The position numbers and the translations under genes were made by a program. A stretch of DNA of 35,963 nucleotides from a virus. The notes under the pieces were generated by a model. It was not told the origin of the DNA. It saw nothing but the letters and a program-made list of their open reading frames with translations, and searched no databases. The DNA lies in the IMG/VR virus record IMGVR_UViG_3300020060_000019, positions 1-35,963 of that record; one strand, written 5' to 3'. This document shows, piece after piece, positions 1 through 35,963 of the stretch; within the stretch, counting starts at the first letter, position 1; every line of letters starts with the position of its first letter.

Positions 1-1313
1 GGGGAAGAGCACAAACCGTGCCGATTTGCCTCAGCGCCAGCATCCGCGGCATCGTCGCAAAGAAGCGCGGCCCAGCGCTCAAATACCTCTCGCCGGCGCT
101 CAAGATGCTTGGCGCGGTTGTACGCGCTCTCTACCTTCACGTTGCCGACCTCGTCGCTCTTCCGCGGCTTGTGCGCCAGCGCCTGGTCGATGATGCCGCG
201 CAGCTCCGGATGGAGATCGTTCATGATCGTCGAGAAGGTCGCGCGCCAGCCATGCGGAACATGCCGGCCGCCGAATCCTGCGCGGCGATAGAGATCGCCA
301 ATCGCGCCCTCGCCCAGCTGGCCGCCGTCGCGGCCTGGGAAAACCAGATCCCCGGGCCCGGTGCGCGCGCCGGCGATCGCGCGCGCCGCGCGCAGCACCT
401 CGACGGCCGCGCGCGACAGCGTGATGATATGTTCCTGGGCGGCATCCGACTTGTTCGCCTTGGTCAGCTTCATCCGCGCCGGCGGAATACGCCACAGCGC
501 CGCCGGCGCATCGCCGGCGACGTCCCAGTCGATGCCCTCATATTCCGACCAGATCGCGCCGCGCACGCCGGCGAGACGCACGCCGGTGAGCGCGAGCAGC
601 TGCGACGCCAGTTTGACCAGGTCGCCGGCGACGAGCTGGTCGACCGCGGCGAGCAACGCGCGTGCGTCCTCGATCTCCTCGAGCGCCGGCTGCAGCTGCG
701 CCGGCGGCCGCGGCTCGAGCTCGTCGACGACGATCGCCGCCGGGTCCTTCGACGCGAGGTTCTTGAAGATGGCAAAGGCGAAGATCGCCGAGATCCGCTG
801 GCGCACGCGGCGCGCGGTTTCATGGCTGCCGCGCTCCTCGAGCAGCTGCAGCAGCTCGAGCACGGCCGGCGCGTCGATGTCGCCGATCGGCGTGGCGCCG
901 ATCGGCGGGAAGACGTGCAGCACAAGGCTGTCGAGCACGTCCTGGGCGTGCTGTTCGCCCCAGCGCGATCGCCGCTTCGCGTGCCAGGCACGCGCGACGG
1001 GTTCGAAGCTAGAATCGAGCATGGCGGTTTCAGCGACCTTGACCGCCTCGGCCGCGCGCCGGCGCGCGCCGGAAGGATCCTCGCCGCGATCGATCGCGCC
1101 GCGCGCCTGGTCGCGCCTGGCGCGCGCATCTGTGAGCGAGATCTCGGGATATTTGCCGAAAGTGAGCAGCTTCTCGCGGCCCTGGTACCGGAACTTCATG
1201 CGCCAGGAGCGCAGACCGGTCGGCGCGACGAGGAGGAAGAGGCCGCCCGCGTCGCCCATCTTGTAGGCGCGCGACGTCGGCCGCGCGGCTTTCACCGCGG
1301 CGCTGGTTAGCAT
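1..1313 (-). CDS. int: P4-type tyrosine integrase (3' end cut by window edge)
   Basis: Catalyses site-specific recombination between phage or island and chromosome att sites. The reading frame starts at ATG 1313 and is still open at base 1, so about 437 codons are seen and only a short C-terminal tail should be missing. The N-terminus (AYKMGDAGGLFLLV, then SWRMKFRYQGREKLLTFGKYP) is the DUF4102 arm-binding domain of P4-like integrases. The catalytic core shows the first Arg in LTGVRLAGVRGAIW (about residue 240), HGWR (about 355-358) and the nucleophile Tyr in SAYNRAKHLERR (about 397). All key residues are present, so it looks functional. It is transcribed away from the adjacent tmRNA gene. Family assignment is firm; which element it serves is not. 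Confidence 0.93.
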   Translation of the reverse strand, partial: MLTSAAVKAARPTSRAYKMGDAGGLFLLVAPTGLRSWRMKFRYQGREKLLTFGKYPEISLTDARARRDQARGAIDRGEDPSGARRRAAEAVKVAETAMLDSSFEPVARAWHAKRRSRWGEQHAQDVLDSLVLHVFPPIGATPIGDIDAPAVLELLQLLEERGSHETARRVRQRISAIFAFAIFKNLASKDPAAIVVDELEPRPPAQLQPALEEIEDARALLAAVDQLVAGDLVKLASQLLALTGVRLAGVRGAIWSEYEGIDWDVAGDAPAALWRIPPARMKLTKANKSDAAQEHIITLSRAAVEVLRAARAIAGARTGPGDLVFPGRDGGQLGEGAIGDLYRRAGFGGRHVPHGWRATFSTIMNDLHPELRGIIDQALAHKPRKSDEVGNVKVESAYNRAKHLERRREVFERWAALLCDDAADAGAEANRHGLCSS

Positions 1314-1321
1314 CGGGACCT

Positions 1322-1357
1322 CATGATTTAATGTGCGCGAACACATGATTTAATGTG
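1322..1357. promoter_or_regulatory. Direct repeat pair upstream of integrase
   Basis: The 14-mer CATGATTTAATGTG occurs at 1322-1335 and again at 1344-1357. The copies are 22 bp apart, about two helical turns, so a protein could bind both on one face. They lie between the integrase start and the tmRNA, in AT-rich DNA unlike the surroundings. They could be arm-type integrase sites, excisionase sites or an operator controlling int. The repeat is seen; the role is inferred. Confidence 0.5.
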
Positions 1358-1364
1358 GATTTGG

Positions 1365-1675
1365 CGCGGTCGGCCGGTCGTGATAGCGTCGCTCCACGAT
1401 CGTAATTCGGACGATCGGGGTTTGGCATGGACGCGGGGGCAGTGCCCGCCGCCTCCACCATTGTTCGCGGCGCTACGTTATCGGCCGCGAGCATCGATGG
1501 GGGCGAAACAGGATCGACATGCCCGGCGCCGTGAAGGACGCGATCCGTTTGGTTGGCCCGTTATGCCGGCAAGAACGCTAAATGCGAACGACAACACCGC
1601 CATCGGTGAGATGGCACTGGCAGCCTAACAGCTGTCGCGGTTCGGCCGGCACCGGGCAACAGAAGCCGGCCACTC
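1365..1675 (+). ncRNA. ssrA: tmRNA, circularly permuted two-piece form
   Basis: Rescues stalled ribosomes by trans-translation. The gene is permuted: the acceptor piece comes first and ends in CCA at 1458-1460; the coding piece starts at GGGGGCG (1499-1505). These pair as a 7-bp acceptor stem (1499-1505 with 1450-1456) with a G-U at the third pair, the alanine identity signal, and A1457 as discriminator. The T arm is GCGGG (1433-1437) with CCCGC (1445-1449) around a 7-nt loop. GGCATG (1424-1429) pairs with CATGCC (1518-1523), joining the two pieces. The spacer 1461-1498 would be removed. The tag frame at 1584-1628 reads ANDNTAIGEMALAA then TAA, preceded by TAAAT as in other resume sites. Outer ends are approximate. 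Confidence 0.93.
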
Positions 1676-1680
1676 ACCCG

Positions 1681-1709
1681 TTTATGCATTATGCACCGAT
1701 TTTATGCAT
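1681..1709. promoter_or_regulatory. Direct repeat pair downstream of tmRNA
   Basis: TTTATGCAT occurs at 1681-1689 and 1701-1709, exactly 20 bp apart, just beyond the tmRNA coding piece. Each copy contains the palindrome ATGCAT. GCACC and GGTGC within the same stretch can also pair. It may be a recombinase or regulator binding site at an element boundary; no function can be proved from sequence. Confidence 0.35.
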
Positions 1710-1737
1710 GGTGCGGGTCTCGCCGCCGGGCAGGCGC

Positions 1738-1763
1738 AAAAAACCGAATTAGATCTAACTCGG
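1738..1763 (-). terminator. Intrinsic terminator closing leftward transcription
   Basis: Read on the minus strand, CCGAGTTA, loop GATC and TAATTCGG form an 8-bp stem with one G-U pair, followed directly by six T residues (plus-strand A1738-1743). This is a textbook rho-independent terminator. It lies about 130 bp beyond the stop of the minus-strand gene at 1892 and protects the tmRNA from phage late transcription. Confidence 0.75.
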
Positions 1764-1891
1764 GTTCCGGTGGGCCACCGCGTCGGACAATCCCTCCGCC
1801 TTGGTCAGCGCCGGAAAGGGCACAATTCCGCCATTTCCGCCGACGCGCTGCGCGCGCGATACCCCGACTGATACCCCCAGCCGATCGCCGG

Positions 1892-2089
1892 TTAAATGAA
1901 CAGGCGATAGATCGCGATCACGATGATGGAGATGAGGCCGACAAAGCCGACCAGGGCGGAGATGAACGCGACAGTGGCCGCCTTGCCGTCGCCGGCGCCG
2001 GCGGTGTCGGCCATCCCTTCGGCGAAGGCGACGAAGAAACCGCCCAGCAGCATCAGCACGAAAATCACGGCGAGGATCGCTAGCGACAT
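1892..2089 (-). CDS. Small two-helix membrane protein
   Basis: 65 residues. Two hydrophobic helices (about 3-23 and 41-62) flank a short glycine-rich polar loop (DTAGAGDGKAATV). AGGAG lies 7 nt before the ATG, so the start is well supported. It is the last minus-strand gene before the terminator at 1738-1763 and is divergent from the gene at 2164. Size and topology would fit a holin-like or accessory membrane protein, but I do not recognise the family and it could be a host gene at the element edge. Confidence 0.7.
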   Translation of the reverse strand: MSLAILAVIFVLMLLGGFFVAFAEGMADTAGAGDGKAATVAFISALVGFVGLISIIVIAIYRLFI

Positions 2090-2163
2090 CAGATTTCTCC
2101 TATTTTAGCGCGGCCGAATGGCTGCGGCTTGACGCGTGTTCTATTTTCGTTCCAGCAAGCGGC

Positions 2164-2415
2164 ATGGAACAGATCAGCGATTCGACCCTGCGCTTCACCA
2201 TCAAGTACGAGCTGATGCAGGTGCGTCAGGCGACCTATAAGGCCCTGCACAACAGCACGAGCGAGACACGCAGCGCCGCGCTAGACGCGATCGTCGACCG
2301 GATCGCAAAGCGCATGGCGACATGGGAAATCCTCGTGGCGGCGCCGAGCGACAATATCTTCCGCGACCTGTCACCGACCGAACGCGAGAAGCATGGCCTT
2401 GGGCCTGCCCGGTAG
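2164..2415 (+). CDS. Hypothetical protein, reversed relative to the late genes
   Basis: 83 residues, mostly helical, beginning MEQISDSTLRFTIKYEL. No membrane segment or known motif. It lies on the plus strand between two minus-strand genes and converges on the Rz1 gene, so it needs its own promoter. TTGACG at 2129-2134 could be a -35 box, but no good -10 follows. No clear ribosome site precedes the ATG. A reversed singleton beside the lysis genes is typical of a phage moron, but that reading is inference. Confidence 0.55.
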   Translation: MEQISDSTLRFTIKYELMQVRQATYKALHNSTSETRSAALDAIVDRIAKRMATWEILVAAPSDNIFRDLSPTEREKHGLGPAR

Positions 2416-2467
2416 ATCAGAAGACGCCGGGCACCTTGCGCCTGGCGAGCCGTTTCGCGGTGTTATT

Positions 2468-2728
2468 CTATTTCGGCCAGGCATCGACCGCGGCGCGGCG
2501 GCGGGAATCGCATTCCGCCAGATCTTCGCGCCCGTCGCGGATCGTCGCCTCGGCATCGGCCGAGGTCGCGCTACCGTCAGCCTGGCGGTGCGCCGGCCGG
2601 GGCTGGCACGGCTGCAGCGCCGGCGCCGGCGGGGGTGCCGGCAGGAAAGAGGGCGCGATCGAGCGCGTCGATCCCGTACACCCGCTCAGGAGCGAGGCAG
2701 AGAGCAGCACCAGCGGGAGTTTGCGCAT
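2468..2728 (-). CDS. Rz1-like outer-membrane spanin lipoprotein
   Basis: 86 residues. The N-terminus MRKLPLVLLSASLLSGC is a lipoprotein signal with the lipobox LLSGC, giving mature Cys17. A proline-rich stretch (APSFLPAPPPAPALQPCQPRP) follows, as is usual in Rz1 proteins. The gene starts inside the Rz gene in another frame and runs past its end, the classic overlapping spanin arrangement. The product would sit in the outer membrane and join the i-spanin to fuse the two membranes at the end of lysis. Confidence 0.85.
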   Translation of the reverse strand: MRKLPLVLLSASLLSGCTGSTRSIAPSFLPAPPPAPALQPCQPRPAHRQADGSATSADAEATIRDGREDLAECDSRRRAAVDAWPK

Positions 2729-2990
2729 AAGCGGTCACCGTATCGTGAGAGCGAAGAATGATCGGCTGGCGATCGGCGAAGCGCTGAGCCCAGCCGGCGA
2801 CGGCCGCGGTAACGCGCTGCTCGTTCGCGACGCGCTGATCGCCGTTGGTCTTTTCGGCGACGAGCTGGGCCGCCTGCCACTTGCCGCGTTCCTCGAGCTC
2901 GCCGCCATGCGCACGGGAATTCCCGTACATGATCACGAGAAAGGCGGCGAGAGCGAGCGCACCCGCTCCCGCCAGCAACTTCCACAGCAT
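2577..2990 (-). CDS. Rz-like inner-membrane spanin
   Basis: 137 residues. A single N-terminal membrane anchor (LLAGAGALALAAFLVIMYG) precedes a helical periplasmic part (SRAHGGELEERGKWQAAQLVAEKTNGDQRVANEQRV) and an Ala/Pro-rich tail. I place the start at ATG 2990, which shares one base with the TGA of the holin-like gene upstream (TGATG); longer reading in this frame lacks a plausible start. Its last 152 bases also encode the start of Rz1 in another frame. Role: i-spanin in the final step of lysis. Confidence 0.8.
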   Translation of the reverse strand: MLWKLLAGAGALALAAFLVIMYGNSRAHGGELEERGKWQAAQLVAEKTNGDQRVANEQRVTAAVAGWAQRFADRQPIILRSHDTVTAYAQTPAGAALCLAPERVYGIDALDRALFPAGTPAGAGAAAVPAPAGAPPG

Positions 2991-3373
2991 CAGCTGCTCG
3001 CGATCGCCGTCGACGTCGCGCGGTGCAGCACGACATTGATCAGGGCAACGACGATCATCACGCCGGCGATCGCCGTTGCCTGGTCGAGCCCTTTCGGCAC
3101 GAAGCCGAGGATCCCCGCCAGGGCGAACAGCGCGGCGACAATCTGGGTCCAGATCGTCCGCGACTGCCACCATTCCTTGGCGTCGGCCGGGTTACCGCCG
3201 ACGCCGAAGCGCAGCACGCCGGTCACCGCGGTGAGCAGCAGCGCGGCGATGCCGACGATCGCGGGCTGATCGATCGCGGTCGGCAGCACGACGTGGAACG
3301 CCGCGAGGATGGCGAACAGCAGCCCGACGAGCTGCGCCACCATGGATTTGTTGTTGTTGAGAAGATCGAGCAT
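2990..3373 (-). CDS. Holin-like membrane protein
   Basis: 127 residues from the ATG at 3373, which has GGAGAG about 5 nt upstream. Three hydrophobic segments: VAQLVGLLFAILAAFHVVLPTA, AIVGIAALLLTAVTGVLRFGV and IVAALFALAGILGFV, with a further one near the C-terminus (IAGVMIVVALINVVLH). The position directly upstream of Rz/Rz1 suggests a holin controlling the timing of lysis by opening the inner membrane. The family is not recognised with certainty, so the function rests on topology and neighbours. Confidence 0.75.
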   Translation of the reverse strand: MLDLLNNNKSMVAQLVGLLFAILAAFHVVLPTAIDQPAIVGIAALLLTAVTGVLRFGVGGNPADAKEWWQSRTIWTQIVAALFALAGILGFVPKGLDQATAIAGVMIVVALINVVLHRATSTAIASS

Positions 3374-3402
3374 GATGCTCTCCGTTTTCGAGGGGTAAAG
3401 GA

Positions 3403-3567
3403 TCAGCGGCACGCGAAGATGCGCGCGAAGGCGACATCGAGCGGGACGCCCTGGAAGCGGTCTGGTTGGTCAACGTAGTCGCGGTCGGACCGATCGGCCG
3501 CGAGACGGGCAACGGGTGCGGCGGTCAGCGGGCGCGGATCCTCGCGCCTGGTGCGCCGGTCGCTCAC
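3403..3567 (-). CDS. Small hypothetical protein, GTG start
   Basis: 54 residues beginning VSDRRTRREDPRPLTAAPV and ending PLDVAFARIFACR. The GTG start overlaps the stop of the upstream 79-residue gene as GTGA, the coupling used repeatedly in this cluster, and the frame fills an otherwise empty 160-bp gap. No motif is recognised. The Arg-rich composition could also be a GC-rich shadow reading, so support is mainly positional. Confidence 0.4.
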   Translation of the reverse strand: MSDRRTRREDPRPLTAAPVARLAADRSDRDYVDQPDRFQGVPLDVAFARIFACR

Positions 3568-3803
3568 TCGGCTTCGGTGAAGTCGACGTAATACTTCACG
3601 CCGGGCTTGAACTGGCCGATCAACGCCGGGTTGGCGATGGTGATGTCCAGCGTCGCCGACGGCGAGAACTTGGCATAGCTGTTGTCCTCGTCGCTGCCAT
3701 CGGCCGGATATGAGCTGGCGGCGACGGCGTGGAATTTCAGCAACTCGCAGCCGGCGTGGATGGTGACTGAAGCGAGGTTCATCTTGGCGCGCATATTGGG
3801 CAT
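3564..3803 (-). CDS. Small conserved-looking phage protein
   Basis: 79 residues, start ATG 3803 with GGAG 6 nt upstream. It looks beta-rich: ASVTIHAGCELLKFHAVAASSYP, then SPSATLDITIANPALIGQFKPGVKYYVDFTEAE. No signal peptide, membrane helix or catalytic motif. Such compact beta proteins are often virion or decoration proteins, but it sits between the candidate endolysin and the holin-like gene, so the role is open. Confidence 0.75.
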   Translation of the reverse strand: MPNMRAKMNLASVTIHAGCELLKFHAVAASSYPADGSDEDNSYAKFSPSATLDITIANPALIGQFKPGVKYYVDFTEAE

Positions 3804-3851
3804 GGGGATCTCCGTTGTTGTTGGTGGCGGCGAGGGAAGGGCTGCCGTCGA

Positions 3852-4217
3852 TCAGGTGATCACCTCGAGCGCGTGATCGGCGCTCTTCCAGATCGCCTCG
3901 CGGATCGCGCGCGGCAGGATGATGCAGCCATGGCTGGCGCTGTGGTTCAGCCTGGCGTTGTCGCCGTGGATCCGGAACTCCGACCGGCCCTCGGTGTCGG
4001 TGCCCTCGTCTGGCACCAGCACCAGCGTGTACGGCCCGGTCGAAGCGCCGGAGAGGCGCAGCGCGGTAATCGTCCACTTGCCGCGTGGAATCGGCCCGAT
4101 CGCCGTCGCCGCCTGCATTGCCGGATTGTTGAGCCCGCGGCCCTGGCCGGAATAGCCTGTCGAAACGATCTTGCCGGCGCGCGACAAGGCGCCCGCGGAT
4201 TGATCCCACGTCCACAT
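3852..4217 (-). CDS. DUF2778 / L,D-transpeptidase-like peptidoglycan enzyme, candidate endolysin
   Basis: 121 residues from ATG 4217, which has GGAGAA 8 nt upstream. The motif RIHGDN...HSASHGCIILP matches the catalytic His and SHGCI cysteine of the L,D-transpeptidase fold, as in DUF2778 proteins. The early part (GYSGQGRGLNNPAMQAATAIGPIPRGKW) also fits that family. There is no signal peptide, so access to the wall would depend on a holin. It lies among spanin and holin-like genes, and I see no lysozyme, amidase or other muramidase gene in the window, which makes it the best candidate endolysin. The family call is good; the lytic role is inferred. Confidence 0.75.
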   Translation of the reverse strand: MWTWDQSAGALSRAGKIVSTGYSGQGRGLNNPAMQAATAIGPIPRGKWTITALRLSGASTGPYTLVLVPDEGTDTEGRSEFRIHGDNARLNHSASHGCIILPRAIREAIWKSADHALEVIT

Positions 4218-4261
4218 AGATATTCTCCGATGTTTGCTTGGTGGCGCCGCGGCGCCGGTGG

Positions 4262-4576
4262 TCATTCGGTCGCGGCCGGATCGGCCTGGCGTTCCTCGAG
4301 CGCCGTCTGCAGTCCGCGCCGCACCAGCGGCGGGCCGTGCATGATCAGCAATGTCTCGAGTTGTTTCACCCGGTCGCGCAGCACATCGATCTCGTCGTCA
4401 CAGCGCGCGCGCTCATCACTCAGCTGCGTCTTCAGTTCCTTGATCCGGCCGTCGCCGAAGACGCGCCAGATGAAGCCGCCGGCGGCGAGCAGGATGGTCG
4501 CGGAGAAGGTGACGCCGGCGGCGAACGCCATCGCCAGCTGCCCGCCATGGGCGCCGGTATAGTCAATCTGATGCAC
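4262..4576 (-). CDS. Membrane protein with cytoplasmic coiled coil
   Basis: 104 residues starting at GTG 4576, with GAAGGAAA about 5 nt upstream. One membrane segment (MAFAAGVTFSATILLAAGGFIW, about 16-37) is followed by a charged coiled coil (IKELKTQLSDERARCDDEIDVLRDRVKQLETLL). It lies just upstream of the candidate endolysin and probably belongs to the lysis region, but it does not match a named holin or spanin that I recognise. Confidence 0.75.
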   Translation of the reverse strand: MHQIDYTGAHGGQLAMAFAAGVTFSATILLAAGGFIWRVFGDGRIKELKTQLSDERARCDDEIDVLRDRVKQLETLLIMHGPPLVRRGLQTALEERQADPAATE

Positions 4577-4661
4577 TGGCTTTCCTTCGTTTTCAGGTCA
4601 CCGAAATGCCTGCCCGTCGCAGGCGGCGTCCAACGCCGGCGTCACCCGAGCGTCTTGATCT

Positions 4662-4787
4662 TCAGGTCGCAACGGACCGATCCTCGCGCGCATCCAGCTC
4701 GACATTGTCAAGCCGCGCCTTGATCGCGCGATAGGCGATATTCGGCCACCCCAGTGCGTGCCGCACTGCCGGCGGGGCTGTTGTCAT
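4662..4787 (-). CDS. Small hypothetical protein
   Basis: 41 residues: MTTAPPAVRHALGWPN followed by IAYRAIKARLDNVELDARED and a short tail. The amphipathic stretch looks protein-like and fills the gap between the LamG-like fibre gene and the membrane protein gene. No ribosome site precedes the ATG. The overlapping stretch 4791-4798 carries a strong plus-strand AAGGAGGT instead, so the call is weak. Confidence 0.35.
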   Translation of the reverse strand: MTTAPPAVRHALGWPNIAYRAIKARLDNVELDAREDRSVAT

Positions 4788-4853
4788 GAAGGAGGTCCCC
4801 GTGCGCCATATGACCTCGGGCAACCGCGCGCGAGTGATTCAACCAGTCAGAAA

Positions 4854-5585
4854 TCACCCGTACTGCTCGGCCAGATATGCATTGATTGCTGTAAGGTCGG
4901 ACCCAGATGGTGCCCTGCTCCACAGAGATATGTGATACAGGGAACCGAAGAACTTTCTTCCCGTGCCAAGGCCAGGAATATTTCCAACAATTGCGGTGGG
5001 ATCAGCATTGGACGCACTGACCGATCCAGTGGCCTCCTGTGTCCCATTAAAGTAGATTGTTCGTGTCCTGGGCGTTTCAGTGTACACAAGTCCTGCGCGA
5101 TAGACACTGCCAGGTGTGTGATCAACCGCCCCAGCGTACTGATTTGCGGCCGCTTGGGACATATTAAGACGTCCGGATGTCTGGTTAAGGTGGAATGCGT
5201 GCCAGCTCGCTCCTGAGCTGCCCAAGAGAGAATGAACAGCCTGAGTGACCTCATTGCTCTGCTTGTACACAGCAAAGATTGAGTAGTCCGCGCCGACCGG
5301 CATAATACTCCCCAGATCGACGGACTGGCCCGCAAAGACGGCCGCCCCCCGAGTAATACCGCCTGTCGTGTATGTGTCCGCACCGCCGGCCAGCGTGCCG
5401 GTAACCGGGTAGCCAACACCCGTCGCGCGGTCATACCATTTGCCATTGGAAATCAGCGCACCCGCGTCGCCTTCCAGCCACGCCAGACGGCCCGTGAGGG
5501 CGGCAAAGGCGAGTGTTGCGGCCGATGGTATGTAGATCGGGGCGCTGGTGTTACCGCTCTTGTAACCCTGCAGTTTCATGGACAT
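4854..5585 (-). CDS. LamG/concanavalin-like phage tail protein
   Basis: 243 residues from ATG 5585 (GAGGG upstream; 10 bp after the preceding stop). The C-terminal two thirds has the pattern of a laminin-G/concanavalin A-like lectin fold: DYSIFAVYKQS, SWHAFHLNQTSGRLNMS, YRAGLVYTETPRTRTIYFNGTQEATGS and FFGSLYHISLWSRAPSGSDLTAINAYLAEQYG. Such domains bind surface sugars or act as decoration on tail fibres. It follows the SGNH-esterase fibre gene, so both are probably host-recognition parts. Its GC content is visibly lower than that of neighbouring genes, which suggests exchange with another phage. Confidence 0.8.
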   Translation of the reverse strand: MSMKLQGYKSGNTSAPIYIPSAATLAFAALTGRLAWLEGDAGALISNGKWYDRATGVGYPVTGTLAGGADTYTTGGITRGAAVFAGQSVDLGSIMPVGADYSIFAVYKQSNEVTQAVHSLLGSSGASWHAFHLNQTSGRLNMSQAAANQYAGAVDHTPGSVYRAGLVYTETPRTRTIYFNGTQEATGSVSASNADPTAIVGNIPGLGTGRKFFGSLYHISLWSRAPSGSDLTAINAYLAEQYG

Positions 5586-5595
5586 GGTTGAGCCC

Positions 5596-7578
5596 TCACG
5601 AAATGATTGCGGAAAGGTTGGTGACGATCTCGGAGGCCCCAAGGTCGTTTGGATGGACCGATGCGTCCGCTAGACGGGTCGAACTATTCGTCATCAGCGA
5701 GAGACCGTTGACGAGCGTCGAGTTGCCATCGGCCCAGGCGGTGAAGGCGTTCGACATGGCGGTGCGGAAATTGGCGATCGTGTCGCCATTCGTGTTCGCG
5801 CCCGTGTTGGTCGTGTAGATCGGTGTGATCGCGTAAATCTTGGCCGTTGGCAGCGCGGTTCGCATGTTTTGCAGTTCGGCCAGCACATTGGCCTGATACG
5901 TCGCCAGGGCGACGTTCCCGTTCCAGTCGTTATAGCCAATCATGAGGGTCGCGCGAGACGCGCCACAGCCCGCCAGCGCAGAACCTTGTGAGGGAACGGC
6001 CTGTGCCGAACCGTTCGCGAAGTTCTTCATCTGCCAGCCCTTGGTGGCGGCGACGCCATAGGCCCAGCTGTTGATTTCCTTGCTCGCGATTGCACCGTGA
6101 GTGATACTGTCGCCAGTGAATGCGATGATCGTGGCGGGCCGTGCCGGTGCGATCGAGACGGCCGACCCGATGGACGTCAGAACCTCCAGCAGGTCCATGC
6201 CGGTCCAGTAGGGCCAGATCAGCTCGATCTTGCGGAGCGCGGACGAACCCAGATCGACCGCAATCAGATCGCTGCCGGCGACGTTGTACGCAACGGCGCG
6301 CACGAAGCTGGCCACCTCGACGCCCTCGGCCAGAACCGACGCATAGTCGTAGGAACTTGTCGCGACGTTGCGGGTGACAAGCGTATTCCATCCAACCCGA
6401 AACTGCACATACCGTGCATTCGTGACGAACCCAACGCGCGCTCCAGGCGCGCAATATTGGAAGTTGTTGCCCTCGACGATCGGCCGGATAATTGGCAATC
6501 GCGTGGTCGACTGCTCGCTGATCTCGATGTAATCGGACGCCAGCAATCGAGCATCCATAGGGAATATCGACTGATACTGGGTGACCGCGACGCTTAGCGG
6601 ATCGAACTTGGCACCGCCGGGATAGAACCCCTCGATAATACGACCATCTGCATCCTGAATAGCTGGAATAATACCTTCGGGACTGGCCGGATAATTGGGC
6701 AGCACGGATTCCAGAGCGACCGCACGAGCTTGCAGGGTCGTAATGTCGGATGGTTGAGTACCCAAAGGCGAAAACTTGACCCCGCCCGGATAGACGCCCT
6801 CAAGGACACGACCGTCCGCGTCCTGAATCTCCGGCCAAATACCAGCCGGGCTCGCGGGGACGGGCCCAAGATCGATCACCGCCGTAAGTGCGCCGGCGAT
6901 TGGCATCCTGATTTGCGTCGTATTCGGATTGAGCACTGCCGCTGGCGTGGCCGTCCCGTCGTTCATCCAGCGTGCGAGATAGAGGCTGTCGCTGGTCGGC
7001 GCCCAATATTGGCCGGTGGTCGCGATCAGCGGCGCGAGGACAGCGGTGAGCGTCGTGCCAACTGGCAGCGTTGCGCCCGCCGGATTGGTGATCGTCGGCG
7101 CGCTCGTACCGCCCGTAAGGTTCAGGCCGTTCGTCGGATGGCCATTCGCATCGGTGTGGAAGACGATATGCGCAGCTGTCGAAGTGTCCACGACAAGATC
7201 GGCGATTGCGCCCGTTACCGAGCCGCCCGTAAAGGTCAGGGGATAGGTTCCAGGCGTCGCCCCGGTGATCGCAGTCCCGCCGATCGTGACGCTGGTGACG
7301 CCGCGCGGGAGGGCGGTGGCATGCACGGCGAGGAAGGTGTTGTTGGCGAGGGCTGAGGCGGCCGCCTGTTGGGCGGATAGGTCGGCGGCGGCTCTATCGA
7401 GGCCGGTCTGTGTTCTATCAAGGCCGGTCTGTGTTCTATCAAGGCCAGTCTGGATACGATCGCTGCCGGCCTCACCCGCAATGTTGACCAACTCCGCCAG
7501 CAACGCCGTGGGCAGCGAAGTACCGCCGCCGTCGACGCTGATCGAACCATTCACGACCGTGACATTGACGTCAGCCAT
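5596..7578 (-). CDS. Tail fibre/spike with SGNH-hydrolase (esterase) domain
   Basis: 660 residues. Residues about 40-62 form heptads (DRTQTGL repeated), a probable trimerising coiled coil. A middle beta-rich region contains a 32-residue module present twice (241-272 and 297-328; core IQDADGR..EG.YPGG.KF). The C-terminal domain has SGNH signatures: GDSITHG with nucleophile Ser491, GYND at 548-551, and DASVHPND with Asp638 and His642. The Asp-to-His spacing is one residue longer than the usual DxxH. Likely function: receptor binding and deacetylation of surface polysaccharide. Start ATG 7578 overlaps the previous gene by 8 bp. Confidence 0.88.
   Translation of the reverse strand: MADVNVTVVNGSISVDGGGTSLPTALLAELVNIAGEAGSDRIQTGLDRTQTGLDRTQTGLDRAAADLSAQQAAASALANNTFLAVHATALPRGVTSVTIGGTAITGATPGTYPLTFTGGSVTGAIADLVVDTSTAAHIVFHTDANGHPTNGLNLTGGTSAPTITNPAGATLPVGTTLTAVLAPLIATTGQYWAPTSDSLYLARWMNDGTATPAAVLNPNTTQIRMPIAGALTAVIDLGPVPASPAGIWPEIQDADGRVLEGVYPGGVKFSPLGTQPSDITTLQARAVALESVLPNYPASPEGIIPAIQDADGRIIEGFYPGGAKFDPLSVAVTQYQSIFPMDARLLASDYIEISEQSTTRLPIIRPIVEGNNFQYCAPGARVGFVTNARYVQFRVGWNTLVTRNVATSSYDYASVLAEGVEVASFVRAVAYNVAGSDLIAVDLGSSALRKIELIWPYWTGMDLLEVLTSIGSAVSIAPARPATIIAFTGDSITHGAIASKEINSWAYGVAATKGWQMKNFANGSAQAVPSQGSALAGCGASRATLMIGYNDWNGNVALATYQANVLAELQNMRTALPTAKIYAITPIYTTNTGANTNGDTIANFRTAMSNAFTAWADGNSTLVNGLSLMTNSSTRLADASVHPNDLGASEIVTNLSAIIS
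7393..7455. repeat. Three 21-bp tandem repeats encoding coiled-coil heptads
   Basis: Copies at 7393-7413, 7414-7434 and 7435-7455 differ at only a few bases. Each 21-bp unit encodes one heptad of the sort DRTQTGL inside the tail-fibre gene, so gain or loss of a unit changes coiled-coil length without breaking the frame. Confidence 0.85.
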
Positions 7579-7975
7579 CGCGCGTTACTCCTGATAGAAC
7601 GAAGAATTTGCCGGCGAGTAACCTGATCTCGATGCCGCCTGCCGGCGTCACCAGCATGTCCCAATCGAAGGGCGCGGAAGCCGCCTCGGGCTCGGCCGGG
7701 GCCGGCATCCCCGAAATGGTCAGCTTGGCGATCTGGATCAACAACAGCGAAACCGGCAGATCGCCGGTTGTATCGACACTGAGGAGCCTAATGCCGTCGC
7801 TCGTATCCGTGACCGCGGGGAGATCGATTTGCGGCGCACCGGGCGCGTCGGCAACGAGACGCACCTGGCCGTGCCACGCCGCACCAGGTAGCGATAGGTC
7901 GTAGCCGGTGATGGAGATCGTTTTTGCAAACGGCACCCAGCGATCAGCCTGAAGGTCAACCCTGCCTGCACTCAT
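7571..7975 (-). CDS. Hypothetical tail-region protein
   Basis: 134 residues, beta-rich and without membrane segments: ISITGYDLSLPGAAWHGQVRLVADAPGAPQIDLPAV early, and FDWDMLVTPAGGIEIRLLAGKFFVLSGVTRDG at the end. Its stop overlaps the fibre gene by 8 bp and its start forms an ATGA overlap with the 45-residue frame upstream. Probably a virion component linking or assembling the fibre, but no family is recognised. Confidence 0.8.
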   Translation of the reverse strand: MSAGRVDLQADRWVPFAKTISITGYDLSLPGAAWHGQVRLVADAPGAPQIDLPAVTDTSDGIRLLSVDTTGDLPVSLLLIQIAKLTISGMPAPAEPEAASAPFDWDMLVTPAGGIEIRLLAGKFFVLSGVTRDG

Positions 7976-8109
7976 GGCTTGATGCCCCTGTAGGATATGG
8001 TTGGATCGCGTGTCAGCGACTGTCGGCGTGAGACCATGCAGATGCTCACCTCGATACCGGCACCCGGTTTCCAGGCCCGTGCGCCAGCGACATCGCGGCG
8101 GTTATCCAC
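7972..8109 (-). CDS. Small protein bridging two tail genes, GTG start
   Basis: 45 residues: VDNRRDVAGARAWKPGAGIEV, then SICMVSRRQSLTRDPTISYRGIKP. It overlaps the upstream fibre gene by 8 bp at its GTG start and the downstream gene by ATGA at its stop, so it fits the gap exactly. That double coupling is the main support. No function is recognised. Confidence 0.5.
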   Translation of the reverse strand: MDNRRDVAGARAWKPGAGIEVSICMVSRRQSLTRDPTISYRGIKP

Positions 8110-9145
8110 CGAAAGTGACGCGGATGAAGTAACTCTCAAGCGTGATCGTATCGGTGCCGGTGCCAAGCTGGCCGGTGATGTCGATGGCGACCGACGCCGT
8201 GGTGTCGACCGCGGAAGTGATCGGTGCGACGGTGCCGGTGATCGCGTCGTTCGCGGTCGGAAAACCGACCTGCGATGACGCCGCGTTGCGGTTGGCGATG
8301 ACGCTATAGGCCCGCACGACAAGCGCGCTGGTCACCAGCGTGGTGGCATAGGTCGTGCCGCCGAACTTGACGCGGAAGGTCTTGGCATTGGCGTTGTTGG
8401 CACCGGCGGAGCCGAACAGATAGATCTCGACCTGGCCGTTCGGCCCGATCGCGTTCGCCGGGATCGTGATCGTGGCCAGCGTCGTTTCGGACGTTGATCC
8501 GGTTAGCGGCACCGCCACGGCCGATTTCGCGACCACCCATGGCGTGGCCGTCAGCGCGCGGATCGCGGCGTAATCGGCCGCGCCGAGCAGCGACTGCACG
8601 TTCGCGCTCGGGCTGATCCCGGCATAGGTCGCCAGCACGCTGCTGAAGGCCTGGACGTTGCTGCCGATCGCGACGCCGAGATTGGTGCGCGCGGTCGACG
8701 GGCTGGCCAGGTCGGACAGGTTGTTGGCGCGAAAGGCATAGGCCGTGTCGGCGCCGGTCGCGGTGACGCCGAGCGTCCCGCGCGCGGCCGAGGCGTTCGC
8801 GCTGGCATCGAGCCCGCGCATGAAGCTGGTGCAGCCGTACAGCGACGCCGCGGTCGAGCCGGTCCAATAGACGCACTGGTCGGCGGAAGGGCTCAGCCCG
8901 GCCAGCGCCAGCAACTGCGGGTCGAGATTGGCATTGGCATAGCTCGACAACTGCGTCGCGCTGACCCGCACCGAGCTGCACGGCGCGACATGCGTCGCAC
9001 AGCCACTTCCTTGCGCCCCGGCCAGCATCTCCGGCCCGGTCAGCGTCACCGCCGCCGGCAGGTCAGAGATCTTCTGCGCCGTCGCGGTAAGTGGAGCGAG
9101 GGCCAGCGCTGTGGTAAGCGCGGCGTGGATCAGGCGCCGGATCAT
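8102..9145 (-). CDS. Exported tail fibre-like protein
   Basis: 347 residues from ATG 9145, which overlaps the lipoprotein stop as ATGA. An apparent signal peptide (MIRRLIHAALTTALALAPLTATAQ) is followed by KISDLPAAVTLTGPEMLAGAQG...SVRVSATQL, a motif common near the N-terminus of phage fibre proteins. The middle carries repeated phrases such as AYAFRANNLSDLASPSTARTNLGV, typical of tail fibres. The C-terminal about 130 residues look like a beta-sandwich. The signal-like N-terminus is odd for a virion protein; it may be a membrane-targeted assembly intermediate or a chance hydrophobic N-terminus. Confidence 0.75.
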   Translation of the reverse strand: MIRRLIHAALTTALALAPLTATAQKISDLPAAVTLTGPEMLAGAQGSGCATHVAPCSSVRVSATQLSSYANANLDPQLLALAGLSPSADQCVYWTGSTAASLYGCTSFMRGLDASANASAARGTLGVTATGADTAYAFRANNLSDLASPSTARTNLGVAIGSNVQAFSSVLATYAGISPSANVQSLLGAADYAAIRALTATPWVVAKSAVAVPLTGSTSETTLATITIPANAIGPNGQVEIYLFGSAGANNANAKTFRVKFGGTTYATTLVTSALVVRAYSVIANRNAASSQVGFPTANDAITGTVAPITSAVDTTASVAIDITGQLGTGTDTITLESYFIRVTFGG

Positions 9146-9369
9146 TTCCGTGCCTCGATATGTTTCGAGGGGCACAAATCCTCGGCGCGCATCCGGACCG
9201 ACTGCCCATCTTGGACAGCCAGCACATATTCACTACCGTCGAGCGGAGCCGCATCGGGCAAATCGCTCACCGCCAACCCCTCTTGCTGGAGCGGGCGGGT
9301 GTCGAGACTGCACGCGCCAAGTGCTGCCGCCGCGACCATCGCGGCGAGCCAGGTCATCATTCGCATCAT
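9142..9369 (-). CDS. Small lipoprotein with fibre-type motif
   Basis: 75 residues. Signal MMRMMTWLAAMVAAAALGAC ends in a lipobox (LGAC). The mature part, AVSDLPDAAPLDGSEYVLAVQDGQSVRMRAEDL, repeats the same motif found at the N-terminus of the fibre protein encoded just downstream. AGGAGAGC precedes the ATG at 9369. It could be an outer-membrane lipoprotein made late in infection, perhaps blocking receptors or superinfection; that is inference. Confidence 0.75.
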   Translation of the reverse strand: MMRMMTWLAAMVAAAALGACSLDTRPLQQEGLAVSDLPDAAPLDGSEYVLAVQDGQSVRMRAEDLCPSKHIEARK

Positions 9370-9375
9370 GCTCTC

Positions 9376-11652
9376 CTAGATCGGCTGGTTCATTTCGCGC
9401 GGGCCGCCGCCGAGATAGCCGGGGGGCGCCGGGTCGACGCCCGGGAACACCCCGGCCGTCGAGGTGGTGTAGAATTCGAGGAACACATAGTTCGCCGATG
9501 CCCTGCGGCTCAGCGCCGGCGTCAGGTCCGCCTCATAGGCGCCGGTCGACAGGTTCCAGAACAGCCCATAGGTCGTGCCGCTGGCCAGCCCGCTGACCGT
9601 GGCGGCCGGGAACATCATCGACCGGCCATCGTCGAGCACCGCGGTGAACGCGGCGATGGTGAAGCTCGTATCGCCCGGTGTGATCGGAAACGCCGGGTCG
9701 AGCGTCCTGATCTCATAGCTGGCGCGCGACCCGCCCAGCGCGCCCGCAACCACTGGTCCTAGGACCAGCCGGTCGCTGACCGCACCGCGCACATAATAAC
9801 TGATCGCCACCTCATAGGCGCCGCCGGCCGACAGCCCGCGAATGGTGTAGGATGTGGTCGCGGCCGGCAGCGACGGCTCGGCAATCCAGTCGTTGCCGCT
9901 TTCCTCACTATCCAGCGGCGTGCCGCTATTGTCCTCGTTCTCGAACGGCGTGCCGTCCTCCTGCTCGATCACGTCCTGGCGGCGATATTCAACGATGATC
10001 GACTGCGCATAGGCATCGCTCGACGTACCGGTCAGGATGATCGCCGGGATCGCCTCGCCATTGGTGCCGGCGACGATCCCCCCGGCGATGCTCCAGTCGC
10101 CGGCATCGGGCGGCCCGCCATAGGTCGGCACCGTGTTCGGCGTCGCCACCGAACCTTCCGCCAGCTCGTCTGCGATCGTCCAGGCGAACACGCTCGCCGC
10201 GATCTCGCGCAGCTGGGGCGTGGTCTGCCATTTCGGGTCGACCGATATCGCTTCGGCGCGTACCGTCATCGGCACACCCGCCATGTGGCGCGCCGACGTC
10301 CAGACGCCCCAGTCACCCTCCTCGATGCCGACGAAACGTGGCGCCAGCGTCCCGCTGCCGGTGCGCGGCAAGCGCCCCATGCGCCGTGAGATCTCGGCGC
10401 AGCGCTGGGCGTGCGTGCCGGAGGTGACGTCGGGCAGCGCCAGCGCTAGCTCGCGCGCGCCGCCATCGGCCAGCACGTCGTCGAAGACGCGGCGGATCGG
10501 CGCGGCGTGCTCGACCCATTTCAGCGTCGGTTCGGTGTAGCGCGGGACGACCGTGTTGACCCACTGGCCGTCGGCTTTGCTGCGGAACGCGGAGAAGGTC
10601 TTCTTCGCATCGATCAGGAAATCGGTATCGGTGATCGCGAAGCTCGGCGTCACCGCATGGCCCGGATCGACCTCGACGCTCCCCTCGGGCTGCTTGATCA
10701 CGCCGGCAACGGCCGCAGCGAACCGCTCCTCGGTCGCAAGATATTGTTCGTTGGCGTTGATCAGGCCGCTGAAGGTGTAGCGCCTCTCGCTCCCGCCGGC
10801 CGCCAGCGCGACGAGCTCGTCGCAGATGTTGGCGCGCCAGGCGACATTCTCGGGTGGCGCCTCGATCGCGGAGAGCCCGCGGCCGACGAGCAGCTGGTCG
10901 AGCTGATCGACCCGGTTGCAGGCAAAAATGCCACGCACCCAGTTGTAGCGGCCGACGATCGGATTGTCCGACCATTCCCAGGTGGAGGGGTCGGTCCAGC
11001 GATGCGTGCCGGATCCGCCGGCGACGGTTGAATCCTTGCGCGGGTCGTAAAGCTTCGCGCCCTTGACCACCCAGGTGAAGCGCGGCCGACCGGCGGTCCA
11101 TATCGGGTGCTTGGCCTTCTCGTCGTCCGCCTTGTAATGAACGACGATGTGAGCGATGCCGACGAGCTTGTCGTCGGCCGACCAGCCACCATAATCGATC
11201 AGCGTCTGCTTGACGATCTGGGTTTCGGTGCCCGGATACCAGTTGACCCGTAGCTGGCCGTTATAGCCCGGGATCTCGCCGTCATGGTCGGCGATGTCGT
11301 CACCGACCGCGGTGAAGGGCACATAGACGTCGTTGACATAGAAGCCGACGAGCTGCTCGCACTCATGATCGGCGATGCCGATCACCAGCACCTCCCAGTC
11401 GGTGCTGTACTTCCCGCCATAGTTGAACGCGTCGATCAGGCTGCCGGCGGCGACCGTCAGGCCCAGGAGCAGCTGGCGCGCCACTTCGCCCAGCTGCAGC
11501 GATTGTGCCGCGGCCTGGCGATTTTGCGCGCCGGGCGTCAGCACGGCCGAGCCCAGGATCAGCGCGCCGGTGATGATCAGCTGGAAGTTGCCGGTGACCA
11601 CGCCGATGACGATCAGCGCGGCGCCGGCAATCTCGCGGACCAGCTTCGACAT
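9376..11652 (-). CDS. Tail-tip / host-specificity protein (lambda gpJ-like)
   Basis: 758 residues from ATG 11652 (TGATG overlap with the gene upstream). The N-terminus has a long hydrophobic stretch (ALIVIGVVTGNFQLIITGALILGSAVL), frequent in tail-tip proteins of this type. The central part (YGGWSADDKLVGIAHIVVHYKADDEK, DPSTWEWSDNPIVGRYNWVRGIF, ANEQYLATEERFAAAVAGV) matches the conserved body of phage tail-tip attachment proteins. A fibronectin-III-like segment (TTSYTIRGLSAGGAYEVAISYYVRG) lies towards the C-terminus. It forms the tail tip that contacts the host. Position after the tape measure and small tip genes agrees. Confidence 0.88.
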   Translation of the reverse strand: MSKLVREIAGAALIVIGVVTGNFQLIITGALILGSAVLTPGAQNRQAAAQSLQLGEVARQLLLGLTVAAGSLIDAFNYGGKYSTDWEVLVIGIADHECEQLVGFYVNDVYVPFTAVGDDIADHDGEIPGYNGQLRVNWYPGTETQIVKQTLIDYGGWSADDKLVGIAHIVVHYKADDEKAKHPIWTAGRPRFTWVVKGAKLYDPRKDSTVAGGSGTHRWTDPSTWEWSDNPIVGRYNWVRGIFACNRVDQLDQLLVGRGLSAIEAPPENVAWRANICDELVALAAGGSERRYTFSGLINANEQYLATEERFAAAVAGVIKQPEGSVEVDPGHAVTPSFAITDTDFLIDAKKTFSAFRSKADGQWVNTVVPRYTEPTLKWVEHAAPIRRVFDDVLADGGARELALALPDVTSGTHAQRCAEISRRMGRLPRTGSGTLAPRFVGIEEGDWGVWTSARHMAGVPMTVRAEAISVDPKWQTTPQLREIAASVFAWTIADELAEGSVATPNTVPTYGGPPDAGDWSIAGGIVAGTNGEAIPAIILTGTSSDAYAQSIIVEYRRQDVIEQEDGTPFENEDNSGTPLDSEESGNDWIAEPSLPAATTSYTIRGLSAGGAYEVAISYYVRGAVSDRLVLGPVVAGALGGSRASYEIRTLDPAFPITPGDTSFTIAAFTAVLDDGRSMMFPAATVSGLASGTTYGLFWNLSTGAYEADLTPALSRRASANYVFLEFYTTSTAGVFPGVDPAPPGYLGGGPREMNQPI

Positions 11653-12044
11653 CAGTCGATGCCCCAGGCCAACGTCAGCGCGCTCCGCGGGAAGCGCATG
11701 CCGCCGGGCCCGATCACCGTCGCGCCATCGATGACGACGATCGCCAGGCCGCCGAGATAGGTGTCGCCGGCGACGGCGCCGATATCGCCGCGGTGGGCGA
11801 GCGCCGGCGCGGTTCGAGCGAGCCGCGCCGAGATCATCGCCTCGAGCCCGCCCTGTCTGGCGATGACGCGGCCGGCGCCGATCGCCGTGCTCCAGTTGAG
11901 CCCGACCAGCACGTCGCGGCCATTCTGCGCACGGATCGCGCCGGCGCCGTGGCTGATGCAGTCGTTGGCGGTCTTGCCCCAGGCAAAAGGCATGACCAGC
12001 CGCGCCGCCATATAGCGGTGATAGGCGTCGTAATCGCGGACCAT
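11652..12044 (-). CDS. DUF6950-like (NlpC/P60-related) tail-tip protein
   Basis: 130 residues. The start YHRYMAARLVMPFAWGKTANDCISHGAGAIRAQNGRDVL matches DUF6950, an NlpC/P60-like fold whose Cys lies in the DC motif. The C-terminal half is Gly/Ala-rich beta structure. It occupies the slot of lambda gpK between distal-tail genes and gpJ, so it probably helps assemble the tail tip or cut peptidoglycan on entry. Both ends overlap neighbours by TGATG. Confidence 0.75.
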   Translation of the reverse strand: MVRDYDAYHRYMAARLVMPFAWGKTANDCISHGAGAIRAQNGRDVLVGLNWSTAIGAGRVIARQGGLEAMISARLARTAPALAHRGDIGAVAGDTYLGGLAIVVIDGATVIGPGGMRFPRSALTLAWGID

Positions 12045-12679
12045 CAGCCGATGGCCATCTTCGCCTGGAGGGCTGCCCTGCTCGCGGCCGCGCCGCCGAT
12101 GGCGACGCCTGCATTGGCCGGCCGCTCACCGCCCCAGTAAAGCGTCTTCTCGGCCGCGTAGCTGACATGCTTCAAGCCGCCATCGGTCGCCGAGATCAGC
12201 CGCTGGTCTGCGTCCGAGCGCATCCGCCCGCCGCGGCGGCCGAGGCTGCGCGCCGCGCCCTCGATCGTCAGCGTGATCGTCGCGTCGCCGCGCGGTGTTT
12301 CCTCGACGGGCGCCATATCGACCTGGCCGCGCGTGAAGACGTGATGGTCGAGCATCACCGTGCCGCTTGCGTCGAAGATCAGCCGCATGATCATCGCCGG
12401 CGCACCCTGCAGGTGTGCCGCGTCGAGCAGCGGCAATAGATCGGGGTCTACGCCCGACAGTGACAGGCTGACCGCCTGGGCCGACCCGCCCAGGGTGGCG
12501 CTGGTCGACTGGGCCAGCGCGCGATCGCCGATGCCGATATAGACATCGTCGCCGATCGGCAGATTGCCATAACCGCCCCACACCATCACCGGCGGGTCGC
12601 ACGCGATCTTCACCGCGCCCGATACCACCGCTTTGCCAGCGACGATCGCGGCCATCGCCGCGTCGGTGAACACCTTCAC
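12044..12679 (-). CDS. Tail-tip region structural protein
   Basis: 211 residues from GTG 12679, overlapping the upstream stop as GTGA. Beta-rich throughout; DALITLTIEG-like segments (GDATITLTIEGAARSLGRRGGRMRSDADQRL) and a C-terminal part containing TLYWGGERPANAGVAIGG. The organisation resembles baseplate-hub or minor tail proteins downstream of tape-measure genes in alphaproteobacterial phages, but I cannot name the family with confidence. Confidence 0.75.
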   Translation of the reverse strand: MKVFTDAAMAAIVAGKAVVSGAVKIACDPPVMVWGGYGNLPIGDDVYIGIGDRALAQSTSATLGGSAQAVSLSLSGVDPDLLPLLDAAHLQGAPAMIMRLIFDASGTVMLDHHVFTRGQVDMAPVEETPRGDATITLTIEGAARSLGRRGGRMRSDADQRLISATDGGLKHVSYAAEKTLYWGGERPANAGVAIGGAAASRAALQAKMAIG

Positions 12680-13332
12680 GGAATCAGGTCCTGGAGCGCC
12701 ACGACCTTGCTGCCGGCCGGCATGCAATCCGTGCCGATCTCCATCAATTTGGTCTCGGCGGTGACCTGACGCATCAGGCAGCCTGCGCGGCGCAGCGTCG
12801 TGGTCGCCTCGGGGGGCACGATCAGAGTCGGCACCGCGGGCGTGACGGCAAATTCGGCCGTCCCGCTGGCATCGGCCCTGGCCGCCTCGAGCGCACGCAC
12901 CAAGGCGAACTTCTTGCCGCCGCCCCAGACGAAGCTGACATAGTCGCCGACCGACACTACCTGGCCGCGCAACAGGCCGGTCAGCTCGAGCAGCGGCACG
13001 TCGTCATCATTGATCGTCTGCGACCAGGTCGCCGGCGAGGCCGCAAAGGGCCGTCCGCTCTGGTGATAGAGCGGGATCTGACGATCGATATCGAACGCGA
13101 AGATCAACTGCTTCGCGCCGTCCAGGCTATCGACCCACGCCTTCAGGGCATAGGCGTCCGGGATAAGCAGGTTGTTGTAGCCCAGCGTCATCGACCACAG
13201 CGGCGAGCCGGCCGCGACCGAATAGATGCGCCCGCCCGTCTCCGGCGACAGATAGTCGACGCGCGCGGGATCGAAGCCCTGGGAGAGGACGCCGCCCGCG
13301 ATGATCGGTCGCGGGAAGATGATCGACGTCAT
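12676..13332 (-). CDS. Distal-tail-type protein
   Basis: 218 residues, ATGA overlap with the tape-measure stop. The N-terminal part, IIFPRPIIAGGVLSQGFDPARVDYLSPETGGRIYSVAAGSPLWSMTLGYNNL, is typical of the first protein after the tape measure. It includes a region about translation of the phrase SLDGAKQLIFAFDIDRQIPLYHQ and a C-terminal ligand-like beta segment. By position and pattern it should connect the tail tube to the tip. Confidence 0.75.
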   Translation of the reverse strand: MTSIIFPRPIIAGGVLSQGFDPARVDYLSPETGGRIYSVAAGSPLWSMTLGYNNLLIPDAYALKAWVDSLDGAKQLIFAFDIDRQIPLYHQSGRPFAASPATWSQTINDDDVPLLELTGLLRGQVVSVGDYVSFVWGGGKKFALVRALEAARADASGTAEFAVTPAVPTLIVPPEATTTLRRAGCLMRQVTAETKLMEIGTDCMPAGSKVVALQDLIP

Positions 13333-16300
13333 GCGGCGAAGCGCAGAATGTTGCGGCTTTGCGCCTCGGCGATCGCCGCAACCGCGGTCGCCGGCACCTC
13401 GGCGCGCAGCTGCTCGAGCGCCTCGACGACGCGGGCGAGCTGGGCGGCATCGGCGCCAGGCGCGTGGATCGATACCGGCATCGACAACTGCAGCACGTTG
13501 CTCGGCGCGATCGAGCGCGGGCTCGGCAGGCTGGGATAATAGATCGACGCGTCCGGCATGCCGCCCTCGGCGAAGCCCGGCATCCTATTGTCGTTCATCG
13601 CCTCGATCATCGGTCGATATCGCCGCGTTGCCGCAGCGTTCATGATATACTCGCCGTTCGAGACGCGGATCAGGCGCCGCCCGCCATAGACAGCGAGGAT
13701 GCTGTCGGATGTGCCGGTGCCGGCGCCATGGATCTCGCCGCCGCCGGTCGCGTAGCCGGGGATGCCGCCGCGCGCGTATCCGGGCGCGGCCGATGGGTCG
13801 CCGCCGCCGGCGAAGCTGCCGATCAAGCTGACGATGAACTTTTCGAGGTAGATCCGCGCCAGGTCGGCGATGATCTGGTCGGCCATTTTCTTGAAGGCCG
13901 ACCCGACGCTTTCGGTGCCCTCGATGATGCCGAGCAGCCCATCCTCGAGCGACTGCATCCCGTCGGCCTCGACGCTCTTCAGCGCGTCGTTCATGTCGGC
14001 GGTGTTCGCCTTTACCCGGTCGAAATATTGCTGCAGCGGGTCCGCGTTTTGCCTGTCGGTGACCTGGCCCTTCAGATCATATTGCTGGTTGATGCGGCCC
14101 CTCTCGGCACGCGCCGCGTCGCGATCCTTCGGCTTGCTGTTCGGATCGTCGATGACCATCTGCTGGCGCGCGAGCAGCTCCTGGCGCTCGCGCTCGAGGA
14201 TATCGTGCGCGATGCGCAGCCGGTCCTTGCGCGTGGTCGCCAGCTCGGATTGCAGTTGAAGCACCGCGATCTGGCCGTCGAGCTCGGCGCGATCGATCTC
14301 ATATTGCTCGTGCAGGATACGCGACTGCTCGTCGCGAACGGCCGATTCCTCGCGAAGCTCGATCGTCGATGCGTTGAGGCGCTGCAGGATCTCGGCGCGC
14401 GCCGGCGTGATCTTCTTGGCGACGACCAGGTCGTCGATCTCCAGATCGCGCTGCTTCTTCTGCGCCTCGAGCGATTGGAGAGAGACCTGCAGCCGGCCTT
14501 CGGCATTGTCGTTGAGCGCGAGCAGCGACGAGGCGTAGCCGCGCTGCGCCTGGTCGAGCTGGCCCTGATAGGCGCGATCGTCATTCGCCGCGCGACGGGT
14601 GGCGGCATCCTCCTGACGCTGTTGCTGCTCGGCCGATGGACCCTTCTTGCCCCACGCGACGTGATAGATTCGCTGGCCCGGCTCATCCAGGGCCTGGCGC
14701 AACGTAACGCCCGCGGCGCGGAACGCTTCCTTGATCTTGGCGAGGGTCAAACCCGGCGCATAGGCGATGTCCATCGCCTGGCCGCGCTCATGGTCGCTCG
14801 TGCCGGGGACCGCGACGGGCCCAGCATGGCGGCCAGCCTGCTTGTCGTCCCAAAGTTGCTGTTGTCGGGCCGTCGACCTCCAATCGTTGGTGATCCTCCC
14901 GCCGATCGACTCAACAATTGTCCTGGCCTGGGCGAGATTGATCTCGCGGCCGACTTGCTGGTCGCCGCGGTCGTTGGAGCGCTTGGCCTTCTGCGCAACC
15001 TGGATCTCCGCGTCGCGTTGCCGCGTCAAAGCCGTGACCTGCGCCGTCAGCGCGCCGGTCACCTGATGCTCCGCCAGGGCGCGCTGTTTGGCGGCCTCGA
15101 TCAGATCATGATATTTCTTGCGGATTACTTCGATCGGATCGGCAAGTCGCTCACCAACCTCAACGGCCAAATTGGCTATGGTTCCTTCGAGCGCGGCCTT
15201 GGACTTTGCTATCGAAGCTTCGTTGGCCGCCAGCTGATCCTGGAGGGCTGCAACCCGCCCGCTGGACACATCAAGCGAAAGCGCCGCCGTCTCTCCGCGC
15301 TGCCCAGGCCCCTGCGCCCTGGTCTTGTCGATGTTTTCTTGGGCGATCGCCTGCTGCAACAGCGCGGCGGTTACTTCGCGGATCGAGATGACCCGCTTCA
15401 GATTCACCTGTGCGGCGATATTTGCCTGCGCCGCGGCGGATTTTTCCGCCAGCTCCTGCTTCGCCAGCGCCTCGATCTGCGCGTTGATCGCCTCGTTGAC
15501 GCCTTCGACCGTCGTCTTGAAGTGTTCCTTCGCCTGGCGCGCGATATCGGTTGCCGCGGCGTCCTTCTTCAGCTTGTCCTCGGCCGCGGCGAGCGCGCTT
15601 CCCAGCTCGAAGATCTTGCCCACAAACGGCGTCAGGACAACCAGCGCGGCGAGGCCAATCTGCACCCATGGCCCGCCGAGAATACTGAGGAAGCCCTTGG
15701 TGCCGGTCGACATCAGGCCGACGGCCTGAATCACCTGCCCGCTTTGTTGCGCGAATATGGTCAGCGCGGGCGTACCTGCCGAAAATTGCTGGGCCACGTC
15801 CCCAATTTGAAAGGAGAGCTGCTGCATGCCGGCACGGGACGCGCCCGACTGGGTTCGCAACGCCACCTGTCCCGCGGTGGTGACGCCGAGTTCGCGTTGG
15901 ACGGCCTCCAATGCGATCGCCTGGCTGCGGAGCGCGACCGCCTGCTCCTCCGCCCCAAGCGCCGCGGCGCGGGCCGCGACGGCGTAGGTCGATTCGGCGC
16001 TACCGGCCGCGCCGGTGGCGAGCGCCGCGCGCGCGGCCGCGTCAGCGACATGGCCCAGAGCGGCGGCTTGCAGCTCCGCGGCCTCGGCGGCCGCCCGCGC
16101 TCCGTTGACGTTGATGATTTCGGTCGCGGACACGCCATTCGGGGCGTTGAGGACGGATTGCGCGTTTGCCCGGATGTTCGCGAAGGTGCGGCTGTAGGCG
16201 GCCTCGAGCGATCGCGCCGTCACCTCGATGTTCCCGCCGCCGAGCTTCTGGAAGGCCTGCTCGATCTGTTCGGTCGTCGCGATCGCGTCGGTACCGAACT

Positions 16301-16400
16301 CCCGCATGATCGAGCGGCCGGCCTTCATCGCCGTGGCAAGCGGATCGACGGTACCGCCGACCTGCAGGAACAGGTCGCGACGGGACGATGCTGCTCCCAT
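13329..16400 (-). CDS. Tape measure protein with embedded M15 peptidase domain
   Basis: 1023 residues from ATG 16400 (AGAGGAAA upstream). Long Ala/Gln/Glu-rich helices, a hydrophobic pair (FLSILGGPWVQIGLAALVVLTPFVGKIF, about 237-264) and a Gly-rich segment (GYARGGIPGYATGGG) near the C-terminus fit a tape measure that sets tail length. Residues about 488-584 are unlike the rest: VPGTSDHERGQAMDIAY and RIYHVAWG carry the zinc and catalytic residues of peptidase M15 (His537, Asp544, His580). This domain probably cuts cross-links in peptidoglycan during DNA entry. The gene is the largest in the window. Confidence 0.92.
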   Translation of the reverse strand: MGAASSRRDLFLQVGGTVDPLATAMKAGRSIMREFGTDAIATTEQIEQAFQKLGGGNIEVTARSLEAAYSRTFANIRANAQSVLNAPNGVSATEIINVNGARAAAEAAELQAAALGHVADAAARAALATGAAGSAESTYAVAARAAALGAEEQAVALRSQAIALEAVQRELGVTTAGQVALRTQSGASRAGMQQLSFQIGDVAQQFSAGTPALTIFAQQSGQVIQAVGLMSTGTKGFLSILGGPWVQIGLAALVVLTPFVGKIFELGSALAAAEDKLKKDAAATDIARQAKEHFKTTVEGVNEAINAQIEALAKQELAEKSAAAQANIAAQVNLKRVISIREVTAALLQQAIAQENIDKTRAQGPGQRGETAALSLDVSSGRVAALQDQLAANEASIAKSKAALEGTIANLAVEVGERLADPIEVIRKKYHDLIEAAKQRALAEHQVTGALTAQVTALTRQRDAEIQVAQKAKRSNDRGDQQVGREINLAQARTIVESIGGRITNDWRSTARQQQLWDDKQAGRHAGPVAVPGTSDHERGQAMDIAYAPGLTLAKIKEAFRAAGVTLRQALDEPGQRIYHVAWGKKGPSAEQQQRQEDAATRRAANDDRAYQGQLDQAQRGYASSLLALNDNAEGRLQVSLQSLEAQKKQRDLEIDDLVVAKKITPARAEILQRLNASTIELREESAVRDEQSRILHEQYEIDRAELDGQIAVLQLQSELATTRKDRLRIAHDILERERQELLARQQMVIDDPNSKPKDRDAARAERGRINQQYDLKGQVTDRQNADPLQQYFDRVKANTADMNDALKSVEADGMQSLEDGLLGIIEGTESVGSAFKKMADQIIADLARIYLEKFIVSLIGSFAGGGDPSAAPGYARGGIPGYATGGGEIHGAGTGTSDSILAVYGGRRLIRVSNGEYIMNAAATRRYRPMIEAMNDNRMPGFAEGGMPDASIYYPSLPSPRSIAPSNVLQLSMPVSIHAPGADAAQLARVVEALEQLRAEVPATAVAAIAEAQSRNILRFAA

Positions 16401-16444
16401 GCGCTTTCCTCTCAGATCTGATGGCGTCGAGTTAGCTGGCCGAG

Positions 16445-16828
16445 CTAAATCTTAGGGCAGCGGTACCAGGCGGCTGTGTCGGTCGGCGTGTCCACATCAC
16501 CTTCCGTGATCAGCAGGTTATCCCCGTTCCGTTCGAGGCGCAGCGGCTCGTCGGAAAAGTTCAAAAGGCTGACAAAGCGGAAGTGGCCGTAGAAGGCGGG
16601 CGTATCGCTGACGTGGTTTAGTTGAGCTAGATCGAGATAACCGTGTCGCTCATAGAAATCGATGGTGCGCGCGCCGATAGTGACGAAGGCCGGGCCGCGC
16701 TCTTCTTTGCAAATCGCGCGTGAAAGCGCCCAAGTGCCCCGGTAAAAGTCAGGTATATCCTGCCGATCGTGCGGTGGGTCTGACTGCAGCAATGCTGCCA
16801 CCAAGAGGAGAGCCAGAGACTTCACCAC
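16445..16828 (-). CDS. Secreted hypothetical protein in the tail cluster
   Basis: 127 residues starting at GTG 16828. A signal-like N-terminus (VVKSLALLLVAALLQSDPP) leads to a small soluble domain with TWALSRAICKEERGPAFVTIGARTIDFYERHGYLDL and a final RCPKI; the two cysteines could form a disulphide. It sits between the tail chaperones and the tape measure, where no structural gene is expected, and its base use is less GC-rich. It may be a moron acting on the host envelope. No family recognised. Confidence 0.6.
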   Translation of the reverse strand: MVKSLALLLVAALLQSDPPHDRQDIPDFYRGTWALSRAICKEERGPAFVTIGARTIDFYERHGYLDLAQLNHVSDTPAFYGHFRFVSLLNFSDEPLRLERNGDNLLITEGDVDTPTDTAAWYRCPKI

Positions 16829-16862
16829 TCTTATGCTACAACAGATGACGATAAAGGCAAAT

Positions 16863-17027
16863 CTACCCCTTGTTCGCCGCCTTGCGCGCTTCGATCAGCG
16901 CCCAGGTCTCGTGTGGCGTGGCCGCCCAGAATTGATCGGCCGTCCACCCGAACCCGTCCATCATCGTTCCCTGGAAGCGGCGCCAGCGCGTGGACTCGTC
17001 TACGCCGTCGCCGCTTTGGCGTTTCCC
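16863..17027 (-). CDS. Tail assembly chaperone T extension, reached by -1 frameshift
   Basis: Reading shifts from the G-like frame at GGGAAAC and continues for 52 residues (RQSGDGVDESTRW...), ending at 16863. The extension contains FGWTADQFWAATPHETWALIEA, the pattern of small alphaproteobacterial tail-assembly chaperones. The G-T fusion would be 184 residues. An independent start (ATG upstream in this frame) exists, but its leader is Arg-rich and unlike protein. By analogy with lambda gpG/gpGT, the fusion binds the tape measure and recruits tube subunits. Confidence 0.75.
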   Translation of the reverse strand, partial: GKRQSGDGVDESTRWRRFQGTMMDGFGWTADQFWAATPHETWALIEARKAANKG

Positions 17028-17416
17028 TCGGCTGACCTTCCGCCGGGCGCGGCGTCGATCAGGCACAAGGTCAGCCGCGCGGTCACCGATGCCATGCCGT
17101 GCTCGAAGATCAGCTGGCCGATGCGCTCGGCGCCGACATGAGCGGTCGCGTCGTCACCCTTCGCCGCGCCCGCCTTGATCAGCTCGGCCGCGATGATGCC
17201 CAGCTCCTGCAGGCCGAGCGCGCCGGCATTGCCGTCGCGCGCCAGCGTGAGCAACGAGGCGCCGCACTGCGCCTCGATCGCGACGATCGCGGCGTGCGAT
17301 GGCCGCAGCACATAATTGGTCCCGGCGAGCGCCAGACTATGCTCGCCGCGTTCCTTGTTGGCCGCGCCGTCTGGGGCGGATGTCGGAGCGCGCCGGCGCG
17401 GGTTACGCGTTGCCAT
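17000..17416 (-). CDS. Tail assembly chaperone G-like protein
   Basis: 138 residues from ATG 17416; GAGGAG abuts this ATG, so ATG 17434, which overlaps the tail-tube gene by 14 bp, is the alternative. The core GEHSLALAGTNYVLRPSHAAIVAIEAQCGASLLTLARDGNAGALGLQELGIIAAELI is the GTA/phage tail-chaperone pattern found between the major tail protein and the tape measure. Most ribosomes should end at TAG 17000; a minority shift frame at 17021-17027. Confidence 0.8.
   Translation of the reverse strand: MATRNPRRRAPTSAPDGAANKERGEHSLALAGTNYVLRPSHAAIVAIEAQCGASLLTLARDGNAGALGLQELGIIAAELIKAGAAKGDDATAHVGAERIGQLIFEHGMASVTARLTLCLIDAAPGGRSAEGNAKAATA
17021..17027 (-). promoter_or_regulatory. Programmed -1 frameshift slippery site GGGAAAC
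   Basis: On the minus strand the heptamer G GGA AAC lies exactly in the zero frame of the G-like chaperone, seven codons before its stop. Slipping back one base gives GGG AAA and opens the T frame. It fits X XXY YYZ and differs from the lambda G/GT site (GGGAAAG) only in the last base. Confidence 0.82.
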
Positions 17417-17420
17417 CTCC

Positions 17421-17849
17421 TCAGGCGATCGCATCGACGGTCGGCGCGGCGGCGATCTTCAGATCGATCTTCGCATCGACGGTGCCGTCCTTGTTGAAGA
17501 CGCGGCTAGTGATGGAGCCGAACACCAGCGCCTTGAAGATGGCGTCGCCTTCTACGCCAGCCAACCCACCCTTGCGCACCTCCCACATGAACGACTGCCC
17601 GGCGTTTACTTTCGCCTCGAGGCGCGCGTACCCCGCGTCCGGAAGGTTGATCTTCAGGTCGAGCGACTGCTTCAACGCGATGTTGCCGAAAGCACCGGTA
17701 TTATACTTGCCGGTCGTCTTGTCGCCGGTATCGATCTCCGACTGGGAGCGGCTCTCGTTCAGAGTGCCCTGGCCGAGCAGGGCGACATAGGCGCCGGGCG
17801 TGGCGGTTTCGATCCACCCCAGATAGTCATTGCCGAGCAGAATCGTCAT
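17421..17849 (-). CDS. Major tail tube protein
   Basis: 142 residues, start ATG 17849 with GGAAGGAA upstream. Pattern of TP901-1/gpV-like tube proteins: LGNDYLGWIETATPGAYVALLGQGTLNESRSQSEIDTGDKTTGKYNTGAFGNIALKQSLDLKINLPD. Such proteins stack as hexamers round the tape measure. Position between tail terminator and chaperones agrees. Confidence 0.88.
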   Translation of the reverse strand: MTILLGNDYLGWIETATPGAYVALLGQGTLNESRSQSEIDTGDKTTGKYNTGAFGNIALKQSLDLKINLPDAGYARLEAKVNAGQSFMWEVRKGGLAGVEGDAIFKALVFGSITSRVFNKDGTVDAKIDLKIAAAPTVDAIA

Positions 17850-17867
17850 GATGGTTCCTTCCGTTGA

Positions 17868-18278
17868 TCAGGCCGGCTGGGCGAACAGCGTGAAATTCTG
17901 GATGCCGGCATAGGTTTTGCCGTCTGCCGCGACCGAACTGGCCGAGCTGTGCAGGTGACGGACGACGCTGAGGTCGACGCCGGCGACCGGCGTCAGGAAC
18001 TTGCGATCGAGCGCTGCGCGCCCGGCTGCCATCATGGTGAGCAGCTGGCGGCGATCGTCGCCGCGATAGATATATTGAACCTCGACGGTCAGTTTCTCGA
18101 ACTGCTCGGTGACCTCGCCCTGATCCTCGCTGTCGATCGCTCCAATGAGGGCGAAGTTGCCGGGCGGATTCTCGGGCATGACGACGAAGACATCGGCGAG
18201 CTCGCTCGGCATCGCGGCGAGCAGGGCGTCGAAGAAGGCTTCCTGCGCCGGCGTCAGCAGGTCGATCACGTCGCTCAT
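17868..18278 (-). CDS. Tail terminator-like protein (DUF3168 type)
   Basis: 136 residues, ATGA overlap with the gene upstream. Starts LLTPAQEAFFDALLAAMPSELADVFVVMPENPPGNFALIGAID and continues with KLTVEVQYIYRGDDRRQLLTMMAAGRAALDRKF. This fits the DUF3168-type tail-completion proteins that cap the tube at its head-proximal end. Gene order (connector genes, this, tube) supports the call. Confidence 0.8.
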   Translation of the reverse strand: MSDVIDLLTPAQEAFFDALLAAMPSELADVFVVMPENPPGNFALIGAIDSEDQGEVTEQFEKLTVEVQYIYRGDDRRQLLTMMAAGRAALDRKFLTPVAGVDLSVVRHLHSSASSVAADGKTYAGIQNFTLFAQPA

Positions 18279-18772
18279 CTGGAGGCTCCCGATCGGCTGA
18301 GGACATTCGACCAGAAGTTGGCCAGGCGCTCGGTTGCGACGGCCACCAGATCGAGATCGGGCGGATCGACGAACGGGCGTGGCGCGCGCGCCGAAACGTG
18401 CAGCTTGTAGCTGGCGGCGATATCCTCGGCGCGCTTGCGGCGATGCAAGACACGGAGACGCCCATCGACACGGCGCCGGCGCTGGACCAGCACGGTTTGC
18501 GCGCGACGGCCAAATTCGACGATGCGACCGTAGAACGGCGCCGTTTTTTGGTTGAGCAGGCCGATCCGCAGGCGAAGCCCATCGACCAGCACCGCCAACG
18601 ACAGCGCGCCGTCGAGCCGGCCGGTGCGGACCGGCACGCGTTGGCGCTGTATGGCGAGGACGTCGCGCCCGATGACGGCGAGTTCGACGACGAGCTCCTG
18701 ATCGGCCTGGCGTGGAATCTCCTCGAACATGGCGAACGCATCCGCCAGGCCCCGCACCCGTTCGCGCGTCAT
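18275..18772 (-). CDS. HK97 gp10-like head-tail joining protein
   Basis: 165 residues, TGATG overlap upstream. VELAVIGRDVLAIQRQRVPVRTGRLDGALSLAVLVDGLRLRIGLL is the HK97 gp10 signature (helix, then VPVRTGRL and a beta core), and ARAPRPFVDPPDLDLVAVATERLANFW gives the typical C-terminal APRPF motif. It joins the head-tail interface during assembly. An Arg-rich middle segment (RRRRVDGRLRVLHRRKRAED) is unusual. Confidence 0.85.
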   Translation of the reverse strand: MTRERVRGLADAFAMFEEIPRQADQELVVELAVIGRDVLAIQRQRVPVRTGRLDGALSLAVLVDGLRLRIGLLNQKTAPFYGRIVEFGRRAQTVLVQRRRRVDGRLRVLHRRKRAEDIAASYKLHVSARAPRPFVDPPDLDLVAVATERLANFWSNVLSRSGASR

Positions 18773-19110
18773 CAGCTCGTCTTCAGCGCCGCTTCGGTGT
18801 CGGCGAAGATGACCAGGCTTTCGCGTCGACGGTCGCGATCCTCGGCCGAGCGGATGTTGAGATCGACGCCGTCGAGTTTCAGTTGATCATCGGGCAACAG
18901 GTCCCCGCGCCAGCGGATCGTGATCTGGAACACGCGGACGCTCTGGAAGACCTTTTCAAACACGCCTTCGCGGCCGGCCTGGCTGATCACCTCTGCCGGC
19001 ACGTCGCTGCCGATCGTGACCCAGCTGATCGCATAACCGCTGCCGTCGCGCACTTTGACCTGCCGCAGTATGTCGACGCGATCGCGCAGCCGGCCCGCCC
19101 GAATACTCAT
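18772..19110 (-). CDS. Head closure / head-tail adaptor protein
   Basis: 112 residues. MSIRAGRLRDRVDILRQVKVRDGSGYAISWVTIGSDVPAEVI matches the phage head-tail adaptor family (start with AG.LRDRV.I and a W.T...V.AE.I step). The C-terminal part (FQITIRWRGDLLPDDQLKLDGVDLNIRSAEDRD) completes the beta barrel. It plugs the connector after packaging. Its N-terminus also appears as a 21-residue fragment at 19663-19728. Confidence 0.87.
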   Translation of the reverse strand: MSIRAGRLRDRVDILRQVKVRDGSGYAISWVTIGSDVPAEVISQAGREGVFEKVFQSVRVFQITIRWRGDLLPDDQLKLDGVDLNIRSAEDRDRRRESLVIFADTEAALKTS

Positions 19111-19139
19111 GACCTAATGCTCGCGCGCTTCGCCAAGGA

Positions 19140-19634
19140 TCAGATCCCGATGACGGCGATGCTGTAATTGGCGGCGGCGCCGGCGGCGTTGGCGATCTTG
19201 AGCAGATCGGCTGTCGCGTCGGTCACGCCGAAGCCGGTCACGTCTGGCGCGGCCGCGACGAACAGGCCGCCCGGGCGGATGATGATGCCACCGGTGGCGG
19301 CGAGGAACGGCGCGATGATGCCGTTGGTGACGTTGCCGGCCGTCAACACCGTGGTGTTGAGCGGATCCGCCGCGATGATCAACATCTTGATCTTGGTCAG
19401 AGTCACCGAGACGCCAAACGCGTCGACCAGCGCGCCCGACAGATCGAGCGATTCGGACGTGTTCGAGGCGAGATTGCGCACATCGGACCACATGCGCGTC
19501 GCCTGGCCAGCGCCAGTGCCGTCGGCGAGTGCGACCGACCAGCTCTGATTGAGCGACGAGGCGAGCGCCTCGAGATCGAGCGCGCCGGTGATCGATGCCG
19601 CGATCGACACCGTCAGATTGGCCTTGAGGGTCAT
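19140..19634 (-). CDS. Putative virion structural or decoration protein
   Basis: 164 residues with AGGAG upstream of ATG 19634. Almost wholly beta-rich and uncharged: LKANLTVSIAASITGALDLEALASSLNQSWSVALADGTGAGQATRMW, and later NGIIAPFLAATGGIIIRPGGLFVAAAPDVTGFGVTDA. No enzyme motif. It is placed between the connector and the head-closure gene, beside a cut-off adaptor start, as though inserted. A head or neck decoration role is likely but unproven. Confidence 0.7.
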   Translation of the reverse strand: MTLKANLTVSIAASITGALDLEALASSLNQSWSVALADGTGAGQATRMWSDVRNLASNTSESLDLSGALVDAFGVSVTLTKIKMLIIAADPLNTTVLTAGNVTNGIIAPFLAATGGIIIRPGGLFVAAAPDVTGFGVTDATADLLKIANAAGAAANYSIAVIGI

Positions 19635-19662
19635 TCATGGTCTCCTGGAGAATAAAGAGAGG

Positions 19663-19728
19663 TCATCGCGTGCCCGTGCCGACCGCCTGGATATCGATGC
19701 GGTCGCGATAGCTGCCGGCGCGGCTCAT
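19663..19728 (-). pseudogene. Truncated head-closure (adaptor) gene start
   Basis: 21 codons, MSRAGSYRDRIDIQAVGTGTR then TGA. It starts with an ATGA overlap on the connector stop, as an active gene would, and its opening parallels MSIRAGRLRDRVDIL at the start of the intact adaptor at 19110. It looks like the remaining start of a different adaptor allele left by recombination when the 164-residue gene came in. DNA identity with the intact copy is low, so it is not a fresh duplication. It could also be a tiny coupled peptide. Confidence 0.55.
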
Positions 19729-20315
19729 GCGCCCGGGATCTGCCGCAGCGGCTCGAGCAGCCATTTCACGCCGGTCGGCAGCTCGGTCGGCGTGCCGCGC
19801 GTGTCGATCACATCGGCCTCGCGATTCGAATACCAGTTGCCGACGATCAGGCGGATCGCGTGTCCGACGATCGCCAGCTCGTCCGCGTCGAGCGGTGACA
19901 GCGTGTAGGTGATGATCACCGCGCCCGGGCCCGGGCCGGCGATCGGCCAGCTGGTCACCGGCGCGACGCGCGCCGGGGCGCGGGTGAGGTCGGCGATATA
20001 TTCATCCGGCTCGACCGCGATCCAGTCGCCGCTGGCATGGCGCCAGCTGATCTCGTCGATCGAGGTGACGGTGCCGCCGGGCAAGGTGAGGTCGAGATTG
20101 CGCGGGTTGCGCGTCACGGTCGACGTGACGAGGTAGGCCGGGAAGGCGTCCAGCGTCACCGCGGCGGCCTTGCCGATGATCGCGCGGCCGATGCGCAGCT
20201 CGCACGCCGCGCGCGCGCCGGTGATCAGCGCGGCGAGATACGCGTCCTCGGCGCCGGCACCGGCCGGCAGGCGCAGATGGATCTTGATATTATCGACCGA
20301 GACGGGTTCCGTCAT
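19725..20315 (-). CDS. Head-tail connector (HK97 gp6-like)
   Basis: 196 residues. VSVDNIKIHLRLPAGAGAEDAYLAALITGARAACELRIGRAII matches the start of the gp6-like family, where short helices form a ring below the portal. The central section (SWRHASGDWIAVEPDEYIADLTRAPARVAPVTSWP) and VGHAIRLIVGNWYSNREADV near the end also fit. It follows capsid genes and starts the connector block. Confidence 0.85.
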   Translation of the reverse strand: MTEPVSVDNIKIHLRLPAGAGAEDAYLAALITGARAACELRIGRAIIGKAAAVTLDAFPAYLVTSTVTRNPRNLDLTLPGGTVTSIDEISWRHASGDWIAVEPDEYIADLTRAPARVAPVTSWPIAGPGPGAVIITYTLSPLDADELAIVGHAIRLIVGNWYSNREADVIDTRGTPTELPTGVKWLLEPLRQIPGA

Positions 20316-20335
20316 GGATCTCTCCCGGCCGAAGC

Positions 20336-20362
20336 GACGGGGCGGCGCGTCGCCGCCCCGTC
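20336..20362 (-). terminator. Perfect 12-bp intergenic hairpin
   Basis: GACGGGGCGGCG (20336-20347), loop CGT, then CGCCGCCCCGTC (20351-20362). It lies between the 149-residue gene and the connector gene. No T tract follows on the minus strand, so it may attenuate or stabilise the highly expressed capsid-end mRNA rather than terminate fully. Confidence 0.6.
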
Positions 20363-20366
20363 AGGT

Positions 20367-20816
20367 TCAGGCGACGCCCTTGAGGCTGGCGCGGTTCTTG
20401 ACGATCGACACGGCGATCGGCGTGCCGGTGCCGTGCGTGCCGGAGAAGTCGGCGAGCAGCTTGAGGTAGCGCTTGCCGCCGACATAACCGAGCTTCTGGA
20501 TCGTCGCGGCCGCGTGGGCCGCGATCAGCGCGCGGACGATACCGGTGGTGATCGTGGTCGCGCCGAGGCTGTCCTTGATCACATCGTCATCGGTGACGTT
20601 GGTGTAGGTCGAATCGTCATCGCTGTGGGTCAGGACGAACTCGATCTTGTTGGTGCCGGTGAAGGTGATGCCGCCGACGCCGATGTGCAGCAGCAGCGTC
20701 GCGCTCTGGTAGTCCACCAGGTCGATGGTGACAGGCGTGTTGTCCGCGGCGAGCACCGCGGGATCGATCACATTGACCGGAAACAGCGACGAAGCGCCGT
20801 CACGATTGGGAGTCAT
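20367..20816 (-). CDS. Capsid-associated structural protein
   Basis: 149 residues, beta-rich: DNTPVTIDLVDYQSATLLLHIGVGGITFTGTNKIEFVLTHSDDDSTYTNVTDDDVIKDS. The C-terminal part contains LGYVGGKRYLKLLADFSGTHGTGTPIAVSIVKNRA. It directly follows the major capsid gene, where head decoration or stabilising proteins are usually encoded. Hairpins flank it on both sides, suggesting separate control of message levels. Named family not certain. Confidence 0.75.
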   Translation of the reverse strand: MTPNRDGASSLFPVNVIDPAVLAADNTPVTIDLVDYQSATLLLHIGVGGITFTGTNKIEFVLTHSDDDSTYTNVTDDDVIKDSLGATTITTGIVRALIAAHAAATIQKLGYVGGKRYLKLLADFSGTHGTGTPIAVSIVKNRASLKGVA

Positions 20817-20854
20817 GGGAATTTCCTCTCGAGAGAGACAGGGGAAAAGATCAA

Positions 20855-20875
20855 CGGCCGGCGCCTGGCCGGCCG
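20855..20875 (-). terminator. Hairpin after the major capsid gene
   Basis: CGGCCGG (20855-20861) pairs with CCGGCCG (20869-20875) across a 7-nt loop. On the minus strand TTGATCTTTTCC follows, so a weak intrinsic terminator or attenuator beyond the capsid gene is plausible. Confidence 0.45.
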
Positions 20876-20905
20876 CTGGAGAGCATCACGCTCGGGCGCT
20901 GCGCG

Positions 20906-22288
20906 TTACGACGTCGCGAACTTGAGGAATTTGAGCGCCTCGAAGTTCACCGCGCCGCCGCCGACGCGGCGACGCATGTGGAACTTCACGAAGCCCGGGG
21001 TGGTGATGTTGTCGCGGACCACCGAGGTGCCGAGGCGATCGACGATCGTATAGGCCTCGGAGAAGTCGCCGAACGCCAGGCCGAACTTGTTGGCGGCGAC
21101 CGCCGGCATGTCCTCGCCGTCGACGACGTCGTAACCGAAGATCGTCTCGACCATCGCACCGTCGCGCAGGCGCAGGTCGACCAGGTAGTTGCCCTGGCCG
21201 TCCTTGAGCTGGCGGACGCTGCCGATGGTGCGACGCGCCGCCAGCCACTTGGCGTTCTGGCGATAGCCAGTCTTGAGCTCGAAGATCAGCTTGATCAGCG
21301 CGTCGGCCGGGTTGGTGGCGGCGAAGTCGCCCGCGGCGCCGGACGGCATGTACTGGAACGAACCCCAGGGCCGCGTCGCGTCGGTGGTCGCGACGATCGG
21401 ATATTGCAGGATGCCCTTGGGCTTCTGGTTGCCGTCGCCGTTGACGAAGGCGGTCGCCTCGGTGCGCGAGAATTTGTTGGTCGACTTGTCGGCCAGCCAG
21501 GCCTCGACGTCGATCTTGGCGTCCTCGAGCAGCTTCTGCGTCACCTTGGGATAGGCATAGAGCTCGTTGACGTCGATCGCCCACATGCCGAGCTGCGGCG
21601 CGTCGGTCTGGGTGCGCGCGGCGCTTTCGCCGACCCACAAAGCGGCGCCCTCGCCATTGTCGATCGGCCCCTCGAGGCGATCGGTGCCGATCGCCACGAC
21701 ATTGGCGAGCTGACGCATCGGGGTCGATTCGTAGATCTTCTTGACCATGCGGCCCGACACGTCGGGCGTGACCCAGAAGCCGCCGCTCGGATCCGACGCG
21801 ACCGACATCGTCACCGCCTTGGCCTCGGCGCGGCGCAGATAACCGGAGAGGTCCGCCTTATATTCCTTGAGCTTCTCGGCGTCGTAATCCTTCTGGCCGA
21901 TCAACTCGCCGAACTGCGCGGCGGCCTTGGCCTCGTCGGCGCCGACGGCGGCGCCGGTCAGCTGCAGGCGGTTGGCCTTGGCCTCGAACTCGTCGATGCG
22001 CTTCTGCAGCATCGCCTTGGCGTCATCGATGCCCTTGTTGAGCTTCTCGACCTCGTCCTTGGTGACCGCGTCCTCGCCACGCTTGGTCTCGAACTGCTTC
22101 ATGCGCTCGTCGTTCTTGGTCTTGAACTCCTCGAACGTCTTGCCGAGCAGATCGACGGCGGCCTTCACCTCGGTGGTGAGGCTTTCGCCGTCCTTGCGCT
22201 CGGGCGCGTTGCCACGCGCGGACATCGGCGCACACAGCGCGCCAGCCAACATCGCCGCGCGAAACGCGGACTGCTTACCGATATACAT
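20906..22288 (-). CDS. Major capsid protein, HK97 fold
   Basis: 460 residues from ATG 22288 with AGGAG upstream; longer reading in frame runs into the protease gene and is unlikely. The N-terminal about 150 residues form the delta/scaffold coiled coil (VDLLGKTFEEFKTKNDERMKQFETKRGED...KRIDEFEAKANRLQ). The capsid body shows DPSGGFWVTPDVSGRMVKKIYESTPMRQLANVV, LYAYPKVTQKLLEDAKIDVEAWL and FVNGDGNQKPKGILQYP, all typical of the Phage_capsid family. The following KFHMRRRVGGGAVNFEALKFLKFA closes it. The protease encoded upstream should remove the delta domain. Confidence 0.95.
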   Translation of the reverse strand: MYIGKQSAFRAAMLAGALCAPMSARGNAPERKDGESLTTEVKAAVDLLGKTFEEFKTKNDERMKQFETKRGEDAVTKDEVEKLNKGIDDAKAMLQKRIDEFEAKANRLQLTGAAVGADEAKAAAQFGELIGQKDYDAEKLKEYKADLSGYLRRAEAKAVTMSVASDPSGGFWVTPDVSGRMVKKIYESTPMRQLANVVAIGTDRLEGPIDNGEGAALWVGESAARTQTDAPQLGMWAIDVNELYAYPKVTQKLLEDAKIDVEAWLADKSTNKFSRTEATAFVNGDGNQKPKGILQYPIVATTDATRPWGSFQYMPSGAAGDFAATNPADALIKLIFELKTGYRQNAKWLAARRTIGSVRQLKDGQGNYLVDLRLRDGAMVETIFGYDVVDGEDMPAVAANKFGLAFGDFSEAYTIVDRLGTSVVRDNITTPGFVKFHMRRRVGGGAVNFEALKFLKFATS

Positions 22289-22301
22289 GGTGGGAAATCT
22301 C

Positions 22302-22964
22302 CTAGGCGCGGAGCTTTTCAGCGGCTGCGCGCAGTGACATGAGCATGGCTTTTTCCCCGTCGCGGGGTTCATGCTCGGGTTTGTCACCACCATCGCGGAG
22401 GTGCTGTTTGACGATCGCCACGGCCTTCACGGCCTGGGCGCCCGACAGATTCAAATCGCTGCGCAATGAGCGCTCGAGCTCACGCGGATCGAAGCCGCCC
22501 TTGACGCCGGTAATTTGGGCGTCCGAGTTCATCGGGAAGGTGACCGGGCTGATCTCCCAGAGGTCGGCCTTCTTGATCCGGCGGATGCCGGTCTTGCGAT
22601 CGATCTCGTAATCGACAGTCTCATAGCCGATCGACAGGCCCTTGATCGCACCGGCGGCCATGAGCGCGCGCGCCGCGGCCGCGAGCGGCACCTCGAGCAC
22701 GAGCTGGCCGACCACCTTCAGGCCCTTCTCGTCCTCGGCCATGTCGGTCCACACGCCGATCGGCTCGCTCGAATAATGCTGCCACAGCATCGGTGGCATC
22801 GCCTTGCGGCGCTTCCAGTCGGCGATCGACGCCTTGAACGCGCCGGGCATGACGATATCGCCGCCGCGATCGAGCACGTTGTAGACGGAGCCGTAACCCT
22901 CGACCGTGCCCGACGCGGCGTCGCCGGAGAATTTCAATTCGAGGTCGAAGGCTTGGCGGTCCAT
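22302..22964 (-). CDS. HK97-family prohead protease
   Basis: 220 residues. Peptidase U35 pattern: YGSVYNVLDRGGDIVMPGAFKASI, MLWQHYSSEPIG with catalytic His63, AIKGLSIGYE with Ser111, and DLWEISPVTFPMN with Glu137. It cleaves the capsid delta domain and itself inside the prohead. The C-terminal tail (SLRSDLNLSGAQAVKAVAIVKQHLRDGG) is helical. It overlaps the upstream small gene by TGATG and precedes the capsid gene, the standard order. Confidence 0.93.
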   Translation of the reverse strand: MDRQAFDLELKFSGDAASGTVEGYGSVYNVLDRGGDIVMPGAFKASIADWKRRKAMPPMLWQHYSSEPIGVWTDMAEDEKGLKVVGQLVLEVPLAAAARALMAAGAIKGLSIGYETVDYEIDRKTGIRRIKKADLWEISPVTFPMNSDAQITGVKGGFDPRELERSLRSDLNLSGAQAVKAVAIVKQHLRDGGDKPEHEPRDGEKAMLMSLRAAAEKLRA

Positions 22965-23191
22965 CAGGCGGCCCTCAGGTCGAAGCCAGCCGACAAGGCG
23001 TCCTGGCGAAGAGAAAGATCGGCGAGAGCGTGCGGCTGTATCTCGGCCTGGCCGAGCAGCTCGACGTCAAATACGCGTGACACGCCGAGCCTATTCGGAA
23101 AACGGATGCCGAAGATGACTTCACCGCGACGCCGGCGCGTGTGACGGTAGCCGCGGGCCCGCATTTCGCGGGCGAACTTGATCACATCCAT
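22964..23191 (-). CDS. Small hypothetical phage protein
   Basis: 75 residues from ATG 23191 (TGATG). Begins MDVIKFAREMRARGYRHTRRRRGEVIFGIRFPNRLGVSRVFDVELLG; an amphipathic basic helix followed by short strands. No membrane segment. It lies between the portal block and the protease; role unknown. Confidence 0.65.
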   Translation of the reverse strand: MDVIKFAREMRARGYRHTRRRRGEVIFGIRFPNRLGVSRVFDVELLGQAEIQPHALADLSLRQDALSAGFDLRAA

Positions 23192-23424
23192 CAAATTACC
23201 TCGCGCTTGCAGCCGGTGACGTAGACGGGCGGCGCGGTGCGGCCGATGACGCTCAGCCAGACGACGCCCGTCTCGGCGATCTCGCGGACCTCCTCGGCGC
23301 TGAGTTCCCAGCGCGACACGACGCTGTCGTCGGTGCGGCGCACGGGCAGCGGGATGATGTCGTCGCGACCTTCGGGCCCGACGAGTAGCAGGTTCGCCTC
23401 AGCGAAATCAGTTGGCGTTGCCAT
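23191..23424 (-). CDS. Small hypothetical phage protein
   Basis: 77 residues from ATG 23424, which overlaps the portal gene end by 17 bp. MATPTDFAEANLLLVGPEGRDDIIPLPVRRTDDSVVSRWELSAEEVREIAETGVVWLSVIGRTAPPVYVTG looks like a compact alpha/beta domain and recurs in pattern in small proteins beside portal genes. I cannot assign a function. Confidence 0.7.
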   Translation of the reverse strand: MATPTDFAEANLLLVGPEGRDDIIPLPVRRTDDSVVSRWELSAEEVREIAETGVVWLSVIGRTAPPVYVTGCKREVI

Positions 23425-24661
23425 TGGGCACCTTCGGTGGCTGGGCGGTGGGCACCGGCAGATCGCGACCGTCCTGCAGCGCCATGTTGGCCTCGACGAT
23501 GTATTGGTCACCGCCGAGATCATCGCGCGGGTTCATATCTTCCTGGTCGCGCCAGGTGTTGGCGTTGATCACGCCGTTGCGGCGTTGGATCTGCAGGCCT
23601 TCCTGCCGCGATTTGTAATCGCCGCGCATCAGCGCCGAGAGATCGAAGCGCAGGAACAGGCCGTCGAGCTGCTCGGCCGGCGACAGCAACGCCACCTCGG
23701 CCGACTGTTCGAGCCGCACCGCCCAGGGCGAGAGCGTGTGCACGACATGCGCGATGAACATCTGTTCCGCGCTGGCATAGGTCGCGGTCTTCTCGGCCAG
23801 GCCGACCATGATCGGCATGACGCGGACCGCGCGGCATATCTCCTCGATCTGGAAGCGCCTGGTCGCGAGGTGCTCGGCGTCTACGCCGGACATCGCTTGC
23901 GACATCCACTTCGCGTTGCGATCGAGCACCAGCGGATCACCCTGGCGCGAGGTCGCGTACGACTTAAGCCAGCTGACGAGCTGCTTGTGCTGCGGATCGG
24001 TGAGCTCGCCCTCGATCGAATAGATGCCGGCCGGCTTGACGCCATCCTTGTGCATGCGGGCATGCGACGCCTCGAGCGCCATCGACAGGCCCAACGCCTC
24101 GCGCGCCAGCTTGACCGCCTCCATGCCCATCCAGCCGTTCCACGACGGCCCGCGAATGTGCCAGATCGTGCCCTTCGGCATGCGCTTATAGGCGCCGTCA
24201 TCGCCGGCGACCTCGTAACCATAGGTCAGGTCCGCATAGCGGGTGACCTTGACCTTGTTCGGCTCGAGCGGGATCAGCTCATGGATGCGATCACCGACCC
24301 GGTTGATGAAGACGAAGGCGTTGCCGACGAACATCATGTGGAAGACGATCGTCTCCCAGAAGCTGAAGGCGGTGAAGCCGTCGCACGGCTCGAGGTAGAG
24401 CAGGCGGTAGAGCGAATTGTCGATCGCGGCATCGGCGCCGGCGCGGCCCTTGCGCGGTCGCATCAGCTTGGCGCGCGACTGGGCGATGCCCTCGCCGACA
24501 ACCCGGCCGCACGCCAGCATCGCGGTGCTCAGCGCCGACGACCAGGTGACGCTGACGCCGCTGCCGCTGTCGCCCATCATCAGGAAGCCGGGCAGCTGGT
24601 CGAGTGTCAACGCGTCGCCCTTGCGGCCGGGCGCCGCCAGTCGATCGAACAGGCCGCGCAT
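23408..24661 (-). CDS. Portal protein (HK97 family)
   Basis: 417 residues, TGATG overlap with the gene upstream. SVTWSSALSTAMLACGRVVGEGIAQSRAKL, then LYLEPCDGFTAFSFWETIVFHMMFVGNAFVFINRVGDRIHELIPLEPNKVKV and GTIWHIRGPSWNGWMGMEAVKLAREALGLSMALEASHARMHKDG are canonical Phage_portal blocks. The late helix region (EDVERLATRRFQIEEICRAVRVMPIMVGLAEKTATYASAEQMFIAHVVHTLSPWAVRLEQ-like) is also present. It forms the dodecameric DNA channel. All expected blocks are present. Confidence 0.94.
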   Translation of the reverse strand: MRGLFDRLAAPGRKGDALTLDQLPGFLMMGDSGSGVSVTWSSALSTAMLACGRVVGEGIAQSRAKLMRPRKGRAGADAAIDNSLYRLLYLEPCDGFTAFSFWETIVFHMMFVGNAFVFINRVGDRIHELIPLEPNKVKVTRYADLTYGYEVAGDDGAYKRMPKGTIWHIRGPSWNGWMGMEAVKLAREALGLSMALEASHARMHKDGVKPAGIYSIEGELTDPQHKQLVSWLKSYATSRQGDPLVLDRNAKWMSQAMSGVDAEHLATRRFQIEEICRAVRVMPIMVGLAEKTATYASAEQMFIAHVVHTLSPWAVRLEQSAEVALLSPAEQLDGLFLRFDLSALMRGDYKSRQEGLQIQRRNGVINANTWRDQEDMNPRDDLGGDQYIVEANMALQDGRDLPVPTAQPPKVPNGNAN

Positions 24662-24831
24662 CAGGCGCGGCGGGCCAACAGGAACGCGGTGAACACCATG
24701 AACCCGCCGGCCGCGATGAACGCCGCCGGTACGTAGATCTCGCCGATGCCGTACACGACCAGGCCCAGGCCAACGGCACCGAGCAGCTCGCGGACCGCGA
24801 GCGCGAGGATGGCGGCAAGTTTAGCTTTCAT
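24661..24831 (-). CDS. Small membrane protein between terminase and portal
   Basis: 56 residues from ATG 24831 (ATGA overlap with the terminase stop). Two hydrophobic stretches: AAILALAVRELLGAVGLGLVVYGIGEIYVP and AAFIAAGGFMVFTAFLLARRA. Small membrane proteins at this position occur in HK97-like phages, but their function is unknown. Confidence 0.75.
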   Translation of the reverse strand: MKAKLAAILALAVRELLGAVGLGLVVYGIGEIYVPAAFIAAGGFMVFTAFLLARRA

Positions 24832-26573
24832 GCCGCCTCCGTTTCCCAGAATGATTTGATCGGCGATGCGCCCGCCATCGCGACGCCCAGCGCGCTCATC
24901 AGCGCCACCGGGTTGTCGATCTTCGCCTCTTCGCGCGGCTTGCGCGGGTAGACGTTTTCCTTCGCGTCGGCCTGGGCGACGACGTTGTTCATTTCCCATT
25001 CCATGACGGCGCAACCGCCATGGCGAATCTTGCCGGCCTTGCTCAGCGCATCGAGCTCTTTCATCGGCTCGGAAAAGTTGACCACGATCGGCCGGTATTC
25101 GATGACCGGGAAGCCTTGCTTGACCATGGTCGTTGCCAGGTACGTCGCCTGATGCGGATCATAGGCGACCTGCTCGAGCTGGAAGGTGTCGCGCACCTGG
25201 CGCAGGACTTCGAGGATCTCGTCATAGTCAATGATGTTGCCGTCGGTGACGTTGAGCAGCCCGGCTGCATCCCATGCCTGATAGGTCGGCACGTTGAGCA
25301 CGGTCTCCGCCGGCAGGAAGTAGAAGCCGGTCCGGATGTACGGATCGGCGACGGTCGCGACCTCGCCGATCGGCAGGAACAGCAGCTCGAGCGCGGCGAT
25401 ATCGATCTTCGACGCGAGATCCAGGCCTGCGATGCAACGGCGGCCGCGCAACCGCTCGAGCAGCAGCGCGTCGGCCGCCTTCGCCGGGATGCCGGGATCG
25501 TGGCACGCCCGCCATTTCTCGATATCGAAATAGGCCGCCTTCGATGCGACCCACAAATTGAGATGCTTGGTCTTGAAGATGCCGGCCTTGCGCGGCGTCG
25601 CGATCGCGTCGCGCTGCCGGGCGCGGAGGAAATCGCCCGCAACCGAGACGTCGAAGTTCGGATTGGCCTTGCGGAGCGCGCTCTCCGCCTTCCAGTCGTC
25701 GCCCTGGTCGATCGTGTATTCGACGAAGAAGGTTTCGTCGTCAAGCGACGGGCCTGCCCCGCCTGGCCCGCCAGAGGCGCGGCCGATACCGGCGAGTTTC
25801 TCGCGCTGCTCGCCGATCATCTTGTAGCAGGGACCGGCGAGATTATCACCGGCCGTGGTGATGAGCAGCTGCAGCGGCTGGTCGCGCGCGCCCATGCCGG
25901 TGAGCATGGTGTCGATCTGACCGTCATCGTCATGCTCGTGATATTCGTCGTGGATCGAGCAGCTCGGCGACTGGCCGTCGCCGGGGTCGCCGATGATCGT
26001 CTCGAACTTGCTGTTGTCGTCGATCCTGACCAGCGACTTGGCGTTGACCTCGACACCGAACTTGCCGAGCAGCGCCGGCGTGCGCTGCGCCATCAGCCGC
26101 GCCGGGCCGAACACCTCCCAGGCTTGCTTCTCGTTGGTCGCGCCCGAATAGACTTCGGCACCAAACTCGCCATCGGCGCACAGCATGTACAGGCCGATAC
26201 CGGCCGACAATGCCGACTTGCCGTTCTTCCTCGGCACGACGACGAGCAGCACGCGGAAGCGTCGCGTGCCGTTGGCCTTGCGCAGCCATCCGAAGGTGCA
26301 GGCGATGATCCATACCTGCCACGGTTCGAGCCGGATCGCTTCCTTGCGCCGGGCCCAGGTGCCCTTCGAATGCGGCAGCTTCTCGATGAAGCGGCACGCC
26401 CGGGCGGCCTTGTCGCGGTCGAACCGATGCGGGAAGTCGGCCTTTTTGCTGGCCTTCAGCTCATCCAGGAACCGCTTGCACTGCAGCCGGATCGACTTGC
26501 CGGCCGGGATGTTCTTCCGGACGATGCCGCGGGCATAGCCCTCGGCGATCGCCGCATAGTCGCGGGCTTCCAC
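24828..26573 (-). CDS. Terminase large subunit (HK97-type)
   Basis: 581 residues from GTG 26573, one base after the upstream stop. ATPase: VPRKNGKS Walker A at 113-120 and IHDEYHEH with Walker B Asp209 and Glu210, followed by LLITTAGD. Nuclease acidic residues: GLDLAS Asp385, AYDPHQ Asp472 and IDNPVALMSALG Asp553. It packages DNA through the portal and cuts it at the end. Length and order fit the family. The neighbouring HNH gene suggests cohesive-end packaging. Confidence 0.95.
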   Translation of the reverse strand: MEARDYAAIAEGYARGIVRKNIPAGKSIRLQCKRFLDELKASKKADFPHRFDRDKAARACRFIEKLPHSKGTWARRKEAIRLEPWQVWIIACTFGWLRKANGTRRFRVLLVVVPRKNGKSALSAGIGLYMLCADGEFGAEVYSGATNEKQAWEVFGPARLMAQRTPALLGKFGVEVNAKSLVRIDDNSKFETIIGDPGDGQSPSCSIHDEYHEHDDDGQIDTMLTGMGARDQPLQLLITTAGDNLAGPCYKMIGEQREKLAGIGRASGGPGGAGPSLDDETFFVEYTIDQGDDWKAESALRKANPNFDVSVAGDFLRARQRDAIATPRKAGIFKTKHLNLWVASKAAYFDIEKWRACHDPGIPAKAADALLLERLRGRRCIAGLDLASKIDIAALELLFLPIGEVATVADPYIRTGFYFLPAETVLNVPTYQAWDAAGLLNVTDGNIIDYDEILEVLRQVRDTFQLEQVAYDPHQATYLATTMVKQGFPVIEYRPIVVNFSEPMKELDALSKAGKIRHGGCAVMEWEMNNVVAQADAKENVYPRKPREEAKIDNPVALMSALGVAMAGASPIKSFWETEAA

Positions 26574-26574
26574 G

Positions 26575-26946
26575 TCACGGTGCGGACGGCGGCTTTAGCG
26601 TCATGAAGAACGGCAGGGTGTAGAAATGGCCGGGCATGCCAATCTTCAGCTGATGGGCATTGTACAGTTCGACGAAGCGAACCTGCTGTTCGTCCGAAAG
26701 ATGCTGGAAGTAGAACTTGCCGGCGCCGCGCACCTGGTGATCGACGAGGCGGACGTAGATCTTGTAGCTCTTGTCGGTCGGGCCGAGCTCGGCGCCCTTC
26801 TCGATCTGGGCGAACAGCAAGTCGGGATTGAGCGAGCCGCAATAGCTGCAGGTCCCATCTTCCCGCCAATCCGCCTCGCCGTTGAACGGGGCGGCGAAGG
26901 GGCTGTTGCCACCCGGGCCGCGCGGGCAGAAGAATTTATCTGACAT
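26575..26946 (-). CDS. Hypothetical protein with zinc-ribbon-like cysteines
   Basis: 123 residues from ATG 26946 with GAGGTGG upstream. FFCPRGPGG and CSYCGSLNPDLLF give three cysteines in a possible metal site, followed by KFYFQHLSDEQQVRFVELYNAHQLKIGMPGHFYTLPFFM. It lies between the terminase subunits, so it may assist packaging. I do not recognise a named family. Confidence 0.75.
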   Translation of the reverse strand: MSDKFFCPRGPGGNSPFAAPFNGEADWREDGTCSYCGSLNPDLLFAQIEKGAELGPTDKSYKIYVRLVDHQVRGAGKFYFQHLSDEQQVRFVELYNAHQLKIGMPGHFYTLPFFMTLKPPSAP

Positions 26947-26953
26947 CGCCACC

Positions 26954-27457
26954 TCAAAAATCGTCAAAGTCGCCCGCCTGCGGCTTGTGGCCGCTCGCGA
27001 TCCGCAGCGCGGCCGCCGGGTTGAGCATCAGCTCGCCGAGCAGCGACTGCGCGTGGCGCATCGCGTCGGAGAGCATTTTCACCTCGGGACGCGCGCGCAC
27101 CATCGAGGTGGTCAGCGCCTTGCCGTCGACCACGCGCACCGTTGTACTGGTGTGGGTGTCGCCCTCGACCTCGAGCACAGACTTCCAGCGCTGGATCTGC
27201 GCGAGGCGCTGGGCGAGCAGCGCGACGTGCTCCGCGAAATGCGGGCTGGCACGCTTCTGCTGCTCGAGCATCTGCGCCACGTTGGTGAAATAGAGCTGCT
27301 CCAGGTCCGACAGGTGCATCGGCACGATCATCGGCCCGATCGGCACGTCCTCGCTGATCGCGAGCTGGCGATCGGCGCGGTCGGTGCCGGCGAGCTGCTT
27401 CAGCGCCGGCGCCTTACGCGGCCGGCCGGCGCCTGGCCGGGGCCCGCCACTCGCCAT
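26954..27457 (-). CDS. Terminase small subunit (P27-like)
   Basis: 167 residues from ATG 27457 (GAGGTGGCCG upstream). GGPRPGAGRPRKAPALKQLAGTDRADRQ is the usual start of P27-family small terminases. It is followed by LSDLEQLYFTNVAQMLEQQ, helical RLAQIQRWKSVLEVEG and a tail PEVKMLSDAMRHAQSLLGELMLNPAAALRIA. It recognises the packaging site and loads the large subunit. Confidence 0.85.
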   Translation of the reverse strand: MASGGPRPGAGRPRKAPALKQLAGTDRADRQLAISEDVPIGPMIVPMHLSDLEQLYFTNVAQMLEQQKRASPHFAEHVALLAQRLAQIQRWKSVLEVEGDTHTSTTVRVVDGKALTTSMVRARPEVKMLSDAMRHAQSLLGELMLNPAAALRIASGHKPQAGDFDDF

Positions 27458-27558
27458 CGGCCACCTCAACATTTAGGTTTTGATATTGGCCACGTAAATA
27501 TTTGTGGAAGTGGCGGTGTCCGGGGCCTCGGCTCCAGAGATTTGACCCCGCCCCGGGG
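27458..27558 (-). promoter_or_regulatory. AT-rich region ahead of the small terminase
   Basis: About 27470-27515 is AT-rich in otherwise GC-rich DNA. On the minus strand TTTACG, 17 bp, then TAAATG is a possible but weak promoter. A 7-bp hairpin with a 3-nt loop (27544-27560) overlaps the HNH stop. Position between HNH and terS suits a late promoter, a cos site or terminase binding site; none is proved. Confidence 0.4.
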
Positions 27559-27873
27559 TCACCAGCTCGCCCGTTCGGTCGCGCCGGCGGCGCGTTCGGC
27601 CTTCGACTTCTCGTCGTGGCAGGGGTCGCACAGGCCTTGTTTGTTGGACCGCTCGTCCTTGCCGCCCAGGCTGAGCGGGATGATGTGGTCGATGACGTCG
27701 GTCGGGGTGGTGCGCCCTGCGTCAAGGCAGGTTCGGCACAGTGGCTCCTCGCGCCTGACGCGCTCACGCTCCCTGCAGCCAGCTCGACCTCGTTTGCGCA
27801 GGTCAGGCTGGCCGGCTGCTAGCTGCCACGGCTTGCGCGGCGCGGCCTGGTGGCCGAACCGCGGCGGTTGCAT
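27559..27873 (-). CDS. HNH endonuclease
   Basis: 104 residues from ATG 27873 (GTG 27879 is possible). PLCRTCLDAGRTTPTDVIDHIIPLSLGGKDERSNKQGLCDPCHDEKSKAE has the full HNH pattern: paired CxxC zinc ligands, DH of the first motif, N and the CH of the third. Phage HNH proteins next to the terminase genes are needed for cos cleavage with the large terminase in HK97-like phages. Placement directly before terS agrees. Confidence 0.92.
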   Translation of the reverse strand: MQPPRFGHQAAPRKPWQLAAGQPDLRKRGRAGCRERERVRREEPLCRTCLDAGRTTPTDVIDHIIPLSLGGKDERSNKQGLCDPCHDEKSKAERAAGATERASW

Positions 27874-27888
27874 CGGCACGTGGCAGGA

Positions 27889-28209
27889 TCAGTCGCTATC
27901 GCGCCAGGCGACGGTGACGTCGCCCTGAAGCGTCTCCTCGAGCACAGTAAGCTCGCCAGCTATGCTGACGAGCTGGAGCTTACCTTGGTCATTGGCACGC
28001 AGCGTACGCACCCAGCCGGCGCGACAGTCATAGGCAATGACGCGCTCCATGCGCTGGCCATCGAGCAGCACGTCGAAGCGGTTGCCTACATCGCGCCAGT
28101 CCGCACAGTAGGATAGGTCCGTCGACCTGATCGAGAACGCCTGTGGTGGCGTTAGCGACATGCCAGGCCGGGCAAGGGCCAGGCCAACCGCGGCGATGGA
28201 CGCGCGCAT
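27889..28209 (-). CDS. Secreted hypothetical protein
   Basis: 106 residues from ATG 28209 with GAGGAG upstream. N-terminus MRASIAAVGLALARPGMS is signal-like but short. The mature part (DLSYCADWRDVGNRFDVLLDGQRMERVIAYDCRAGWVRTLRANDQGKLQLVSIAGELTVLEET) is beta-rich with two cysteines. It stands between the Gam-like gene and HNH, so it may be a moron. No family recognised. Confidence 0.6.
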   Translation of the reverse strand: MRASIAAVGLALARPGMSLTPPQAFSIRSTDLSYCADWRDVGNRFDVLLDGQRMERVIAYDCRAGWVRTLRANDQGKLQLVSIAGELTVLEETLQGDVTVAWRDSD

Positions 28210-28219
28210 CACGATCTCC

Positions 28220-28750
28220 TCAGGCGGCGCTGACGCTGCCGGACTGGGCAACGGGCGTGAGGAAGAAGGTGTCGGCGCCGGGCACCGCCTTGAAGCCGAG
28301 ATCGGCGAGGCGTTCCTTGTGTGCGCCCTTTAGCGCACCGAGCGTGGCCGCGCGGTCGATCGAATAGGTGACGCGGACATAGGGCTTGGCCCAGCGCGCG
28401 GCCTGCAGCGCGACCAAAGCGGCCGCATCGGTGACAAAGACATGCCCGAGCACGGTGTTGCCGAGCTTGGTGCCGATCATGCACCCGCCCAGCTCGATCG
28501 ACTTGCGCGTACCCTTGGTCAGCTCAGCCTTGTTGAGCGCCCACCATGGCTCGATTCGCGCGTGGATCTTCTGCAGCTCGGTCAGCACGGGCAGCGCCAG
28601 GGCATCGGCGACCTTGTTGGTACCGGCGATCGCGACCGAGCGGTTGGCCTCGATCGCGGCGAGATCCGCACCGAGCTTGCTGAAACGCTCGAGCAGCGCG
28701 ATCGCGACCGCCATCGTCTTGACCGGCGCGGGCGCCGACATCGCGGTCAT
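28220..28750 (-). CDS. Gam-like host-nuclease inhibitor
   Basis: 176 residues from ATG 28750 (ATGA overlap upstream). A long helix (LLERFSKLGADLAAIEANRSVAIAGTNKVADALALPVLTELQKIHARIEPWWALNKAELT) leads to KGTRKSIELGGCMIGTKLGN, which follows the Mu Gam pattern of a helix and a lysine-rich beta turn. Gam proteins coat DNA ends and block RecBCD-type exonucleases. The extra C-terminal domain (about 70 residues, VRVTYSIDRAATLGALKGAHKERLADLGFKAVPG) is typical of related phage proteins. Gam-like genes are commoner in transposable phages. Confidence 0.7.
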   Translation of the reverse strand: MTAMSAPAPVKTMAVAIALLERFSKLGADLAAIEANRSVAIAGTNKVADALALPVLTELQKIHARIEPWWALNKAELTKGTRKSIELGGCMIGTKLGNTVLGHVFVTDAAALVALQAARWAKPYVRVTYSIDRAATLGALKGAHKERLADLGFKAVPGADTFFLTPVAQSGSVSAA

Positions 28751-28965
28751 GCCGCCCGTCTCAGTAACATGCCGTCGACCGCGCCGAGGATCTGCGCCTG
28801 GCGCATGGCCGGCACGTCGCCACACTCGCTGACGTCGGCATAAAGCTCGCCGTTCAAGGCGCGATAGACATCCTGCAGCCATGTGCGGTCGACGACGGTG
28901 GTCGCGCCCTCGCCGCCAAAGGCCTCGCCTTTCAGCGTACACATGTCGATCGCCGCAGCTTTCAT
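28747..28965 (-). CDS. Small hypothetical protein
   Basis: 72 residues: MKAAAIDMCTLKGEAFGGEGATTVVDRTWLQDVYRALNGELYADVSECGDVPAMRQAQILGAVDGMLLRRAA. Coupled to the Gam-like gene downstream by ATGA, and starts 2 bp after the upstream stop. No motif recognised; it is likely co-expressed with Gam. Confidence 0.65.
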   Translation of the reverse strand: MKAAAIDMCTLKGEAFGGEGATTVVDRTWLQDVYRALNGELYADVSECGDVPAMRQAQILGAVDGMLLRRAA

Positions 28966-28966
28966 A

Positions 28967-29212
28967 TCACCAGCCTGCCCGGCAGCGGCCGCCAGGGCCG
29001 TGCCGCACTTCGAGGGGAGCGTGCACCGGCTTGCTGCCGGCGCCGCGAAAGGGTGCGACCAAAGCGGAGGCTATGCGCTGCGCGCGATCCTCAAGCTCGT
29101 GCAGATGGAGCTGGTAACCCGGGCGGCCCAGCCGCGCATCCCGCACCAATGCGTCGAAATCGGGTACGAGCCGATCGAGCGCATCAGCGATGGGGTTGTG
29201 CGGCTGGGCCAT
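28967..29212 (-). CDS. Small hypothetical protein
   Basis: 81 residues from ATG 29212 with GGAG 7 nt upstream. The N-terminal part AQPHNPIADALDRLVPDFDALVRDARLGRPGYQLHLHELEDRAQRIASALVAPFRG looks like a helical domain. The C-terminus is Gly/Arg-rich and less protein-like. It is the first gene after the terminator-like hairpin at 29234-29258. Confidence 0.6.
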   Translation of the reverse strand: MAQPHNPIADALDRLVPDFDALVRDARLGRPGYQLHLHELEDRAQRIASALVAPFRGAGSKPVHAPLEVRHGPGGRCRAGW

Positions 29213-29227
29213 GGGAAAGCTCCAGAA

Positions 29228-29258
29228 ACGACAAAGCCCGCCGGGGGCGGGCGGGCTT
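29228..29258 (-). terminator. Intrinsic terminator after the DUF6456-like gene
   Basis: AAGCCCGCC (29234-29242) pairs with GGCGGGCTT (29250-29258) over a 7-nt loop; on the minus strand the stem is followed by TGTCGTTT. It would separate the regulator gene from the Gam-like cluster, or serve as an antitermination target. Confidence 0.65.
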
Positions 29259-29306
29259 CGGACGCAATGGTCGCGGGGTCGTTTTGGCCGCTTGCGTGGC
29301 CGTTTT

Positions 29307-29325
29307 GCAGTCTCGTTTTTCTTAA
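29307..29325. repeat. 19-bp direct repeat, copy 1
   Basis: This 19-mer differs by one base (T against A at position 11) from the copy at 30136-30154. The two copies bracket the DUF6456-like gene. Copy 1 is in the intergenic space; copy 2 lies inside the LexA-type gene, where it encodes LRNTRL. Confidence 0.8.
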
Positions 29326-29334
29326 GGGCGCAAA

Positions 29335-30081
29335 TTATGCCAATATGCCGGCCCAGGCCGCGAGCATCGTCGCCTCGTCGACCTGCAAGCATACCCGCCG
29401 GCTGATCTTCGGCCACAGGTCGAGCGCATCGATCAACAGCTGTTTGGCGCGCCGGTTGTGCATGCCATAGCGTTTGGCGACGATGGTATAGCCCTCCGCA
29501 CCACCATCCTCGTCGTCGCCGACGATCATCGCCAGCACCGCGCCGATCGGGCCGCGCACCTGGTTGCGCCACAGCGTATAGGCCATTTCGCCGCGCACCC
29601 GGCCGAGATGCTCGAAGAACGTGCCGTCGCCGGTCCTGGTCGTGTCGACGCGTGTCTCGAGGCTGGCGGTCTTCACCGTGACATTGGCGCGGATCTCGTA
29701 CGCGATTGTGGCGATATACTCGCCGGCGGCGCGCTGGTTGAGCGTGATCCCGCCTTTCAACCACAAGCGGGTCAGCGGGCTGTCCTGGCGCCGCGCATAT
29801 TTATCATGGGTTTCCGGCGTCCCGCCCGCCTTGTGCGACCAGCGCTCGCGCATCGCGACGACTTCTTCGATCCCAGGTGCCAGCGCGACGGGGGTAATCG
29901 TCGTGACGCGCTTGCGACGTCCCTTTCGCCCCACACCGCGTGTCACGGCGATCACCGGCCGATCGCGGCCGAACACCAGGTGCTCGACCCGCTGGCGCTC
30001 ATTTTCGGTCGTCACCAGCACGACATCGCGCAGCGCGCGCGGCGTGCCGCGGCTATACACCCGGCTCGGCGTCTCGATCAT
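29335..30081 (-). CDS. Probable regulator resembling DUF6456
   Basis: 248 residues from ATG 30081, overlapping the LexA-type gene by 29 bp. After a basic linker (GRKGRRKRVTT), the C-terminal half has SPLTRLWLKGGITLNQRAAGEYIATIAYEI and TIVAKRYGMHNRRAKQLLIDALDLWPKI; this order resembles DUF6456, though I cannot align it in full. A helix-turn-helix near the C-terminus is plausible. Position between the immunity genes and late genes suggests control of late expression, as with antiterminators, but that is inference. Confidence 0.6.
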   Translation of the reverse strand: MIETPSRVYSRGTPRALRDVVLVTTENERQRVEHLVFGRDRPVIAVTRGVGRKGRRKRVTTITPVALAPGIEEVVAMRERWSHKAGGTPETHDKYARRQDSPLTRLWLKGGITLNQRAAGEYIATIAYEIRANVTVKTASLETRVDTTRTGDGTFFEHLGRVRGEMAYTLWRNQVRGPIGAVLAMIVGDDEDGGAEGYTIVAKRYGMHNRRAKQLLIDALDLWPKISRRVCLQVDEATMLAAWAGILA

Positions 30082-30517
30082 CTCGGAATTCCCCCACCTC
30101 GATGTCGGGGATATGAACCAGCGCCGGCCGACCCGGCAGTCTCGTATTTCTTAACGTCGGCAGCGCGTCCGGCTGAAGGAGCTCGCCATCGATGCGCCAG
30201 CCGATCTGCCGCAGCTTGAGCAGCGCGTCACCCTCGCTAATCTGGTCCATCGGCTCGGGCAGCGATATGCCACGTCGCGCGCCCATCGACCTGATGATGT
30301 CACCGCCCGCCGCGAGTTCGCCGACGATGGCATGGACGCGGGCGCCGGTGATCCCTAGCGCGGCCGCGATCTCGTCATAGCTCGGCGACCGGCCCCAGCG
30401 CGCGAAATATTCCTTGATGAACGCCAGCGCCTGCAGCTTGCGACTTGCCATGGTGGCCGACAGACGAAGCTGCGATCCCATCACTGTCCCCGCGCACGCC
30501 CCCTTCACGGGGAACAT
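30053..30517 (-). CDS. LexA-type winged-helix DNA-binding protein
   Basis: 154 residues from ATG 30517; GGGAG lies 10 nt upstream, inside a perfect palindrome. An internal ATG at 30451 is an alternative. ASRKLQALAFIKEYFARWGRSPSYDEIAAALGITGARVHAIVGELAAGGDIIRSMGARRGISL matches the LexA N-terminal winged helix, including the recognition helix and RG.RGI wing. There is no LexA protease domain with Ser/Lys; instead a distinct C-terminal part follows. A transcription factor, possibly autoregulated at 30519-30532. Confidence 0.82.
   Translation of the reverse strand: MFPVKGACAGTVMGSQLRLSATMASRKLQALAFIKEYFARWGRSPSYDEIAAALGITGARVHAIVGELAAGGDIIRSMGARRGISLPEPMDQISEGDALLKLRQIGWRIDGELLQPDALPTLRNTRLPGRPALVHIPDIEVGEFRDDRDAEPGV
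30136..30154. repeat. 19-bp direct repeat, copy 2
   Basis: Partner of 29307-29325, 829 bp apart, same orientation, 18 of 19 bases identical. It lies near the 3' end of the LexA-type gene. Recombination between copies would remove the DUF6456-like gene and fuse the flanks. Confidence 0.8.
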
Positions 30518-30518
30518 A

Positions 30519-30532
30519 GGGAGAATTCTCCC
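30519..30532. promoter_or_regulatory. Perfect 14-bp palindrome upstream of the LexA-type gene
   Basis: GGGAGAATTCTCCC lies just upstream of ATG 30517. As a perfect inverted repeat it suits a dimeric repressor; its GGGAG is also the only ribosome-site-like sequence for that start. If a repressor binds here it would control the LexA-type gene and its downstream partner. Confidence 0.55.
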
Positions 30533-30541
30533 ACACCGCCA

Positions 30542-30739
30542 CTATCGGCAGGCGCGCTGCCGCGAGACCGGCGCGTGGATCCGCCGCGACGGCAGCGACA
30601 TGCCCGTCATCGTGCCCGCGATGCGCAGCAGCGCCTGGCGGTCGGCCTCATCGAGCTGGCGGAAATAGCCCAGCAGATCCGCTTCATCGTCGGTCAGCAG
30701 GTCGGCCGCGTGACGGCCGGAAAAAGACTGCGCGATAAT
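30542..30739 (-). pseudogene. Remnant of a second phage repressor gene (C-terminal part)
   Basis: The frame ending at TAG 30542 reads ADLLTDDEADLLGYFRQLDEADRQALLRIAGTMTGMSLPSRRIHAPV, closely paralleling the C-terminus of the intact repressor at 31417-31815 (LTADEVALLDSFRLLAELDRLALMQIANTMTGRSAASHRIHTP). No helix-turn-helix half and no ATG or GTG start are found upstream in frame. It is therefore a decayed paralogue or a leftover from replacement of the immunity module. The upstream limit is approximate. Confidence 0.65.
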
Positions 30740-30856
30740 GCCCCCTTGCCAAACGGTCGCGGGGTATCCGGCCTGCCCGGCCCGAACAACATCGCTCCGG
30801 TGCGATCCGCGCGGTGGTTGCTCATTTTGGGTAGGGCGCTATTTCGCGTTCATCGG

Positions 30857-30949
30857 TCACGCCGCGTGCGGCAGGAACCGGATCAACACACCGATGATGA
30901 CGCTCAACGCCAGCGTGGAAAACAGCCACGGCTCGATCGCCTGCAGAAT
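30857..30949 (-). other. Possible small membrane peptide without a normal start
   Basis: Immediately after the stop at 30950, the same frame continues ILQAIEPWLFSTLALSVIIGVLIRFLPHAA to TGA. This is a convincing membrane helix, but there is no ATG, GTG or TTG; ATT or CTG would have to start it, or readthrough of TGA. It may be the tail of a damaged gene. Confidence 0.35.
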
Positions 30950-31417
30950 TCACAGGTCGGCGCCAGCGTCACGCATATCGGCCAGCGCGTCAGCAAGAAA
31001 CGCTCGGACTTCGCTAAACCGATTTGTTCGACTGATCGTGCCTGGAAGCTCGTCAATATCGGCACCGGCGTTGAATCGGCGATCCATGTATCGAACAACT
31101 GACACGCCAAGCTGCTCGTCTTGGGCAATGAACGCGGCGACGAAGGTCGCGACGATCTTCGCGACTCTGCCGCACAGTTGCGGCTCGAGGCGCTCCACGG
31201 TGGCAATAGCGAAGTCGCGATAGCACAACAGGGTATGTGCTTGGCCTTCGGTCAGTTCCAAGGTCGAGGGTGTTTCGTAAAATCCCTCGATGGCGAAGGA
31301 CTGGTTGGGCGTCGGCTCGACGTCGCCGCGCGGCGCGTCTGGAATGTCGAGGCTCACATCGAACAGGTCGCCCCCGACACCATCCTGGCCGGCAAACGTC
31401 ACGATCGACTGCCGCAT
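30950..31417 (-). CDS. Hypothetical protein co-transcribed with repressor
   Basis: 155 residues from ATG 31417 (TGATG overlap with the repressor stop). Beta-rich start (IVTFAGQDGVGGDLFDVSLDIPDAPRGDVEPTPNQSFAIEGFYETPSTLELTEGQAHTLLCYRDFA), then helices (RVAKIVATFVAAFIAQDEQLGVSVVRYMDRRFN). Coupling to the repressor suggests expression in the lysogen, so it could be an exclusion or immunity accessory gene. No family recognised. Confidence 0.7.
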   Translation of the reverse strand: MRQSIVTFAGQDGVGGDLFDVSLDIPDAPRGDVEPTPNQSFAIEGFYETPSTLELTEGQAHTLLCYRDFAIATVERLEPQLCGRVAKIVATFVAAFIAQDEQLGVSVVRYMDRRFNAGADIDELPGTISRTNRFSEVRAFLADALADMRDAGADL

Positions 31418-31815
31418 CACCGCCGTGGATCCTCCGAATGATATTCCGGCGCCGGCGTATGGATCCGGTGCGACGCGGCCGATCGGCCGGTCATCGTGTT
31501 GGCGATCTGCATCAGCGCCAGCCGGTCGAGCTCGGCGAGTAGCCGGAACGAATCGAGCAACGCGACCTCGTCGGCGGTGAGGTTGTCGATGGCCCGGGCG
31601 CCCGTGACGAGGAAACCTATGTCGATGCCGGCGCCATTCAGCCCAATCAGATAATCAATGTCGGGGGGGCGTCGTGCGCCTTCATAGGCGGCCTGACTGA
31701 TTCGCGAGACGCCGCCTTTTTCGCCCATTTCGCTTTGGCTGAGGCCGAGTTTCTCCCGTTCGCCGCGAAGGCGAGCCCCTATTTCCTCCCGGGTGATAAC
31801 GGAAAGCAACATCAT
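31417..31815 (-). CDS. XRE-family phage repressor
   Basis: 132 residues from ATG 31815 (ATG 31812 is equally possible); AAGGG lies just upstream. TREEIGARLRGEREKLGLSQSEMGEKGGVSRISQAAYEGARRPPDIDYLIGLNGAGIDIGFLVTG is a Cro/CI-type helix-turn-helix domain with a following dimerisation helix. There is no LexA-like protease domain. It is divergent from the gp16-like gene across a 63-bp gap, so it is the likely lysogeny repressor. A decayed relative lies at 30542-30739. Confidence 0.88.
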   Translation of the reverse strand: MMLLSVITREEIGARLRGEREKLGLSQSEMGEKGGVSRISQAAYEGARRPPDIDYLIGLNGAGIDIGFLVTGARAIDNLTADEVALLDSFRLLAELDRLALMQIANTMTGRSAASHRIHTPAPEYHSEDPRR

Positions 31816-31878
31816 TCCCTTGACGAGATAACGGAAGTTTGCAATTCAGCCACAAATGGCCACGCAGCTTTGCATATC
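31816..31878. promoter_or_regulatory. Divergent operator region of the genetic switch
   Basis: The 63-bp gap between the repressor and gp16-like starts is AT-richer than its surroundings. TTTGCA occurs twice on the plus strand about 30 bp apart (near 31837 and 31869), and GCCAC occurs twice in between. TTGACG at 31818-31823 may be a -35 box for the rightward promoter. Operators are inferred from placement and repeats. Confidence 0.55.
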
Positions 31879-32175
31879 ATGAGTCGGTCCGGCGACAACC
31901 CACCACCGGTCGGCCGCCGCCGGGCGCCGCGTCCCGATCCGGCCGCGATCCAGGCGGTACGCGACGGCCTGGCCGCCGCGGGCATCACCCTCACCGCCTG
32001 GGCGCTCGCCAACGGCGAGGAGCTCGACGTCGTCAACAAGGTGCTCGGCGGGCGCCGCGCCTGCACCACCGGCAAGCAGCATCGCGTCGCGGTCAAGCTC
32101 GGCCTCAAGGAAGGCGCGATCGCCGACGGCCCCGCGCCGCGCTCGGATTTCGGCGCGATGGAACCCGCGCGATGA
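31879..32175 (+). CDS. BcepMu gp16-like / Cro-type DNA-binding protein
   Basis: 98 residues from ATG 31879. The core AIQAVRDGLAAAGITLTAWALANGEELDVVNKVLGGRRACTTGKQHRVAVKLGLKEG follows the BcepMu gp16 family: helix, GITLTAWA, then V..VL.GRR...G..HR.AV.LGLK.G. These bind DNA at phage early promoters. First gene of the rightward operon and divergent from the repressor, so the likely lytic-side regulator. No ribosome site is clear; translation may be leaderless or weak. Confidence 0.82.
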   Translation: MSRSGDNPPPVGRRRAPRPDPAAIQAVRDGLAAAGITLTAWALANGEELDVVNKVLGGRRACTTGKQHRVAVKLGLKEGAIADGPAPRSDFGAMEPAR

Positions 32176-32399
32176 CGGACACGCCACTGCCCCGCGTGCT
32201 GAGCCCGATCGAGCGGCATGAGGTTGCCGCCATCGCAGCCGGCGTCGTCGCGCGCCTGGCCGAGATCGGCGCGCTTCCTATGGCCGCACAAGGCGCGGCG
32301 GAGAAGATCTGCGCCGAGGCCGAGCAAGAGGCGATGCGAATCGCGGCCTTCGCGACATTCAGCATCAAGGTGGCCGATGTCAGGGTTGCCGATGTCTAA
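32172..32399 (+). CDS. Small hypothetical early protein
   Basis: 75 residues, ATGA overlap with the gp16-like gene. MTDTPLPRVLSPIERHEVAAIAAGVVARLAEIGALPMAAQGAAEKICAEAEQEAMRIAAFATF is helical and without motif. It is the last plus gene before a convergent minus gene (4-bp tail overlap) and a 0.5-kb gene-poor stretch. Confidence 0.7.
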   Translation: MTDTPLPRVLSPIERHEVAAIAAGVVARLAEIGALPMAAQGAAEKICAEAEQEAMRIAAFATFSIKVADVRVADV

Positions 32400-32659
32400 T
32401 CCGGCAGCTTCTTCTTCAGCTCGCGTTGTACCGGCGTCTCTTCGAGGCCCCGCCGCAACCGTTCCAGCGCCGGCCCGGCCTGGCCGACCCGGTAGGGGTT
32501 TTGCAGGATCTCCGCGATCTTCGACTTCGTCGCCGGCCGCAGGATATTTGCCGCCTTCATGTCGAGCACCAGGTAACTCATCAGCTCGGTCATTTGATGC
32601 GCATAGCGAATCGTCTCCTCGGCTTCGCGCTGTGCGCGCTGGCCCGGTGTTTCTTCCAT
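32396..32659 (-). CDS. Hypothetical helical protein, convergent with the early operon
   Basis: 87 residues from ATG 32659; GGAG is 6 nt upstream. MEETPGQRAQREAEETIRYAHQMTELMSYLVLDMKAANILRPATKSKIAEILQNPYRVGQAGPALERLRRGLEETPVQRELKKKLPD reads as a compact helical protein and is unlike a shadow frame. It overlaps the plus-strand gene tail by 4 bp. Transcription against the early genes suggests expression in the lysogen or antisense control. Confidence 0.65.
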   Translation of the reverse strand: MEETPGQRAQREAEETIRYAHQMTELMSYLVLDMKAANILRPATKSKIAEILQNPYRVGQAGPALERLRRGLEETPVQRELKKKLPD

Positions 32660-33206
32660 CTTCCGCTCCGGTCGCTGCTTTGAACACATCGACTGTAGCC
32701 GGACGGGGAGAGGCCGCAAGCTTCTCCCCCGAAGGCCCATGCTTCGGCGCGCTCGTCGACATTGGCGACACGGACTTCTTCCTTCACCCCTTCGGCCGCT
32801 GGCAGACCGGCCGATTCGCGCGACCCGTCTCCCACCCTTGGATCGGGCTCACATCGCGCGCCCCTAGTTTGCCGAGTCGCGTACAGAAGCCGGCGCCGGC
32901 CGTCCCAAGCGGTCGGCGCCGCACCCCGACCCATTTTGGGTCACCTCTTTTCGCAGCTTCAGCTCGGCCGTCATGGGGACGACGAGCGCCGGCGGTGGGT
33001 ACCGACTCCTGTCCACCGCCGGTGTTTCTTGCCGCTGCCGCGCGCCCGATCCGGCCGCGCGCGACCATCATGTTCACCCTGGGGGACCCGCCAACCTGAT
33101 GCACACCAACACCGGCTGACGCCGACGCACTGACACCACCCGCAACCCCTCCCGCCCGCTGGTCATCATGATCGGCGGGGCGGGAAAATGCTGCCCGAGG
33201 AATTCG
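32660..33206. other. Gene-poor region with several strong hairpins
   Basis: About 550 bp with no convincing gene on either strand. Inverted repeats: GGGGAGA/TCTCCCC (32705-32729), CCGAAG/CTTCGG (32729-32747), GACCCA/TGGGTC (32928-32942), a 10-bp perfect pair CCGGCGGTGG/CCACCGCCGG (32989-33022, then TGTTTCTT), and a 15-bp bulged stem (33151-33184) ending 10 bp before the next ribosome site. It could hold a terminator, an origin, a structured leader or a small RNA. The rightward genes after it need a promoter here. Confidence 0.5.
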
Positions 33207-33413
33207 ATGAGCAACCGTGCCGATCTCATTGCCGCCCGCGACGCGACCGAACTGCTCGAAGGCAAGCTCGCCGCCGTCGAAGTGCGCGTCGAGAGCAGCG
33301 GCGCGTCGCTGCGCATCGGCCGGGCCCGCGCGATGCTCCGCGGCGCCGCCGGCGAGATCTCGCGCGCGCTCAACCTGCCGGTCGATATCGCCGCCCTGCC
33401 GGAGGCGTCATGA
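33207..33413 (+). CDS. Small hypothetical early protein
   Basis: 68 residues from ATG 33207 with GAGGAATTCG upstream. SNRADLIAARDATELLEGKLAAVEVRVESSGASLRIGRARAMLRGAAGEISRALNLPVDIAALPE is helical, with a short charged coiled-coil-like start. A strong hairpin at 33151-33184 lies just before its ribosome site. It heads a chain of nine genes that overlap or abut. Function unknown. Confidence 0.72.
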   Translation: MSNRADLIAARDATELLEGKLAAVEVRVESSGASLRIGRARAMLRGAAGEISRALNLPVDIAALPEAS

Positions 33414-33829
33414 CCATCGCGCCCCATGACTATATCAAGCTGCGCCGCCAGGCCGCCGGCGTGACGATCGCCGATATCGCCGCGAAGATCGCGACCTCGC
33501 CGCACGTCGCCGAGCATATCCGCGCCGGCTGGATCGAGCTGATCGAGGCCGGCACCATGCCCGCCAGCTTCGCGACGATCGTCGCGCTGCGCGCCCATTA
33601 CCGTTTCGACATGGCAGTGCTCGAGCGCCTCGTCGCGATCAGCCTGGGCGCGACGCTCCCCGTGCCCAGGCTGTGCCGGGTCTGCGCGTGCAGCGAGCTC
33701 GACCCCTGCATCGAGGATGGCGGCTTCGGCTGCAGGTGGGCCGCCCAGGATCTCTGCAGCAGCTGCGCGCCGGTGTCAGAGCCGGCATCCGCGGCGTTCC
33801 GCGGCGAACCGCGGCAGGCCGCCGCATGA
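33410..33829 (+). CDS. XRE-like protein with C-terminal cysteine cluster
   Basis: 139 residues (ATGA overlap). The N-terminal half, PHDYIKLRRQAAGVTIADIAAKIATSPHVAEHIRAGWIELIEAG, is an XRE-type helix-turn-helix. The second part has CRVCACSELDPCIEDGGFGCRWAAQDLCSSC: seven cysteines in a zinc-binding arrangement that recurs in phage early proteins. Predicted DNA-binding or regulatory role; the fusion of HTH and zinc cluster is the point of interest. Confidence 0.75.
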   Translation: MTIAPHDYIKLRRQAAGVTIADIAAKIATSPHVAEHIRAGWIELIEAGTMPASFATIVALRAHYRFDMAVLERLVAISLGATLPVPRLCRVCACSELDPCIEDGGFGCRWAAQDLCSSCAPVSEPASAAFRGEPRQAAA

Positions 33830-33999
33830 CCGGCCGCGACTTCCCCAAGCGCGCGATCGGCGCCGCGATCTTCTTCGTCGGCATGGCGATCACCTTCGGA
33901 CTTCTGTCGCGCCTCGGCGCGGCCGTCGCATGCGCCGCGCTCGCGGTGCTCCTCACCATCACGGCCGTCATCTGGCTGACATGGAGGCACGAACAATGA
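33826..33999 (+). CDS. Small two-helix membrane protein
   Basis: 57 residues (ATGA overlap). After MTGRDFPKR come two hydrophobic helices: [22 protein letters not shown] and [21 protein letters not shown], ending RHEQ. No motif. Possible envelope-active early protein, but function unknown. Confidence 0.75.
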
Positions 34000-34211
34000 A
34001 GCAGGACCTCAACTTCGGCCCGACGCCCTGGTGCAAGCCCGGCTGTCGCTGCGATCGATGCGTGCCAAAGGCACCGGCCGACGAAGCCGGCTTCCCGTTC
34101 AGCTGGACGATCGGCCTGCTCGTCGCCGGCGTGACGACCGCCTTCGCGATCGACTTCCTCATCGACCGCCTGGCCGATGGCCCCGGCGTTTTCGCACTGT
34201 TCGGCTGGTGA
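33996..34211 (+). CDS. Small membrane protein with N-terminal CxxxCxCxxC
   Basis: 71 residues (ATGA overlap). N-terminal [14 protein letters not shown] could bind zinc or another metal; a hydrophobic helix [22 protein letters not shown] follows. Coupled to the DUF2312-like gene by GTGA. No family recognised. Confidence 0.7.
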
Positions 34212-34447
34212 GCGACGCCATCGCCGCCGAGCAGCTGCGCCTGTTCATCGAGCGCATCGAGCGGCTCGAGGAAGAGAAGAAGGGCATGGCCGACGATATC
34301 CGCGACGTCTACGCGGAGGCCAAGTCGAACGGCTATGACAACAAGACGATGCGCGCCGTCGTCAAGCTGCGGAAGATGGAGAAGCATCACCGCGATGAAG
34401 CCGAGGCGCTGCTCGACACCTACAAAGCCGCGCTGGGGCTGGTGTGA
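34208..34447 (+). CDS. GapR/DUF2312-family nucleoid-associated protein
   Basis: 79 residues from GTG 34208 (GTGA overlap). [73 protein letters not shown] is a full match in pattern to DUF2312, whose cellular member GapR is a dimeric protein binding overtwisted DNA ahead of replication in alphaproteobacteria. A phage copy in the early operon suggests a role in replicating or masking phage DNA. Strong family assignment; role inferred. Confidence 0.92.
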
Positions 34448-34773
34448 TGGGCCAGCACGACGACGCGATCGCCGACGTCACCGAACAGATCGAGGCGGGT
34501 TGCCACCTCGTCCCCGGTCACCTTTGGCGCGGGATCAGCAACCACATCCTTTATGGCGGCGACACCGGCGATTTCCTGACGTCTCTGTTCTCGAACGACC
34601 TGATCCGCGCGGTCTGCCGGGCGGACGAGGTCACGATGACGCGGCTCCATGACCTGGCGCTGTTCCTGCACAATTACGCGCCATCGGGTTGTTTCGGGTC
34701 GCCTGCCGCCGTGTCCGCGTGGCGCAAGGCGGGTGGCATCCGCGGCGGCGCGCATCTGGTCGAGGTGGCCTGA
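34447..34773 (+). CDS. Conserved-looking phage protein
   Basis: 108 residues from ATG 34447 (TGATG; GTG 34444 is an alternative). LVPGHLWRGISNHILYGGDTGDFLTSLFSNDLIRAVCRADEVTMTRLHDLALFLHNYAPSGCFGSPAAVSAWRKAGG resembles a family of small phage proteins that keep the FLT..LSNDL and NYAPSGCFGS patterns. Function unknown. Confidence 0.8.
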   Translation: MGQHDDAIADVTEQIEAGCHLVPGHLWRGISNHILYGGDTGDFLTSLFSNDLIRAVCRADEVTMTRLHDLALFLHNYAPSGCFGSPAAVSAWRKAGGIRGGAHLVEVA

Positions 34774-35135
34774 TGGCCGAGCCGCGCCCTTGGGACCGCG
34801 TCGGCGGCGCCTTCTCGCACCAGGTGCCGGCGAGCGGCCCGTGCACGCCGACCGTCGGCGTGAGCTCGTACATCTGCGCCTGCTGCGGCGATCGTTATGT
34901 CGTGGTCGCCTGCGTCGGCGATGACGGTGCCGAGCTGAGCGTCACGCTGCCGGTCCTCGCCGCCGTCCAGCTCAGCGACGCGCTGATCGGCAAACTCGAG
35001 GTGATCCACGATGGTGCGCTGACCAAAATTCGACATGCCGCGCCCGAAACATCCACGTCAGCGGCAGGTGGTGCCCCGCCGCTGCAGCTCGTTCCCCGCA
35101 CCGACGCTCCAACCGAAAGGGAGACCAATGCTTAA
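34773..35135 (+). CDS. Hypothetical protein with CxxC motif
   Basis: 120 residues (TGATG overlap). VSSYICACCGDRYVVVACVGDDGAELSVTLPVLAAVQLSDALIGKLEVIHDG has a CACC site, and the C-terminal 35 residues are Ala/Pro-rich and probably disordered. Coupled by an 8-bp overlap to the next gene. Role unknown. Confidence 0.68.
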   Translation: MAEPRPWDRVGGAFSHQVPASGPCTPTVGVSSYICACCGDRYVVVACVGDDGAELSVTLPVLAAVQLSDALIGKLEVIHDGALTKIRHAAPETSTSAAGGAPPLQLVPRTDAPTERETNA

Positions 35136-35469
35136 TTACCGCCAGGGTGACGTTCCGCTCGTCCCGTACACCGGATCATTCGAAGGTTTCGAGCCCGTCG
35201 AGCCAGAAGCCGGCAAGCTTATCCTCGCGCTCGGCGCGGCGACCGGCCACCATCACCGCATCGAGGGCTGTGGCTTCTCGTTCGAGGCTGACGACAACCA
35301 CCGCATGTTCCGCGACCCGATGAGCGGCGCGCAGATCCTGCAGATCGGTGGCGGCGGCGCGACGCTGGTGCACGAAGAGCATGATCCGATCGAATTGCCG
35401 CCCGGCGACTATCTGCAGCTCGTCCAGGTCGAAGACGATGGCGAGATGATCAGCCAGGTGATCGACTGA
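35128..35469 (+). CDS. Cupin-like conserved phage protein
   Basis: 113 residues. LILALGAATGHHHRIEG provides a His cluster, and ATLVHEEHDPIELPPGDYLQLVQVEDD the second conserved block (LVHEEH..I.LP.G.Y). Family members I recall carry both blocks and probably adopt a cupin-like fold with a metal site. It is coupled by TGATG to the repeat-bearing gene at the right edge, a pairing that suggests a joint function not yet named. Confidence 0.8.
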   Translation: MLNYRQGDVPLVPYTGSFEGFEPVEPEAGKLILALGAATGHHHRIEGCGFSFEADDNHRMFRDPMSGAQILQIGGGGATLVHEEHDPIELPPGDYLQLVQVEDDGEMISQVID

Positions 35470-35963
35470 TGGGCAGGCGCATCGAAAAGCTCACCAAAGA
35501 GCAGCTCGCGGCGCTCCCGGGCTTCCGTGACCACGGTCTGCGGGTCGGCCTGTCGACCACCCCCTGCGATCGCCCGGCAGCCGAGGCGGCGGTAAGGGCG
35601 CATTACGCTGCGCTCGGCCGCCCGGACCCCCGCATCATCGTCTGGCTCGATAGTCCCCACCAGGGCTTGATCGCTGCGTCGCTGCTAAGCGGCGCAGCGA
35701 TCGCTGGTAGTCAGGTTGGGGCTCAGGTTGGGGCTCAGGTTTGGGCTCAGGTTTGGGCTCAGGTTTGGGCTCAGGTTGGGGCTCAGGTTGGGGCTCAGGT
35801 TGGGGCTCAGGTTCGGGCTCAGGTTGGGGCTCAGGTATACCGAGCTGGATACGGCAGTATGGATATGAATTGGGTCGCATGGGCTAAAGCCCATGCGGCC
35901 AATGGCGTCACGCTGCCGGCAGCCGGGCTGACGCTCATCGACATCTGCGAGACGTGCGGATGG
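35469..35963 (+). CDS. Repeat-bearing protein, DUF6745-like (cut by right edge)
   Basis: 165 codons seen, frame still open at 35963. The N-terminal part ([57 protein letters not shown]) resembles the beginning of DUF6745-type proteins, including LSTTP..R..AE and the IIVW.DSP block. Ten QV(G/W/R)A units follow at residues 82-121, then a region with [14 protein letters not shown]. The repeats may form a solenoid. It pairs with the cupin-like gene upstream. Start ATG 35469 shares a base with the upstream stop. Confidence 0.78.
35712..35831 (+). repeat. Ten 12-bp tandem repeats (QV[G/W/R]A)
   Basis: The unit CAGGTTGGGGCT occurs ten times in a row, then degenerates as CAGGTATAC. Only one base varies between units, the first base of the third codon: GGG, TGG or CGG, giving Gly, Trp or Arg. 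Units 3-5 carry Trp and unit 9 Arg; all others Gly. The array keeps frame whatever the copy number. Confidence 0.95.

Follow-up and report, generated by a model that had tools for sequence, protein, structure and literature searches.

A very probable programmed −1 frameshift signal with a conserved downstream hairpin in the tail chaperone genes of a Sphingomonas-type phage and its relatives

In phage lambda, a low level of ribosomal frameshifting yields the tail assembly chaperones gpG and gpGT at a ratio of about 30:1, and the T part binds the tail tube protein; the passages of the source used here also state that frameshifting in certain tailed phages seems to occur without stimulatory signals, and place the g–t frameshift of the haloarchaeal virus HCTV-1 at G_GGA_AAC (PMC5009743). 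Tail chaperone frameshifting has furthermore been reported for most R. capsulatus phages (PMC8601537), and in SEA-PHAGES tail chaperones the ‘fivetwo’ motif is reported to occur solely as GGGGGAA (PRFect, PMC10885494). In E. coli dnaX, the heptamer of a −1 frameshift is followed by a stimulatory stem-loop (PMC7282821). Our search of an open-access literature collection returned no paper on frameshifting in gp10/TAC_6 genes and no hairpin described for a tail chaperone site.

Here, we analysed a viral sequence of 35,963 nt (IMG/VR record IMGVR_UViG_3300020060_000019, positions 1 to 35,963), which we refer to as the window and which belongs to a Sphingomonas-type phage. Upstream of the chaperones are genes for terminase, portal, protease, capsid, head completion and tube proteins, arranged as usual, and downstream is a gene of tape-measure type; the two overlapping chaperone frames, located between the tube gene and the tape-measure-like gene, thus occupy the position of lambda G and T. 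The features are as follows:

17421..17849, minus strand: major tail (tube) protein, upstream (PF06199, E=5.6e-4, under the cut-off)
17000..17434, minus strand: G-like tail assembly chaperone of the GTA-gp10 family, 144 aa (PF11836, E=3.6e-9; phrog_2115, tail protein)
17021..17027, minus strand: zero-frame slippery heptamer, G GGA AAC (71 related loci have an in-frame G GGR RAN at this junction)
17017..17020, minus strand: 4-nt spacer between the heptamer and the first stem base pair (fold of the window)
17002..17016, minus strand: left arm of the stem-loop, AAGCGGCGACGGCGT (fold of the window; covariation in relatives)
16975..16989, minus strand: right arm of the stem-loop, GCGCTGGCGCCGCTT (fold of the window; covariation in relatives)
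16863..17027, minus strand: −1 frame extension, consisting of an acidic linker, an RWRRF block and a T-like, Phage_TAC_6-like domain (PF09550, E=5.3e-4; homologous −1 domain in all loci)
16959..16964, minus strand: ATGATG within the T-like domain, the sole nearby candidate for an independent start (product of 32–33 aa)
13329..16400, minus strand: tape-measure-like protein, downstream (weak Tape_meas_lam_C match, E=0.061; also its length and location)

The G-like ORF scored 37 bits against PF11836 (GTA-gp10) and passed the curated cut-off of 27.8. The T-like extension, with 20.8 bits against PF09550 (Phage_TAC_6), missed the curated cut-off of 23.4, and we therefore call its domain TAC_6-like rather than file it as a member of that family. 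A sequence-profile search of the PDB with gp10 gave no relative, and a Foldseek search with a gp10 model (pLDDT 84) gave no similar solved structure. The locus resembles lambda G/GT in gene order, in the −1 direction, in having an X XXY YYZ heptamer within the C-terminal codons of the G-like gene and in placing a T-like extension ahead of the tape measure gene; it differs in having GGGAAAC in place of GGGAAAG and in its proteins, which are PF11836 and PF09550-like, respectively. The heptamer is identical to the one given for HCTV-1 at the equivalent gene junction, a virus with an archaeal host for which the passages used here describe no hairpin.

A preliminary description of this DNA had proposed a −1 frameshift at GGGAAAC, and its reading of the junction was borne out. 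The heptamer lies in frame before the G-like stop, at 17027–17021 on the minus strand, where gp10 reads gaG GGA AAC, and the gp10 stop TAG follows at 17002–17000, its first base 25 nt after that of the heptamer. The −1 frame has no stop across the heptamer until 16863 and encodes the T-like extension (FWAATPHETW) that had been predicted. The proposed fusion length of 184 residues is correct from the ATG at 17416, and becomes 190 residues if translation begins at the upstream ATG at 17434; the fusion junction would read G-N-R with zero-frame decoding, or G-K-R if the A-site codon is decoded after slippage. The Arg-rich false start anticipated for the second gene is also what a mechanical ORF caller gives (GTG at 17066). 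What that description overlooked is the downstream hairpin and the fact that GGGGGAA is the commonest heptamer of the relatives.

Judged from sequence comparison, the locus very probably carries a programmed −1 ribosomal frameshift of the lambda G/GT type in a tail chaperone pair. Most ribosomes would read gp10 to its stop and produce a short G-like chaperone, while a minority would move back by one base on the G GGA AAC site, with tRNA-Gly and tRNA-Asn re-pairing on GGG AAA and with help from a hairpin located 4–6 nt further on, and would produce a fusion of ~184–190 residues with the T-like domain at its end. If the roles are as in lambda, the G part would bind the tape measure protein, and recruitment of the tail tube protein would fall to the T part.

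Relatives were collected by means of an alignment of gp10 and of its neighbouring genes, from contigs of IMG/VR and from close to 1,080 genomes, the latter representing the genus, the family and the class around one genome of Sphingomonas tagetis with a sister prophage; a single-sequence gp10 query against viral contigs gave no match. We accepted 71 phage or prophage loci as signal carriers (59 distinct and 12 further ones), which fall into 58 clusters at 80% DNA identity, and the T-like domain is present in the −1 frame of gp10 in every one of them. In the collection searched, isolates are represented by one related record, the unannotated phage MT835603, with the heptamer GGGAAAT and the −1 frame PRRRLAGFADAALGW. 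In two loci (L005 and L026), the T-like domain carries on in another frame ~50 nt past the gp10 stop, an apparent indel; these copies may be broken or may contain a sequencing error.

The heptamer was compared among the relatives, as the preliminary description had suggested, and G GGR RAN was found at the junction in all 71 loci accepted as carriers; further upstream in gp10, the first 59 loci have this motif in frame at 5 of 9478 codons. Most loci have GGGGGAA, the window and several others have GGGAAAC, and the remaining forms are GGGGGAG, GGGAAAT, GGGAAAA and GGGAAAG, the last being lambda's own. The two main heptamers, both of them slippery, differ in three of their bases; on GGGGGAA, which is the SEA-PHAGES ‘fivetwo’ motif, tRNA-Glu can re-pair on GGA via a G:U pair, although the SEA-PHAGES cases come from actinobacteriophages and the window itself has GGGAAAC. 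The Gly codon of the slip site is GGG or GGA in 59/59 loci and GGC or GGT in none of the 59, whereas GGC and GGT together make up 545 of the 685 upstream Gly codons of gp10. Likewise, where the following codon encodes Glu it is GAA in 44 of 47 cases, compared with 418 GAG versus 122 GAA upstream. The codon choice at the slip site thus departs from upstream usage, which indicates conservation beyond the need of the protein.

Loss of the heptamer in close relatives keeping both frames had been named as the result that would speak against a frameshift. A slippery form is kept in 71/71 loci, through synonymous changes and changes of heptamer type, and the clear exception is a distant relative, L095, in which the slip site is lost (GGT GAA), the −1 frame has a stop at that place and an ATG lies 3' of the gp10 stop. 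In L095, GCGGCGAAG and CTTCGCCGC can still pair as the arms of a hairpin whose loop contains the ATG. Four further candidates for exceptions (L041, L053, L058 and L070) were rejected, as in each of them gp10 stops later and an in-frame heptamer lies further upstream of that stop.

The overlap is under coding constraint in both frames. Third-position diversity in frame 0 falls from ~0.55 upstream to 0.12–0.28 in the overlap, as would be expected if the same base also opened a translated codon of the −1 frame. In loci with an early end of gp10 (the window, L003, L018–L020, L043–L047 and others), the −1 block before the first ATG is mostly R[WYR]RR.

An alternative to frameshifting would be two separate, translationally coupled genes, the T-like domain being made from its own start as in gene transfer agents (GTAs) and the slip motif and overlap being incidental. 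An ATG overlapping the gp10 stop (in the form TGATG, TAATG or ATGA) could allow coupled re-initiation in 45 of the 71 loci, and L095 relies on an ATG. A conserved independent start, however, which the preliminary description had set against a frameshift, did not emerge, as this ATG is limited to those 45 loci and is absent in the window. Between the slip site and the domain core, there is no ATG, GTG or TTG in 10 of the 71 loci, and in six (L041, L053, L058, L060, L094 and L096) no start codon is present anywhere in the open −1 frame ahead of the core. Frameshifting would therefore be the sole plausible route in these six loci and the only route common to all 71. The window's nearest and only ATGs lie inside the T-like domain: a start at the ATGATG (16964/16961) would omit the conserved RWRRF block, and its Shine-Dalgarno is weak to moderate (−4.9 kcal/mol, ~1 sd below background). 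Across the loci, ATG sites are mostly without a good Shine-Dalgarno, and the slip motif, the Gly/Glu codon choice, the −1 linker and the RWRR/PRRR block are all conserved. Taken with these findings, expression as separate coupled genes alone appears highly improbable for the phage loci.

The case is different for 16 GTA-like loci of the same genus (L072–L087), which speak for coupled genes. Alphaproteobacterial GTA g10 and g10.1 belong to families homologous to those of the window, in the same order and with the second gene in the −1 frame, but none of the 16 loci has a slip motif; their gp10 ends in QILAG[RK] or similar, and most of them have a GTG or ATG that overlaps the gp10 stop or adjoins it. 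In L082 and L087, a G-rich insertion parts the two halves and the −1 frame is still open. From this arrangement we infer that the GTA-like loci express separate, coupled genes.

Frameshifting and re-initiation might also operate together, with the fusion made by frameshift and a short free T protein made where an ATG sits at the gp10 stop, given that slip site and stop-overlapping ATG occur together in 45 loci. We regard this as unlikely: the ATG is dispensable, being absent in L055, L056, L059–L061, L094 and L096 while slip site and domain are kept, the window lacks it, and it encodes the conserved Met of an LMG motif, so that its conservation may be at the protein level only. A frameshift remains our preferred reading of the junction.

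A conserved stem-loop is located a few nucleotides past the heptamer. It has 12–15 bp and opens ~4–6 nt past the slip site (window 17016–16975); in the window, 17016–17002 pairs with 16989–16975 at −23.3 kcal/mol after a 4-nt spacer. Folds of individual loci have a strong stem-loop right after the heptamer, with the first paired base of the minimum free energy (MFE) structure 4–6 nt past it in 35 of 59 loci and, owing to extra outer pairs, at 0–1 nt in the others. The 60-nt windows following the heptamer have a mean z of −2.15, versus −0.31 upstream. For the window alone, the hairpin has a z of −1.4 to −1.7 in 60-nt windows and near zero in longer ones; as these values are modest, the case for the hairpin rests on the relatives.

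Comparisons among the relatives support pairing. When arms were swapped between loci, cognate arms gave −25.5 kcal/mol versus −19.1 for swapped arms (sd 0.48 over permutations), and control windows gave no cognate/swapped difference. The hairpin loci fall into two registers, one codon apart, and in alignments made from sequence alone the paired cells amount to 85% and 88% in the two registers, percentages that are favoured by the assignment of loci to registers through their own best pairing, of which the arm-swap test is independent. Double changes that preserve pairing were found in 40 and 30 cells, compared with shuffled means of 13.4 and 11.0, and 0/500 shuffles were as high, a count that is no probability because the shuffles ignore relatedness. 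In the slid control, which keeps relatedness, moving the partner by one or two columns makes the pairing values drop steeply; a slide of 3 leaves partial pairing, which comes from the repeated GCG/CGC codon make-up. RNAalifold recovered only 5 pairs from the mixed alignment because it combined the two registers, and splitting by register solved the problem. The 12 loci outside the discovery of the pattern gave a cognate mean of −23.2 versus −17.4 for other arms; in L094, L098 and L105 the cognate advantage is small or the rank little above chance.

The position of the stem-loop is that of the dnaX stimulator, 3' of the heptamer, although dnaX is a cellular gene with an A AAA AAG heptamer. The dnaX signal also has a Shine-Dalgarno-like stimulator upstream, which is not consistently present in the relatives of the window, where this candidate was rejected (mean duplex energy of −4.6 at the slip site versus a background of −2.5, sd 2.5 kcal/mol). 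A pseudoknot between the loop and downstream sequence was likewise rejected, cognate pairs having no advantage over swapped ones (−10.29 versus −10.06, sd 0.25), and a search of Rfam gave no match.

From its place and conservation, the hairpin probably acts as a frameshift stimulator. It could instead be a by-product of the two-frame coding constraint or serve transcription or re-initiation: L095 appears to keep it without a slip site, and the GCG/CGC codon make-up by itself pairs partly at slides of 3. The pairing-preserving double changes, however, far exceed both column shuffles and slides of 3, the arm-swap effect is missing from control windows and the stem starts 4–6 nt past the heptamer, close to where a stimulator would be expected, which makes a role other than stimulation rather improbable. 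With a stimulatory hairpin, this lineage would differ from lambda-type sites, which are described as being without stimulators. We put forward, with somewhat less than even confidence, the broader idea that gp10/TAC_6 phages set the ratio of short to long chaperone by the heptamer together with the covarying stem-loop in its two registers, unlike the unaided lambda site, and that the related GTAs use coupled genes without frameshift.

The type of frameshift is already known; the structured signal, with its conserved and covarying hairpin, is a variant worth testing. We believe that these results give strong support to a frameshift signal in phages that have hardly any isolates in the collection searched, so that gene callers will split the fusion or assign it a false Arg-rich start. 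Furthermore, the covarying hairpin offers a testable case of a structured stimulator in tail chaperone frameshifting, and the contrast with the GTA-like loci allows one to test what sets the chaperone ratio without a frameshift.

A departure from the bare tube/G/T/tape measure order is an extra ORF of 127 aa between the T-like and tape measure genes of the window (16445–16828, minus strand), which has a signal-peptide-like start and no match in Pfam, PHROG or NCBIfam. In L003 this place is taken by a different small ORF, which suggests that the position between chaperone and tape measure genes may be an insertion site for extra genes. The tape-measure-like protein (13329–16400, minus strand) contains a VanY-type D-Ala-D-Ala carboxypeptidase domain at residues 502–549. 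Two tandem repeats were observed elsewhere in the window, a 21-bp repeat of 2.9 copies at 7393–7452, in a 660-aa ORF (7578–5596) with QTGLDRT repeats, and, at the end of the record, a 12-bp repeat of 10.5 copies (TCAGGTTGGGGC) at 35711–35836, in an ORF with AQVGAQVW-type repeats.
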